Below the pieces are notes generated by a model. That model ran no database searches. It had not been told where the DNA came from and saw only the letters and a list, made by a program, of their open reading frames with translations. A stretch of DNA of 54,567 bases from a virus, in the IMG/VR virus record IMGVR_UViG_3300043446_001520, positions 1 through 54,567 of that record; one strand, written 5' to 3'. The translations under genes were made by a program, and so were the position numbers. The stretch's first letter is position 1, and the number at the start of each line of letters is the position of its first letter. This document shows positions 1 to 54,567 of the stretch, in pieces.

Positions 1-629
1 AACTTGACTGCCATTCCGCCCGTGGGGATGTGCGAAGCATGCATAGATCCAAACTGATTTCGTTGTTGTGAGATGAGAACAAGTAGTGTATTTTTGTTTG
101 CATAATTTAACATTTTGACTGCGTGAGTCATATCCTTTGCTTCAGCGCCGATTTGCTTAGTATCTTGCAAATCTTTTAATTCATTTCCATCTTTTTCAAA
201 GTAGATAGCTGGTAGCAATGCAGAAATAGAGTCTACAACAATTAAATCTACATCCGCTTCCATTAACTTAGTAGCAACATCTACCATATCATTAATTGTT
301 TTTGCTGGAGAATAGATTAATTTAGATGAATCTACTCCTAATTTTTCAGCCCACGCTGGATCATAAGATGCTTCAGCATCAATCCATGCACAAGTCTTAC
401 CTTCTTTTTGTGCCATAGCAATCATTTGTAGACAGAAGGAAGATTTACCAGCAGACTTATTTCCCCATACAAGAACCTGACGACCATAAGGCATTCCGCC
501 TTTCAAGGCAAGGTTCAGTCCGATGCTAGGAGTTTTCTGCTTATGAACTTGAACTTCTTGTGCCGATTGTACTCTATTTCTTGTTTTTGGATCTAGCTTT
601 GATAATATATCATTTAATACAATTGTCAT
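1..629 (-). CDS. RecA-like recombinase, partial (3' end outside window)
   Basis: The reading frame starts at the ATG at 629 and runs off the left edge, giving the first 209 residues. The Walker A motif GNKSAGKS is at about residues 56-63 and the Walker B region LIVVDSISALLP at about 125. The segment ISQQRNQFGS followed by PTGG near the edge fits the RecA L1/L2 DNA-binding region. RecA family proteins form filaments on single-stranded DNA and catalyse strand exchange; in phages they support recombination-dependent replication and repair. The gene follows the MazG-like gene by about 33 bases and has its own extended -10 (653-661) and a purine-rich leader (GAGAGAGAAGAAAG). The family is clear, but RecA proper versus a phage UvsX-like subtype cannot be settled from half the protein. 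Confidence 0.9.
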   Translation of the reverse strand, partial: MTIVLNDILSKLDPKTRNRVQSAQEVQVHKQKTPSIGLNLALKGGMPYGRQVLVWGNKSAGKSSFCLQMIAMAQKEGKTCAWIDAEASYDPAWAEKLGVDSSKLIYSPAKTINDMVDVATKLMEADVDLIVVDSISALLPAIYFEKDGNELKDLQDTKQIGAEAKDMTHAVKMLNYANKNTLLVLISQQRNQFGSMHASHIPTGGMAVK

Positions 630-652
630 TTATTTTCTTTCTTCTCTCTCTC

Positions 653-661
653 ATTATACCA
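653..661 (-). promoter_or_regulatory. Extended -10 promoter for the recA-like gene
   Basis: The minus strand reads TGGTATAAT, a perfect extended -10 (TGnTATAAT), with TATAAT at 653-658. It overlaps the end of the upstream gene and sits 24 bases before the ATG. No good -35 box is visible at 16-18 bases, as is common for extended -10 promoters. Confidence 0.55.
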
Positions 662-662
662 T

Positions 663-1016
663 TTAGAATAGGTTTCCGTGAAGCCTTTGTCTCTCTTTAT
701 TTTTATTCATTTTCTTTTCTAGAATTTCATCTAGACTATGTAAAACTTGTTCTTCATTTCTCATTGCAGCATAAACATCTAATAGTCTGATAATAACATC
801 AGCCATTTCTTCTACAACTTTTTCAGAGCCCTGGCTCTTTCTAATTGCTTCTAATACTTCAGTAACTTCTGAATGAACTAAAGCTAATTTATTTCCAATT
901 TTGTCATGGCTATATTCTCCATCCCAAAATCCTTTTTCTCTTGCAGTTTCATGCAATATTGCTGATAGGGCATCTAGCCCATAATCAGTCATGAGAGTGG
1001 GTTGTTCCATCGTCAT
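663..1016 (-). CDS. MazG-like nucleotide pyrophosphohydrolase
   Basis: This 117-residue all-helical protein carries the MazG metal-binding pattern: acidic residues E50, E53 and E56 in HSEVTEVLEA, then E69, E70 and D73 in VEEMADVIIRLLD. MazG-type enzymes hydrolyse NTPs or dNTPs to monophosphates. In phages they are thought to alter nucleotide pools or ppGpp signalling; the substrate here is unknown. The start is uncertain. The ATG at 1016 overlaps the preceding gene by 32 bases and has an AAGGGA sequence upstream. The ATG at 992 (MTDYG) would overlap by only 8 bases. The gene ends just before the recA-like promoter. Confidence 0.85.
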   Translation of the reverse strand: MTMEQPTLMTDYGLDALSAILHETAREKGFWDGEYSHDKIGNKLALVHSEVTEVLEAIRKSQGSEKVVEEMADVIIRLLDVYAAMRNEEQVLHSLDEILEKKMNKNKERQRLHGNLF

Positions 1017-1215
1017 GAGTATGTCCCTTTTCTCTTAATCCAATGATAAATGACGGTCCGTCATTATCGTAATCAATAACCAATTCTTTATCTGTTTTAC
1101 CAGCATCTAAAAAGCTTGTTGTTGGAATAATAATCTTTTTTTGTTGCTCTAAAATTGCAATCAATATATGATTCAAGCTTAAAGATCCAACTATTTCTTC
1201 TATGTTATCTGTCAT
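985..1215 (-). CDS. Small phage protein with His/Asp-rich C-terminus
   Basis: I do not recognise this 76-residue protein. Its ATG overlaps the TGA of the polymerase gene (ATGA), so translation is probably coupled. The body is acidic and helical at the start (IEEIVGSLSLNHILIAILEQ), has a beta-type middle (KELVIDYDNDGPSFIIGL), and ends in HTHDDGTTHSHD, with four His and three Asp in twelve residues. That tail could bind a divalent metal, but this is a guess. Its position between polymerase and MazG suggests a DNA-metabolism accessory role. Confidence 0.7.
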   Translation of the reverse strand: MTDNIEEIVGSLSLNHILIAILEQQKKIIIPTTSFLDAGKTDKELVIDYDNDGPSFIIGLREKGHTHDDGTTHSHD

Positions 1216-4200
1216 TTTATTTCCTTTACATTTAAGGTTCCATCATCTAATTTTGATAATATTACCTGGCATTTCATTCCTTCACGCATTTTTGCTAATG
1301 CCATTTTATACATTGTTGGAAAAGCAATAACACGAGTTAAATTTTTATTTTTATCTGTCATTACAATGTGTGCCATCATTTTGCCAGCTTTTGTTTTATA
1401 TGGAGTAAAGTTAATTACAAAATATTCATTTTCAGATAAATCATATTCTTTTTTATATAAGTAATCTACAAATAAATCTTTTGACTGTGGCTCTATATCA
1501 CTTACCTTTACATATCTTGCAATTCGGTTATCTCCAACTAAAATAAAATACATTTGATTAGTTTCTATTTGAGTTTGTTCATTATGAAATAGTCCAATGG
1601 AACCTGTTTCATCTACTAGTTCTACTCGTGCCCAGCCATTTCCACGTTTAATATTTTTAACCATACCAAACATTACAAATGAACCAAGTTCATCAAAGTC
1701 CTCAATTGGTTTGCATTGCGCCTTAATTCTTGGTGGCAAATCTAAATTAAATGTAGGAATGCCTAAGTATTCGTAGTAGTTTTCTTTTTCGTTTCCTTGG
1801 CGTGGATTATCGTCAAAAGCAGCACCACCAATGGCATTGAGAGCAGAGATAGCCCTGCTGTTAATACCGCTACCTTTTTTAGACGACTTTTCAATAAGGT
1901 CTGCATAATTTTTAAATGGCCTCTTTTCAATAATCTTATTAGCAATACTATCTGAGATAAACTTTACCTCTGCTAATCCAAACACGATAGCATCTCCTTT
2001 TAATGAGAAATAAACATCTGACTCATTAACATGGGGAAGTCTAATTTTTAGACCCAATCTTTTTGCTTCAATTAGATACTCTGTTCTTGTGTCTTTATTA
2101 CCTTCGTTTTTAAGAAGCGAAAACATAAACTCAAGAGGGTAATAAAACTTAAGCCAAGCTGTATAATAAGAAAGCATAGAGTAAGCAACAGCATGAGAAC
2201 GATTAAAAGAATAACCTGCGTGAGCTTCAAAATCATGCCATAGGTGTTGCGCTTCTTTTTTACTAATATGCTTCTCAGCGCCAGAAATAAACTGATCTTT
2301 GAACTGGTCGAATTCTTTTGCATCTTTCTTCTTTCCAATAATTTTTCGAACCTTATCTGCTTCAGACCAGGTCATTCCTCCAAGATGTACGCAAGCTTGC
2401 ATAACCTGCTCTTGGTAAATAATTACACCATAGGTATTTTCAATAAATGGCTGCATAATTGGATGCACATACTTAATTGCTTCATTTCCATGCTTTCTAT
2501 TAATATAAGAAGCACCTACAGTATTCATAGCACCTGGACGAACTAAAGCATTTGATGCTGCAAGATCTTCAAATGTGCTGACACCCATCTTCATAAGTAG
2601 GTTTGTGTATGGAGTTGCTTCCGCCTGAAACACTCCCTTTGTGTATCCTTCGCTTAACATTGCATAAACTTTTTTATCATCTAATGGAATTTTAGACAGG
2701 TCTAGTTCTTTTCCATGTCTAGACTTAATTGATTTAAGAGTATCGGAAATAACAGACAAGGTCTTTAAGCCCAAAGCGTCAAGCTTTATAAGACCTATGT
2801 CTGCTACTGTATCCATATCATAGGCGACAACTGGGATTCTCCCAGAAACTTTATCTTGTGCATCTTCACGAGATTCAACTGGAGCATATTTTCTAATATC
2901 ATCTTTTGCTACAACAACACCTGCAGCATGAACACCGACAGATCTAATCTTTCCACGTAATCTTTCTGCAAGCCATGTTACCTCTGGATATTTAGCTCTA
3001 AACTCTTTTGTATTTGGAGATTCAACAAAGTCTTCAAATGTATCTACTGACTTCAAAGCCTTATTTACTTCTCCAAGTGGGACCATAAATACACGAGCAG
3101 CATCACGAACCACACCCTTATCTTTGAAATAAGTAAATGTAGAAATAGATGCAACGTGCTTAAACTTCTTTTTTAAATAATCTTTTACTTCTTTGCGGCG
3201 ACGGTCTTCAAAGTCTGTATCAATATCAGGAAAGTCATTACGCTCTGGATTAATAAAACGGAAAAACAGTAAGTCATATTTAATTGGATCTACGTCTGTA
3301 ATTCCAAGGGTATAACAAACTAATGAACCTGCAGCAGAACCACGACCTGGGCCAACCATAATACTATTTTCTTTAGCCCAGTTAATCATATCTGCTACAA
3401 CTAGAAAATAAGAGGCAAATTTCTTATCTTTAATTACTTCTAATTCTTCCTGTAACCTGTCAGCATAGACCTTATCCTCTGCCAGACCTAGGCGTTTAAG
3501 GCCTTCTGAGGCCATCTCAGCCAGTTTCTTGTCAGCATTAGTCTTAGGGACTGGAAGTAGGTCTAGACCCTGGTAGAAGTCATATTCTCCAATTTTAGAG
3601 GCTATCTCCATTGTATTGTCAAATATATCTGTTCTATTTATGCCAGCATCTTTAAAGTCTGCTTCAATTTCTTGTCGTGTTTGAATAAATAAATTATAGT
3701 CCTGAAATGATATTCTACGATCAGGATATAAATAATTAAATCTATCTAGCATGTCCTTCATGTTTCTGGACATGTCAAAATCTGCTTCTTTGTCTGCTTT
3801 AGGGCTTGTTGATAAAATCAACATAGCCTCTTCTAATATTCTATCTTCACCTTTAGCAAAGTGGGCATCTCCTGTTGCCACCGCTTTAATTTTTAATTCA
3901 TCTGCTAATTCTAAAAGCTTTGCGTTTATTTCTTTCGGGTTGTGGGATTGTACCTCCACATAAAAATCTTCGCCAAAAGTTTGTTTAAAGTCTTTGAGTA
4001 CAAGTTTTGCTTCTGAGAATTCCTGGCGTTCAATAGCTTTACTAATAAGGCCATTAAGGCATCCGCTAAGTACAATAATACCTTCTGCATATTCTTTTAA
4101 TATCTCTCTATCAATACGTGGTTTATGATAAAACCCTTCGTTCCATGCTAACTCCTGTAGCGTATGGATATTATTTAATCCCTTTTGATTCTTAGCCAAC

Positions 4201-4478
4201 AAAATAATATGGTTGTATGCTTGAATACTTTTATCTGTTTTTGATGAACGATCAAATCTATCTGTTGGGGAAATATATGCTTCTACCCCAAGTATAGGCT
4301 TGATGCCAATTTCTTTACATGCTTTTTGCATATCACGGTGTGATGATAAAGTTCCGTGATCAGTAATTGCTAATGCAGTTTGTCCCGCATCTTTTGCGGC
4401 TTGTGCAAGTTCGGCAGGAGAGTTAAGCCCATCCATAAGTGAATAATATGAATGCACATGTAAGTGTGTAAATGACAT
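1212..4478 (-). CDS. dnaE: DNA polymerase III alpha subunit (family C, DnaE type)
   Basis: This 1088-residue replicative polymerase has close to bacterial DnaE length. The N-terminal PHP domain keeps its metal ligands: HLHVH (5-9), TDH (39-41), GVEAY (64-68) and GDAHF (203-207). The polymerase core has GPGRGSAAGS (376-385), the catalytic PDIDTDF (417-423) and the third aspartate in IKLDALGLKTL (D567). A C-terminal OB-fold-like segment contains GNGWARVELVDETGSIGLF. It should copy the phage genome. Neighbouring SSB, primase and helicase genes make a nearly complete replisome; no sliding clamp or separate exonuclease is seen. The intact PHP site may provide proofreading. The gene begins 24 bases after the SSB gene; an AAGGCGGAGAG sequence precedes the ATG. 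Confidence 0.97.
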   Translation of the reverse strand: MSFTHLHVHSYYSLMDGLNSPAELAQAAKDAGQTALAITDHGTLSSHRDMQKACKEIGIKPILGVEAYISPTDRFDRSSKTDKSIQAYNHIILLAKNQKGLNNIHTLQELAWNEGFYHKPRIDREILKEYAEGIIVLSGCLNGLISKAIERQEFSEAKLVLKDFKQTFGEDFYVEVQSHNPKEINAKLLELADELKIKAVATGDAHFAKGEDRILEEAMLILSTSPKADKEADFDMSRNMKDMLDRFNYLYPDRRISFQDYNLFIQTRQEIEADFKDAGINRTDIFDNTMEIASKIGEYDFYQGLDLLPVPKTNADKKLAEMASEGLKRLGLAEDKVYADRLQEELEVIKDKKFASYFLVVADMINWAKENSIMVGPGRGSAAGSLVCYTLGITDVDPIKYDLLFFRFINPERNDFPDIDTDFEDRRRKEVKDYLKKKFKHVASISTFTYFKDKGVVRDAARVFMVPLGEVNKALKSVDTFEDFVESPNTKEFRAKYPEVTWLAERLRGKIRSVGVHAAGVVVAKDDIRKYAPVESREDAQDKVSGRIPVVAYDMDTVADIGLIKLDALGLKTLSVISDTLKSIKSRHGKELDLSKIPLDDKKVYAMLSEGYTKGVFQAEATPYTNLLMKMGVSTFEDLAASNALVRPGAMNTVGASYINRKHGNEAIKYVHPIMQPFIENTYGVIIYQEQVMQACVHLGGMTWSEADKVRKIIGKKKDAKEFDQFKDQFISGAEKHISKKEAQHLWHDFEAHAGYSFNRSHAVAYSMLSYYTAWLKFYYPLEFMFSLLKNEGNKDTRTEYLIEAKRLGLKIRLPHVNESDVYFSLKGDAIVFGLAEVKFISDSIANKIIEKRPFKNYADLIEKSSKKGSGINSRAISALNAIGGAAFDDNPRQGNEKENYYEYLGIPTFNLDLPPRIKAQCKPIEDFDELGSFVMFGMVKNIKRGNGWARVELVDETGSIGLFHNEQTQIETNQMYFILVGDNRIARYVKVSDIEPQSKDLFVDYLYKKEYDLSENEYFVINFTPYKTKAGKMMAHIVMTDKNKNLTRVIAFPTMYKMALAKMREGMKCQVILSKLDDGTLNVKEIK

Positions 4479-4502
4479 TAACTCTCCGCCTTTAACTTGA
4501 TA

Positions 4503-5171
4503 TTACCAGTCTAGACTGCTGCTAGTTGCTGAGTCTGACTCTGAATGTCCACCTTCACCATTAAAGAAGGCTTCTTGTTCTGTGTATGGAAGATCACGCA
4601 CTGCTGATTCTTCAAGCTTATAAAGCTCAAGTGAAGATGCATCAAATGGTGCTTCATCCTTTGCAAGAGGGATAATTGTATAACTTGTATCCGTCTTTGT
4701 TCCTGTTCGCTTAATACGCCACATTAAATTAGTAATTGAACCCATTTCGCCTGCGTATTCAATTAGGGTTGGAGTAACTGTTTTACCACTTGAACCCTGT
4801 GAAAGAATTGCTACATATGGCTCTTCCTTGCCATCATCAACTAGCACATTGATATAGAGACGTGAACGACCCTTCCAACCTGCCTTGTAATCCTTGCGAT
4901 GCTGCTCACAACCATAGCACTTGCCTTGATCGTCCATAGAGCATAGCGCCTTACGGCGATAATCTTTTGGATTTGTATGTTCGACTGCAATAAAGCCCAG
5001 TCCAAGCTTATCATTGTATGTTGGTGAATCTGGATCTAGTTCTTGAAGAAAACGAATTTTTACGCTCTCTCCATCTTCTAGCTTAACCCAACGACCTTTA
5101 GTAGTGTCTGAACTTGTTTGTGGCTTATCCATAACTGCGTTTAAGCCTTTTAGTCCTTTTACGATACCCAT
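4503..5171 (-). CDS. Single-stranded DNA-binding protein, zinc-containing phage type
   Basis: This 222-residue protein has an OB-like N-terminal half (SVKIRFLQEL; LGLGFIAVEH) and a putative zinc site, C77-x7-C85-x2-C88-x2-H91, in a CSMDDQGKCYGCEQH segment, as in T4 gp32-like SSBs. The C-terminus is Ser/Asp/Glu-rich and ends in SLDW, resembling the acidic tails with which SSBs recruit partners. It sits between primase and polymerase genes. It has its own extended -10 (5221-5229) and an AAGGAGA Shine-Dalgarno (5179-5185), as expected for a protein needed in stoichiometric amounts. The assignment rests on zinc motif, tail and context, not on detailed alignment. Confidence 0.8.
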   Translation of the reverse strand: MGIVKGLKGLNAVMDKPQTSSDTTKGRWVKLEDGESVKIRFLQELDPDSPTYNDKLGLGFIAVEHTNPKDYRRKALCSMDDQGKCYGCEQHRKDYKAGWKGRSRLYINVLVDDGKEEPYVAILSQGSSGKTVTPTLIEYAGEMGSITNLMWRIKRTGTKTDTSYTIIPLAKDEAPFDASSLELYKLEESAVRDLPYTEQEAFFNGEGGHSESDSATSSSLDW

Positions 5172-5220
5172 TTATATCTTCTCCTTATATAGTTGACGGT
5201 ATAGATCCGTCTGTTCTTTC

Positions 5221-5229
5221 ATTATATCA
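5221..5229 (-). promoter_or_regulatory. Extended -10 promoter for the SSB gene
   Basis: The minus strand reads TGATATAAT and overlaps the TGA stop of the primase gene. The -35 candidate at 17 bases (AATACA) is weak. The predicted leader of about 45 bases carries a good Shine-Dalgarno. Confidence 0.55.
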
Positions 5230-6225
5230 TGGATTCCAAGTTCTGTATTCTATGTCGGATACAGCATTTTTAATACATGCAACAATTTCCTCATCAGTCA
5301 TATCGCCTGCATCTTTGGCATTGTTAGGGTATATCTTACCATAACTATGCGAAGCCCACAAGATATCTTTATTGCGAAGTTTATTTGCAATATTCATTCC
5401 CAGTTCCCGTCCAGCTTGGTCAGAATCAGTCATGAGTATGATTCTAGTAAAATATCTATTGAGCAAATTTAAGTTATCGTGTGATATATGACCACCAAGA
5501 GTGGCAACAATATTTGGAAATCCAGCCTGATGCACACGAATAGCATCAAATGTTGATTCTACAATAATCACCTGATTACCAATTTTTTTAGCACGGTGAA
5601 TATTAAACATAGTTTTACTACGTGGAAGATTTGTACTATTTTTAAATTTTTTTTCAGATATAGATCTACCAACTAATCCTACAGGAATGCCGTCTGGGCT
5701 ATGAACTGGGACAGTGACCATACCCATGTTGGCAGAATATCCTAATTTAAAGTAATGCATTGATTCATCATTTATTCCACGGTGTCTAAAATATTCCTGA
5801 GCATGTGGATTTGCACCTAAATTATTATAAAGGTCATCTAATGTTTGTTGAGGAAATTCTACAAAGTCTGGTTTTTCTTCAAACATGTCTTTGAGAACTT
5901 CATCAAAATTTTCTACTGATTCTGCTTCACGAGCAGCAATATATCTAATTGCCTCAAACTCATTCTTATTTAATATTTTCTTTACTAATTCAGATAAAGT
6001 TCCAGCTTCTCCACAAGAAGGATTAAAACAAATATATGCACCTTTTTCACGGCTTACGCTAAATGAAGATGTATTTCTATTAGAATGAAATGGACAGAAG
6101 CATAGGAAATCATTAGATGTTTCTCCAACTATTTCTATGCCAAGCTCTTTAATTACTGACTTAACATGTGCTGGTGAGTAGACCGTGGAATCAACTTTCC
6201 TTGTGTCCAGCCCTCGTATTGCCAT
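5227..6225 (-). CDS. DNA primase, CHC2 zinc finger plus Toprim
   Basis: I start this 332-residue protein at the ATG at 6225 (MAIRGLDTRK), preceded by GAAGAGAG. The longer frame to 6276 lies inside the upstream gene and adds 17 unpromising residues. Domains in order: a zinc-binding domain with C44-x2-H47 and C67-x3-C71 (CPFH; CFNPSC), a linker, then Toprim with E223 (IVESTFDAIR) and D267/D269 (LMTDSDQAGR). Primases of this type make RNA primers on the lagging strand and act with the DnaB-like helicase two genes upstream. At 332 residues it is shorter than bacterial DnaG (about 600), without an obvious C-terminal helicase-interaction domain. It overlaps the preceding 99-residue gene by about 70 bases. 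Confidence 0.9.
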   Translation of the reverse strand: MAIRGLDTRKVDSTVYSPAHVKSVIKELGIEIVGETSNDFLCFCPFHSNRNTSSFSVSREKGAYICFNPSCGEAGTLSELVKKILNKNEFEAIRYIAAREAESVENFDEVLKDMFEEKPDFVEFPQQTLDDLYNNLGANPHAQEYFRHRGINDESMHYFKLGYSANMGMVTVPVHSPDGIPVGLVGRSISEKKFKNSTNLPRSKTMFNIHRAKKIGNQVIIVESTFDAIRVHQAGFPNIVATLGGHISHDNLNLLNRYFTRIILMTDSDQAGRELGMNIANKLRNKDILWASHSYGKIYPNNAKDAGDMTDEEIVACIKNAVSDIEYRTWNP

Positions 6226-6452
6226 GCTCTCTTCTTTCCCACATATACACCATGGATAGTCATTAAGAACTTCCATGTCTCGCCTGTGAATTCTACCGAA
6301 AATGCTGGGTCTATGTCAAGTACCCGAACATATCCTTTAGACCTCATATCTTGAGTTAATAGACTTTCATATTGTGCCCTAATCCTGATCATGTCAGAAT
6401 CATCTAAAAACTCAACCCTTATTTGAAATCGTTTAATTGTTTTGTGAGTCAT
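6153..6452 (-). CDS. Conserved-type small protein between helicase and primase
   Basis: I do not recognise this 99-residue protein. It looks like a compact alpha/beta fold (basic KTIKRFQIRVEF, helix SDMIRIRAQYESLL, strands VRVLDIDPAFSVEF and WKFLMTIHGVYV) with a basic, Trp-containing end (KKRAWQYEGW). The frame stays open across the overlaps at both ends: 20 bases into the helicase gene and about 70 bases with the primase start. Its place between the two suggests a replication accessory factor, without direct evidence. Confidence 0.6.
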   Translation of the reverse strand: MTHKTIKRFQIRVEFLDDSDMIRIRAQYESLLTQDMRSKGYVRVLDIDPAFSVEFTGETWKFLMTIHGVYVGKKRAWQYEGWTQGKLIPRSTHQHMLSQ

Positions 6453-7683
6453 TCTTCATATCTGGAAGGTTTTCATAAATCGGATTAATAACACCACGAT
6501 TAATATCCCAATCAAGATAGAAGTCAAACTCATGACCATGACGGTTCTTTCTGCTTACAACTTCAATCATATTGGTTCCTGGATATCTATGAATAGCCAT
6601 AGCCATATCAGCATCATATTCAATAGCTTTAGACCACGCTACTTGGCTCATCATAGGAGGCTCATCTTGGTCAGAGATATCGTCTGCTGTTGCAGCAGTA
6701 ATATCAATGACTGGAATATTGTTTGCTACTGCAAGCAATTTAAACTCACGAGAAATATTTCTATTTCGTTCTACTTCAGAATGGCTACGCTTATTATCAT
6801 TAAACAACTGATGATAATCAAGGATAACCAAGTCTGGTTTATGTTGATCAATTTTACCCTGAACTGTAGCAGGAGTAACTTCAGCCGTACCTTCATTAGA
6901 AACCAAGATAAAGCTATTCTTTCCTTCAAACTTCTTTTTACCCCACGACTTAAAATCATCTATGTTAATATCTCCTTTTGATAAATCGCTTGCACGAAAT
7001 AATCCTGAACCCAACATTGTATAGATGCGGTCACGCATATTCTCTGGAGACATTTCAAGAGATATAATCATTGGCTTAAATCCCTGCTCCCATGCTTTAC
7101 AAGCAAGATACGAAGTAAACCAAGTTTTACCACGACCTGGCCATCCGATAGCAACAATTAAATGTCCTGGAGCCATTCCTGTTGGATATGCTTTATCAAT
7201 TGCATCAAAACCTGTTAGAATTCCTGGACTACCGCCCATGACTGCAGAACGCTCTTTAACTGAAAGGAAATGGTTTTCTGCAGATTGAATATCTACAACA
7301 TCTAGGTCACGAACATTATTTGTAAACTTAGATAACCCTGCAAGCTGGGATTGCATATTAGCCAAAACTCTGGCTGCTGCATCTTCTTTTAAAGCAGAAC
7401 CAGATTGAATAATTACAGACTTAAGCTTATTGGTTAGATATTCATTCTTAAGCTTATCTAAATAGTAACCAGTTTCAGCTTTAGTAGTTACTGGCTCAAA
7501 ATCTTTATGTCTTTCCATAAGTACGCCAACTTCTGGCACACCTTTAAACTTATAGTAATATGATTTTAGGCTCTCCCATATATCACGATGAGATGTAAAT
7601 ATTTCATCAACATTGTCTGCAAGTAGTGTACTAATATCTTTATTTTTGCATACTGCTGAAATTAACTCTGCTTCTGTATTCAT
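6433..7683 (-). CDS. Replicative DNA helicase, DnaB-like
   Basis: This 416-residue protein has a helical N-terminal domain (about 1-120) and a RecA-type ATPase domain. Walker A is GWPGRGKT (180-187), the catalytic glutamate is in ISLEM (E210), Walker B is VILDY (286-290), and a basic SRKNRHGHEF element near the C-terminus fits the arginine-finger region. DnaB helicases unwind the fork as hexamers and recruit primase. The ATG overlaps the stop of the preceding 105-residue gene (ATGA). It is a little shorter than bacterial DnaB (about 450-470), as is common for phage members. Confidence 0.93.
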   Translation of the reverse strand: MNTEAELISAVCKNKDISTLLADNVDEIFTSHRDIWESLKSYYYKFKGVPEVGVLMERHKDFEPVTTKAETGYYLDKLKNEYLTNKLKSVIIQSGSALKEDAAARVLANMQSQLAGLSKFTNNVRDLDVVDIQSAENHFLSVKERSAVMGGSPGILTGFDAIDKAYPTGMAPGHLIVAIGWPGRGKTWFTSYLACKAWEQGFKPMIISLEMSPENMRDRIYTMLGSGLFRASDLSKGDINIDDFKSWGKKKFEGKNSFILVSNEGTAEVTPATVQGKIDQHKPDLVILDYHQLFNDNKRSHSEVERNRNISREFKLLAVANNIPVIDITAATADDISDQDEPPMMSQVAWSKAIEYDADMAMAIHRYPGTNMIEVVSRKNRHGHEFDFYLDWDINRGVINPIYENLPDMKNDSQNN

Positions 7684-7997
7684 TCTCCGCCTTCCACCAT
7701 TTTCTTTGTAGCCTCTCGCAACATGCGACGATTTTCTTTATCCTTATCAATCTCATTCTTTAAAAAATCTATGCGATCAAAATTATAGAAGAAGAAATTG
7801 AGCGGATGACCAGACTTACTAGTTCTAAAATAATATACTAGCAATTCTTTAGCACGTTCAAATCCTACACTATCAATAACGTCTTGCATAGCCCACTTTT
7901 CACGAAATTTATTTAATCGTGGCTTTTTCCCATACTTCTCTTTATACAAAGATTCGTACAGCCCAATTAAAATATAAGGCTCTTTCTCATTTGCCAC
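7680..7997 (-). CDS. Small helical protein preceding helicase; possible loader
   Basis: This 105-residue, highly charged, mostly helical protein has no motif I can name. Notable segments are ILIGLYESLYKEKYGKKP and the aromatic GHPLNFFFYNFDRIDFL. It is translationally coupled to the DnaB-like helicase by an ATGA overlap. Several phages place a helicase loader or helicase-interacting protein here, so loader is a reasonable hypothesis. There is no Walker motif, so it is not a DnaC-type ATPase. Confidence 0.65.
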   Translation of the reverse strand: MANEKEPYILIGLYESLYKEKYGKKPRLNKFREKWAMQDVIDSVGFERAKELLVYYFRTSKSGHPLNFFFYNFDRIDFLKNEIDKDKENRRMLREATKKMVEGGE

Positions 7998-8190
7998 TCT
8001 TTAATTCCTCTTCAACTTCACGAGTTTTTTGAATAAGCTTTTCTTCTACAAATTTATATACACGTTCGGTGGCGGTATCAGCATTTTCGCCATCACGAAC
8101 CCAGTCCTCTATGCCTACACCAATCTTAATGCTTTCATAATTTCCTAAATTACGAGTAAACGAAAGGTCTACCTTGACTCTTGTTTCCAT
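7987..8190 (-). CDS. Small conserved phage protein (LSFTRNLGNYES type)
   Basis: I start this 67-residue protein at the ATG at 8190, whose bases overlap the TAA of the upstream gene (TAATG) and which follows GGAAGGCGG. A longer frame to 8205 is unlikely. The N-terminal strand pair VKVDLSFTRNLGNYESIKIG, a GENADTATERV turn and a C-terminal helix VYKFVEEKLIQ resemble a small conserved family I have seen beside replication genes in phages of Gram-positive hosts; its function is not known. It overlaps the next gene by 11 bases. Confidence 0.7.
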   Translation of the reverse strand: METRVKVDLSFTRNLGNYESIKIGVGIEDWVRDGENADTATERVYKFVEEKLIQKTREVEEELKSGK

Positions 8191-8672
8191 TATTCCGCCT
8201 TCCATACTGGTACGAACTCCGAATCGTTAACCTTAGTATACAATATAATGTTGTGTTTGAGAAGAGCTTTTAATTCATTTTTATTTGGCAATTCTCTAAT
8301 ATATCCAGCATCAATAATAAATTGATGTATGTCCAGAATGTCCGATTCGCTTAACATATATTTATTCCATTTAGATTCAGGATTACTTATTGGATAAATA
8401 AACTGAGGTTTTTTAATTTTACCATCTAAAATATAATTTTCAATAGTAACTTTATGTCTATTTAAAATTTTTGCAGCCTGCACAACAGAAAAAGCGTTTT
8501 CCATATATTTTTCTACCTGAGCATAAGAATATAAAACTCTTTTTTTGTCTGGGTAGCACCAAGCGATAACCTCATCCCTTGCCCTAGATGCTTTTATTGT
8601 TTTATGTATTTTTTCGTTTAAGAAGAAATACTGTAACTTTTTGTGTGTTCGTTGTCTTTTTGCTCTAGCCAT
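8190..8672 (-). CDS. Helix-turn-helix DNA-binding protein
   Basis: This 160-residue protein has a basic N-terminus (ARAKRQRTHKK), a small domain ending in IAWCYPDKKRVLYSY, then a MerR/excisionase-like helix-turn-helix: AFSVVQAAKILNRHKVTIENY (about 59-79) followed by a wing-like GKIKKPQFIYPI. Such HTH proteins are found next to replication genes in many actinophages. They may regulate early genes or act at the origin; the role here is not shown. The ATG at 8672 overlaps the zinc-ribbon gene by 55 bases and its nearest GGAAG touches the start codon. The N-terminal block nevertheless looks native, so I keep this start. Confidence 0.75.
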   Translation of the reverse strand: MARAKRQRTHKKLQYFFLNEKIHKTIKASRARDEVIAWCYPDKKRVLYSYAQVEKYMENAFSVVQAAKILNRHKVTIENYILDGKIKKPQFIYPISNPESKWNKYMLSESDILDIHQFIIDAGYIRELPNKNELKALLKHNIILYTKVNDSEFVPVWKAE

Positions 8673-8806
8673 CTTCCAAACGCACTCGTATCTTTATTGA
8701 TCATCCATCGTCTTCCACATAGGATGCAAAACAGTTCCATATGAAGTTTTTGAGAAAATACTCTATCGATAAAAACCCTACCGTTGCATCTTTGACACTT
8801 CATCAT
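8618..8806 (-). CDS. Small zinc-ribbon protein
   Basis: This 62-residue protein has two CxxC knuckles, C4-x2-C7 and a second pair in LFCILCGRRW (about 27-30), spaced about 20 residues apart, a typical zinc ribbon. The rest is short and basic. The start overlaps the metallophosphoesterase stop (ATGATGA), so either of two adjacent Met codons (8806, 8803) may be used. Phage zinc ribbons of this size often bind nucleic acid or host proteins. The target is unknown. Confidence 0.7.
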   Translation of the reverse strand: MMKCQRCNGRVFIDRVFSQKLHMELFCILCGRRWMINKDTSAFGRWLEQKDNEHTKSYSISS

Positions 8807-9603
8807 AATTTAAATACCTTTCCATCTACCACACATGAGTAGTCTGGAGCTACGTGAATCATCTGAATATGTGGGTAATCATTTACAATGTGTGCAATTG
8901 CAAAACCTTTTTGCCAATCGTGATGTTGAGTATATTTCATTCCTGGACCCTTTTCATCACACATATGTCCAATTTCATAACCACGAAGAGTTTCACCTTC
9001 ACCATTATTTCTTAATTCATATGTAACCAAATGTGATGCAATTCTGTGTGAATGTCCACGGATTAATGAGACCTGTAGATCTTCCATGTCTTTTCTGACT
9101 GAACCTGTTGCAGCAATTGAAATACCATGATGAACATGTATATCTCCAAAACGGCGCTTAGGTAGTTCATTATAATGAATATATTCATAGCCCAATGAGT
9201 CTAATGACCACAACGTTTCTGGCGTAACCTGCGAAATATATTCTGGAAGCTTTTTATCTAGATAATCAAATATTCGAACATCATGGTTTCCCAACGCTGA
9301 AAATAATTGTGCATCTGGAAGCATTTCACGAGTCTTTGCATAAAAGTCTCTTGCTCCCTTTGCTTCATTTCGCATCATAGGAACAATTAAATCTGCGCTA
9401 TCTGTTTTATGCAAGTTTAAAAATTCTGCTGAACGACCCTCAGTATATTTGCTATAACATGCCTGATCGTCGGTATCTCCAAGATAATCTACTACGTCTG
9501 GCTTAAACCATTTCATAACCTTAAACCATAGCTCAATCATCTTGTCATCTTGATACGGGAACTGCTGATCTGACGATAGCATCCACTTTAAATCGTTTGT
9601 CAT
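8803..9603 (-). CDS. Calcineurin-like metallophosphoesterase
   Basis: The 266 residues carry the family's five blocks in order: SSDQQ (10-14), YLGDTDDQ (40-47), ALGNHD (103-108), IHVHHG (155-160) and IRGHSHR (181-187). The first block has Gln where the canonical DxH has His, a substitution also seen in other phage members; the remaining metal ligands are present. Substrates range from phosphoproteins to nucleotides and nucleic acids; placement at the head of the replication operon suggests a DNA or nucleotide role. It is the first gene after the 9618-9682 regulatory region and has an AAGGA Shine-Dalgarno. Confidence 0.88.
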   Translation of the reverse strand: MTNDLKWMLSSDQQFPYQDDKMIELWFKVMKWFKPDVVDYLGDTDDQACYSKYTEGRSAEFLNLHKTDSADLIVPMMRNEAKGARDFYAKTREMLPDAQLFSALGNHDVRIFDYLDKKLPEYISQVTPETLWSLDSLGYEYIHYNELPKRRFGDIHVHHGISIAATGSVRKDMEDLQVSLIRGHSHRIASHLVTYELRNNGEGETLRGYEIGHMCDEKGPGMKYTQHHDWQKGFAIAHIVNDYPHIQMIHVAPDYSCVVDGKVFKL

Positions 9604-9617
9604 TTAAATCCTTATGT

Positions 9618-9642
9618 AAAAAAAGTCACGGGGTCGTGACTT
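9618..9642 (-). terminator. Intrinsic terminator between tail and replication genes
   Basis: On the minus strand a perfect 8-bp stem, AAGTCACG with CGTGACTT (9635-9642 and 9623-9630), and a 4-base loop are followed by seven T (9624-9618). It lies in the 75-base gap before the metallophosphoesterase gene. It would stop late transcription from the tail genes, and also any transcript from the promoter just upstream of it. Confidence 0.85.
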
Positions 9643-9654
9643 GAGTTGAATAAA

Positions 9655-9682
9655 ATTTTAGCATATAAATGCTAGTTGTCAA
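9655..9682 (-). promoter_or_regulatory. Near-consensus sigma-70-type promoter before replication genes
   Basis: The minus strand has TTGACA (9682-9677), a 16-base spacer and TAAAAT (9660-9655), with TGC before the -10 making it also an extended -10. The -35 overlaps the stop codon of the last tail gene. The predicted start is near 9648, six bases before the terminator stem. This is the closest match to a consensus -35 in the window. Confidence 0.6.
9659..9674. promoter_or_regulatory. Palindrome inside promoter spacer, possible operator
   Basis: TAGCAT and ATGCTA form a perfect 6-bp inverted repeat around four bases. It fills most of the -35/-10 spacer and reaches into the -10 box. A repressor bound here would block the promoter. 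It could instead be a weak hairpin ending the tail-gene transcript. Confidence 0.4.
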
Positions 9683-10092
9683 TAGCAAATTGCCATGTAG
9701 CTTAAATAAATATTAACCTGTGGCTGATCTTTAGGAAGAAAGCATATAGCAGTAAATCCAGTTGCAGAAGATGTTCCTGTTTGAATATCTACCTGTGGAT
9801 GCCACTTATCTGTATCTGCTTTTCTTGTTGATACTATAATTGATTTAGGTGTTGCTGGCAAAGGTGTAGAAAATGTTACTGGGAATTTGTTTAAAACACC
9901 TGGAGTTAAAGTCCATGCAGTACCCATTGCGCTACCAATAATTGTTTGTGGGTTTGTTGGGGCAGGATTATTAATATTAATAGTATTGCCACCAGATCCA
10001 AATGTTGGTATCTTTGCAGCTAAATTATTTATAGATAATTCTAACTGAGCAAGCTTTGATGCATCAATTGGCTCACCATCATTAAATGCCAT
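9679..10092 (-). CDS. Tail-associated protein, lectin-like C-terminal domain
   Basis: This 137-residue protein opens with FNDGEPIDASKLAQLE, a start seen in many phage tail-tip proteins. It has a short helix and a Gly/Asn/Pro linker (GSGGNTINI), then a beta domain from about residue 65 to the end. Its strands (FPVTFSTPLPATPKSIIVST; TGFTAICFLP; NIYLSYMAICY) resemble the layout of H-type lectin domains, which bind sugars. A cell-surface glycan-binding role is an inference from this weak resemblance and from position at the end of the tail operon. AGGAG precedes the start. Confidence 0.65.
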   Translation of the reverse strand: MAFNDGEPIDASKLAQLELSINNLAAKIPTFGSGGNTININNPAPTNPQTIIGSAMGTAWTLTPGVLNKFPVTFSTPLPATPKSIIVSTRKADTDKWHPQVDIQTGTSSATGFTAICFLPKDQPQVNIYLSYMAICY

Positions 10093-10483
10093 TTAAGGGT
10101 TCTCCTATATCGTGTGCTTTTATTTCCGCTTCAGATACTTCAATTAAATTAGATCTATCTAGACCATATTTATCAAATATATCTGGTTCTACTATATGTC
10201 TCAATTTATTTTGAGATACTAGATACATTTTACCATCTGCGATGTTTTTGATCAAGGCTCCGTCTCTGAAGCCTAGTTTTCCTACTAGTTTAATTCCTGA
10301 TAAAGCCGCTTCAGTTGCATTTACTGTTGTAAATGACCATGACTTGGCGGCCCTATCGGAAATCAATTTATACCTTTTGCCATCTTTAATCCAATAAGTT
10401 CCCTTATCAGTTTTAACAGCCAGACCAGAAGGAAAATTAGTTGGTTGCGATATCGTCAAGTTTTTGTGAGTACGCTTCCAAAG
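10082..10483 (-). CDS. Protein with two cell-surface-type beta repeats; start uncertain
   Basis: The supported part is about 110 residues with two related units: GLAVKTDKGTYWIKDGKRYK...ISDRAAKSW and GALIKNIADGKMYLVSQNKLRHI...FDKYGL. Each has a G-x-L/A-V/I-K strand, a dG-x-x-Y-x-I/V strand and a K-x-R/K turn, followed by VSEAEIKAHDIGEPL. Similar repeats occur in secreted and cell-wall proteins of Gram-positive bacteria. The open frame continues to 10597 inside the neighbouring coiled-coil gene. I suggest the ATG at 10483 with a weak purine leader; a TTG near 10459 is possible. It overlaps the next gene by 11 bases. Confidence 0.6.
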   Translation of the reverse strand, partial: LWKRTHKNLTISQPTNFPSGLAVKTDKGTYWIKDGKRYKLISDRAAKSWSFTTVNATEAALSGIKLVGKLGFRDGALIKNIADGKMYLVSQNKLRHIVEPDIFDKYGLDRSNLIEVSEAEIKAHDIGEPLNGI

Positions 10484-10643
10484 CATTTTCTTTTTCAATT
10501 TCTTCTCTAGCTCTTGCTTCTTTTTCTTGAACAAGTTCAGTAATCTCTGCCCGTAATATTGCAATCTGAGTTTCATAATTAGATACAATCTCTCCAATGC
10601 GCTGTTGTAGGGCGGTAATTACTAGTTCCGCTTTTTCTGCCAT
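10437..10643 (-). CDS. Small coiled-coil tail-associated protein
   Basis: This 68-residue protein is almost entirely a heptad-type helix (LVITALQQRIGEIVSNYETQ, then ILRAEITELVQEKEA). Ile/Leu/Val at a/d-like positions alternates with Glu/Arg/Lys. AAGGA lies seven bases before the ATG. Genes like this are common after minor tail genes in actinophages; the role may be trimerisation or chaperoning of fibres, but it is unproven. It overlaps the next gene, which is read in the +1 frame. Confidence 0.65.
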   Translation of the reverse strand: MAEKAELVITALQQRIGEIVSNYETQIAILRAEITELVQEKEARAREEIEKENALEAYSQKLDDIATN

Positions 10644-10654
10644 TTTTTTCCTTA

Positions 10655-10879
10655 TTAATTAGTTGTTAAAGAACTTCTTTCTTCAACCAAAGCTGCTCTT
10701 TTAAGATTTGCATCTGTAAGTCTATCATTCAAAGACTCTAGGTGAGTAGCATCTGGGGAATCAATAGCTTGTGCCTCTACTATATCTAATTCAAGACCAT
10801 AAATAGAATAATCTATTGTTTTTAGGTGCTGATTTAGAATAATAAGTTTTTCTTCAATTGTTAATTCTATAGCCATCAT
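10655..10879 (-). CDS. Small helical tail-module protein, paralogue of next upstream gene
   Basis: This 74-residue helical protein (LTIEEKLIILNQHLKTIDYS; LNDRLTDANLKRAALVEE) shares its layout with the gene at 10910-11122: EEK near the start, a central linker, an R-x-x-AL-x-x-E near the end and a Leu-Thr-Thr/Thr-Asn terminus. AAAGGAGG precedes two adjacent Met codons. It has its own strong promoter (10894-10921). Function unknown; it lies in the late tail operon. Confidence 0.65.
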   Translation of the reverse strand: MMAIELTIEEKLIILNQHLKTIDYSIYGLELDIVEAQAIDSPDATHLESLNDRLTDANLKRAALVEERSSLTTN

Positions 10880-10893
10880 TTACCTCCTTTCTT

Positions 10894-10921
10894 ATTATAT
10901 CATTTAGCATCAATTAGTCAA
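10894..10921 (-). promoter_or_regulatory. Promoter TTGACT-N16-TATAAT with extended -10
   Basis: The minus strand has TTGACT (10921-10916), a 16-base spacer ending in TGA, and TATAAT (10899-10894). Five of six -35 bases and all -10 bases match consensus. It overlaps the stop of the 70-residue gene and drives the gene starting at 10879. Confidence 0.7.
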
Positions 10922-11122
10922 GGGGTTTCCTGACCATGTGCCTCCCAAAGACTCTAATTCTAGCAATAACGCTGATTTTCTAAAATTACAGTCTGGCAAA
11001 ACTTCCTCTAGGGAATATTTATCTTTTAAAAGATCCGCATTTTTAATATACGAATTAATCTCAGCCTGAACATTATTAAGCTTATTAATAATTAATTCTA
11101 TCTTTTCTTCATTATTAAGCAT
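10910..11122 (-). CDS. Small helical tail-module protein
   Basis: This 70-residue protein starts with NNEEKIELIINKLNNVQAEI, a likely coiled coil, then a turn (PDCNFRKSALLLELESLGG) and ends GNPLTN. It matches the gene at 10655-10879 in length, charge pattern and ends, suggesting an old duplication. AGGAG lies seven bases before the ATG. Function unknown. Confidence 0.65.
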   Translation of the reverse strand: MLNNEEKIELIINKLNNVQAEINSYIKNADLLKDKYSLEEVLPDCNFRKSALLLELESLGGTWSGNPLTN

Positions 11123-11130
11123 AACTTCTC

Positions 11131-14100
11131 CTATACATATGTAGTTGCTGATGGATACCAGGCTGAATAAGATGATACTTGACCAGCACCATTTGCAGCA
11201 TTAACTCTAGCCCTTGCATAATTTAATAATACTCCTCCAACTGTTGGATAAGTAATTTGATATGAAGTTACATTTCCTACGTTTCCATAATATGGTCCAG
11301 AAGCATTTGCTCCTGCTGCACTACTTGCTACATAATATTCAACTGTATAGCTAGATGCTCCAGTAGATGCTGTCCATGTCACAAGTCCACTTGTACTTAC
11401 GTTAGGATTTGTTGGTGCGGCTGGAGCAGTAGATCCTTGAGCTGCTGGACCAACTTGAACTGAAGAAGCTGTTGTGCTTCCCCCGCTACCAGTTGCAGTA
11501 CACCATCCCTTAAAGTAATTTGGAACATCTGCTGATGTAATTGTATATGTAATAGAAGCTGGTTGAGTTGTTCTTGTAGCACTTGCTCTTAATGGATCTG
11601 ATGTTAAAACTGGATTTGTTCCATTATGCAGTTCTACATAATAACTTGTAGCATTACTCCATCCGCTTGAAGAAACTGTTATAACGCTACCAACATTATA
11701 ATTTCCTGTATTTGTGCTAATACTTACAGTTCCACCTGATGGAGGAAGTGCTGGTGCATTACCGATTGGTCCAATTTCAGTACCACCAGTATATACTCCA
11801 CCATTAGAAGTTCCACCAGCATTTGTTGCTGTGGCAAAAGCTCTGTAATATTTTCTATTATTTGGATCATCATAATCAGATTGTGGAATAGTATATGTAC
11901 TACTTGTAACGTTGCCAGCATCTTTAACTAATGTTTCGCTAGTAACAACTCCCGCAGTACCACGATATAGCCTTAAACTGTATGATGTTGGACTATTGCT
12001 CCAAGTACCGACTCCAAATGTGAGCGTAGTTCCGACATTTGCAGTTGATGGAGATAGTGTTGGAAGTGTAATATTTACTGGAACAGAAACTGGTTTAGAT
12101 GCTGTTACAGCAACCCTTCCATCATCAGCCGAGTTAGTTGGAGCAGTTGTTATTTGAGTCATTCCAGCAGGAATTGTCATTCCAGTAATAGATGTAGAAG
12201 CGGACCAGTTAGAATAATTGATATTTCCATTTCTAATAGCTTCAATACTAGGAGTTGAAGCCGTACTATTTTGTATAAAATAAACATCAACTGTTGTACT
12301 TCCCCAATAAAATTTCATCAAATAGTCTAATGTTGTTGTGCTATCAGAATTAAAATGTCTACCTTGCCATCTTACATAAAAGTTGCTAGAATCTGCAAGA
12401 GTGTACAGAGCAAGGTGGAAATTATCATTAACAAATGGTCCTACTACTACTCCACCAGCAGTTGGCCATGATGTTCCTGGACTTACTGTTGGATCCGCTG
12501 TTACAGATACATACCCATTTGTTCCTACCCAAATTGTTTGAGATGTGCTAGTAAATGCCGAAGGCATAGTAACTCTTCTCATTTGTCCAGTTGCTTGTGG
12601 ATTTAAAGCAAATTGTGCATATAGTGTTAGTGTTGAATTTACTGTATAAGAATCTCCAGCTCCACCTATTCTAGTTCCGCCAGTTGAAGCAGTATACCAA
12701 CCACTAAAAGAATATCCAGATCTAGTAGCAGATGGCAAAGTAACTACTGTTGTTCTTTTAACTATTCCAGTAGTTGTTGTTCCAGTTGTTCCACCATTTG
12801 TTGTAGCATCATAAGTAACTGTACTTCCAATCCAGGTTAGTTGCGTAGTTGAGTACGGGCTATAAGTTCCATCAGTTGCAGTTCCAGACTGAGTTGTGTT
12901 TCCTAAGTTTTCAGTAGAAGATCTTACAGTCCAATAATATGTTGAATCATTGACAGGAGTAACACTTGCTTCGCTAATAGGACTTGATGTGCCAGCAGCG
13001 TCATAATATGCTGTAGTAGGTATAGTAGATACTGTATTCCAATATAACTGATAATATGGTCCAGATCCGCCAGTAAATGCAAGACTCCAGCTTCCTGAAC
13101 CATTGTATGTAATTGTACTTGGAGTTGGAGCAGTTAGATTACTTGTCCATTGTGCATAAAGAGTTAATGATGTATTTACTGAATAAGAAGATCCAGCAGA
13201 ACCTACAAAAGTTCCACCTGTTGCTGCTGTATACCATCCATTAAATGTAAATCCAGTTCTAGTATTTGGAGTTGGTAAAGTTGTACTATTACCATTTGTA
13301 ACTAATACGCTTGCCGTAGATCCAGTTCCACCATTATAGTTGTATGTAATTTTTCTACCTAGCCAAGTAGAGTATGTAGAAGACCAATTACTATATGTTC
13401 CAGCAGTAGCCGAACCAGACACAGTTGTGTTTCCAAGATTCTCGCTGGAAGATCTAACCCAAAAATAATATGTCGTGTCTTCTGTTGGTCCAAATGATCC
13501 GTCGTCAGATATAGGGCTGGCTGTTCCAGCAGCATCATATGAAACTCCATTATTAACAATATTACTTGGATTTGATGTTGTTGGATACCAATACATTTGA
13601 TAATATGGACCACTGCCGCCAGTAAAGGTTAATGAAAATATTTGTGCAGAACTATTCCAAGTTACAGTTCCTGGAGTAGGAGCTGTAAGTGCTGCATTAA
13701 CGGTAATAGTTCTTGATCTAGTACTTCTAGTTGTATCTCCTTGTGGATCCCATTGTAATATAGCTGTATATGTTCCAGCAGTTGTATAGGTTTTAGTAAT
13801 ACCAGAAAAACTTGGATTGCTTGTTCCAGTAGCAAAGGAGGTCCATGAGCTTGTAGTGCCATCTCCATAATCAATTTGATACCTTCTTGGATATGAGGCG
13901 TATCCTGAAGGGAATGATGCTGTTGTTCCAGAAAATGTAATTGCTTGGTTAACTGGAGTTGTTGTAGCACTCACATTAAGTGTCATTGCAGATGATGGGG
14001 CTATATCTACAAATGCACCGCCATCGATACCGCTACTATATACAGATGCTCCTGATCCTAAACTTACTATACCAACAAAATAATTAGCAGAAGCATTTGT

Positions 14101-15444
14101 TGCTGTAGAACTTGCACGAGAGCTTACTCTAAAATCAAATTCCCACCTAGCTTGTCCAGTATTGTATGTTGGACCACCTATTGCATATAAAGAATTTGCA
14201 TCTATAAATATTCTCCACGTAACAGTAGCAGTTGTTCCATTTAATACAACATTGTCTGGAGTTAAATCAGTTGGCCAAGAAGTCGAGGCTATTGTTGCTA
14301 AGGTATCCCAGCTATAATAATTTCCATTTTGCCAGTTATAAAATTTTGGCTCTAATAAATAATAGTCTGTTGCTTTTGCTCCGTTAACAACTGCTGTAAA
14401 ATTTAAAAACCCATCAGACATAATTCTTGGAGTTGATTGATTATCTACAACACCATTACCATTATCGTCTCTAACAGAAAGACTAACTATTGCAGCTTTA
14501 TCGCCAGTAGACTTATAAGAGCTTACAACAGATCCGTAATGGTCTGTATACGAATTTTGTAAAACAATTTCAGCAATAATATATTCTCCAGCTGCAAGCG
14601 GAGTAAAAGTTGTATATGTAGATACAGCACTATATGTGGTTCCACTTCCATTATAGCTAGGATAGTCATTATTTGGATCCGTTGTTGTTGCTGCTCTTGT
14701 ATCTGTATAAGCAGTTATTTGATCTAGATATTCAGTTTGTAATATTGTGCCGCCTGGAGCTTTTGAAGTATTTTTCCAAAATCTAACATACGATCTTGAC
14801 CAATCTGCAGATTGATACCATAAATCACTAATTGTAAAATCAAGGGAAAAACTTCCAGCGCCAAATGTATAGTCTTCTGTTAGTGTGCTAGAGTTTACAA
14901 CAGGAATTCTTCTAATTATTTTAATTGGAGGAAATGAATATAAAATAGATGTAGCCCATACGTTAGTAGCTGATATTTCATAGAATAGCCACCATGCATC
15001 TGCATAGAATCTTTTTTCTCCAATTTTAGTTTCTGTATTACTTGTTAAATTATAAATATCTGTCGATTCAAGTAAGTACCTCGTTGTTTGTCCAGTATCA
15101 TCTTGTGCAATCTTCATTCTTCTATAATCAATTGTTATTGGTGTAGCTCCAACTATGCTTGCACCATTTGAATCATGACCATATAAAACTGCATTAATAT
15201 ATTGAGGGCTTCCTACTGCCGTTCCATTATAGCCACCAGATCTAATATTAATTGGATCATTTTGATTTACAGCTGGAGCATCTCCTGGCCACATTTGAAC
15301 CCAACCATTAGTAGTTTTAGCAAATACTCGTGTGGCAGACTTCCATAATCCGTCTGAAGCCTTAACAAATACTTTTTTAACATTTGTTGACCATGATCCT
15401 CCAGAAGGAAGAAGCGCATCGGGTTTCTTAATATATATTGGCAT
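11131..15444 (-). CDS. Large modular tail/adhesin protein with PKD and InlB-type repeats
   Basis: This 1437-residue protein is built of beta modules. The N-terminus (PIYIKKPDALLPSGGSW ... GWVQMWPG, 1-55) looks like a tail-attachment segment. A PKD-like domain (about 485-585) has YGDGTTSSW and KTYTTAGTYTA. Two tandem copies of a ~180-residue module follow (about 586-948). Each has a Fn3-like part (FTGGSGPYYQ) and a Listeria-Bacteroides repeat of the internalin B type (GFTFNGWYTAATGG ... LTLYAQW; GYSFSGWYTASTGG ... LTLYAQF). The C-terminal third has further Ig/Fn3-like units (TLSPSTANVGTTLTFG). I infer a receptor-binding or side-fibre role at the tail tip. AGGA precedes the ATG. Confidence 0.85.
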   Translation of the reverse strand: MPIYIKKPDALLPSGGSWSTNVKKVFVKASDGLWKSATRVFAKTTNGWVQMWPGDAPAVNQNDPINIRSGGYNGTAVGSPQYINAVLYGHDSNGASIVGATPITIDYRRMKIAQDDTGQTTRYLLESTDIYNLTSNTETKIGEKRFYADAWWLFYEISATNVWATSILYSFPPIKIIRRIPVVNSSTLTEDYTFGAGSFSLDFTISDLWYQSADWSRSYVRFWKNTSKAPGGTILQTEYLDQITAYTDTRAATTTDPNNDYPSYNGSGTTYSAVSTYTTFTPLAAGEYIIAEIVLQNSYTDHYGSVVSSYKSTGDKAAIVSLSVRDDNGNGVVDNQSTPRIMSDGFLNFTAVVNGAKATDYYLLEPKFYNWQNGNYYSWDTLATIASTSWPTDLTPDNVVLNGTTATVTWRIFIDANSLYAIGGPTYNTGQARWEFDFRVSSRASSTATNASANYFVGIVSLGSGASVYSSGIDGGAFVDIAPSSAMTLNVSATTTPVNQAITFSGTTASFPSGYASYPRRYQIDYGDGTTSSWTSFATGTSNPSFSGITKTYTTAGTYTAILQWDPQGDTTRSTRSRTITVNAALTAPTPGTVTWNSSAQIFSLTFTGGSGPYYQMYWYPTTSNPSNIVNNGVSYDAAGTASPISDDGSFGPTEDTTYYFWVRSSSENLGNTTVSGSATAGTYSNWSSTYSTWLGRKITYNYNGGTGSTASVLVTNGNSTTLPTPNTRTGFTFNGWYTAATGGTFVGSAGSSYSVNTSLTLYAQWTSNLTAPTPSTITYNGSGSWSLAFTGGSGPYYQLYWNTVSTIPTTAYYDAAGTSSPISEASVTPVNDSTYYWTVRSSTENLGNTTQSGTATDGTYSPYSTTQLTWIGSTVTYDATTNGGTTGTTTTGIVKRTTVVTLPSATRSGYSFSGWYTASTGGTRIGGAGDSYTVNSTLTLYAQFALNPQATGQMRRVTMPSAFTSTSQTIWVGTNGYVSVTADPTVSPGTSWPTAGGVVVGPFVNDNFHLALYTLADSSNFYVRWQGRHFNSDSTTTLDYLMKFYWGSTTVDVYFIQNSTASTPSIEAIRNGNINYSNWSASTSITGMTIPAGMTQITTAPTNSADDGRVAVTASKPVSVPVNITLPTLSPSTANVGTTLTFGVGTWSNSPTSYSLRLYRGTAGVVTSETLVKDAGNVTSSTYTIPQSDYDDPNNRKYYRAFATATNAGGTSNGGVYTGGTEIGPIGNAPALPPSGGTVSISTNTGNYNVGSVITVSSSGWSNATSYYVELHNGTNPVLTSDPLRASATRTTQPASITYTITSADVPNYFKGWCTATGSGGSTTASSVQVGPAAQGSTAPAAPTNPNVSTSGLVTWTASTGASSYTVEYYVASSAAGANASGPYYGNVGNVTSYQITYPTVGGVLLNYARARVNAANGAGQVSSYSAWYPSATTYV
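12601..13689 (-). repeat. Tandem duplicated Fn3-like plus InlB-type module
   Basis: Copy 1 is 13138-13689 (184 residues) and copy 2 is 12601-13137 (179 residues). Both begin LTAPTP, share FTGGSGPYYQ, YDAAGT-x-SPIS, ENLGNTT and GWYTA-x-TGGT, and end LTLYAQ. They differ at many residues and by several indels, so this is an old duplication. Confidence 0.85.
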
Positions 15445-15452
15445 AGATTATC

Positions 15453-18400
15453 CTAATATGTAATAAATATGTCACCAATATTACCAGTAGTTGAACTAAT
15501 GGTTGTAGCAGTTGTTTGCTTAATATATATGTTTCTAACGTAGGCCCCTGCAGTTCCGCCAGGATATAAAAGAGGAGCACCCTTTCTTAATCTTAAACTT
15601 GCGTCTATGCTTATCCAAGGGACACGAGTTGATGATGTAGATTGAACATTTGATTGAGATGATTTATTTGGATCTCCTAAATAGAGTCCAGTTGTAAATT
15701 GCATAGATGATTTATCATTTGAAAATACTGCAGACTGTGCGCCGCCAGATAAAATTTCAGTATAGCTTGCTCCAACTAATTGAAGAATTCCAGTAGATGA
15801 AAGTTTTCCACTCTGCAAAGTCAACGTTGGAACGGTTGTTCCAATATTAATACTTGAGTTAGTTCCTGAAGCATCTGCATCAGAACCCTCAGATAATCCA
15901 GAATCTGAATATGCAGTAAGGCCACTAGAAGTAATAGCATCCGTAACCGTTACAGAAGATCCAGTAATTGAACCACCAGTAATTACTGGTGAAGAAATAG
16001 ATACACCAGAACTTAAAGTTCCAGCAAAGAACGCATCGCCACTAGCATTAATTCTAAATTTTGGAGAGCTTATAGTTCCATTTGTTAAATTTATAGCAGT
16101 ACCAGCAGTAGTAAAATTTGACCCATCTGTTACGCCAGTATGGTTTGCGCTCTTAACAATACCTGTAGTAATTTTACCGCCATCAATTGTGGTTACGTTA
16201 CTCATATCCTTTTTAGCTAGTGGATCTAGATCGGATGTTGATGCATATCCAGTAATAGTAGCACTACCAAGTTTTACCGATCCGTCAGATTTTACATAAA
16301 AGTTTGCTGTTAATGCCCTTGATCCACCTGCCCAGAATACTATTCCATTTGCATCTGGTAAACCAAAGCCCGCTGTATAAGTTGGACCATCTGCCTGAAC
16401 AGATGCTGTGGCAGAATCTAATTTAATAGTACCTGTTCCAGAGGTTTTATATAAAGATGATGGATTTGTTGTTGGACTAACAAGCCATCCATTTATCTCA
16501 GCACTTTTAGCTTCTAGATATCCAGTTGTATCTAATCCAAATAATTTTGTTCCAGAAGAATTATATGCTGCAATTCCCGCATCATTAATCAATAATCTTT
16601 GACCAGACGCTTTGTTTGCTCCTATATAAAATACTCCAGGAGAAACTAATTTTAGATCTCCTTGAAGTTCGCTATTGCCCTTCACTGTCATAGTTCCAGA
16701 AACATTTAATGAAGAACTTGTTCCAGTTAAACTTCCTCCGCCAAAAGAAAATGTTCCATCTGTATAAATATACTGACTACCAGCTTGAATATAAATACCA
16801 TTGTTAGCACCATTAGCTCCAGTTCCAACTTTTATTAAGTTTGAGCCAGTGCCAGTTGTTAATAAACCTGTAAATGTTCCACTACCATTTACAGTTAAAT
16901 TAGTTCCATCAAACTTTAATTTATCTCCAATTGATAGTCTTCCAGTATTATCAGCATAAAATGATGTTCCATTGCTATAGTAATTCCCAGCGCCTATAAA
17001 TATTCTTCCCTTTGCTGTATATGTTGAAGGAGTAGGCAAATCAGAGTCAGTCATAGTAACTGTATTTCCATCTAGCCTTACTCTATTTGTTGTTGTGGTT
17101 TCTCCAACATTTATAGTCTTGCTTGCAAATAATAAATCAGTAATCATCTTGCTTGCATCTATTTCGCCAGCCTTGATATTATTTGCATATACAGAGTCTG
17201 CTGCTAAGTCGGCATTTTGAACCTGAAGAGTTTGAACTGGACCAACTGGTGTTACTGTTCCAGTAGATACCCCATCATTATCTTTTGCACGAATTGCTAT
17301 ATAATAGTTTGTTCCATAAGATAATGCTGTTTCTTTGTCGGCAAGGGTTTTGATTACTGCAAATGTTCCACTTACCTCTAATACCTTATATTGATTATCT
17401 ACTATTCCAGTTGAGTTTGTTGGCTTAATAAATACTTCATACGTGACTGCATCAGAATTTGTAACTTGAGGAAATGTAATTGCAAATGCTCCAAATAAAG
17501 ATTTTATATTATTTGTTGTAATTGAAGGATTAGTTGTTGGAGCAACTCCGTCGCTAATTGCACCAGAAGAATCTAGAGTAACAGTTCCTACTAAATGATT
17601 TGTACTTAATGCTCCAGCAGGACCACCGAATTTAGAAGTTACTCTTATTCTATATGTAGTGCTAGCAGAAAGTCCTCCAAATGATACTACGCTTGAATTT
17701 GCGTAAACTTCTTGAAGTGGGTTTGTAAAATTTGTATCAGCATTAGATGTTAATTGAACTCTATAAGATGCAACCCTAGCATCATTTATTGGTGTCCATT
17801 TTACAGTTAATATAGAGTCAGTTGCTGATAAAGAAATATTTGTAGCAACTGTCGTGTTTGATCTTGTGTCTGTTACAGATATTGGATTTCCAGTTACAGG
17901 AACAAATGCTGATTGATTTCTTCCGTCTGTCGTAGAAACAGATAGCGTATACGTTTGTCCAACTGCAATTCCTAAATTAATTGGAATAGAGGTCAAATAC
18001 GTTTTGCTATTAATCTGCTGAGTCCATTCTTTAGAATCAGAAGATCTAATTATTTTAACAATATATCCATTAAAATCAGACGGTACAGTAGAAACTGCAT
18101 TTACAATCGATAGTGTTATTAATCCTAAAGTTCCTCCAGAATCAGATGGGTCTGCCCCGCCTACAGCTGTTGCTGATTGTATTGGATCTGGTGCTAATGC
18201 ATCTACTGCAGCTGCAACTATATCAATCGGTATTACTTGTGCAACATTGGAATATCCAGTATATGCACCTGCTTGATCAAATAGCCTTGCCCTAACCCAT
18301 CTTTTTCCAGTTCCAGAAGGAACTACAAGCGGGTTTTCTGATCCAGTAGCAACGCCTTGAAATCCAGATGTTGGAGGAGTAGAACTATCAGATACAACTT

Positions 18401-19334
18401 CTTCAACAGAAATTAATTTAAAATCTGCAGAAGTTTGTTGAGTATATGCCACCTTGTATCCATTAACAATTTCTGTAAGGCTGATAACTGGAGCTGTTAA
18501 TGATGAAACGTATCCTGTTGGACTAAAAGAAACTTGAGTTCCAATATTATTCCAAATATCTACAGTTTGTATATATCCACTACTAAATTGTAATTGTGGT
18601 TCTCCAAAAGCTTCTCTATTTTTATCTAGACTTAAGGAAAATCTTTGTTGAGAGCCAGCTACTGGAATAATAGTGAATGGCTTTGTATAAAGAGTTCCAA
18701 CTAAAGTAATTTTATATTCTTTTAAGTATTCATTGCCCGCTGAAGATGGATCTGAATTAAAAACTACATTAAATGTTGTGCCAGACCATGATGCAGAAAT
18801 TCCAGTTACTGGAGTAGGAGGAGTAACTGTTGGAGTTACAACTCTTACTGCACTAAAAAGAGATTCTACTCCTTCAACTGTAACAACAGTTAGTTTTACA
18901 CTGTGTGTAACTGGTGGAACTGGAACTTTTAAAGTACCTGCTGCTTTTAAAGAACCAACATATCTGTAAGGAGTTCCAACTTCTGTTTCATTTTTTACAT
19001 ATACATTGATTCTATCAAATTCTTTTCCATATGGGTTTCCAGTAGAATCTAATCCATTCCAAGTAATGTTTAAAATACCCTGAAAATAAGTTAAATCTAC
19101 TGCATCAAATTTTGGAGGGTTTGGGCCTCCAATTGCAGCGGTTTTAAGAAAATATGTTGGAGACCAATCGCTTGTTGTTTTATCTGGAAAAACATATTGA
19201 AATTGAAAATTATAATTTGTGTTTGTTTTTAAACCAGTACAAGTAACTCTAAAATAATCTTTGTCTGTATCTGGTTGAGATTTAATATTTAAATCTGCTG
19301 GAAGCGAATTGGATCCGATAGTTAAATCTGCCAT
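15453..19334 (-). CDS. Tail tip / central fibre protein with Fn3 domains
   Basis: In this 1293-residue protein, the first ~700 residues hold repeated Fn3-type units (TSWSPTYF; LTYFQGILNITWNGLD; ASYRVQLTSN ... STTYRIRVTSKFGGPAG). A transition segment (LAADSVYANNIKAGEIDASK, about 705-724) is typical of phage tip proteins that change from globular domains to trimeric fibres. The C-terminal half looks like a beta-helical shaft (GRLSIGDKLKFDGTNLTVNG; SGTFTGLL) and ends in GNIGDIFITY. Lambda gpJ-like tips combine the same elements. The likely role is receptor contact at the distal tail. GGAG precedes the ATG and the gene lies 8 bases from the next. Confidence 0.8.
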   Translation of the reverse strand: MADLTIGSNSLPADLNIKSQPDTDKDYFRVTCTGLKTNTNYNFQFQYVFPDKTTSDWSPTYFLKTAAIGGPNPPKFDAVDLTYFQGILNITWNGLDSTGNPYGKEFDRINVYVKNETEVGTPYRYVGSLKAAGTLKVPVPPVTHSVKLTVVTVEGVESLFSAVRVVTPTVTPPTPVTGISASWSGTTFNVVFNSDPSSAGNEYLKEYKITLVGTLYTKPFTIIPVAGSQQRFSLSLDKNREAFGEPQLQFSSGYIQTVDIWNNIGTQVSFSPTGYVSSLTAPVISLTEIVNGYKVAYTQQTSADFKLISVEEVVSDSSTPPTSGFQGVATGSENPLVVPSGTGKRWVRARLFDQAGAYTGYSNVAQVIPIDIVAAAVDALAPDPIQSATAVGGADPSDSGGTLGLITLSIVNAVSTVPSDFNGYIVKIIRSSDSKEWTQQINSKTYLTSIPINLGIAVGQTYTLSVSTTDGRNQSAFVPVTGNPISVTDTRSNTTVATNISLSATDSILTVKWTPINDARVASYRVQLTSNADTNFTNPLQEVYANSSVVSFGGLSASTTYRIRVTSKFGGPAGALSTNHLVGTVTLDSSGAISDGVAPTTNPSITTNNIKSLFGAFAITFPQVTNSDAVTYEVFIKPTNSTGIVDNQYKVLEVSGTFAVIKTLADKETALSYGTNYYIAIRAKDNDGVSTGTVTPVGPVQTLQVQNADLAADSVYANNIKAGEIDASKMITDLLFASKTINVGETTTTNRVRLDGNTVTMTDSDLPTPSTYTAKGRIFIGAGNYYSNGTSFYADNTGRLSIGDKLKFDGTNLTVNGSGTFTGLLTTGTGSNLIKVGTGANGANNGIYIQAGSQYIYTDGTFSFGGGSLTGTSSSLNVSGTMTVKGNSELQGDLKLVSPGVFYIGANKASGQRLLINDAGIAAYNSSGTKLFGLDTTGYLEAKSAEINGWLVSPTTNPSSLYKTSGTGTIKLDSATASVQADGPTYTAGFGLPDANGIVFWAGGSRALTANFYVKSDGSVKLGSATITGYASTSDLDPLAKKDMSNVTTIDGGKITTGIVKSANHTGVTDGSNFTTAGTAINLTNGTISSPKFRINASGDAFFAGTLSSGVSISSPVITGGSITGSSVTVTDAITSSGLTAYSDSGLSEGSDADASGTNSSINIGTTVPTLTLQSGKLSSTGILQLVGASYTEILSGGAQSAVFSNDKSSMQFTTGLYLGDPNKSSQSNVQSTSSTRVPWISIDASLRLRKGAPLLYPGGTAGAYVRNIYIKQTTATTISSTTGNIGDIFITY

Positions 19335-20249
19335 TTAGAACTCCAACTGTAATTTATATTCTATATCTACTGGTCTTCCAGAAGCTTTTTCTAAAGGAGT
19401 TGTAAGCACTGATCTACTAATAAGACCATAAAGTGGATCAAAGGTGTCCTCATCATTAATTCTTAATCCATCAAAATATACTGTTGTTGCTCCGCCAGAA
19501 CCAGCAGTAATCTCAATACCAACTTTTATTATAGATTTTGGATCTGGATCATATCCAACAGAAGTGTTTCCAAAAACTGTTGCCATTGGAACTGATTGAA
19601 TCCTATCTCCTGAGCCAGAAGTTGGAGTAAAGTCTGCATAAAAATAAGCATTTGAAGAACTATATAGTTTAACTCTAATTTTTGAAATATTATTATCTAC
19701 TTTTTTATATGCCAAAGATAGGGAGTCATTTACACTATATCCAGATAAATCTAAGGCAACCAATGAGTTGGTATACTCTTTTGATAGGGATGGGCCTACA
19801 GAAATTTGAACCATACTTTCGCCTATTTTTGATAAAAATGGTTCAGATGCATCATTCATTTTAATTCCTGGATTATCTATACCATTTGTCCATGTGACAT
19901 TATTTTCAAATGAAGTAATAAATTTGCTATCAAAATTATTTATTGACTTTCTTTCTCCAGGATATAGTCCAATTTCTGATATTACACCAGCAACATCTTG
20001 TGGAAGTGTTGCTTTATATATAACATTATAAGAAAATATTGGGTCTCCGTCGCCATCAACACCAGTTTGAGTAATATCTATACTTCCAAGTGTTGCTGGA
20101 ATTCTATAAAACTCAAATTCTAGTCTAGTATCATTTCCTTTGGCATTTGGAGCTGTGCCACCAATTCCAAAAGCTAAGTCTCTTCTTGTAAAGTCTACAT
20201 GTCCAGCCAAATATGAGGTTAGGAATCTTTTACCAAATTTAGTTATCAT
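19335..20249 (-). CDS. Tail fibre/collar-type protein with jelly-roll-like domain
   Basis: In this 304-residue protein, the first ~110 residues (ITKFGKRFLTSYLAG; LAFGIGGTAPN; AGVISEIGLYPG) resemble N-terminal domains of phage tail-collar fibre proteins. The middle and end (about 120-280) form a beta sandwich like a carbohydrate-binding module (FITSFENNVTWTNG; GGATTVYFDGLRINDED). The C-terminus (ASGRPVDIEYKLQLEF) closes the fold back toward the first domain. Sugar binding is an inference from the fold pattern. The start overlaps the stop of the 119-residue gene; GAGGG lies upstream. Confidence 0.65.
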   Translation of the reverse strand: MITKFGKRFLTSYLAGHVDFTRRDLAFGIGGTAPNAKGNDTRLEFEFYRIPATLGSIDITQTGVDGDGDPIFSYNVIYKATLPQDVAGVISEIGLYPGERKSINNFDSKFITSFENNVTWTNGIDNPGIKMNDASEPFLSKIGESMVQISVGPSLSKEYTNSLVALDLSGYSVNDSLSLAYKKVDNNISKIRVKLYSSSNAYFYADFTPTSGSGDRIQSVPMATVFGNTSVGYDPDPKSIIKVGIEITAGSGGATTVYFDGLRINDEDTFDPLYGLISRSVLTTPLEKASGRPVDIEYKLQLEF

Positions 20250-20605
20250 ATCTGTACCCTCGCATTTACTGAGCTAACTGTTTTTCCGCTAGAATTTCTT
20301 ACTTTAAAAACTACTGTTGCTGTAGGATTTCCAGCTGAATCATAAGTAATGGTATTAGATATTACTGAAATATCTGATAAGTCTGGAGCGTTTTTATTGG
20401 GATCGTTAGGATCTCCTGGATCTCCTGGATCTTCTGGATCTGTATTGTCTCCAGTATCACCAGATGCAAAATACGGACCAACTATATTTCCAGGAATAAT
20501 TTTAATATAATTATCACTTAAATCAGTTGTTTCTGGAGAATTTCCGTATAGGACTATAGGGGCTCCTGTTGAAACCCCAGTCTTAGAAATTCTTTCTTTT
20601 GCCAT
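20246..20605 (-). CDS. Small linker-containing tail protein, probably leaderless
   Basis: In this 119-residue protein an N-terminal part (ISKTGVSTGAPIVLYGNSPE) is joined by an Asp-Pro-Gly repeat (DPEDPGDPGDPNDPN, about 57-71) to a C-terminal Ig-like segment (ATVVFKVRNSSGKTVSSVNA). It may be a linker or decoration subunit between the hub protein upstream and the fibre protein downstream. No Shine-Dalgarno is visible. TATAAT lies six bases before the ATG, so the mRNA probably begins at the start codon. Function unknown. Confidence 0.65.
   Translation of the reverse strand: MAKERISKTGVSTGAPIVLYGNSPETTDLSDNYIKIIPGNIVGPYFASGDTGDNTDPEDPGDPGDPNDPNKNAPDLSDISVISNTITYDSAGNPTATVVFKVRNSSGKTVSSVNARVQI
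20400..20444 (-). repeat. 9-base tandem repeat encoding Asp-Pro-Gly units
   Basis: About five units related to GGATCTCCT (plus strand) lie in a row, the middle two identical. They encode the Asp-Pro-x linker. Repeat slippage would lengthen or shorten the linker in 3-residue steps without a frameshift. Confidence 0.7.
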
Positions 20606-20611
20606 ATTTAG

Positions 20612-20620
20612 ATTATACCA
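20612..20620 (-). promoter_or_regulatory. Extended -10 with leaderless geometry
   Basis: TGGTATAAT is followed by CTAAAT and then ATG at 20605. Transcription starting 6-7 bases after TATAAT would begin at the A of ATG. No -35 is evident. Confidence 0.6.
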
Positions 20621-20625
20621 TTTGG

Positions 20626-22338
20626 TTAACTATAAATTGACCTAGCGGTAATGCTTGTCTCCAATCCTTGATTAAATGAATTATTTACACTTGTTACCAC
20701 AAATTTTTGAGTTCCATTAAATCCGTTGTCTGGGTAATTAACAGAAATAACATCTCCTACCGATATTAATGGATTTGAAAATATTTGCATAGATATATTT
20801 TGTTGCTGTTTTGTATATAGGTCTTTAATCCATGTGGCTAAAGACTTGGCATCATTTTCTGTTTGTATCCACATTGATTCAAACGTTATAGGCTCTGGAT
20901 TTGAGCTATCATTGATTATATCAGAAGTATACTCAATTTGTCCACTCTTTGTAACATAATTACCGATTACAGTAAATGAATAAAAATTCCCATCGCTAAG
21001 CGGAACATATGTTCCAGCATTATTTAAAAGATAAATTTCAGCTCCAAACGAGTTAAGTCTCTGACCAATTATTTTAACAAAACTGTTAATTCCAGTAGAA
21101 GCATATATTGGGTATGCTGGTGGCTCAGAATATTTAACTTTTATTTTTCTAAGTTCTCTAGCCGTTGTTCCAAATTCCTCGTAGTATCCAAGCATACCGC
21201 TTGGAGTATTTAATCCAGAAATTACTTTTTTACCAAACAGGAAGTCCATTGTTGGAGCTGGTAAAAATCCAGTAACTATGCCTTGCATAAAAGTATTTTT
21301 ATACTGATCTTCTGTTAATGGAGTGGCATATATATAATCAAAATATGTTTTACCAGATGATGTAAACATAGCTATACTACTATTAATTGGCAAAACTAGT
21401 TTCATTGGGTCTGTTGAACCAGCTGTATCTACGTCAACTGCAGTTATTTTAAAATTATTAATATAAATATCTATAATTCTATAATTAATGCTATTTTCTG
21501 ATTTACATTCTACCTTTATATCTACCTTGTATGATATTCCAGACAATATGCCAGTTACTGTTTTTGAACTACTACTCTGACTATCATTTAAAAGTTTCTT
21601 TTGACCATTTACTACCTTAAATACTTTTACCTCTTTATCGGCTGAAGACCCTAGGCTTTCTGTTGTTTGAATTAAAACATAATATCCATTTAATCCATTA
21701 CTACTTGTAAAAAATCCTATTCCTCCAGAATTTGTTACATTTGCAACTGCAGCTGGGAAAAACATATTTGCTCCAAAGGCGAAATGCTTATACGATGCAG
21801 TTACCATATTAGTAGATTTTGTTACAACTGAATATACATCTTTATTAGTAGAATTATTTGTAACTATAAATAAAGACTTTGAAACTTCACGATTTCCAAT
21901 AATTGCTGAAGAAGTACCAGTTTGAGTAATGTCTCCAGGAGTTTGTGTTCCAGAAACTGTTCCAGTAACACCACCCACAGAAGATGGCTTTGGTGTTGTA
22001 AAATATTGATAAGCATATTCTCCATATGTACCAGTTTGACCAGATCCGCTGTATGCTCTTATTCTTAAAACATAATTAGATCCTGGAGTAAGTCCATTTA
22101 GAGTATATGGCATTGAACTAGTATTAATCACAAAGTCTGGATCATTAAATGAACCAGTTCCAGCAACAGAACCGCCGTAACTTGCTGGTGTTGCTACTGA
22201 TGAGCCAACAGATATTACTGCAGAAGTTCCATTAGAATTTGGAGTAATAGCAACCCATGGAATTAAATAGTCAGCTGGAACTGGAGCTGTTGGAGTGGAG
22301 TAACTAGTGTCAACATCGTACCAAAGTGGAATTCTCAT
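20626..22338 (-). CDS. Tail hub / minor tail protein with Fn3 domain
   Basis: I start this protein of about 570 residues at the ATG at 22338 (MRIPLWYDVD), which overlaps the upstream TGA (ATGA). The longer TTG-started frame to 22365 lies in the upstream gene. An Fn3-type domain (LNGLTPGSNYVLRIRAYSG) is followed by a long beta-rich middle. The C-terminal ~80 residues (WIKDLYTKQQQNISMQIFSN; ISVGDVISVNYPDNGFNG) resemble the end of phage tail-hub proteins of the gp27/gpD-like class. It is expected to sit at the distal tail with the 635-residue protein and connect to the tips. Exact assignment is by context. Confidence 0.75.
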   Translation of the reverse strand: MRIPLWYDVDTSYSTPTAPVPADYLIPWVAITPNSNGTSAVISVGSSVATPASYGGSVAGTGSFNDPDFVINTSSMPYTLNGLTPGSNYVLRIRAYSGSGQTGTYGEYAYQYFTTPKPSSVGGVTGTVSGTQTPGDITQTGTSSAIIGNREVSKSLFIVTNNSTNKDVYSVVTKSTNMVTASYKHFAFGANMFFPAAVANVTNSGGIGFFTSSNGLNGYYVLIQTTESLGSSADKEVKVFKVVNGQKKLLNDSQSSSSKTVTGILSGISYKVDIKVECKSENSINYRIIDIYINNFKITAVDVDTAGSTDPMKLVLPINSSIAMFTSSGKTYFDYIYATPLTEDQYKNTFMQGIVTGFLPAPTMDFLFGKKVISGLNTPSGMLGYYEEFGTTARELRKIKVKYSEPPAYPIYASTGINSFVKIIGQRLNSFGAEIYLLNNAGTYVPLSDGNFYSFTVIGNYVTKSGQIEYTSDIINDSSNPEPITFESMWIQTENDAKSLATWIKDLYTKQQQNISMQIFSNPLISVGDVISVNYPDNGFNGTQKFVVTSVNNSFNQGLETSITARSIYS

Positions 22339-24242
22339 ATCCACGTCACCGTATTCCCTTGCCAAGATCCAATAATATCTCTGGCGTCTGCATAATGATT
22401 TGTTATTGGAGTATTAAAGCATCCTCTTGTTTTAATTCTATATTTACCGCTTGGCTTATAATTATCTGATCCAGGAACTCCAAGTCCTAGGTACTTTAGT
22501 TCATCTCCAGGCCCAGTAATATCCACATATAACCATGTTCCACTTTCATTTTTATATTGATATTGAATAGCATCATACTCTATAATTTCTGAATCAATGA
22601 CAAGGTATCCATTATACTCATAAAGAATTTGTCCTGCCTGTAAAGTATTTGTAGTTATTGCAGATAATGAAACATAACTTCCAGCACCTTGATTAGAATA
22701 AAGGTTTTGGTCTAATGATAATGCTCCCATAAAGCTATTTGAAGACTCCCATAAAGGTTGGGAATTTCCAATATATTCAGAGGTATAAACATTCTGCCAA
22801 AGAACTTTGACCTTATTTGCAGATGGAATATCGTCTTTTTCAAAAGACATTATGTTTGGCAAATCGCTTCCATTTGCTGAATATCTAAATCCCCAATCTG
22901 CAGATCTAGAAGAATTAAAAATATAATCTCTAGAATAAAATTGTAAAATATTGTTTTCATCAAATGTTGCTATCATTTGAGAGTCTCTACATATGTCCTG
23001 TATTAGTGTCCACACCTGAATATTTTCATCAGACCACCAATATCTAGGAGACAAAATAGATGTGTCTGATGTACCCATATTAAACTTATAATTTGTAAAT
23101 CCAATTGAATCTAATAAATATCTAAGAATTCCTGTTGCAGAATATTGCTTACACAATAAATTTGGAGATATGGTTTCTTGTAAAATTTTAGCTGAATCTA
23201 AAGCGTTAATGCTTACGTCACCAAACTCTGAGGAATTCCATGAGTCCATAAAGAATAGTCCTTGATTAACTTTATGATAAGTTCCTTTTGAATCAGAAAG
23301 TGTCCCAGAAGAATGATATATTTTATAATATGGTTTAATTTCAACTTGTTTATACAAATAGGTGTAGGAAGAACTGAATGTCATAGATTTATTAAAACTA
23401 ATAAATCTTCTATCGTCTTCATAAGATGCAATTTGCAGGCTCAATGAATTTGCTGAAACAGATCCAATTGGTAAGATATCATTATTTGAAACAGAAGAAT
23501 CTTTGCTTGTTGACATTGAAACTACATAATCAGAAACATCAACTACTAATTTTGGACTTAATTCAATTAAACCAATATATTGATTTGATGGAGCAGAAGC
23601 CACTATTCGCAAACTATTTATGCTAACTGGAGATGCTATAGAAGATGGTTCAGTTGTTGACCAAGATGTTCCGTTATAATATAAAGTTAAATTACCTGCA
23701 TCATAGTTTTTAGTTACACCTGTTTTAAATGTTTTAATTGCAGCACTTGTACCAGTAGCGATTGAAGATGCTCCACTATAAACTGTCCAAGAAGATGGGA
23801 TGGAGTGTGATATCTCAAATTTAACCACTATTTTATTTGCTAAAATAGTCTTTGGGTATGTGGCTGTAACATCTAACCCAACATTTTTATCTGCTAAATA
23901 ATATTTATAAAAAGTATCTGCACCTGGATAATATGATCTGTAATCTATTGTATAGTCTGTAGATCTTGGATTTCTATATGTTCCATATCCCACATCTCCA
24001 AATACCCCGTATTTGATTCCCGCCCCCTGTGGTCTATTTTGTTTAATAATTGAGCTTATAGGAAATAGTGTTTCAAAAGGATAGTAGACCTGAGATCCAG
24101 AATTTATTCTAGCTATCTGTGCTCCAGATAAAGATATATTATCAACCATAGAGTTTAAATTATATTCAAAAGTGCACCCAAGGTTTGTCTGAACAGTTGT
24201 ATCCTGTTCTAATATTGTTTTAACGGCAGGGTAATTAATCAT
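22335..24242 (-). CDS. Minor tail protein / tail hub component
   Basis: In this 635-residue protein the central and C-terminal region (LDSAKILQETISPNLL; WTLIQDICRDSQMIATFDEN; DLPNIMSFEKDDIPSANKVK) has the pattern of tail hub or baseplate proteins that follow the distal tail protein in siphoviruses. No catalytic motif is visible. The N-terminal half contains a beta-sandwich-like part (WTVYSGASSIATG; LTLYYNGTSW). It shares one base with the gene before it and overlaps the next by the ATGA. GAGG lies before the ATG. Together with the next gene it probably forms the tail-tip hub. Confidence 0.75.
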   Translation of the reverse strand: MINYPAVKTILEQDTTVQTNLGCTFEYNLNSMVDNISLSGAQIARINSGSQVYYPFETLFPISSIIKQNRPQGAGIKYGVFGDVGYGTYRNPRSTDYTIDYRSYYPGADTFYKYYLADKNVGLDVTATYPKTILANKIVVKFEISHSIPSSWTVYSGASSIATGTSAAIKTFKTGVTKNYDAGNLTLYYNGTSWSTTEPSSIASPVSINSLRIVASAPSNQYIGLIELSPKLVVDVSDYVVSMSTSKDSSVSNNDILPIGSVSANSLSLQIASYEDDRRFISFNKSMTFSSSYTYLYKQVEIKPYYKIYHSSGTLSDSKGTYHKVNQGLFFMDSWNSSEFGDVSINALDSAKILQETISPNLLCKQYSATGILRYLLDSIGFTNYKFNMGTSDTSILSPRYWWSDENIQVWTLIQDICRDSQMIATFDENNILQFYSRDYIFNSSRSADWGFRYSANGSDLPNIMSFEKDDIPSANKVKVLWQNVYTSEYIGNSQPLWESSNSFMGALSLDQNLYSNQGAGSYVSLSAITTNTLQAGQILYEYNGYLVIDSEIIEYDAIQYQYKNESGTWLYVDITGPGDELKYLGLGVPGSDNYKPSGKYRIKTRGCFNTPITNHYADARDIIGSWQGNTVTWI

Positions 24243-24715
24243 TATACCTCATCCATTGATAGAGAAACATTCCAGTGTGGTTGTAGTCCTCTTTTTATAA
24301 GAGTACAATTAAAACTAGATAATGATACTGTATATGATTCAAATCCAGATGATGACTGATCTGACCCAGTTTTAGCTAAATTAATTCTAATATTAAATGT
24401 TTTCTTTCCATCATCGCTGAGATAAAATTGTCTTAAGTCTTCTGCCCCCCAGCCGCCGTCAACTGTTAGTGTTCTATAAGATGGCAACATCTCCCACGAC
24501 ATAGAGAATTGTCTTTTATCAGCAACATGGTTCTTTCTCAAAGTTCCATTAGATGTTCGTACTACTTTTTCAATTCGATCTACACTTAGTTCTACTGGGC
24601 TTCTATTATGCTCAGAAACTTTATTCCAAATTTTTGTAGTGCCAGCTGGCGTGTCAAGCAGATCTTTGGCCTCTATCCAAAGAACTGAACCTCTAGGCAA
24701 ATACATCGCTGGCAT
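24242..24715 (-). CDS. Distal tail-like minor tail protein
   Basis: This 157-residue protein directly follows the tape measure gene, the usual position of distal tail (Dit-like) or first minor tail genes. Its sequence (FSMSWEMLPSYRTLTVDGGW; TFNIRINLAKTG; PHWNVSLSMDEV) is beta-rich with repeated aromatic residues and resembles the tail-tube-like fold of distal tail proteins. The function is inferred mainly from position. GGAGGTAACTACTA precedes the ATG, which shares one base with the tape measure stop. Confidence 0.7.
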   Translation of the reverse strand: MPAMYLPRGSVLWIEAKDLLDTPAGTTKIWNKVSEHNRSPVELSVDRIEKVVRTSNGTLRKNHVADKRQFSMSWEMLPSYRTLTVDGGWGAEDLRQFYLSDDGKKTFNIRINLAKTGSDQSSSGFESYTVSLSSFNCTLIKRGLQPHWNVSLSMDEV

Positions 24716-27700
24716 TAGTAGTTACCTCCCATAATTCTACTTCTTCCCTCTTTTGCATTAATTAAAGCTAATTCCGCCTTGAACTTTCTCATTATATCAT
24801 CTGCAGTAACATTTGTGCCATTCAGATCAATATCAATATTATAAACATTATTATTGTATGAATTATTGGCTCCTCCACTAACCCCACTAATTGTGTTAGA
24901 TGGAACATTAAATCTTGGTCCAGCATTAGGTAGACTATTAATAAAACTACTTGTAAGATCTGCAGGAATAATCGTTCTATTTTCAAAATCTACAATTTCT
25001 GGCATTCCAAATTCACCAGCAAGTACCGAACCTCTTGCCCCAGATACACCATATTTAGCTTTTACAACTGGCAATTGATAACCTGTAGCTGCAGTTGCTG
25101 GGCCAGAAATTTTCCACTTTTGCCCATTCTTATCTGTAAATGTAGTTCCAGGTGTGGTGCTAACTCCAGAGTTATAGAGATCCATCGGAGCAACAAGGCT
25201 TGTTGTTGTTTTTCCTCCTCTTGCACCAGTCGTTGTTGTAGTTGTTACTCCAATATTATTAGCTTTTGTAGTTGGACTTTTAATTTCTTTTCCATAAATA
25301 ACAACTTGATCTGCAGCGATTCCTTTTTCTTTCATTGTTTGTGTTAAACCAGAAAGAAGTGAATCTGCAGCCATTTGAGGACCTTTATTTTTAACATCGT
25401 TTGCATATCTACCCAAGGCAGTTCCTTCTTGTCCTTTTGGAACAACTGGAACTTTAGGAGCTAATCCAGGAACATTTGTTGTTGCTTTACCGAGTGCTGC
25501 TATATCATCTCTTTCTCGTTGGCTTCCAGAATAAGTTGGGTCTAAAAGTCTATTTATTAATACTCTAGATAATGCTGAATTTAGATCATCTAGATTTTTC
25601 TTTAGCTTATCAGCGTCTCCCTGCAACTTAGCAAGGCTATCGCCAGCCAAAGCCGCCTTATCAGCAAGTTGCTGATTCTTAGCATTAATGGCATCGATTT
25701 GTTTTTGATACGGAGCCATTTCTTTTTCAGCATTTGCCTGTATTCTTTCTTCTGCTTTACGCATCTGAATATCGCCACTAGTTTGCTGTAGATCTATTTG
25801 TGCTTGAGCAGCAGCATCACGATCACCACGAGCCAAGGCTTGTTGATATTGTAGTTGTAACTTTTGAATATTTAATGCATCATCTTCAGCTTGTTTTGCA
25901 GAACGAAGTGCTTTAATCTTTGCATCTGCTTCTTCTTTAATCTTAGCAATCTTTTTATTAAGCCCTTCGATTGCTTTTCTGCTATCAATCTGTTCTTTTG
26001 CGCTTTGTCCAGCAGCAGCTTTTTGAAGACTTTTAATTTTAGCTGTTAAATTATCATACTTGTCGTATAGTGCTTTTGTTGCGCCATTAGACTTCAAATA
26101 TGATGTGGTTAATGTATCAACACTAGAAATAATATTCATAGCAGCATTTGCTGCCTTTCCACTCATTGTAGAAAGATCTACATTGATGCCACGTATTAAT
26201 AATTGATACTTGCTCCATGCTGAAGTAAGGGTATCTGTATTATTTAATGCTTTTCCAAGTTCTGGGCTAATCTTTTTAATCTCATTAATCACTCCACTAG
26301 ATAGAGTCTTTTGATTTTTAAATTGAGAATTAAGTTTATCCATTTGTTGCTTTTGAGCTTCGCCAACAGTAATTGCATTTCCTTTATTCTTCTTAGCAGC
26401 ATCCTCGCTCTTTGCAACTGTATCTGCAATAGAAGCATCAATTGCTGAAAATGCAGCAAATAATGAGTCTGCTTGTCCCTTTAGATCACTTGCAGATAAA
26501 GCTCCTTCAAATGTCTTTATGCTTTGTTCTGCAGCATCTTGCAATGTTTGAATTCCCTTAAATGCTGAAGAACTAATAGCTGTTGCTGCTTGACCACTCT
26601 TATTTGAAGAAGCAATAAGTGTATAAATTTTAGCTGTTGCTTCTTCTGCAGTATCTCCTGCAGCCATAAACTGAGATTTTAATCTAACAGCAAGAGATCC
26701 AACATCTGCCTTATCTGTTTGATCAAATAGCTTAATATAATCACCCATTGTATTTTTTACTTGCTCACGCAATTTCTTATATTGTTCAATAGTCATCTTT
26801 AATGGAGTATTAGACATTGTCATACTCTCATAAATCATTCTATTTCTTTCTGCAAGAACCTTTGCGTTCTCTATGGCATCTTTAATTCTTTGATTATAGT
26901 CTGTATATTTAAGTCCAGCCTTTTTAGCAGAATCTGCTGTCATGCCAAATTCTAATCTGGCTATTCTTTGACTTTCTTGATGCTCTTTCCACTTTTTAAT
27001 TCCAAAACTGACTGCTGTTGTTATAACTGTTAAAGCTATTCCCAATGGGCTAAACATTCTAGTCATTCCAGCAAGTCCTCTTAATACTGGACCAAACATT
27101 CTTGTCATGCCAGAAAGACCTGTTGATGTTTTAACTAGTTTTTCTGCTATAGCCGCTGCTGGTTTAACTGGCGCTCCAAGACCAACGGTTAGCTTTCCAA
27201 GCATTGTATTTACTTTAGGAATCATCTGCAGCATTGGCATAAACTGCATTACCATACCAGCTGAAGACATTATTGAGCCAGCTTTTCCGCCTACTGCCTG
27301 TCCAGCATACATTAGGCCCATGCCGCCAATCATAGACCCCATTCCAGTTCCTTTAGGCTTAGCATCAACTACACCTTCTTGGAATCCTAACATCTTGTCT
27401 ACTGGATAACCAGCATTCATTAGTGCTAGTGCGCCCTGGTTTCTTGATGTAGCAGTCTTTGTGATAACTGATTCACCTGGCTCAAGCAAGGCAGGGATTA
27501 TGTCTCCTCCGCCATATCCTGGAAGATTTGTCACTCCTCCAGCAAAACCTAGTTCTGTTTTTATTCTAGGGTTAGGAATTAATCCTCTATTTCTTGAAAA
27601 TCTATCTCTACCGAAAGGATTAACATCTCTAACCATATTAGGCATAAATGCACTTTTAATTGCTCTAGTAGAAGCATTGTTTAATATTTTCCCAAATTGT

Positions 27701-30700
27701 GCTTCTGACATAGGTCGATCTCCCCATGCAAGCATTTTTGCATTAAGCACATTTGCTGCACGAGTTGCAATTGCAAGAGATTGTTGTGGATTATATCCTT
27801 GTGACTTCAAGAACATTAGTAAGCTTACCATGTCCTGACCGCTAACTTTTCTATATGCGCCAAGGACGGACTTTGTTGATCCTAATCTATTATTAAAAGT
27901 TGAAGTATTTTTAATAAACTGTGCTGGTAAAACTTCAAGGTACGGTGTAGATGTGGATGTATGACCTAAACCAAATTCTCCAAGTCTATTTGCAGGAACT
28001 CGTGCTGCATTTTTACTAAACTCTAGCCCCCTAGTTCTTGCATAATATCCTGGAGTATATCCATGTACTAAATATTCACCATCTGCTGTAGGAGTTATTC
28101 CAGCTGCTTTTAACCATGGATCATCATATATAGCATTTTTTCTTTCTCTTAAAACTCCGTAGCTTGCTGCCACTCCCTGTTCTGCAGATTTATTTGTTGA
28201 AGATCCGCTAGTGCTTCCAGGCCTCATGTTAGGAGTTCTTGTTCCACTAAACTTCTTAGACTCTGCTGAAAATGCTCTTAATAATTTTGATGCTTTAAGT
28301 GCTGCAGCTACACTTGTAAAGCCATTAGCATATTTTTTAACATTAACTTCACCCATTGCTAATTTCTTTGGACGAGTTGTTTCAATATTATATCCTGCAC
28401 CCGAAGTTCTTACTCCAAGCGAACGTGCAACCTTATCAATTAAATCACGAGTTTTGCTCTTCTTAAATAATTCACGCATATTTGATTTGCCACTTGCATC
28501 AACTACTGGCTGATTTAATGTAGGAACAACGGTTGGATTAATCGTTCTTCCCATCTCTGTTGCTTTAGCTGCAACTGCGGAACTCATCATTCTTTCAATT
28601 TCAAGATTTAATGCAATAATTTGAGCACGAGCCTGCTCAATATTAATTTTGCCCGCACGAAGTTCTGCAACAATTAAAGCAGACTGTTGTGCAGCTTTAT
28701 CTGTAATTCCAGAAACAACTGGAAGAATATCATCAAACTGATTCATAAAGTCTTTACTTACAACACCAGTTGTAGCAATTTGTTTCTTTAATGTTTCAAT
28801 CTCAGCCTTTGATTGCATTGCAAGTGTAGCCATCATTGCATGCCATCTAGCAGCTTCTCCAGATACAACTCCAGTAGATACTCCGCCAACCTGTGTTAAT
28901 CCTGGAATTGGAGGCAGTGGTTGATTCATATAAATCTGTGGAGCATCACCAATTTTTCTATTTACAGGAATTGCTCCAGGAACTAAACCAAATATTGTCT
29001 GAGCCATACGTTGCTCTTCTGTCATTCCAGAACGAGGAACCATATGTGTAGATGCACGAGTTCCATATGCTCCAGCAAGTGGGTGTCCTGCTACTACTTC
29101 TCTTCCGCCTGCTGCACCCATTATTAAATTTCCAGCCATTGTAGAAACTGCTGGACCTACAGAAACTGCACCAGTTTTTGCCTTTGTTTCTAGTATGCTA
29201 AATTCATCAATTAAATTACGAAGAGCGGTTTGTAGGATTGCTGCTGCTTTAGCATCTGAATAAAATGTTTGTTCTACTAATTTTCCAGCTTTTTCTGCAG
29301 CCATCATTTCTGGAGTTAGTAGTTTCCATCCTTCTCCTCCTGCAAAGAATGCTCTCATATGCATTGCACCCTTAACAATATATCCAAAGAAGTTAGCAAG
29401 TACACCAGTTAGCATAATTAATGGGCCAGCTAATGCAGTTAAACCAGTTAAAAATGTTAATGCTTGCTTTATAGGTTTTGGAAGATTATTAAAAAACTCT
29501 AACGCTTTGCCGATTACGTTAATAATCTTTGTACCAATATTTAAAAATTGATCTCCAACTTCAGCTAAATCTGCTCTTAAACTTTCTAATGCTCTACGAT
29601 ATCTTCCAGAAGCAGATTCTGTTACTGCAGTTAATTCTCGATTAGCAACCTGTGCCAAATCTGCAGAACTTGCTTTCATTAAGTCTAGTACCTGTAAAGT
29701 TTGGCTTCCCTGGCGACCAAGATTTTCAAATAAAGCATTTAATCTTGAAAACTGAAATTTTCCAAATAGTTGTTCTATTGCCTGTTGTTTTTGTAATGGG
29801 TCTAATCTGTCTAAAGCAGACTGTAGTTCAAGCAAAGTGCCTGTTACGTTTCCTGCATTATCATTTACTATTCCAAGAAGGTCTATGCCTAGACTTCTAA
29901 ATTTTGCAACAGCTACATCTGTTGGATTAATTAAAGATGCTAGTGCTGACTTTAATGCATTTGCGCCTTCAGATGCACTAATTCCACCTTCACGCATAGC
30001 AGTTAAATATAATGCAAGATCCTGTACGCTTCCACCTAATCCTTTAATAACTGGACCAGCCTTTGGAATTGCTTCTACTAAATCGTTTAGTGTTGTTGAA
30101 GTTTGGTTTTCGACTGCGTTTAAGAAGTTAATAGAGTCTGCTAGCTCAGTTGTATTTTGCTTAAATGCTGACTGAATAGCTAGCGTTGCTTTCATTGCTT
30201 CTTGGCGATCCACTTCACCAAGAACTGAGAGTCTTGTTGTTTCAGCAACTGAAGAAAGTAATTCGTTTCCAGTTTTACCAGTTGCTGCAATATCAGCAGC
30301 AAGGCCTATTGTTTCTGAAAAATTAACACCCATTGCAGCAGATAATTCTTTAGCAGTTGCAGAAACATCCTGTCTTATTTTAGATAATTCTGCTGCCGAA
30401 CTTCCAGCTATATCTCCATAAACCTTTGTTAATCTTGTTAGCTCTTGATCAGCAACTTTAAATGCATCTGCTGCAGCTTTTCCAAATGCTGCAATTGGAA
30501 CTGTTAAACCTACAGTTAGCTGACGACCAGCCCACTGTGTATTTTTACCCCAGTTAATAAGTTGCACTGCACCATCTTGAATTACCTTATTCATGATCTG
30601 CAACTCTTGTCGTGCAATTGCAGTCTTGCTTCTTATTTCTTCTAAGCCTCGTGGAACATGTACGCTAAATTGCATTAACCCCTGAGAATTTCTTCCTAGG

Positions 30701-31074
30701 GGTTGAACAATAGAGTTTTGAAGAGCTACCTGCTGTCTAGCAAGCTCTCTTATTAGTCCGCCAGATGTTTTTACGTGTTGCTGAAATGTGCCAAAATAGT
30801 CTTTTAGCTTTAGTCTTCCGCCGTCTAGGTTTTTACCAAATTTATCAACATCTGAAGTTAGTGTAACAAAATGTGAGGAGAACTGCCCAGTACTTCTTAG
30901 AGTATCGCCAAAAGATCTATTCATTACAGCAACCTGATTTGCCAACATCTTATTTGAGTTGGCTAGTTGCTCTTGTAATCTAGATAGGCTGGCTGTAACC
31001 TTATGCACATCAGCAATAAGGTTTGAGAAGTCGGCATCAGCAACTATTCGTGTACTGATTGTCTCGTCAGCCAT
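24715..31074 (-). CDS. Tape measure protein
   Basis: This 2119-residue protein is the largest in the window. Residues ~160-480 match the phage minor tail core of tape measure proteins (FKVADQELTRLTKVYGDIAG; LTAMREGGISASEGANALKS; AIEQLFGKFQFSRLNALFEN). Hydrophobic segments lie at about 528-563, 1243-1294 and 1341-1361. A long coiled coil (about 1665-1840) and a GGGDIIPALLEPGESV segment typical of tape measures follow. At roughly 0.15 nm per residue the tail would be about 320 nm. Residues ~963-1141 form an unusual inserted globular domain. Its rich use of helix-breaking linkers and its place after the frameshifted chaperones are diagnostic. AAGGAG precedes the ATG. Confidence 0.95.
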   Translation of the reverse strand: MADETISTRIVADADFSNLIADVHKVTASLSRLQEQLANSNKMLANQVAVMNRSFGDTLRSTGQFSSHFVTLTSDVDKFGKNLDGGRLKLKDYFGTFQQHVKTSGGLIRELARQQVALQNSIVQPLGRNSQGLMQFSVHVPRGLEEIRSKTAIARQELQIMNKVIQDGAVQLINWGKNTQWAGRQLTVGLTVPIAAFGKAAADAFKVADQELTRLTKVYGDIAGSSAAELSKIRQDVSATAKELSAAMGVNFSETIGLAADIAATGKTGNELLSSVAETTRLSVLGEVDRQEAMKATLAIQSAFKQNTTELADSINFLNAVENQTSTTLNDLVEAIPKAGPVIKGLGGSVQDLALYLTAMREGGISASEGANALKSALASLINPTDVAVAKFRSLGIDLLGIVNDNAGNVTGTLLELQSALDRLDPLQKQQAIEQLFGKFQFSRLNALFENLGRQGSQTLQVLDLMKASSADLAQVANRELTAVTESASGRYRRALESLRADLAEVGDQFLNIGTKIINVIGKALEFFNNLPKPIKQALTFLTGLTALAGPLIMLTGVLANFFGYIVKGAMHMRAFFAGGEGWKLLTPEMMAAEKAGKLVEQTFYSDAKAAAILQTALRNLIDEFSILETKAKTGAVSVGPAVSTMAGNLIMGAAGGREVVAGHPLAGAYGTRASTHMVPRSGMTEEQRMAQTIFGLVPGAIPVNRKIGDAPQIYMNQPLPPIPGLTQVGGVSTGVVSGEAARWHAMMATLAMQSKAEIETLKKQIATTGVVSKDFMNQFDDILPVVSGITDKAAQQSALIVAELRAGKINIEQARAQIIALNLEIERMMSSAVAAKATEMGRTINPTVVPTLNQPVVDASGKSNMRELFKKSKTRDLIDKVARSLGVRTSGAGYNIETTRPKKLAMGEVNVKKYANGFTSVAAALKASKLLRAFSAESKKFSGTRTPNMRPGSTSGSSTNKSAEQGVAASYGVLRERKNAIYDDPWLKAAGITPTADGEYLVHGYTPGYYARTRGLEFSKNAARVPANRLGEFGLGHTSTSTPYLEVLPAQFIKNTSTFNNRLGSTKSVLGAYRKVSGQDMVSLLMFLKSQGYNPQQSLAIATRAANVLNAKMLAWGDRPMSEAQFGKILNNASTRAIKSAFMPNMVRDVNPFGRDRFSRNRGLIPNPRIKTELGFAGGVTNLPGYGGGDIIPALLEPGESVITKTATSRNQGALALMNAGYPVDKMLGFQEGVVDAKPKGTGMGSMIGGMGLMYAGQAVGGKAGSIMSSAGMVMQFMPMLQMIPKVNTMLGKLTVGLGAPVKPAAAIAEKLVKTSTGLSGMTRMFGPVLRGLAGMTRMFSPLGIALTVITTAVSFGIKKWKEHQESQRIARLEFGMTADSAKKAGLKYTDYNQRIKDAIENAKVLAERNRMIYESMTMSNTPLKMTIEQYKKLREQVKNTMGDYIKLFDQTDKADVGSLAVRLKSQFMAAGDTAEEATAKIYTLIASSNKSGQAATAISSSAFKGIQTLQDAAEQSIKTFEGALSASDLKGQADSLFAAFSAIDASIADTVAKSEDAAKKNKGNAITVGEAQKQQMDKLNSQFKNQKTLSSGVINEIKKISPELGKALNNTDTLTSAWSKYQLLIRGINVDLSTMSGKAANAAMNIISSVDTLTTSYLKSNGATKALYDKYDNLTAKIKSLQKAAAGQSAKEQIDSRKAIEGLNKKIAKIKEEADAKIKALRSAKQAEDDALNIQKLQLQYQQALARGDRDAAAQAQIDLQQTSGDIQMRKAEERIQANAEKEMAPYQKQIDAINAKNQQLADKAALAGDSLAKLQGDADKLKKNLDDLNSALSRVLINRLLDPTYSGSQRERDDIAALGKATTNVPGLAPKVPVVPKGQEGTALGRYANDVKNKGPQMAADSLLSGLTQTMKEKGIAADQVVIYGKEIKSPTTKANNIGVTTTTTTGARGGKTTTSLVAPMDLYNSGVSTTPGTTFTDKNGQKWKISGPATAATGYQLPVVKAKYGVSGARGSVLAGEFGMPEIVDFENRTIIPADLTSSFINSLPNAGPRFNVPSNTISGVSGGANNSYNNNVYNIDIDLNGTNVTADDIMRKFKAELALINAKEGRSRIMGGNY
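24791..24799 (-). promoter_or_regulatory. Possible internal extended -10 before minor tail genes
   Basis: TGATATAAT lies inside the end of the tape measure gene, 76 bases before the start of the next gene. The motif is perfect, but the coding context and weak -35 make it uncertain. Confidence 0.3.
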
Positions 31075-31081
31075 TTATCTT

Positions 31082-31743
31082 TTACTCCTTAAAGTATCCA
31101 AGCCCTGCTCCAATTCCAAATCCAGCTTCTGCTGCAAATGATCCTTGGAGTGATACAACATCGTCTGAACTAGCATTTATGCCTGCAGCTTTAAGACGAA
31201 TGTCATCAAACTTAGATCCTCCTTCATTTGTTTCGTACTCTCCTATATCTACACCTTTAAGCGAAGCTTGAAACTTTTTATCTGAATGTTCCTTCTTCTT
31301 TATTGCTTCTAGCGTAGCTATAAGCTCTGGCATTGAAAGATTTTCTTCTAGTTCCTCGTAATTTTTCCAATGACCTAAAAGAAAAACTTCTCCTTCTAAA
31401 GCGGCTAGATCGAGTTCTGACCAGCCAGAACCGCTGCCGCTAGAAGGTTTGGGTCGTCAAGTTTAATTCCTCCGCAAACCTCAAGGATGCGATTCATCGT
31501 TGGAACATCAAGAGCGTCTTCCAAAGCTTCTCTGTCTTTTACCAAATCTGGTAATTGTTTTTCTAGAGCAATAGCACATGCGTCGATAAGAATTGTTAGA
31601 GTCTCATCTTCAGTTGTTACTTCTCCAGTTCTTTGAATTGCCGTCATAAATTTACGGAGTTCTTTAATAGATAGTGGTTTGAGCTTTACTGATTGCCCGT
31701 TTTGTAGTTGAATTTCTTCTACATTATATACTGTAGTTGCCAA
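31082..31743 (-). CDS. Tail assembly chaperone GT, -1 frameshift fusion product
   Basis: This is the long product of the frameshifted chaperone pair. Translation starts at the TTG at 31743, reads 99 codons to CCCAAAC (31453-31447), shifts back one base and continues in the second frame to the stop at 31082, giving about 220 residues. The extension begins PSSGSGSGWSELDLAALEG. The second frame has no start of its own near the junction; its first Met (31333) lies well inside. As in lambda G/GT, the short and long forms are expected to coat the tape measure before tube assembly. The tape measure gene follows directly. Confidence 0.85.
31400..31453 (-). other. Programmed -1 ribosomal frameshift signal
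   Basis: The heptamer CCCAAAC (31453-31447) is in frame as C CCA AAC, a canonical X-XXY-YYZ slippery site. Five bases later a nested hairpin can form. The outer stem AGCGGC (31441-31436) pairs with GCCGCT (31405-31400). The inner stem GTTCTG (31431-31426) pairs with CAGAAC (31419-31414) around a 6-base loop. Both stems are perfect, and the spacing is ideal for stimulating slippage. Confidence 0.85.
31405..31743 (-). CDS. Tail assembly chaperone G, short form
   Basis: This is the 112-residue zero-frame product, ending at the TAG inside the frameshift hairpin. It is helical and acidic (PLSIKELRKFMTAIQRTGEV; DLVKDREALEDALDVPTMNR), with the small size and position expected for lambda gpG-like chaperones. 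The start codon is TTG with a strong AAGGAGG; no in-frame ATG is near. A promoter (31770-31798) separates it from the tail-tube gene, so chaperone and tape measure genes may be transcribed independently of the very abundant tube protein. Confidence 0.85.
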   Translation of the reverse strand: MATTVYNVEEIQLQNGQSVKLKPLSIKELRKFMTAIQRTGEVTTEDETLTILIDACAIALEKQLPDLVKDREALEDALDVPTMNRILEVCGGIKLDDPNLLAAAVLAGQNSI

Positions 31744-31769
31744 TTTATCCTCCTTGGATAGTCTTAATT

Positions 31770-31798
31770 ATTATAACATAATGATAATACATATACAA
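31770..31798 (-). promoter_or_regulatory. Promoter for tail chaperone and tape measure genes
   Basis: TTGTAT (31798-31793), a 17-base spacer and TATAAT (31775-31770), with TG at the extended -10 position (TGTTATAAT). It follows the terminator at 31804-31828 directly. Confidence 0.65.
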
Positions 31799-31803
31799 GC
31801 AGA

Positions 31804-31828
31804 AAGCCCCCGAAAAATTCGGGGGCTT
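31804..31828 (-). terminator. Intrinsic terminator after tail-tube gene
   Basis: A perfect 11-bp stem, AAGCCCCCGAA with TTCGGGGGCTT, has a 3-base loop and is followed on the minus strand by TTTCTGCTTGT. It lies 21 bases after the tail-tube stop codon. The stem is very GC-rich against an A+T-rich background. Confidence 0.85.
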
Positions 31829-31848
31829 CCGACATTTAGTTGGTTATA

Positions 31849-32571
31849 TTACGCTACCAATACACGGTCAATAATTTTTCCGTATTCTTGCCCCTCATAT
31901 CCCGACATAGCGGTTGGGAGAAGACGGAAGGTTACTGGAAATGTAGTTGGAGTAGAACGTGCCAACGAGAATTGTGACTGTTGTACAGAAAGAACACGAC
32001 GTGCATAATATACACGCTCTGTTTGTGAACCTGATGTTGTTGGAGCTTGTCCGACAGCAATTAGCTGACGCTCTGTTGGTGCAATACCGAGAGCACCCGC
32101 TGCAATACCAAGTGTATCTTTCTTTGATGTTCCAGTACCTGAACTAATAATAGTGTTGGTCTGAGAAATCGCAGTGTTATTTGTTGGATCATCTGGCTGT
32201 CCGAAAATAACTAGAACGTTTTCTAGTGTACCTTCTGACATTTCAGTGGCGATCATAACTTCCATCGCAGACTTGAACAGCTTAGCTGTATCAAGCAACT
32301 GGTCGACGGTTACTGAATCGTATGTTGGATTATAAGTGATCTGAAGACCATTATTTGTAAAACCTACGTTTCTGTAATAGAAAGTGCCAGAATCAATTGC
32401 GTTAAGTGTATTTGTATAGGATGTTCCTGTTACGAATGCACCAGCGCTTGCTGTTCCTGGCTCTGAATTTTCATATGTAGAGTAACCTGCTGTTGTTGAG
32501 TCAATATTTGAAACGAACAAAGGAGATGCACCTACGAGAATATTTTTCGCATTACCTGCATTTTGTGCCAT
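31849..32571 (-). CDS. Major tail (tube) protein
   Basis: This 240-residue beta-rich protein starts AQNAGNAKNILVGASPLFVS and contains GTFYYRNVGFTNNGLQITYN and TPTTFPVTFRLLPTAM. This is the pattern of siphophage tube proteins, with a domain near the end that handles variation in surface residues. It lies between the tail terminator and the chaperones, the standard position. It has the strongest expression signals in the window: promoter TTGACC-N16-TATACT (32641-32668), a CCAGGAGGTGG ribosome site and its own terminator. No sheath gene accompanies it, which argues against a contractile tail. Confidence 0.85.
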   Translation of the reverse strand: MAQNAGNAKNILVGASPLFVSNIDSTTAGYSTYENSEPGTASAGAFVTGTSYTNTLNAIDSGTFYYRNVGFTNNGLQITYNPTYDSVTVDQLLDTAKLFKSAMEVMIATEMSEGTLENVLVIFGQPDDPTNNTAISQTNTIISSGTGTSKKDTLGIAAGALGIAPTERQLIAVGQAPTTSGSQTERVYYARRVLSVQQSQFSLARSTPTTFPVTFRLLPTAMSGYEGQEYGKIIDRVLVA

Positions 32572-32640
32572 ATTTTATTTCCACCTCCTGGAATTCTGGA
32601 TGTTTAATTTTAATCAAGCTGGCTAGGCTTCTTTCCTCTT

Positions 32641-32668
32641 AGTATAATTTTAGGCCATAAAGGGTCAA
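32641..32668 (-). promoter_or_regulatory. Promoter for the major tail protein gene
   Basis: TTGACC (32668-32663), a 16-base spacer and TATACT (32646-32641): five of six bases match in both boxes. It lies in the 106-base gap before the tail-tube gene. That gap holds no other feature I can see. Confidence 0.7.
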
Positions 32669-32677
32669 AAGGCAAAC

Positions 32678-33187
32678 CTAGGCAAATCGACCTTGACCGT
32701 TGGTTATTCTAGAATATTTAATTTCAACTATTACGTCTGCCGCATAAAATCCCTGAAGTTCTTCTGAAGGGGCAGTTGGAGATATATCGGCTATATATAC
32801 AGAATGGAATTTAAAGGTATTGAAGTTAGGCAAAGAGAGGTTAACATCCTTTGCAGACTCGTCCATTCTTCTAAATAGATCTGTCATAAAGTTCCTAATT
32901 TCATTAATTTCAGATATATCTGTAGAGAAAATAGTAAAAAGAATTTGTTCGCAACATACTAACCAGTTGTCATCATAGGACATTCCAACCTTATCATAAA
33001 TAATGTGCTTTTTTCCACTTAAAAATTGATTAAGATCTGGTGTTTGCTGAACTGGTATTATTGGAACAATATATTCGCCAAGTTGGTCGCTATAATAATC
33101 GTTATCGTTAAATATTCCTGAATCTACAAGTTCGTCCCAAAAAAACTTTCTAAGCTCAAACATTGCATCTGTTTTATAATTTGTCAT
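32678..33187 (-). CDS. Tail terminator protein
   Basis: This 169-residue alpha/beta protein (MFELRKFFWDELVDSG; VCCEQILFTIFSTDISEINE; DVIVEIKYSRI) sits immediately before the tail-tube gene, where siphophage tail terminators (lambda gpU-like) lie. The alternation of an amphipathic N-terminal helix with strands, and a central helix IRNFMTDLFRRMDES, fits that fold. These proteins cap the tube at its head-proximal end. The assignment is by position and pattern. ATGA couples it to the gene before. Confidence 0.7.
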   Translation of the reverse strand: MTNYKTDAMFELRKFFWDELVDSGIFNDNDYYSDQLGEYIVPIIPVQQTPDLNQFLSGKKHIIYDKVGMSYDDNWLVCCEQILFTIFSTDISEINEIRNFMTDLFRRMDESAKDVNLSLPNFNTFKFHSVYIADISPTAPSEELQGFYAADVIVEIKYSRITNGQGRFA

Positions 33188-33969
33188 AGTGCGCCTCCAA
33201 ATGCTTGTGATAGTGCTGAGTCAGCTTGATTTCTTATTGAATTTGGAGAAAACTTATACTGAACTTTTTTAATATTTTGAGGTAGCATTAATGCTTTAGC
33301 CATTTTGGCATTAAAAATTTGTTGAAATCTAGATTTTTTAATAGAATTATTTACAAGATTTCCTGTAAAAAATCTTGAATGAGCTAGACTAAATTGATTT
33401 GTAGCAGATTTTCCTCCAGGTCTTTTTACCATAACAGATTCTCCTTTAGGCATAAATACTGTTTCGCCATCTATTTCAAAAACTAGCCTCTCCGCATATC
33501 TGGGAGATATTTTAAGAGGAATTCCTTTTTCCATAATTTCAGCCTTGTTAATAAACACATGTCTTCTTTTTGATTTATTAGAAGCTGGTACTAATGATTT
33601 AGATGGTAAAAATGAGTATCCTATTTTAAAAGATAGGCCTTCTTGTGATAATATCTTTAAATCAAACAATCTTTTATTCTTATTTCCTATTCCGCCCCAC
33701 TCGTAAACATGATGTAAAGACTTTGGCTTTGTCCTAGCAAGTGCATCTATATACTGACCGAAATCCTCATCAATTTGTTTAAATATAGTTTGTGTAAATT
33801 TAGACTGGAAATTTTTATTTTTAGTAAGGCCAGCTATGACATTTGCTTGATAATATACAAAAGCTGATATCTGAGCAACATTACTATCTTTTAAAACTCC
33901 TGCCTGACTCCCAGCCATCATTTTTTCCAATCCGCTGGCAGCCTGAACCAACATAATACTATTGTCCAA
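33184..33969 (-). CDS. Head-tail connector / neck protein (HK97 gp10-like position)
   Basis: In this 261-residue protein, the N-terminal helical part (QAASGLEKMMAGSQAG ... ISAFVYYQANVIAGL) and the middle (GQYIDALARTKPKSLHHVYE; HVYEWGGIG) are followed by basic C-terminal helices (KKSRFQQIFNAKMAKALMLP). It lies between head closure and tail terminator genes, where neck or tail-completion proteins occur. It overlaps the upstream gene by 11 bases and the next by 4. I do not have a firm family match. Confidence 0.6.
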   Translation of the reverse strand: MDNSIMLVQAASGLEKMMAGSQAGVLKDSNVAQISAFVYYQANVIAGLTKNKNFQSKFTQTIFKQIDEDFGQYIDALARTKPKSLHHVYEWGGIGNKNKRLFDLKILSQEGLSFKIGYSFLPSKSLVPASNKSKRRHVFINKAEIMEKGIPLKISPRYAERLVFEIDGETVFMPKGESVMVKRPGGKSATNQFSLAHSRFFTGNLVNNSIKKSRFQQIFNAKMAKALMLPQNIKKVQYKFSPNSIRNQADSALSQAFGGAL

Positions 33970-34387
33970 TTTGTTGATTCTCCGATCTCTTTAGAGATGA
34001 GTTATATCCTAAAATATTACCGAATGGATCTGTGAGTGGAGTTGTACCAACTACTTCAAACACTGTTGGTGTTTCTGTAGGATAATTTAATTCTGTCCAA
34101 ATGCTATTTCCAATAGAATCCACTATGTTTGTTACTTTATCTCTAATAGAAAGTCTTTCTATTGTTCTAACCTGTAAAATTTGATCATTAATATAAACAT
34201 TACTAAAAACCTGCTTGTCTCCAGATCTTCCGCTCACAGAATTACTAACAATTCCCTTTGCATGACATGGAAGGGTTTTAAAATATTTCCACTCTCTTTT
34301 AATAGCACCAGTAGCAGAATCTTGAGATTGATACTGTCTATATATATCTAACTTCATAGACAATATTGAGTCTATTAAGTCATTCAT
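33959..34387 (-). CDS. Head closure / stopper-like protein
   Basis: This 142-residue beta-rich protein starts with a helix (LIDSILSMKLDIYRQYQ) and continues with strands (VYINDQILQVRTIERLSIRD; TPTVFEVVGTTPLTDPFGNI). Size, order and the small beta-barrel look fit head closure proteins (SPP1 gp16/HK97 gp7 position) that seal the connector after packaging. The start shares one base with the adaptor stop; its end overlaps the following gene. Inference from synteny. Confidence 0.65.
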   Translation of the reverse strand: MNDLIDSILSMKLDIYRQYQSQDSATGAIKREWKYFKTLPCHAKGIVSNSVSGRSGDKQVFSNVYINDQILQVRTIERLSIRDKVTNIVDSIGNSIWTELNYPTETPTVFEVVGTTPLTDPFGNILGYNSSLKRSENQQIGQ

Positions 34388-35367
34388 TAGATAATCTCTG
34401 CCTTGCTTACCATTACATAATCAATAAGTAATCTGTCGGCATAGGCATTTCCAGTTCCTGAATATGCTTCATCTGTATATTCAAAGTCCCAATCAAATGT
34501 AGATATCTTGCTTATATACTTATTACGCCAAGCTTTGTCTTTAGCAAAATAATCCTTCATCAATTCTATTGCTGCTAATTCTACCTCATCTGGAACTTTG
34601 TCCCAACCAAATCTTCCCTGAACACGATATGGTACATTAGTTTTAAATATTCCTACTCCATCTTCAATTGATGGAGGAATCATCCCATTAGCTACATAAA
34701 CTGTATTATCTAACATTTGTGATCTGTCAACTCTAATTCCATATCCAGTTTCTGTTGTTTTAACAACATAATTCCAGTTATTAACATCATTTAGAGTATC
34801 AACAAGCAGTATATCATTTGCATATAGCTCATGAAGATTGTGTAGTTTTGCTGGAAGCGGTAAAACATCAGAACCATATCCATAGACAACATGAACGTCG
34901 TCATATAAATAAAAGTTTTGTCCAGTATAATTTTCTATTTGTTTACGAGCATATCTTTCAGCTGCAACTAATTCACGATATGTTTTATAGTTTGGATCAG
35001 TCTGATCAGTGCTAAATCCAACATCTTGAATATGATTAAAATCAATATATGGTGTAACTACATAAACCTCATCATACCTAACTACAGGATATGTTTTAAT
35101 GCTGTATTCCCACTTTAATTTTAATGTTCTATTTCTATCTGTAAATTGAAATGGGATATTAACAGTATATGTTCCTGGATTTAATTCATCAGGAACTGCA
35201 GTCAAAGTAACTAGTACTGTGTTTGCATTTATTGCTGGATCAATGGCAGGGTCTTCTGTTACATCGTATACCTTAACAACTGGATTTGAATCGGCGTTTA
35301 CCGTTTCTCCCTCCCAAAAAATTTTATGGGTTACTGGAGACTGTGAACTGCGTAAAATTTCTGCCAT
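34387..35367 (-). CDS. Head-tail adaptor protein with N-terminal beta domain
   Basis: This 326-residue protein joins two parts. Residues ~1-115 form an Ig-like beta domain (SPVTHKIFWEGETVNA; PGTYTVNIPFQFTDRNRTLK). Residues ~120-326 resemble connector adaptor proteins with helices (YKTYRELVAAERYARKQIEN; VELAAIELMKDYFAKDKAWR) flanking beta strands. Adaptors bind the portal ring and recruit the closure protein. It is longer than the usual ~100-170-residue adaptors because of the added N-terminal domain, perhaps exposed at the neck. It follows the 133-residue capsid accessory gene by 12 bases. Confidence 0.7.
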   Translation of the reverse strand: MAEILRSSQSPVTHKIFWEGETVNADSNPVVKVYDVTEDPAIDPAINANTVLVTLTAVPDELNPGTYTVNIPFQFTDRNRTLKLKWEYSIKTYPVVRYDEVYVVTPYIDFNHIQDVGFSTDQTDPNYKTYRELVAAERYARKQIENYTGQNFYLYDDVHVVYGYGSDVLPLPAKLHNLHELYANDILLVDTLNDVNNWNYVVKTTETGYGIRVDRSQMLDNTVYVANGMIPPSIEDGVGIFKTNVPYRVQGRFGWDKVPDEVELAAIELMKDYFAKDKAWRNKYISKISTFDWDFEYTDEAYSGTGNAYADRLLIDYVMVSKAEII

Positions 35368-35379
35368 TTAAAGACAGGC

Positions 35380-35781
35380 TTAGCTATAAAACTCCTGGAC
35401 TTCTTTTGGAGTTGCAAGTCTAAAGCCCTCCTCCTTATCGAAAATTTTTTGAGCGGAATCTTTATGCATTGCTACATAAGGATGCTCTTTTGTAAAAGTA
35501 AATCCCATAATATCATAACGGAAATTTGCTCTTTCCATTCTAACCAAAACGGTGTCTTCTGGGTGTTCCTTTTTAGGGTCAAACTTTGGAAGAACTTCTT
35601 GTGACATGTCTTCCGCCTCTTCTTCAATTTTTTCTATAGTTTTATTATATACTGACCATGTGACTCCCTCTTCTGAGAGTGCTGCAATAATGTCTGTTTT
35701 ATTTTTTAAGCCGTCGATTTCTACACCGAAATCTTCTGCGATCTTTTTTAATTCAGATACTTTTAATGTGTCAAATGACAT
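35380..35781 (-). CDS. Capsid accessory protein with SAP/HeH-like N-terminal domain
   Basis: This 133-residue protein has an N-terminal ~40 residues (LKVSELKKIAEDFGVEIDGL ... TDIIAALSEEG) that form the two-helix LEM/HeH/SAP-like or Rho-N fold seen in small phage head-module proteins. A linker rich in Glu follows, then a C-terminal domain (EDTVLVRMERANFRYDIMGF). It follows the major capsid gene but has its own promoter beyond the capsid terminator, so it is likely made at lower level. It could be a head fibre, decoration or head-completion protein. AGGAG precedes the ATG. Confidence 0.7.
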   Translation of the reverse strand: MSFDTLKVSELKKIAEDFGVEIDGLKNKTDIIAALSEEGVTWSVYNKTIEKIEEEAEDMSQEVLPKFDPKKEHPEDTVLVRMERANFRYDIMGFTFTKEHPYVAMHKDSAQKIFDKEEGFRLATPKEVQEFYS

Positions 35782-35807
35782 ATTAGCTCCTATTTCTACT
35801 TAAAACA

Positions 35808-35836
35808 ATTATAGCATTAGTAAATTAAAATGAAAA
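35808..35836 (-). promoter_or_regulatory. Promoter after the capsid terminator
   Basis: TTTTCA (35836-35831), a 17-base spacer and TATAAT (35813-35808) with TG at the extended position (TGCTATAAT). Its -35 box is part of the T-rich tail of the upstream terminator. Confidence 0.6.
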
Positions 35837-35862
35837 GCCCCTCAAAAATTAATTTGAGGGGC
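35833..35862 (-). terminator. Intrinsic terminator after major capsid gene
   Basis: A perfect 10-bp stem, GCCCCTCAAA with TTTGAGGGGC (35837-35846 and 35853-35862), has a 6-base loop. On the minus strand TTTTCATTTT follows. It lies 28 bases beyond the capsid stop codon. Confidence 0.85.
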
Positions 35863-35889
35863 ATTTCTTGCAGATCTAAATCCTATATA

Positions 35890-36942
35890 TTAGGAAGCGA
35901 CCTTAACGTTCTTGACAACTACCCAAGCGTCAGCTTGCTCAATCTGTACACCAACACGGGTGTATAGAGTGTATTCAATGCTGTCCTTGCGTGGCCAGAA
36001 GAAGCGATAAACTGTAACGTCACGCTTGACACCAATAACTACGTTATTTGGGAATGTCAAGTGGATATCACCGTGATTACCTGTCTCTCCTGTATAGTCT
36101 CCGTCCTGTGCTTCTGGAAGAAGTGGAACTTCAACAATCGGAATACCGAATGCGAATGGAGCTACGTATCCTGCTGGACCACCAAGTGGTTGTACTTCTT
36201 GTCCACGGATAATGCTTGAAGCAATATCTGCAGGGATTGTTTGGTTTGTACCAATGCTGTTGTTGTACAGGAAGTCCTGAATCAAGTTGGAACCAGCCAA
36301 GAAGCGAAGGTCTGAACGACGTTGCTTGTACTTACGTGGAAGTGCCTTAAGTGCTGAATTAAATACAGCACGAGATACTCCTGCACCAGCAGCATCGACT
36401 ACGTGACCGTTAGCCTTTGCCTTCTTTACAACACCATCAAATGCCTTGTATAGGTTATCTGATGTTAGTGATGTGTTACCGTTAAGGATTACATCTTCAA
36501 TATCATTACCTGCCTGTGTTGCCATCAGACGTGCAATGTGGTCTTCTAGGTCTGGACCTTCAATATTATCTTCTAGAGATTCTGTTGAAAGTTCCCAATC
36601 TAGACGAAGTTTCTTTGTTGTAAGAGAGATCTTTGAGAAAGTAACAGCAGCGTTTGAACCTGTGTTATCAGCTTCAGTAGCAAGTACCATAAGCTTCTCA
36701 CCTACACCAATGCGATCAATTTCAGTGGTGTCTGCCTTCATACGGACAGTACGAGCCACCTTACCAATTACAGTTGCATCAAACATGTAGTCTAGGAATC
36801 GTGCAGACTGCTCAGGATTGAGTAGGCCACCTTTACCCTCAGAACCAACATGTACGCCAGTTGTTGAACCAGCAGCACCTGTCATATTAGCTGTTACGTT
36901 TGTATTTGCTGCAACAGCTTTTTCTAAGTTTTCATTGCTCAT
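35890..36942 (-). CDS. Major capsid protein, HK97 fold
   Basis: This 350-residue protein lies directly after a protease/scaffold gene and two genes after the portal, the canonical position. Sequence features fit the HK97 fold: an N-terminal arm (to about 45), an extended-loop region rich in charged residues (LTTKKLRLDWELSTESLEDN), a long spine-like helix segment (LEDHIARLMATQAGNDIEDV) and a C-terminal strand set (DVTVYRFFWPRKDSIEYTLY). It forms the icosahedral shell. An AGGTGA ribosome site and the terminator behind it are consistent with very high expression. No cross-link residues can be assigned from sequence. Confidence 0.92.
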   Translation of the reverse strand: MSNENLEKAVAANTNVTANMTGAAGSTTGVHVGSEGKGGLLNPEQSARFLDYMFDATVIGKVARTVRMKADTTEIDRIGVGEKLMVLATEADNTGSNAAVTFSKISLTTKKLRLDWELSTESLEDNIEGPDLEDHIARLMATQAGNDIEDVILNGNTSLTSDNLYKAFDGVVKKAKANGHVVDAAGAGVSRAVFNSALKALPRKYKQRRSDLRFLAGSNLIQDFLYNNSIGTNQTIPADIASSIIRGQEVQPLGGPAGYVAPFAFGIPIVEVPLLPEAQDGDYTGETGNHGDIHLTFPNNVVIGVKRDVTVYRFFWPRKDSIEYTLYTRVGVQIEQADAWVVVKNVKVAS

Positions 36943-36963
36943 TATATATTTTCACCTACCTTT

Positions 36964-38298
36964 TTAGTTAAAAATTTCATTTACGGATCCGAGGAAAGAA
37001 CCGTCCCATTTTGATTTGGATTTTGTTATTACTTCCTGTGACCCGCCAAGGTCATAGGACTTCTTAATTGCAGTCTCTGATTCGACTGCGTCAACACGCT
37101 TTTCAACGCCCTCAATCGTGTTCTTGATATCTTCTACAGCCTTTGAAAGGACTGAGTGTTGTTCTGCCAATTCTGAAATACGAGTATCTACGCTCTTGCT
37201 GAATGTTTCAACAGTGTCTTTAATTGCTGAAACCTGAGCAGCATTTGCTTCAGATGCCTTGTTAAGAGTATCTGAAAAGAATCCCTTAAGATCACCGAGC
37301 ATCTTTGCAAAATCAGGTTCATCAACCTCAACTTCTGATACGTCGGCTGCTTTTTCCAGAACTTCGGCAGAAGCGTCAACAGCTGGTGCTTCTTCGGCAG
37401 CAGGTGCTTCAACAGCAGGTGCTTCCTCAGCAGGAACAGCGGCTGGTGTTTCTTCTACAACAGCAGGAGCTTCTTCAACTGCTGCTAATGTTTCTGTGTT
37501 TTCTGACACTTCATTACCTCCTTCTGCGTTTGCCTGTTTTGCAATTTTGTTTGTATCAGGCAACGGTAATCTTGATTTCTTAAATGAATCAAGAATCTTA
37601 TCTATTTCTTTTGCTTTCTTAACGTCATTGGATTCTACCCAACCAATTAACTGTGCTTCTTTTCCGCTAACTGGAGAAACGTATGTCGAATCTGTAGAAA
37701 TAAAAACAGAGTCGCTATCTTCACAATAAAAAATATTTTCTGTTACTGTTTCTGCAGCAATTCCTTTAAACATTAACTGACCATTCATTTTTTGAATTGA
37801 CAATATGTTGCAAAGCTCGTTAGCTGGAGAATCTACTACAGATAACTCCATAAGAGCATATTCCTTAATGAAGCGAACTGGCTTACCAGTTGACTTGTTA
37901 ACTTCATTTTCTGAATCAATAATCTTTCCGCCAATTGAAAAACCTTGTAGTGTTCCATCCAAAATCTTTTCCCAAGTATCTTGAGCGCCTTTTGAAATGT
38001 ATGCGTCTACATAAACACCATTATAAAATTCTTTTGTATTTGGATCATAATATGTTTCTGGTTTAAATGAAACCATTTTGCCAACTGCTGTTGATCCATG
38101 CATTTCACGAATGTTGCCACGGAAAGAATCAAATGCTTTGATTGAAGCTTCTTGAGTTACAACATCTCCAGTTTGATCCAAGTTGTCCAACGTTGCAAAA
38201 CCAGAGACGATTCGCTTTTCACGATTTACTTTAGTAAATGGAACTGAAAGGCTGATATCGTCGCCATGAGATGACCACAAAGACTTATGAATATTCAT
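36964..38298 (-). CDS. Prohead protease fused to scaffold domain, probably leaderless
   Basis: In this 444-residue protein, residues ~1-170 are a phage serine protease of the HK97/XkdF-like class: His67 (IREMHGS), Ser121 (LQGFSIGGKI) and acidic residues in MELSVVDSPAN (150-160). A low-complexity Ala/Glu/Pro/Val segment (about 270-320) leads to a coiled coil (about 330-420; LSKAVEDIKNTIEGVEKRVD), expected to be the scaffold removed during maturation. Such fusions let the protease cut its own scaffold inside the prohead. The ATG lacks a Shine-Dalgarno; TATAAT lies seven bases upstream, predicting a leaderless message. Confidence 0.9.
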   Translation of the reverse strand: MNIHKSLWSSHGDDISLSVPFTKVNREKRIVSGFATLDNLDQTGDVVTQEASIKAFDSFRGNIREMHGSTAVGKMVSFKPETYYDPNTKEFYNGVYVDAYISKGAQDTWEKILDGTLQGFSIGGKIIDSENEVNKSTGKPVRFIKEYALMELSVVDSPANELCNILSIQKMNGQLMFKGIAAETVTENIFYCEDSDSVFISTDSTYVSPVSGKEAQLIGWVESNDVKKAKEIDKILDSFKKSRLPLPDTNKIAKQANAEGGNEVSENTETLAAVEEAPAVVEETPAAVPAEEAPAVEAPAAEEAPAVDASAEVLEKAADVSEVEVDEPDFAKMLGDLKGFFSDTLNKASEANAAQVSAIKDTVETFSKSVDTRISELAEQHSVLSKAVEDIKNTIEGVEKRVDAVESETAIKKSYDLGGSQEVITKSKSKWDGSFLGSVNEIFN

Positions 38299-38305
38299 AT
38301 GATTA

Positions 38306-38334
38306 ATTATAATTTTTTATATATAAAAAGGCAA
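38306..38334 (-). promoter_or_regulatory. Promoter with leaderless geometry before protease gene
   Basis: TTGCCT (38334-38329), a 17-base spacer and TATAAT (38311-38306), then seven bases to the ATG at 38298. It lies in the 54-base A+T-rich gap between portal and protease genes. Confidence 0.65.
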
Positions 38335-38352
38335 ATAACTAGTCGATCAGGA

Positions 38353-39933
38353 CTACTCGACTTGTCTTCCAGCACCCTGTTCGTTTCGGGCTTCTCCAGA
38401 AATATCTGGGGAATTATTTTGCCTTTCTTGATCCCTGGTTCTTGTATTTCCAGCCTGAGACCTAATCTCTGCCTGTTGCTGAGGCTTTAAAACTACAACC
38501 TCGTCTCCAGAATCAAGCGGAACCATGCCTCTACGAATTCTAATTTCATTAGGCGTAATTACCTGCATTCTTAAATAACGCTCATCAATCTTAGACTGAG
38601 TATCTTCATCGGTAAGAGCTAATTCGTTGAATTTAATTTCTAGAGCATCTGTCATTTCTGCAATTAACTTATTTAGTTTCTTTTCAAGAATGTCCTGTGC
38701 TGGACGACATACCTGCTCTTTAAATGTTTTATCGGCATCTCTTGCTGCAGCTAAATTAATTCCTTCTGGAGTTCCAATCTTATTAATTGGAGTTCTGTGA
38801 GCCATAAGGATTTCATCACGATTCATCTTTCGATATGTATTAAATGACGAGTCTTGAGTTCCAGCCTCAATTGGCTCCATTTTAAATTCAACTTTAGAAT
38901 CTCCAGTATCTGCTGGAAGAGGAACATATAGAGATCTATGATTTCTTCCCTTTAATCCAACCTGGAAAAATTCAAGTAACTTGCGCTCTGACTCTGTTGA
39001 AAGTTTTGCGCCCTTAACTGTAATAATATAACGAGGGACTGCTTTATTCTCAAAATAATCAAGGTTATACTTGGCTGCAAATTCATTTCCAGCCATAGCA
39101 TTAGAAGCAGCTACAATATCTGGAATTCCATAATAGTTATTTGTTGGAGTATATTTCTTGAGATGAATAATTTCATTTGGACGATCAGTACCACCAGCAA
39201 TTGGATTTACTGTTTCTTGATCTCCAAAATTGCGGAAGAATACAGCCTTTCCATAAAGCAATTGAATAAAGCCATCACGAAGACGACGCACACGCATAGT
39301 CTTAGATGGTATATGTCCTAAATATCCAATTTTTCCAGAAGTTGTTCTTCCAACTTCAAGGTATCCGTTTCCTGTTGCCTCTACGTCCGTATAAACCTTA
39401 ATTAATGTTTCTTTAAATGTTTCTTCTTCATTACAATCTTCAAGCCAGCCATGTAGATCTTGTCTCAATCTATTAAGCTTTCTTCTAGCTCTTTCTAATT
39501 GAGTGTCGCTGTCAATTCCATCCATAGCCTCAATTGTTTTTCTAGTTTCAATAAAATCATAACCTAATCCAACAATATTAGCTACCTTTGCATTAATTGC
39601 AGCATAGTTGTATGGTGAAATTTCATAAATAGTAGATAGGTAGTCTAAATTATATTTTGGCTCTATCAAATCAAACATCGAGTAGCCAGTAATGGCTTGC
39701 TGCAATAGATTCTGCTGGGTTTCAGCTCCATCTATTCCAGTAAATCTTTTTTGTAAATCTCTGCTTACTTTTCTTCTAAATGATGGACTAAGTCCATTCA
39801 TTTTTAAAACATCTTCGCCCTCTATTTTAAATGGATCAGTAGTTTTTTCTACAACTGGATTATTAAATCTAACCCAATCTGCAGCATTAGAAATTTCAAT
39901 TTCTTGACTATTTTCTTCGTCTATATGTTCCAT
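38353..39933 (-). CDS. Portal protein
   Basis: In this 526-residue protein the conserved phage portal segments are clear: ISPYNYAAINAKVANIVGLG (near 110), VYTDVEATGNGYLEVGR, GIPDIVAASNAMAGNEFAAK (near 270), the stem-like helix region, and MNRDEILMAHRTPINKIG near 380. The C-terminal ~30 residues are hydrophilic and rich in Gln, Arg and Asn. Portals form a 12-fold ring at one vertex, bind terminase and pass DNA. The PBSX/HK97-like class is suggested. GGTGG precedes the ATG, which shares one base with the stop of the 112-residue gene. Confidence 0.93.
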   Translation of the reverse strand: MEHIDEENSQEIEISNAADWVRFNNPVVEKTTDPFKIEGEDVLKMNGLSPSFRRKVSRDLQKRFTGIDGAETQQNLLQQAITGYSMFDLIEPKYNLDYLSTIYEISPYNYAAINAKVANIVGLGYDFIETRKTIEAMDGIDSDTQLERARRKLNRLRQDLHGWLEDCNEEETFKETLIKVYTDVEATGNGYLEVGRTTSGKIGYLGHIPSKTMRVRRLRDGFIQLLYGKAVFFRNFGDQETVNPIAGGTDRPNEIIHLKKYTPTNNYYGIPDIVAASNAMAGNEFAAKYNLDYFENKAVPRYIITVKGAKLSTESERKLLEFFQVGLKGRNHRSLYVPLPADTGDSKVEFKMEPIEAGTQDSSFNTYRKMNRDEILMAHRTPINKIGTPEGINLAAARDADKTFKEQVCRPAQDILEKKLNKLIAEMTDALEIKFNELALTDEDTQSKIDERYLRMQVITPNEIRIRRGMVPLDSGDEVVVLKPQQQAEIRSQAGNTRTRDQERQNNSPDISGEARNEQGAGRQVE

Positions 39934-40271
39934 TATTTACCACCCATATTTTTCATTTCATCTTTATAGTTTCCAATATCCAGTGGATCTGGAACTAGAC
40001 CCCAGTTAAGTCTTTGTTTTTGATACTCAAATTCTTCATCATCTATTTTGCGTCTTCCAGATAAAAATTTTGGCTGTCCTTCATAAATGCCATAAGAACT
40101 AACTGCTGATGCTAGCAAGTCTATTCTTTGCTTATTACCCTTCATTGAAGTAATAGAAAGAAAATTACCATCATCGTCGCCGATCCAACGACCATCTGGC
40201 ATTTCCCAAACATATATGCCAAGCCTGGTCTCCTCTTCGTTGACCTTAGCTCCAATTTTTTTTAAATCCAT
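39933..40271 (-). CDS. Conserved-type protein before portal, probably leaderless
   Basis: I do not recognise this 112-residue protein, although its beginning (GIYVWEMPDGRWIGDDDGNF) and end (NWGLVPDPLDIGNYKDEM) look like a conserved phage head-module protein. It is charged, has no membrane segment, and is coupled to the portal gene by a one-base overlap. TAAAAT lies eight bases before the ATG in TGGTAAAAT, and no Shine-Dalgarno is present, so its mRNA may be leaderless or nearly so. A role in packaging or portal assembly is a guess from position. Confidence 0.65.
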   Translation of the reverse strand: MDLKKIGAKVNEEETRLGIYVWEMPDGRWIGDDDGNFLSITSMKGNKQRIDLLASAVSSYGIYEGQPKFLSGRRKIDDEEFEYQKQRLNWGLVPDPLDIGNYKDEMKNMGGK

Positions 40272-40279
40272 AGGTTTTT

Positions 40280-40308
40280 ATTTTACCACTTTCTAAGACC
40301 TAAGTCCA
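40280..40308 (-). promoter_or_regulatory. Promoter with near-leaderless geometry before head module
   Basis: TGGACT (40308-40303), a 17-base spacer and TAAAAT (40285-40280) with TG at the extended position, then eight bases to the ATG at 40271. It would open the head operon. The 62-base gap holds nothing else I can identify. Confidence 0.55.
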
Positions 40309-40333
40309 GCTTTTTGTCAGGTAAATGTTCAAC

Positions 40334-42079
40334 TTACCTTGAAGATATAACAATCCAGTCATTATTATAGTATTCAACGCCTGGTTCTGTCAGGGATATT
40401 GCAGGTTCTGCAATACTTGCCAGGGATTTACCAATATAAAGATTATAATGTTCTAGCGCCTTAGTGGGACCTAATATGCTTTCATAAATTGCTATATTTT
40501 TATAAAGATTGCTTGCTCCTCCAGATAATTCATAATTAAATTGAATTTTTCCAGATATTGCTTGTGTAAATTCAAGCACTATGTGGGTTGGCTCATTTGA
40601 AGTCAAATAACTGGCTATATTGGTTATAGAAGACCTATCTTGACCATTGATATAGATAGAGGCTATGTTGGCCTTAGAAAGGGCTCCAGAGCCGTTCCAG
40701 GCCATTCTAGTGACCGTTCCATCACCTGAGTACAACAAAGTATTTGCGGCAGAGGAGTATGGCGTTAAAAATAATTCTACAGATTTAATTGATTGATCTG
40801 TATTTAAATCAAATCCAGTGCCATTTTTTGGCCTAATCCCATTATTATTATGTCTTAGCATAATAGGATAATTTTTAGACCCTAAATAATATTCTGAAGA
40901 AGATGATATTTCATCCCCATAATTATCTGCATTAAAATATTTTGCTGTATAAAATGTAACACAGAAAAATTCAAGTCTGGGCAGATACTTAGTAGCATCA
41001 GTAGTAGACATTGTTATTCTAATATATACTAATGGACTTTCATCAAAATTATCTAAATTATACTGGGGTAACGGTTGCCCATTAATGCATTCTGTATAAT
41101 TAATTCCATCAATACTTGATTCTACTGCTATTCCATAATTATTGCGCCACTCTATTTTAGAGGTTATAAATCCTACTTCTGCTGGAAATGAAAAAGAATC
41201 ATTTATAATAAATGTTTTTGATTCCACAGACTCAGTTTGATAAAAAGAAATATATTGTCCAGATAGGTCATAATATGTATTTTCATCTATAAAACTAGTA
41301 AGACTTTTATCTACTGGGTATGAGTAATCAAATCTACCTCTGATATTTGCGTCAGTACAGCTAAATAAAGTTCCTTTATCTGGATACACAACATGAATTG
41401 GATAGGTGGAAAGAGATCCATCAATATAATGTTGTTTTATTAAAGTTTGAGATAGGGAATATCTATATACTGCTGGAGCATCAACAATAAAATAATCTGA
41501 CTCAGATTCAGTTGGACCAACTGTTAAATTTAATATAGAGTTAGTAAATTTAAAATCAGATAAGGATTTTGATTTTACCTGAACTCCATCTAAATACAAA
41601 GATATGGATGTTCCAGTATAATTACCGACTATATGTGTTGCTTTTTTTGTATATGTTAGAGCATATCTTACTTGCTCATCAGAAGATATTTTAAATACTA
41701 TATCTCCGTTATCCCAAAATAATCCTATATTATTAGTACTATCTGCAAACAGTGTGGTTTCATTTGAAGAGATTATTGATGGGCTAACCCATACTTCTAT
41801 TGTAAAATCATTATCACTTGTATTTTTTGTTGCTAGTCCGCCATCGGCATCTTTTGAGTAATAGTCATTGCTAGTTGGAATTTCAATATATGATGTATTT
41901 GTTATTTTTGTTCCAGAAACTCCACCTGGAACAATGGGTAGTAAATTTATAGAATGAGATCCAACATATGTTCCATTATTTCCACATCCAGATATATCAG
42001 CAGCAATTGTTCCAGAAGATTCATCTAGTGGCCAAAATCCTACTGGATGATCTTTTATTACTTTTAGCTGATATGACAT
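40334..42079 (-). CDS. LamG/concanavalin-type lectin-like structural protein, leaderless
   Basis: I start this protein at the ATG at 42079 (MSYQLKVIKDHPVGFWPLDE), not at 42115, because TATAAT lies six bases upstream and the longer frame would run through the terminator hairpin. About 581 residues. Residues ~10-215 form a LamG-like sandwich: HPVGFWPLDESSGTIAADIS, FTIEVWVSPSI and GTSISLYLDGVQVKSKSLSD are its typical strands. The rest is beta-rich, with a second lectin-like part near the C-terminus (PTHIVLEFTQAISGKIQFNY). LamG domains bind glycans or protein partners; an exposed virion role in host attachment is inferred. Confidence 0.8.
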   Translation of the reverse strand: MSYQLKVIKDHPVGFWPLDESSGTIAADISGCGNNGTYVGSHSINLLPIVPGGVSGTKITNTSYIEIPTSNDYYSKDADGGLATKNTSDNDFTIEVWVSPSIISSNETTLFADSTNNIGLFWDNGDIVFKISSDEQVRYALTYTKKATHIVGNYTGTSISLYLDGVQVKSKSLSDFKFTNSILNLTVGPTESESDYFIVDAPAVYRYSLSQTLIKQHYIDGSLSTYPIHVVYPDKGTLFSCTDANIRGRFDYSYPVDKSLTSFIDENTYYDLSGQYISFYQTESVESKTFIINDSFSFPAEVGFITSKIEWRNNYGIAVESSIDGINYTECINGQPLPQYNLDNFDESPLVYIRITMSTTDATKYLPRLEFFCVTFYTAKYFNADNYGDEISSSSEYYLGSKNYPIMLRHNNNGIRPKNGTGFDLNTDQSIKSVELFLTPYSSAANTLLYSGDGTVTRMAWNGSGALSKANIASIYINGQDRSSITNIASYLTSNEPTHIVLEFTQAISGKIQFNYELSGGASNLYKNIAIYESILGPTKALEHYNLYIGKSLASIAEPAISLTEPGVEYYNNDWIVISSR

Positions 42080-42085
42080 ATTTAT

Positions 42086-42091
42086 ATTATA
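42086..42091 (-). promoter_or_regulatory. -10 box with leaderless geometry
   Basis: TATAAT followed by ATAAAT and ATG (42079), nearly the same layout as at 20605. GGG rather than TGn precedes the box, and no -35 is evident. Confidence 0.55.
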
Positions 42092-42101
42092 CCCTAATAG
42101 T

Positions 42102-42136
42102 ATAAAGTCCTCCAAGGTTCTCTTGAAGGACTTTAT
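42102..42136 (-). terminator. Terminator-like hairpin after the 71-residue gene
   Basis: A 10-bp stem (ATAAAGTCCT with AGGACTTTAT) continues after one mismatch by 4 bp (CAAG with CTTG) around a 5-base loop. The minus strand then reads TTTATACTATTA, a moderate T tract. It lies 14 bases beyond the stop codon. Confidence 0.65.
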
Positions 42137-42149
42137 GCAATTTAAATTA

Positions 42150-42365
42150 TTATTCTTCTGCTGGAACTTCTTCTAGAAGCTCTTCTAGTGTATGCCCAGA
42201 GACGGTTTCTCTAGCACCAGAATTAAGTTCTTCAACTATTACCTCTGCCCATTCTGCTGCGGAATCTTCGCTTTCCCAAGGACCAGTGGCATCGATAACT
42301 TCGCCGTCTTTTGAAATTTCACAGATAAGATCTTCTGTTACTTCAAATGAATATGTTGTTGCCAT
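42150..42365 (-). CDS. Small acidic protein
   Basis: This 71-residue, strongly acidic protein begins with a strand pair (TYSFEVTEDLICEISKDGEV), then GPWESEDSAAEWAEVIVEEL, a helix with a conserved-looking Trp pair. It resembles small proteins found among appendage genes of aquatic phages; the function is unknown. It has an AAGGAG ribosome site and is followed by a terminator-like hairpin, closing the operon that includes the propeller protein. Confidence 0.6.
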   Translation of the reverse strand: MATTYSFEVTEDLICEISKDGEVIDATGPWESEDSAAEWAEVIVEELNSGARETVSGHTLEELLEEVPAEE

Positions 42366-42376
42366 TATTTATCTCC

Positions 42377-44455
42377 TTAAATTGTTCCTGCAAGAATTCT
42401 TGATACTAGAGGGGTTCTATAGTATCCCAGTGCATAGTTTGTTGCAATTTCTTGTAGAATCCAGTTATTTGCTGTAATTGCTACTGATACTGGCAAACCT
42501 ACTTTTCTTGTATAAGTTAAAAGTGTTGTCATTGATCCAGTAAAGAAGTTATACGCTAGTAGATATACGGTAGTTCCAGACATTGCAATCATATAAACTG
42601 CATTCTTTTCTGCACCAATCCAGTAAATTTGCTGAACAGCAGCTGTTAAACCAGAAGGACCAGTAGTAACGTTAGTCCAGTTTGTAGCATCAATTGACCA
42701 ATACCAGGAAAATGTTGTTGCTGCTGCATCTGTTCCAAGAACATACGCAAATCTCTTTACTGGCTCTAGCCAGCGAACTAATGCTGGACCACCAAGAGTT
42801 GTAAAGATGTTAACGTTTGCCCAAGATGCTGCGAGTGAGATATCTGCATCTCTTCCTGAGAATCCAAGTCCAGCTGTTAGCGCTGTACCAGTTGATGATG
42901 CAATTACCCACTTATTTGCGCCGTATGCAATATTTCTTGGGATAATTGTTGCTGATGCAATTACACCAGTCCAGTTTGTAAGATCAGAGCTAAATCTAAC
43001 CATATTAGCATCATTTGTTACGTTAGTAACTACGACATATGTTGGAAGACCAGTTCCATAGTTAATTCCATAGTCAATATCAAGTACGTTGTATGTAGTT
43101 GATGCTAGGTTAAACGAAAGAACCCATGTAGCTCCACTATCTGTTGAATAGTAAAGTCTTCCTGCACGTGTTCCAATAAACAAGATATTGTTTACTGTCT
43201 TAATAAACATATAGTCATCTGAAATATTTGTCATATTTACAGTTAATGGACCTGGAGCAATTTTCCATGTTAGTCCATCATCAAATGATCTTGCATATAC
43301 TGGAGTTCCATTTAGAGCAGATGGGTTCCAAATCTTATGAAGTACGCCTGCTCCATCTACTGCCATTCTGTAGAATGAGTTGGTTCCCATTACAACTTCA
43401 GTAATTGCTGCAAGTGGTTGTAGAAGCGACTGAGTCCATGCTGTAGCTGTTGAATCTGTTGAAAGGTTAATTGCTCCAGCAGTATTCATTTTTACTAAAG
43501 TTCCAGAACCATTTGATGAAATAAATGTCTGTGTATGTGCTGTAACGTTTGGAGTAGTTCCAATTGTTCCAGTTGTAGTTACAAGGTTAAACTGTGTGGT
43601 TCCGTCTGTTGTATAAATTGCAGCTGAGTTAGCAACTGTTGCTACGAAACGTGTACCGTTCCATACCAAGTTATTTGTGTTAACTGCTGCTACAGTACCA
43701 TACTGACCCCATGTAATACCGTCTGTGCTGAAGCCCTGCTTTGAAGCACCAACTGCTACCCAGCGGCCATTTGCATACTTAACGTCATAAATTGCTGTTG
43801 CAGCAAATCCTGAAGTTCTTGCTGTCCAAGTCTGACCATCTGTAGATGTTGAAAGAAGACCATTGTTTGATACCGCTACGAATAATCCGTTTCCGAATGA
43901 AACTGCGTTAGCGTTTGTTGTAGAAAATCCTAGGTCAACCTTTGTCCATGTAACACCATTATCTGTTGAACGAGCAGCATAGTGAGCGTTTGCAGATCCA
44001 ACGTCTGAACCTACTACAACCCATGTGCTGTTTCCATATGTTACTTGAGCAAGGTTTCCTTGGGCTCTTCCTAGGAATGTTCCTAGCGTTCTTTCTGTCC
44101 ATGTTACTAGATCTGGTGATGTAAATAGAAGTCCAAATCTTGTAATAGCAACCCAAATACCATTATTGTATCTGATATCTGTAATATAGTCTGCTTGAAG
44201 TGTTGGTCCTGCCTTATAAAATTGTTTGATCGGAAGATTGTTTTCAACTACAGTCCAGCTTACTCCGTCTGTAGATGTATAAATTCTTGTTCCAGCACTA
44301 GTCATAACGTATAGACCATTGCCGTATGTAGTTGTTGGGTTTAATGCCAATGTTGAAATTGGAACGTTTGTTCCGTTATAGTCTGCGACATGCTCTGGAC
44401 GCTTTGCAATGAAAACGTCTTCCAGTCTACTTGGTCTTACTCTTGTTAGTGCCAT
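42377..44455 (-). CDS. Asp-box beta-propeller structural protein
   Basis: This 692-residue protein is mostly Asp-box (BNR-like) repeats of the form S-T-D-G-x-x-W: IYTSTDGVSWTV, ARSTDNGVTWTK, LSTSTDGQTWTA, GFSTDGITWGQ, ARSFDDGLTWKI and YYSTDSGATWVL. They alternate with GNGLFVAVS / NGRWVAVG strands. Spacing of roughly 40-50 residues suggests one or two propellers. Proteins of this kind include sialidases and adhesins. No sialidase catalytic Arg triad can be claimed from sequence alone, so I call it a binding or structural appendage protein. The N-terminus (TRVRPSRLEDVFIAKRPEHV) may anchor it. GGAGG precedes the ATG. Confidence 0.8.
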   Translation of the reverse strand: MALTRVRPSRLEDVFIAKRPEHVADYNGTNVPISTLALNPTTTYGNGLYVMTSAGTRIYTSTDGVSWTVVENNLPIKQFYKAGPTLQADYITDIRYNNGIWVAITRFGLLFTSPDLVTWTERTLGTFLGRAQGNLAQVTYGNSTWVVVGSDVGSANAHYAARSTDNGVTWTKVDLGFSTTNANAVSFGNGLFVAVSNNGLLSTSTDGQTWTARTSGFAATAIYDVKYANGRWVAVGASKQGFSTDGITWGQYGTVAAVNTNNLVWNGTRFVATVANSAAIYTTDGTTQFNLVTTTGTIGTTPNVTAHTQTFISSNGSGTLVKMNTAGAINLSTDSTATAWTQSLLQPLAAITEVVMGTNSFYRMAVDGAGVLHKIWNPSALNGTPVYARSFDDGLTWKIAPGPLTVNMTNISDDYMFIKTVNNILFIGTRAGRLYYSTDSGATWVLSFNLASTTYNVLDIDYGINYGTGLPTYVVVTNVTNDANMVRFSSDLTNWTGVIASATIIPRNIAYGANKWVIASSTGTALTAGLGFSGRDADISLAASWANVNIFTTLGGPALVRWLEPVKRFAYVLGTDAAATTFSWYWSIDATNWTNVTTGPSGLTAAVQQIYWIGAEKNAVYMIAMSGTTVYLLAYNFFTGSMTTLLTYTRKVGLPVSVAITANNWILQEIATNYALGYYRTPLVSRILAGTI

Positions 44456-44480
44456 TTATTTATCCTCCGCTACCTTAAAA

Positions 44481-44816
44481 TCAAGGTGTGATTTCTTGAC
44501 CAAATACGGTCATTGAAAAGTCTGCTGTTGATCCGATAAGAACTATTTTATCGCCAGCTGCAAGTGTGATTCCGTATGTCAAAGCAATGGAATCCTGTGC
44601 TTGTAAAATTGAATCATAAACTAGATAATGTTTTGCTGCTAGTGTATCTCCAGATGGCAAGACAGCTAGTCTATATGTTAAATCTGTTGTTGTATTACGA
44701 TTGCAAATTGATACTGTAGATACAATTGCATTTCCGCCCGTTGGAACAGTATATCCATGAACGGCAGTATTTGCTACAGAAACAGATTGCCCTAATACTT
44801 TATATGTTGTTGGCAT
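44481..44816 (-). CDS. Small beta-sandwich neck/appendage protein (YTVP family)
   Basis: This 111-residue protein starts TYKVLGQSVSVANTAVHGYTVPTG and contains VSTVSICNRNTTTDLTYRLA and GDKIVLIGSTADFSMTVFGQ. This pattern is common in small virion proteins of aquatic phages, often near neck or fibre genes. It is a paralogue in layout of the 109-residue gene at 52359-52688. It is probably an oligomeric beta sandwich forming a fibre base or decoration. AAGGAG precedes the ATG. Confidence 0.7.
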   Translation of the reverse strand: MPTTYKVLGQSVSVANTAVHGYTVPTGGNAIVSTVSICNRNTTTDLTYRLAVLPSGDTLAAKHYLVYDSILQAQDSIALTYGITLAAGDKIVLIGSTADFSMTVFGQEITP

Positions 44817-44826
44817 TGTTTTCTCC

Positions 44827-45231
44827 TTATGCTCCCATTAACATCAATGGGCTAACAGTAATTCCTGCTGCCGCATTTGTAACTGAATTTACTGCTGTTG
44901 TTTGTGCAGTACTAATTGCACTCAATGCACTAGTCTGTGCTGTTGAAATCGCTCCAGTCGCAGTTGTCTGTGCTGTTGATACTGCAGATGTTGCACTATT
45001 TTGTGCAGTTGTGATTGCGCCAGTAGCATTTGTTTGTGCTGTAGACAATGCGGTAACACCATCTGCTGTTGCTGCTGCAATATCATTAACTCCTAAAAGA
45101 GTTCCTATCTCATTCAGTGCTTTTGCAATGTAAATGAGATCCTTTGCTGTTAACTGACCAGAAGAATATAGAGCTGTTAGCTCGGACTTAAATCCATCAA
45201 TCTGTGTCGTTAAACTTGTATAATCTGGCAC
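44827..45231 (-). CDS. Hendecad-repeat coiled-coil protein
   Basis: This 134-residue protein starts with GTG at 45231 after an AGAGAGGTGAT ribosome site. Residues 1-55 are a short helical head (LTAKDLIYIAKALNEIGTLL). Residues 56-121 are six 11-residue repeats near TSATGAISTAQ. Eleven-residue periodicity favours a right-handed coiled coil, probably trimeric, as in fibre stalks. The C-terminus is short and hydrophobic (ITVSPLMLMGA). It lies between an Mtd-like fibre gene and the YTVP gene and has its own promoter. Likely a stalk or fibre chaperone. Confidence 0.7.
   Translation of the reverse strand: MPDYTSLTTQIDGFKSELTALYSSGQLTAKDLIYIAKALNEIGTLLGVNDIAAATADGVTALSTAQTNATGAITTAQNSATSAVSTAQTTATGAISTAQTSALSAISTAQTTAVNSVTNAAAGITVSPLMLMGA
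44869..45066 (-). repeat. Six 33-base repeats encoding 11-residue units
   Basis: Each unit encodes a version of T-S-A-T-G-A-I-S-T-A-Q; all but the last end in TAQ. The units are not identical at the DNA level, but they are close enough to allow unequal recombination changing the number of repeats. Confidence 0.75.
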
Positions 45232-45249
45232 TTATATCACCTCTCTCAA

Positions 45250-45258
45250 AGTATATCA
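45250..45258 (-). promoter_or_regulatory. Extended -10 promoter for the coiled-coil gene
   Basis: TGATATACT matches TGnTATAAT with one change. It lies 19 bases before the GTG start, in a 44-base gap. No convincing -35. Confidence 0.45.
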
Positions 45259-45275
45259 TTATTCTATTTTTTATG

Positions 45276-46613
45276 CTATAGCAGAAGGCTACTTGGGTCA
45301 AATGGGGAGTAGTCTTTTCTAAGGACATTTGAGCTTGTCCCTAAAATATCTATGCCCAATTCTAGATCCTCTATTCGCTCTAATGCTGCTATAAAATCTA
45401 AATTTGTATCTAGGTCTAAATTTACATCTTCGACCTGAATTTGTTCCCACGAAATTGTGGTTCCATTGGTTGTTAAATATTTTCCAGCATTTCCAGTTTT
45501 AGATGGAAATACGAAGCCTGAGCCGCCAAGGGCAATTTGCTGTCCCTCAATTGTAACAGAACTATTTACCAAATTCGAATTTGTCACAGTCCCAGATGGC
45601 AAGGTTACTGTTCCTGTAAATGTTGGGGAAGCCAAAGGAGCTTTCGCATTTAAAGCTGTTTGGGTAGCAGTAGAAACTGGCTTATCTGCATCTGATGTAT
45701 TGTCAACATTGGCTAAACCAACCATGCTTTTTGTAATTCCGCCAACAGTACCTGTAAAGGTTGGGTTATTTATATTTGCCTTTAAATTTAATGCATTTTG
45801 AGTGGCTGTTGAAATTGGCTTAAGTAAATCTGATGTATTATCTACATTTGCAAGACCAACCATTGACTGAGTAATTCCACTTACTGTTCCAGTAAATGTT
45901 GGATTATTTATAGGAGCTTTTGCAGATAAATCAGAAACTAAATTAGATATTTTAGATTGATCAATTGCTGCTGATGCACTAATGTCAAGATTTACAATTG
46001 TTCCATTTGCTATTTTTCCACTTGTGACTGCTGAATCTGCAAGCATTGTTTCTGTTACTGTTCCCGCTGGCAAAGTTACAGTTCCAGTAAATGTTGGTGA
46101 TGCTAATGGAGCTTTTGAAGCAATTGAATTTGTAATTGTTGTTGCAAAATTTGGATCATTAGCTAAAGCAGCTGCTAATTCATTTAGAGTGTCTAATGCT
46201 CCTGGTGATGAATTAATTAAATTTGTAACAGCTGTAGACGCAGCAGTGTCGGCATATGTTTTAGTTGCTAATGCTGATGTATCTGCTATTCCGTGAACAT
46301 TTGTTGTAGATGAAACGTGTGGTGAAAACTCAGAATCTCTTGCAATATTATCTGGTATTTGATTATCTGGAATTTTAGAATTAGAATCTAAAGACGCTAA
46401 TCCATTTGCAGCACCACGCTTATTTGTAATATATGTATCTAAATAGGATAAAGGGATATTGGCATAATCAGCAATGCTGTTCCAATTTGTACCCGTTCCG
46501 ATTTTAAACTTATTTGTATCTACTTCAATTCCAATTTCACCAGGAAGAAGTATTGGGTTTGCATTAAACCAATTTGATGCTGTATCTCTACGTATCTGAA
46601 TTCTAACTGCCAT
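45276..46613 (-). CDS. Tail fibre with Mtd-like N-terminal domain
   Basis: In this 445-residue protein, residues ~1-50 (VRIQIRRDTASNWFNANPIL ... LPGEIGIEVDTNKFKIGTG) match the N-terminal domain found in the Bordetella phage major tropism determinant and many fibres. A shaft of repeats follows: ASPTFTGTVTLPAGTV, then two copies of GITxSMVGLANVDNTSD with PTFTGTV between, then another ASPTFTGTV. The tip region contains GKYLTTNGTTISWEQI and ends in a short helical part (DLDTNLDFIAALERIEDLEL). No C-type lectin or variable tip is evident. Its role is fibre-mediated adsorption. It is related to the 463-residue fibre at 52699-54090. Confidence 0.85.
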   Translation of the reverse strand: MAVRIQIRRDTASNWFNANPILLPGEIGIEVDTNKFKIGTGTNWNSIADYANIPLSYLDTYITNKRGAANGLASLDSNSKIPDNQIPDNIARDSEFSPHVSSTTNVHGIADTSALATKTYADTAASTAVTNLINSSPGALDTLNELAAALANDPNFATTITNSIASKAPLASPTFTGTVTLPAGTVTETMLADSAVTSGKIANGTIVNLDISASAAIDQSKISNLVSDLSAKAPINNPTFTGTVSGITQSMVGLANVDNTSDLLKPISTATQNALNLKANINNPTFTGTVGGITKSMVGLANVDNTSDADKPVSTATQTALNAKAPLASPTFTGTVTLPSGTVTNSNLVNSSVTIEGQQIALGGSGFVFPSKTGNAGKYLTTNGTTISWEQIQVEDVNLDLDTNLDFIAALERIEDLELGIDILGTSSNVLRKDYSPFDPSSLLL

Positions 46614-47374
46614 TATGCTGCATACCCTCCATCAATTATGTCACCAGTAAATACTGAAGTTGCAGTTCCGCCATCCATAATAACCAAATTGTCAACAACA
46701 CGATTTCCATAATCAATATAGTCAACTTGTCTTGTTAACGGATCGTGAGTGTGAACAAGCATTTCTTTTGGTCCAGCAACATCGTACCAGATGTTACCAT
46801 TATACACCTTTATTGTTCTTTCATTAGTATCAAAGTATACGGCTCCTGCTGATGGGGAAACAGGGGCAGAATTTAATGTTTGAATTGATGTTATTGGTCC
46901 CGAACCACTTCCAGAACCAGAAGATGTTAGGATAATTTTATTATCAGCATCATCATATGTTGCTGTTAAATTTACATGGCTACTATGATTTAATAATGTT
47001 GCTACTAAATCTTGAACTCTTTCCTGAGATATTGAACTACTTAAAGAATTTGTGGAATCATCGTATGTAAAAGTAATTCCATCATGGCTCCCGCTTGCTA
47101 TTAATGATGCAAAAGCGTCCTGTGCTCTTTCAGATGTAAAGTATAGATTAGTTGATCCTTCGGCAAAATAGTCGGAGGTTGCTGTTTCAATTGATCTTAT
47201 TCTGTAATCATGAGATGTTTGTACATTTGAATTATTTGTACCGACTTTAGCCTGTAAGGCTTCAATTGCATCATTAGCATCAGAATGCTGTTTTGCATGT
47301 GAAACAATAGCTACTGAGTCTGTTGATTGTGGATTTACAAAATTATCTAACGTTGTTGGATATGTTATTGCCAT
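46613..47374 (-). CDS. Fibre-associated protein with two modules
   Basis: In this 253-residue protein, the first part (TLDNFVNPQSTDSVAIVSHA; KQHSDANDAIEALQAKVG) is a short helical fibre start. A middle repeat-like part contains SHDGITFTYDDSTNSLS. A Ser-Gly linker (SSGSGSGSG) leads to a C-terminal module (GAVYFDTNERTIKVYNGNIW; MLVHTHD). The C-terminal module is like the 84-residue protein at 54090-54344, and the middle motif recurs in the 463-residue fibre. Likely part of the same fibre system as the next gene, to which it is coupled (TAATG). No ribosome site is close to its own start, so translation may be coupled to the 1000-residue gene seven bases upstream. Confidence 0.75.
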   Translation of the reverse strand: MAITYPTTLDNFVNPQSTDSVAIVSHAKQHSDANDAIEALQAKVGTNNSNVQTSHDYRIRSIETATSDYFAEGSTNLYFTSERAQDAFASLIASGSHDGITFTYDDSTNSLSSSISQERVQDLVATLLNHSSHVNLTATYDDADNKIILTSSGSGSGSGPITSIQTLNSAPVSPSAGAVYFDTNERTIKVYNGNIWYDVAGPKEMLVHTHDPLTRQVDYIDYGNRVVDNLVIMDGGTATSVFTGDIIDGGYAA

Positions 47375-47380
47375 TTATTA

Positions 47381-50300
47381 TTAAGCTTGTGCTTCAGTCC
47401 AGGATAGTCTGCCAATAACGTCAATAGCTGCAGTACCAATATTTTGTACTACAATTGTCAATGTATCTGGACCATCTGGATATATCTGAGTATTAGCTGT
47501 TGTTCCACCTCCACCCAATATGCTATTTCCTAGATCACGAACGTTATTTAAATCAACGCTTCCAGTAGTTGATACGAAGAATCCACCTGTTGTTTCACCA
47601 CCAGATACTGTTGTAGAGCCACCAGCATAGTCTGCAATTTGTGCAAGGCTTGAGTTCTGAACTGTTGTTACGTCTCTAACAGCATTTGTCCAGGTTGTAG
47701 ATGTTGAAGGAACTCCATTCAACACAGCAGTAACGAGCATGTTAGCGCTGGCTGTTCTGGTACTAATATCTAGAGCTCTTAGAATAAGTTGCATTCTATT
47801 AATAAGTTCTCTTGTACCAAAAGCACCAACTATATTTGAGTCTACTGATGGGGCAATTCTAATTGAGAAGAGAGCTCTTGATGCTCCAGCTGAAATATTT
47901 GTTACTGTGCTCTGGCCATATGTAAATAGCAACGATTTATCGTCATCATATCTACCATCCATAATAACAGATGTTCCCCAGTGTGACATTGCTGGAGAGA
48001 ATGTAGGCCATGCTAACTCAACTCCAACTGGAGTTAATGCTGCATATGTATATTGTTGAGGAGTAGATACTCCCATTGGAGCAAACGTTACTTGTGGGTT
48101 TGCAGTAATTGCAGCACCTGTGAAAGTTAAAGTATTTCCAGAAATATTAGATATATATGTTCCTTCAGCAAAAGCTGTAGTAATTACTCTTTGTCCTACC
48201 TGTAATCCAGTTGTGCTGGTTACTGTTCCAGTATTTGATCCAACTAATATTGAAAGCTGAACTGCATCTGCGCCTGACTGTGCACGTGTTAAACCAGTAA
48301 AAGATGTAGCGGTCTTACCAGAATAATTCATATATTCAAAGTTATTATTATCTTTGATAACAATTGTTCCAGATGAAGGGAATCCATCTGTACTAGCAAC
48401 ACTTAAAGTTGTAGCAGATGTTGATAGGTTAGATGTTATTGTTGTGGTTGGAGGCATGGTCTGAGTCTCATAACGTGCAGGTAAGTTTCCTGAACGCATA
48501 TAAGCTTCTGTATTCATATTATTATTTTGTTCTTTATGAACATAAATAATATTACCTTGAGGACCTCTTACTCCCCATCGAATAAATCCAGCTCCGTACC
48601 AAGAGTAGTCCATATAGAACATCTGCATTTTCGATAGATCGATATTATATCCTGAAGGACCAGCTCCATCGCATTTATCTAAATTCCATTGAGACTGAGG
48701 TACTTTTTTATCAACAGTTTTTGATACTGTAACATATTGTGCTGTTGCTCCTCTATATGCAGGAGAAATTGTTAAAGATGTATCGCTTGAAATTGAAGCT
48801 ACTCTATAAGATTGACCACGAAGAACAATATAGTCTCCTGGGGCTAATTGCTTATTAAAATATGTTTGATAAAGATTTGGGTTTGTTTGAGAAACTGTTG
48901 TTGAACCATTTGTAACCGAAACACGACCAGATAGTTGTGATGTTGAGTTTCTTCTTACAACATTAAGAACCTGACCATCATATTCAAAGAATATGCCGTT
49001 CTGTTGATCAAACATTCCAAGTCTTGACTGTGCGCCAAACCAGTTGTTTACAGCAACTGCTGGGAATCCTGATGCAATTGAAGATGATGGAGTAGAAAGT
49101 GCGGTATATGTAAATGTATTAAATCCAGTAATATTTTGAACAGTAAATGTTCCGTTATATGCAGCTTCATTACATCCACTAATTGTAATGCTAACTCCAG
49201 GAAGGATATTATGCTTTTCTTTTGTTGTAACCGTTACTGTTGTTCCAACTGAAGTTAGACCTTCAATTCCAGCAAATGGTTTTAGGATAGTTCCTGAAGA
49301 AACCTGAATTCCTTTACCAGACTGATATCTAAAATAACGGCGTGTTTGACGTACTGCTTGCTCATAATTTCCATCAGCATTTGCAGAAAATAGAACTCCG
49401 CCATCAAATGCTCTATGTAGGAACTGACCTTGAGGGCGAACATATATTGTTCCACCAGATACTGATCCAGTAATTGTATTATTTGTATAGATAACAAACT
49501 GTGTTGGTGAAGGAACAGATACAACATAAAAAGATCCATTTGGTGGGTTCGAGCTTGCTGTAGTTCCAGTAATTGCAACCTCATTTGATATAGATAGTCC
49601 ATGAGGAATTGTTGTAGTAATTAAAACTCTGTTTCCAGAATATGAAATTGTTGGAGTTCCGCCGATTGCTGCTCCAGTATAAAGAGCTCCAGAAAATACT
49701 AGGGTCTTTGAAGAATCATAGATCGATGTAATATTTGTATTATTAGCACTTCTTGCTGTATATGTAAATGAGTTTGTTCCGCCACCCGATTCAATAATAA
49801 AGTTTCCATTTGCAACTGAAATATATGTATCTTGAACTGTTATTGGTGTTCCATTTGCAGGAGCAGTTCCAGAAGAAAGGTTAACAGTAACAATTTTTGA
49901 AAGTGCTGGCATTGTAATGCTAGAAATAACAGCAACTGGGTTTGGTGTATTATATGCAAACGGTCTGTTATTGGTCATTGTTAAGCTTTCCCACTTAGAA
50001 GCCTGAACTCCGTACTCAAAATCTGTATCAATCAAAGCTTGTGGCTGAGTTACTCTAAACTTATTAGTTGGGTCAAGCTGTGCATCAGCTGGGGTAAATG
50101 TATCTACTTCTACATCATAAACAATCTGCAATTTATCTGTTGCAGACATTGAAAGAGTATTATACTGAAGAACAATTGTAGTCTTTTGTGTTCCGTCAGC
50201 ATTTGTTGAATTAGTATAGGATGTTGTTTTTAATGTGTCGTCAGAAAAATTGAATATTACAATATTCTTTGTAACATTTGTAATAAGTACTAGCTTTTCC

Positions 50301-50383
50301 CTAGGGATAAACTTAGGAATCTCTATAATTCTATTCGCAGGGTCGAATGTATAGGTTGTTTCGCTTAATATGTTTCTAGACAT
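47381..50383 (-). CDS. Large virion structural protein
   Basis: This 1000-residue protein is beta-rich. The N-terminus (YTFDPANRIIEIPKFIPREK) is unusual. A middle segment, RPQGQFLHRAFDGGVLFSA followed by QAVRQTRRYFRYQSGKGIQ, matches a motif I know from large virion proteins of cyanophages and other aquatic phages, where the role is not defined. Repeated beta modules (ISYSGNRVLITTTIPHGLS; TVTTKEKHNILPGVSITISG; VTVSKTVDKKVPQSQWNLDK) surround it. It probably forms a large appendage or neck component. AGGAG lies before the ATG. An extended -10 lies about 55 bases upstream. Confidence 0.8.
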   Translation of the reverse strand: MSRNILSETTYTFDPANRIIEIPKFIPREKLVLITNVTKNIVIFNFSDDTLKTTSYTNSTNADGTQKTTIVLQYNTLSMSATDKLQIVYDVEVDTFTPADAQLDPTNKFRVTQPQALIDTDFEYGVQASKWESLTMTNNRPFAYNTPNPVAVISSITMPALSKIVTVNLSSGTAPANGTPITVQDTYISVANGNFIIESGGGTNSFTYTARSANNTNITSIYDSSKTLVFSGALYTGAAIGGTPTISYSGNRVLITTTIPHGLSISNEVAITGTTASSNPPNGSFYVVSVPSPTQFVIYTNNTITGSVSGGTIYVRPQGQFLHRAFDGGVLFSANADGNYEQAVRQTRRYFRYQSGKGIQVSSGTILKPFAGIEGLTSVGTTVTVTTKEKHNILPGVSITISGCNEAAYNGTFTVQNITGFNTFTYTALSTPSSSIASGFPAVAVNNWFGAQSRLGMFDQQNGIFFEYDGQVLNVVRRNSTSQLSGRVSVTNGSTTVSQTNPNLYQTYFNKQLAPGDYIVLRGQSYRVASISSDTSLTISPAYRGATAQYVTVSKTVDKKVPQSQWNLDKCDGAGPSGYNIDLSKMQMFYMDYSWYGAGFIRWGVRGPQGNIIYVHKEQNNNMNTEAYMRSGNLPARYETQTMPPTTTITSNLSTSATTLSVASTDGFPSSGTIVIKDNNNFEYMNYSGKTATSFTGLTRAQSGADAVQLSILVGSNTGTVTSTTGLQVGQRVITTAFAEGTYISNISGNTLTFTGAAITANPQVTFAPMGVSTPQQYTYAALTPVGVELAWPTFSPAMSHWGTSVIMDGRYDDDKSLLFTYGQSTVTNISAGASRALFSIRIAPSVDSNIVGAFGTRELINRMQLILRALDISTRTASANMLVTAVLNGVPSTSTTWTNAVRDVTTVQNSSLAQIADYAGGSTTVSGGETTGGFFVSTTGSVDLNNVRDLGNSILGGGGTTANTQIYPDGPDTLTIVVQNIGTAAIDVIGRLSWTEAQA

Positions 50384-50436
50384 TAAAATTCTCCTAATAT
50401 ATAATTATGGCCACCAGCCACTAGGGTTCTAATTGA

Positions 50437-50465
50437 ATTATACCATAGGCCATTAATTAAGTCTA
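50437..50465 (-). promoter_or_regulatory. Promoter for the 1000-residue structural gene
   Basis: TAGACT (50465-50460), a 17-base spacer and TATAAT (50442-50437) with TG at the extended position (TGGTATAAT). It sits in the 90-base gap downstream of the 115-residue gene. That gap contains no gene I accept. Confidence 0.6.
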
Positions 50466-50473
50466 CGGTTCTA

Positions 50474-50821
50474 TTATTGAAAAAGATGCTCGTCATATAT
50501 GGTAGCCTCGCCAATATTGGCTGGAGGAATAAACTCACCAGATTCAGTTTTAGTCCACATTGCCTTAACGTCTGGCCCAATAATGTCACCAGTTACGTCT
50601 GAGGCAAATACTGTTGAATTTGTTCTTAAAACTTTATTACCTAGCATTTCTTCTACAAAGTAGATTAGTGGGGCATCTACCCATTCACCGTCTTGATATT
50701 TTTTTGCCATGATAGATTCTGGATCAATAGAGTCCTCTAGCATAATAGAGTTTTCTACAATCCCGCTTGAATTAACATAGGCAAATGCTACTCCGTCTTT
50801 TAATTGCACCCAATTTGGCAT
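50474..50821 (-). CDS. Small virion-module protein
   Basis: This 115-residue alpha/beta protein begins PNWVQLKDGVAFAYVNSSGI, contains ESIMAKKYQDGEWVDAPLIY and ends TIYDEHLFQ. It has no clear family match. The size and its place directly after the four paralogous genes suggest a small fibre-base or assembly protein. AAGGAG precedes the ATG. An alternative frame (50383-50589) overlaps its end and is rejected. Confidence 0.65.
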   Translation of the reverse strand: MPNWVQLKDGVAFAYVNSSGIVENSIMLEDSIDPESIMAKKYQDGEWVDAPLIYFVEEMLGNKVLRTNSTVFASDVTGDIIGPDVKAMWTKTESGEFIPPANIGEATIYDEHLFQ

Positions 50822-50830
50822 TTTTTCTCC

Positions 50831-51205
50831 TTATACATATTCTACAACTTCCCACCGACAAGCACCTGTTGCTGTTAATGTAGTTGAATTAGTTAATGAT
50901 ACACCATATTCCGCTGAAAATAAAGATGTTGATCCTCCAGAAATAGTCCTTGTTCCAATAAAATTAGGGAAAGATCCAGAGCCCATAGATCCATTTGAAG
51001 AAGCTGCTACTGAACCACCGCTTGGAGTTAATGTTCCAGATTCATTGCTATTACTTGCAACTGTTCCAGCGGAACCAGTTGAAAAAGATCTAGCGAATGA
51101 TTTATCTACATTTACTGATGAAATTGTAATTGTTCCAGCAGACGCAGCAACACCCCTTTGTATTGATTTAATTTTTGAAGTTAAAGGAGGATAGGTATTA
51201 ATCAT
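50831..51205 (-). CDS. Paralogue 4 of the IKSIQRG tandem family
   Basis: This 124-residue protein is the last of four tandem paralogues. It has IKSIQRGVAASAGTITISS near the start, a Gly/Ser middle (FSTGSAGTVASNSNESGTL), TRTISGG, and ends LTATGACRWEVVEYV. The IKS-QRG segment is seen at the start of small beta-type virion proteins in diverse phages. Probably an exposed homo- or hetero-oligomeric decoration or fibre protein; no enzymatic motif. GGAG lies eight bases before the ATG, which overlaps the upstream stop. Confidence 0.75.
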   Translation of the reverse strand: MINTYPPLTSKIKSIQRGVAASAGTITISSVNVDKSFARSFSTGSAGTVASNSNESGTLTPSGGSVAASSNGSMGSGSFPNFIGTRTISGGSTSLFSAEYGVSLTNSTTLTATGACRWEVVEYV

Positions 51206-51591
51206 TATAAATACTCCACAACTTCATATCTACAAGCACCTGTTGCAGTAATTGTTGTTGAATTTACTATATAGGCTCCATATTCTTGCACAGTAATAGC
51301 TGTAGTTCCTCCTGAAAATGTTCTTGTTCCAAAATAGTTTGCGAACGTTCCACCACCAGCCACGGCATTTCCACCACCGCTTGGACCAGCTATGCTACCT
51401 CCTGTTGGATTGAGTTGTCCAGATTCATTACCACTAAGTGAAACTGCTCCTCCAGATCCATTGGAAAAAGATTTAATAAAAGACTTAGAAGTATCAATTG
51501 AAGATATTGTTATGCTTCCAGCAGAAGCAAATGAGCCCCTTTGAATTGATTTAATTGGAGATTGCACAGTTGGAAATATTGATGTACCCAT
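51205..51591 (-). CDS. Paralogue 3 of the IKSIQRG tandem family
   Basis: I start this 128-residue protein at the ATG at 51591 (MGTSIFPTVQSPIKSIQRGS), which overlaps the stop of paralogue 2; the longer frame to 51615 lies in that gene. It shares ASAGSITISS, a KSF-x-x-SF-S/G-G-S-G motif, FGTRTFSGG and STTITATGACRYEVVEYL with its neighbours, but has a longer Gly loop (GPSGGGNAVAGGG). The loop region between the conserved ends is the most divergent, as expected for exposed surface. Confidence 0.75.
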   Translation of the reverse strand: MGTSIFPTVQSPIKSIQRGSFASAGSITISSIDTSKSFIKSFSNGSGGAVSLSGNESGQLNPTGGSIAGPSGGGNAVAGGGTFANYFGTRTFSGGTTAITVQEYGAYIVNSTTITATGACRYEVVEYL

Positions 51592-51977
51592 TATATATGT
51601 TCTATAACCTCCCAATTACAAGCACCTGTCACAGTTATAGTTGTTGAATTAATTAAGTAAGCCCCATATTTTGCTGAAACAAAAGAGTTTGTATTAGGTA
51701 TTGTTGCTGTTATGCTTCTTGTACCAGAATAGGTTGGAAATGATCCATTTTGATTTAGGCTTCCGCTTGGAGCACCAACTGCACCACCAGCTGGTGTATA
51801 AACACCTTCAGTAGTTCCAAGTCCCGCTACTGTTCCAGAAGAGCCAGTAGAAAAAGAATTTACAAAAGATTTAGAAATATCCACCGATGATATTGTTACG
51901 TTGCCAGCAGAAGCTGCAGTACCTCTTTGAATTGATTTTATTGGAGAAGATGTTAATGGATATAAATTAGATGCCAT
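51591..51977 (-). CDS. Paralogue 2 of the IKSIQRG tandem family
   Basis: This 128-residue protein keeps SPIKSIQRGTAASAGNVTIS, SFSTGSSGTV and STTITVTGACNWEVIEHI. It has an altered middle (GVYTPAGGAVGAPSGSLNQ) and SITATIPNTNSFVSAKYGAY in place of the TRTFSGGT segment. The start overlaps the upstream stop (GGAG upstream). It belongs to the same virion-surface family as the three neighbours. Confidence 0.75.
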   Translation of the reverse strand: MASNLYPLTSSPIKSIQRGTAASAGNVTISSVDISKSFVNSFSTGSSGTVAGLGTTEGVYTPAGGAVGAPSGSLNQNGSFPTYSGTRSITATIPNTNSFVSAKYGAYLINSTTITVTGACNWEVIEHI

Positions 51978-52357
51978 TATGCATACTCCACAACTTGCCA
52001 GTAACAGGCTCCACTTACAGTTATAGTTGTTGAATTCAAAATATAGGCTCCGAATGACCCTGATGTTAAACTAGTTGTTCCGCCAGAAAATGTTCTTGTT
52101 CCTGTAAGATTTGGATAGGATCCGCTTCCTGGATTAAAGTTTGGTGAAAATATAGCCATGTTGCCACCACTTGGAGTATAAGTTCCGCTTGTACTACTAT
52201 TTGTTGCTATTATCCCACTTGATGAATTTGAAAAAGAATTAACAAATGCTTTAGAAACATCTATAGATGATATTGTTATATTTCCAGAAGAGGCAGCAGA
52301 ACCTCTTTGCACAGACTTAATTAAAGAAGCTTGCTCTGGAAATACTGATAGTGCCAT
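51977..52357 (-). CDS. Paralogue 1 of the IKSIQRG tandem family
   Basis: This 126-residue protein is the first of the array. It starts ALSVFPEQASLIKSVQRGSA, keeps AASSGNITISS, FSNSSSGIIATN, GTRTFSGGTTSL and STTITVSGACYWQVVEYA. The Val in IKSVQRG and other changes show long divergence. The nearest Shine-Dalgarno-like GGAG is rather far (about 15 bases), so translation may depend on coupling to the gene just upstream. Confidence 0.75.
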   Translation of the reverse strand: MALSVFPEQASLIKSVQRGSAASSGNITISSIDVSKAFVNSFSNSSSGIIATNSSTSGTYTPSGGNMAIFSPNFNPGSGSYPNLTGTRTFSGGTTSLTSGSFGAYILNSTTITVSGACYWQVVEYA

Positions 52358-52358
52358 A

Positions 52359-52688
52359 TTATGACAACTCTACTCCGCTCATATGAACTGTAAGTGCTGA
52401 GTTAACAGAAGCCCACCCGACTACTGTTTGTGTTCCACTTCCACCTAAAACTTGCTTAAGATCAAATGAGGCAATGCTATTTGCTGGAACAGATACTGCT
52501 GTTGCAAGAGCAACCTGTGTTCCAGATGCATCTGGTAATGTTATATTAAATGTAGCTGCAGTACCAGTTATATTGCTAACAATTATATTTGTTAGTACTG
52601 TTGTGGTAGATGCAGGAACGGTATAAAGAACTGTTGTATTCGTAGTAGTAAGAGTAGTTCTTGCTAATAGCTTTGATAGTGTTGGCAT
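52359..52688 (-). CDS. Small beta-sandwich neck/appendage protein, paralogue of 44481-44816
   Basis: This 109-residue protein begins PTLSKLLARTTLTTTNTTVL, followed by YTVPASTTTVLTNIIVSNIT. The YTVP turn and the alternating strands match the 111-residue protein at 44481-44816. The end (TVHMSGVELS) is like TVFGQEITP there. It closes the right-hand fibre cassette. AAGGAG precedes the ATG. Role as for its paralogue. Confidence 0.7.
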   Translation of the reverse strand: MPTLSKLLARTTLTTTNTTVLYTVPASTTTVLTNIIVSNITGTAATFNITLPDASGTQVALATAVSVPANSIASFDLKQVLGGSGTQTVVGWASVNSALTVHMSGVELS

Positions 52689-52698
52689 TTATTCTCCT

Positions 52699-54090
52699 TT
52701 AGTATGCTTCCATTATTTGCATAATTTCAATGTTTTTATTTATATCAATTCCAAGTCCTGGAACTCTAAGCCTTCTAATATTTACGCTTCCTAATGTGAT
52801 TTCATTTTCAGCTGTTACAGAAGACTTTTCTGCAAATGCTCCTATAATTATATTGTTATCTCCACTTGTTGCTGCATTACCAGCATTCATTCCAACAGCA
52901 GTATTAAAAGATCCAGTAACATTATATAATGAGTTTGAGCCTATAGCAGTGTTGCTTCCTGCTGTGGCTGAAGCTTGTCTTATTGCTGAAAATCCAATTG
53001 CAGTATTAGAGCTTCCTGTTGTATTCATATATAATGCATCTACGCCCAATGCTGTATTTTGCGATCCAGTAGTATTGCTTCTAAGAGAATCTGCCCCAAT
53101 TGCTGTTATAGAAGATGATTCATTAAATGCACCAAGGGCGTTTCTTCCTAGAGCAGTTATATAGCTACTACTAGTTTGTCCATAAACAGTTCCTAGAGTA
53201 TTTCCAGCTGCTTGTGAAGTTACTGGTATTGCTGCCCAAGAAGCAACTGTTCCATTTGTAGTCAAGTACTTACCGTTTTGACTAGATTGTGATGGCAAAG
53301 CATCTATTGTTGTACTTCCGCCTAATGAAACTGCTGATCCGTTTATTGTAATAGAATTATTTGATAAAGCTGAATTTGGAATATTAATTAAATTTGCACC
53401 AGAAGTATTTGCTGGGAAAGTTACTGTTCCAGTAAAAGTTGGAGACGCAATCGGTGCATATGTTGACGCAGCATTTGCTTGAGACAAATACGTACTTACG
53501 GCTGTTGCAGAATCTAGCTTGTTTCCAAGGGCTGTAGTTATGGTGGCTGCGTATGAGGCATCATCATTTATTGCAGCGGCTAATTCATTTAGAGTATTTA
53601 GTGTTGTTGGTGCGGCATCAATAATATTAGAAATTTGTGTATCAACATAAGATTTATTTGCTGCATCATTATTTGAAGATGGAGAAGCTAGGTTAGTTAT
53701 TTTAAAGTTGCCCGCAGAAAAATCGGCAGAAAGAGCCGAACCAGATCCAATTGTTTTATTAGTTAATGTTTGTGCTGTTGTCTTATCAACTACTTTATCT
53801 CTATCAACTGAAATGGCTATTGTATTTAACGTATCATTATATGTTACATTGATTCCATCATGTGTTCCGTTTTGTAAAAATGCTCCAATATAATCCTGTG
53901 TTGCTTCATTAACATCTCCTGGAGATATGTTAATATAAGAAAGAGAATTCCAACCTAAAGATCCATTTCCAACCTTTAGTCTATTATTATCAGTATTTAA
54001 TCCAAGTTCTCCAGCCGCCAATATTGGGTTTGCTGCTAACCATTGTGCGTTTGTTCCACGTCTTATCTTAATTGCAATATCTGATGGCAT
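52699..54090 (-). CDS. Tail fibre with Mtd-like N-terminus and YadA-like head repeats
   Basis: This 463-residue protein starts with an Mtd-like N-terminal domain (IKIRRGTNAQWLAANPILAA; LKVGNGSLGW, 1-50). A shaft follows with the common fibre motif VDKTTAQTLTNKTIGSGSA, AANKSYVDTQI and ASPTFTGTVTF. Residues ~311-418 carry five to six repeats of the form NTAIG-x-x-AL (NTALGVDAL, NTAIGFSAI, NTAIGSNSL, NTAVGMNAG, NIIIGAFA), as in the left-handed parallel beta-roll heads of trimeric autotransporter adhesins. The C-terminus ends in a short helix. An adhesive fibre, probably trimeric. Confidence 0.85.
   Translation of the reverse strand: MPSDIAIKIRRGTNAQWLAANPILAAGELGLNTDNNRLKVGNGSLGWNSLSYINISPGDVNEATQDYIGAFLQNGTHDGINVTYNDTLNTIAISVDRDKVVDKTTAQTLTNKTIGSGSALSADFSAGNFKITNLASPSSNNDAANKSYVDTQISNIIDAAPTTLNTLNELAAAINDDASYAATITTALGNKLDSATAVSTYLSQANAASTYAPIASPTFTGTVTFPANTSGANLINIPNSALSNNSITINGSAVSLGGSTTIDALPSQSSQNGKYLTTNGTVASWAAIPVTSQAAGNTLGTVYGQTSSSYITALGRNALGAFNESSSITAIGADSLRSNTTGSQNTALGVDALYMNTTGSSNTAIGFSAIRQASATAGSNTAIGSNSLYNVTGSFNTAVGMNAGNAATSGDNNIIIGAFAEKSSVTAENEITLGSVNIRRLRVPGLGIDINKNIEIMQIMEAY
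52837..53160 (-). repeat. NTAIG-type beta-roll repeats
   Basis: Successive units of about 14-20 codons encode NTA(I/L/V)G-x-x-(A/S)(L/I/G). They code for residues 311-418 of the fibre. Confidence 0.7.
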
Positions 54091-54344
54091 TATGGAGTAC
54101 CTCCATCAATTGATCCTGGATTTGGCAATGTGTTTCCAGATACAGAGAAAATATCTCCGTCATATGTATGTATGTGACTTAAAATTCCTTGACCAGCATT
54201 TGCTACTGGTAGCCAAGCCTCGCCTGTATAAAAATATAATTCATCATCAGTAGTATTATAGTAGATATCTCCAGCTTTACCGTCAGTTGGATTTGTTGGA
54301 AGGGCTACTGCATTTAAGGGAACTAAGCGTCTTACTGATGCCAC
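54090..54344 (-). CDS. Small fibre-module protein (GDIYYNT type)
   Basis: This 84-residue protein starts with GTG at 54344 after TAGGAG. The core is KAGDIYYNTTDDELYFYTGE and ends with HIHTYDGDIFSVSG. The first part matches a beta hairpin module common in fibres (GD-x-Y-Y/F-N/D-T ... Y-x-G-x-W). It is like the C-terminal module of the 253-residue protein at 46613-47374. Likely a separate subunit of the fibre made by the next gene, to which it is coupled by a TAATG overlap. Confidence 0.7.
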   Translation of the reverse strand: MASVRRLVPLNAVALPTNPTDGKAGDIYYNTTDDELYFYTGEAWLPVANAGQGILSHIHTYDGDIFSVSGNTLPNPGSIDGGTP

Positions 54345-54354
54345 TTATTTACTC

Positions 54355-54567
54355 CTAACCAGTTACTACTACTCGATAAGCTCCGCTAGATGGTGCTGCA
54401 GCAAATTTAACTGTTATTGCAGATGTTGATGTATGTTCAATGTCCACTTCAACTTGTGCAAAAGGTGATAGAACCTCATATACCTGAACAACAAGATCTT
54501 TTGTTCCTAAATTATGTGTTACTGTATAAGAAGTTGCAGATGTTGCAAGTGTTTCTGAGTATTTACG
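54355..54567 (-). CDS. Tail fibre/minor tail protein, C-terminal fragment (5' end outside window)
   Basis: An open frame enters from the right edge and ends at the TAG at 54355-54357, giving 70 residues: SYTVTHNLGTKDLVVQVYEV, then VEVDIEHTSTSAITVKFAAA and ending AYRVVVTG. The VTHNLGT ... V-Q-V-Y and AYRVVV blocks form a C-terminal domain found in many actinophage and other phage fibre proteins. The complete gene starts beyond the window and continues the fibre block. Confidence 0.8.
   Translation of the reverse strand, partial: RKYSETLATSATSYTVTHNLGTKDLVVQVYEVLSPFAQVEVDIEHTSTSAITVKFAAAPSSGAYRVVVTG

Follow-up and report, generated by a model that had tools for sequence, protein, structure and literature searches.

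A few bacterial leaders are known in which a terminator lying very close to the transcription start causes attenuation. Among phages, the pR' promoter of lambda and phage 21 is strong and constitutive, with a transcript that ends early at a leader terminator, and the Q protein, which controls the late genes, needs both a Q-binding element and a sigma-dependent pause. In the greA leader (GraL) of Escherichia coli, 19 nt precede the terminator, about two thirds of the transcripts stop there and the rest become mRNA (PMC6829880). Two further proteins, AlpA and GafZ, alter RNA polymerase from elements situated between the -35 and -10 boxes (PMC7969949, PMC11150451). AlpA of Pseudomonas aeruginosa acts in this way at the alpB promoter, where the terminator stands just before the first gene (PMC7969949, in which the location of the Q element is also stated), and GafZ of Caulobacter acts at the GTA promoter, where a palindrome occupies the region between -35 and -10 and the terminator comes after the first gene (PMC11150451).

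The locus considered here lies in the window, that is, the whole stretch of viral DNA analysed (IMG/VR record IMGVR_UViG_3300043446_001520, 54,567 nucleotides), and its features are collected in Table 1. A first-pass annotation had read from the minus strand a TTGACA-N16-TAAAAT promoter with an extended -10 and an intrinsic terminator starting about six nucleotides after the predicted start, and both are present where it placed them, the promoter at 9682-9655 with a spacer of 16 bp. On this strand the promoter is followed by the stem-loop AAGTCACG-ACCC-CGTGACTT (9642-9623), a T run, AAGGA and the ATG at 9603. The T run consists of seven consecutive T at 9624-9618, the first two of them paired in the stem; with a start near 9648, the stem would begin at about +7 and the T tract would end at about +31. 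The upstream gene ends within the -35 box, at its TGA stop codon (9681-9679). Judged by its boxes, the promoter looks like an ordinary host promoter of the sigma-A type.

Table 1. Position of the features of the locus and of the junctions used for comparison
Feature	Position	Strand	Remark
-35 box, TTGACA	9677..9682	-	identical across all 52 distinct aligned promoters
Extended -10, TGC-TAAAAT (-10 itself 9660-9655)	9655..9663	-	relatives mostly TGT-TACAAT
6+4+6 inverted repeat, TAGCAT-TTAT-ATGCTA	9659..9674	.	right arm is the extended -10, left arm in the variable spacer
Predicted transcription start, about 7 nt past the -10	9648	-	predicted from promoter anatomy
Weak intrinsic terminator: 8-bp stem and 4-nt loop (9642-9623, -9.7 kcal/mol), T tract to 9618	9618..9642	-	
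Shine-Dalgarno-like AAGGA, 5 nt ahead of the ATG at 9603	9609..9613	-	
Metallophosphoesterase (phrog_221)	8803..9603	-	first gene of the replication operon
Predicted DNA-binding protein (HTH protein): N-terminal SH3-like barrel (14-57) and MerR-like winged helix (58-123)	8190..8672	-	candidate regulator only
DnaB-like replicative helicase	6433..7683	-	replication operon
DNA primase	5227..6276	-	replication operon
DnaE-like DNA polymerase III	1212..4478	-	replication operon
Last gene of the upstream small-gene/tail operon, unknown function	9679..10092	-	ends inside the -35 box
Promoter of the upstream small-gene operon, TTGACT-N16-TATAAT	10894..10921	-	no terminator after it
Comparison terminator (-17.5 kcal/mol), then extended -10 promoter	35837..35862	-	usual order
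Comparison terminator (-18.9 to -22.2 kcal/mol by stem length taken), then extended -10 promoter	31802..31830	-	usual order

The site had been described as the junction of the tail and replication operons. This holds for the downstream side, where the metallophosphoesterase is followed by the genes of the HTH protein, the DnaB-like helicase, the primase, SSB and the DnaE-like polymerase, but on the upstream side the immediate neighbours are small genes of unknown function that come after the minor tail genes. Annotated phages offer no near DNA match; at the protein level the closest annotated relatives are Rhodococcus phages (Trinavirus, Weaselvirus) and Streptomyces phages belonging to the Stanwilliamsviridae, from which we infer an actinobacterial host (freshwater actinobacteria). 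The metallophosphoesterase is itself distant kin (about 22-28% identity) of mycobacteriophage proteins, some of which are annotated as recombination directionality factor. Elsewhere in the window, four tandem gene-sized repeats, 63-75% alike and spaced by about 380 bp, stand among small genes at 50831-52322. A replication origin at the promoter/terminator locus was considered and discarded, since the GC-skew trend does not change there in the relatives G001 and G005.

Taken alone, the promoter is not unusual: 71 promoter-like sites were found against 78 expected in 20 kb, and shuffled windows contain 2.5 strong promoters each, so that strong promoters as such are to be expected. The combination of a strong promoter and a terminator no more than 20 nt away occurs once in the window and in none of 150 shuffled windows. 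Moreover, at two other junctions of the window (Table 1), as well as at comparable junctions in three long relatives, the terminator comes first and the promoter second. Stems in this usual order range from -16 to -22 kcal/mol and are about twice as stable as that of the replication promoter, whose values are -9.7 kcal/mol in the window and, in two relatives, -10.1 and -11.8. The site at the replication operon is thus special in its weak stem and its reversed order; in the Streptomyces phages the leader stems are strong.

Relatives were fetched with the metallophosphoesterase and the preceding gene as queries. Within a first set of 58 non-redundant upstream regions, TTGAC together with a -10 was found in 53, the hairpin in 50, the 16-bp spacer in 49 and the TG in 47. 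A joint set of 100 such regions contains the promoter in 83 cases and the promoter followed by the hairpin in 76, of which 68 have a T-rich tail (at least 4 T in the 8 bases after the stem), although these counts overstate independence, because the viral-contig sequences are mutually related, many of them closely. Pairing in the terminator helix reaches 96% over 30 sequences, 6 of 9 pairs have changed on both sides (compensatory), and the stem structure lies far above slid controls. Seven Streptomyces phages likewise have a promoter and then a stable hairpin ahead of the metallophosphoesterase, in a sequence unrelated to that of the window. In the Streptomyces phages Bmoc and Coruscant and the Rhodococcus phages Grayson and Trina, a -10 followed by a hairpin, again in unrelated sequence, stands before the HTH gene instead, meaning that the hairpin accompanies the promoter and is not tied to the tail boundary. 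Isolates that carry the cassette include Comrade, Annadreamy and Sham, which infect Streptomyces griseus. At a strict cut-off there is essentially one promoter-terminator cassette per genome, located before the metallophosphoesterase, and the notion of many cassettes per genome was therefore dropped. Two weaker look-alikes were seen in G001, at 65422 and 77775.

The pattern has exceptions. The U tract is poor or absent, though the leader hairpin is kept, in L024, L044, L149, L150, L162, L163, Annadreamy and Blueeyedbeauty. In several regions that lack the promoter-hairpin unit, the metallophosphoesterase is directly preceded by an HNH endonuclease gene or by some other small gene; where an HNH gene lies between the tail gene and the metallophosphoesterase (L009, L011, L012, L014, L059 and L022), the terminator is missing, the first five of these relatives retaining the TTGACA promoter and L022 having a different one. 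Persistence in close relatives had been set beforehand as the test of the arrangement: the promoter and the terminator are kept, whereas the exact palindrome is lost. The elements, their order, their conservation and their covariation can be read off directly, and they support the claim that a terminator lies immediately in the path of the promoter's own transcript, an arrangement predicted in dozens of relatives. Taken together, conservation, covariation, recurrence and the reversed order elsewhere indicate that the predicted promoter-proximal terminator is under selection, and it probably limits the amount of replication message made.

As to how it might do so, the transcript beginning at 9648 has a single predicted fold with one hairpin only, while RNA folding suggests that transcripts arriving from upstream would form an extra hairpin just before the terminator. 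With about 6 nt of RNA ahead of the stem, neither an alternative antiterminator fold nor a leader peptide nor a riboswitch can operate on the promoter's own transcript; this, the single predicted fold and a search of the leader against Rfam, which gave no match, led to the rejection of a classical attenuator or riboswitch. Sequestering of the ribosome-binding site in upstream transcripts was rejected as well, as the bases involved differ between the two folded sequences and are not conserved.

Attenuation or antitermination, as proposed in the first-pass annotation, nevertheless fits a terminator that is both immediate and conserved. We favour, with about an even chance of its being correct, a leaky attenuator of the replication operon, in which a strong promoter carries its own weak terminator close behind the start; this model is ranked first on account of the retained T tract, a stem that is weak by the standards of its genome and a unit that accompanies the promoter when it lies elsewhere. 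According to this model, RNA polymerase would initiate near 9648 and transcribe a leader of some six bases, followed by the 8-bp hairpin and the U's. At about +30 it would either stop, freeing an RNA of about 30 nt, or read on into the genes for the metallophosphoesterase, the HTH protein, the helicase, the primase and the DNA polymerase. The fraction that reads through would set the level of replication message, and the same hairpin would also halt transcription from the tail/small-gene operon. Initiation, termination, the read-through fraction and the purpose of the arrangement are what we infer from the sequence elements, and a search of the literature found no published transcriptome of a relative; Rhodococcus phage WC1, described as temperate, was not used. 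The lineages that keep the hairpin with a poor U tract, the strong stems of the Streptomyces phages and the HNH relatives lacking the terminator count against the leaky attenuator; in particular, a pure terminator would not allow for a hairpin kept with a poor or absent U tract.

The 6+6-bp palindrome had been taken to fill the spacer and to serve as a repressor site. It is present, but only its left arm and loop lie in the spacer, the right arm entering the -10 by two bases. A search for further copies, which the annotation had called for, found the exact sequence once in the 54,567-base record, and the idea of many operators of one regulator was given up accordingly. Across 52 distinct promoters TTGACA, ATATG and the -10 vary little or not at all, and spacer positions 7-16 carry 0-0.7 bit. 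The repeat takes a 5-bp form in L016 and a shifted form in L188/L191, and in most relatives the extended -10 pairs with a downstream arm, ATGTTACA-n-TGTAACAT, the loop being variable and some of the changes compensatory. This downstream arm is found in 54 of 74 distinct promoters; among the 20 others, five, including that of the window, have an upstream arm of at least 5 bp against 0.71 expected, in a test made post hoc and on related sequences. These figures are suggestive of some inverted repeat being favoured around the -10. However, the partner arm shifts in side and distance and the loop varies in length among relatives, a geometry that does not fit a rigid operator, and with spacer positions 7-16 nearly random a fixed repressor site finds no backing.

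Other inverted repeats were observed at promoters of the group. About 70 bases before the metallophosphoesterase of L149, L150, L152, L153 and L154, the promoter spacer and the -10 lie inside a long inverted repeat (TACCCCAGTT-N9-AACTGGGGTA in L150 and L153), and some of these relatives have a small hairpin without a U tract after that promoter. L099 (3820-3900) and L123-L128 have a second promoter, TGCTATAAT, directly after the metallophosphoesterase, flanked in several phages by an inverted repeat (TGCTC...GAGCA). Finally, in the Streptomyces phages L099, L100, L123, L124 and L128, promoters ahead of the first of the small genes that follow the last minor tail gene have an 18-19 bp spacer with a dyad that differs by genus, e.g., CAAGAC-CTAGT-GTCTTG or ACCCCT-AG-AGGGGT, and recalls operators of the MerR type; MerR-like or other HTH proteins are among the products of these phages.

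The HTH protein of the window may bind DNA. An AlphaFold2 model built on 44 sequences (mean pLDDT 83) predicts an SH3-like barrel and a MerR-like winged helix, and HTH_17, which stays below the cut-off in the window protein, matches in 26 of the 44 members. The best VIA match of the model is a MerR regulator (Z 7.0 over 58 residues, rmsd 1.5), and the N-terminal barrel finds only generic SH3-like, Tudor or KOW matches (best Z 5.7). A role in binding RNA polymerase is not proposed on these grounds, and the CarD match (Z 4.6) falls within this generic SH3-like background.

The terminator might be overcome by a phage protein of the Q, AlpA or GafZ type, binding at the promoter, loading onto RNA polymerase and carrying it through, so that the replication operon would open only once the antiterminator was present. 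This is possible, though rather unlikely. The terminator lies downstream of the promoter and before the genes to be controlled. The layout is like that of the AlpA targets, with an element between -35 and -10 and a terminator just ahead of the first gene (PMC7969949), and like that of GafZ in having a palindrome between -35 and -10 (PMC11150451). So short a leader leaves no room for a switch made of RNA alone, inverted repeats that take in the -10 recur as described above and a MerR-like predicted DNA-binding protein is encoded in the operon. Yet the spacer positions are almost random, and the presumed regulator is encoded downstream of the very terminator to be overcome, so that some leak would be needed anyway. 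Three long relatives gave no match to the antiterminator families Phage_AlpA, NusG and Phage_antitermQ (PF05930, PF02357, PF06530), which is weak evidence, as these families are diverse. It is a long shot that a novel antitermination system gates the replication operon throughout a large lineage of actinophages (Stanwilliamsviridae, Rhodococcus relatives and freshwater viruses), with a lineage-specific protein at the -10 inverted repeat, for which the SH3-like/MerR-like protein is one candidate, escorting polymerase through a terminator about 30 nt from the start.

Readings that dispense with regulated termination of the promoter's own transcript fare as follows. In nearly every lineage the stem starts no more than about 10 nt from the predicted start, as it would if a 5' stem-loop shielded the replication message from decay with no termination intended, and the hairpins with little or no T tract (L024, L044, L150, L163, Annadreamy) keep this reading alive; it is nonetheless unlikely, given that a T tract unneeded for protection is kept in 68 of the 76 promoter-hairpin leaders and that stem stability is low in the freshwater set. 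The terminator also sits at the end of the tail/small-gene operon, whose transcripts would carry the extra hairpin just before it, and might thus act as an insulator that stops only those transcripts and lets local ones pass, the hairpin being too near their start. This we regard as quite unlikely, for the other borders in the same genomes place the terminator before the promoter, which is the simple way, the unit stands inside the replication operon in Bmoc, Coruscant, Grayson and Trina, and the stem is weak for a border terminator. A strong promoter with an immediate terminator would yield the terminated RNA of about 30 nt abundantly, but that it is a trans-acting regulator, in line with the earlier suggestion of a very short RNA with its own function, is very improbable: loop and stem letters vary freely with pairing kept by compensation, there is no shared single-stranded seed and Rfam holds no match. 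Nor did a switch between early and late transcription emerge from the analysis, the promoter being of an ordinary sigma-A-like kind, the upstream operon having a promoter of its own (10921), the five HNH relatives keeping the promoter without the terminator and L022 having a different promoter and no terminator.

If the leaky attenuator is true, it would constitute a conserved control point of phage DNA replication across a widespread group of actinophages, including isolates that grow on laboratory Streptomyces. Thanks to the opposite order of terminator and promoter at other borders, the site offers a clean comparison within one genome, and it allows a direct test of how early after initiation an actinobacterial RNA polymerase is able to terminate, and of any relief by a phage factor.

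When compared with known systems, the locus resembles the greA leader in having an intrinsic terminator within tens of nucleotides of the start, between the promoter and the first gene. It differs in that the greA case has been measured and includes feedback by GreA, while here a phage replication operon stands behind a still shorter predicted leader. With the AlpA and GafZ promoters it shares a terminator downstream of the promoter and an inverted repeat reaching between -35 and -10, but its spacer sequence is not conserved, and the family searches in three long relatives turned up no antiterminator. The strong promoter with an early leader terminator recalls pR' of lambda and phage 21, which serves late genes and not replication genes. 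Lastly, hairpins next to an early promoter are a trait of the HK022 put RNA, and upstream transcripts would indeed form two adjacent hairpins here; in contrast to put, the promoter's own transcript has one hairpin, a terminator, in place of two adjacent stem-loops.
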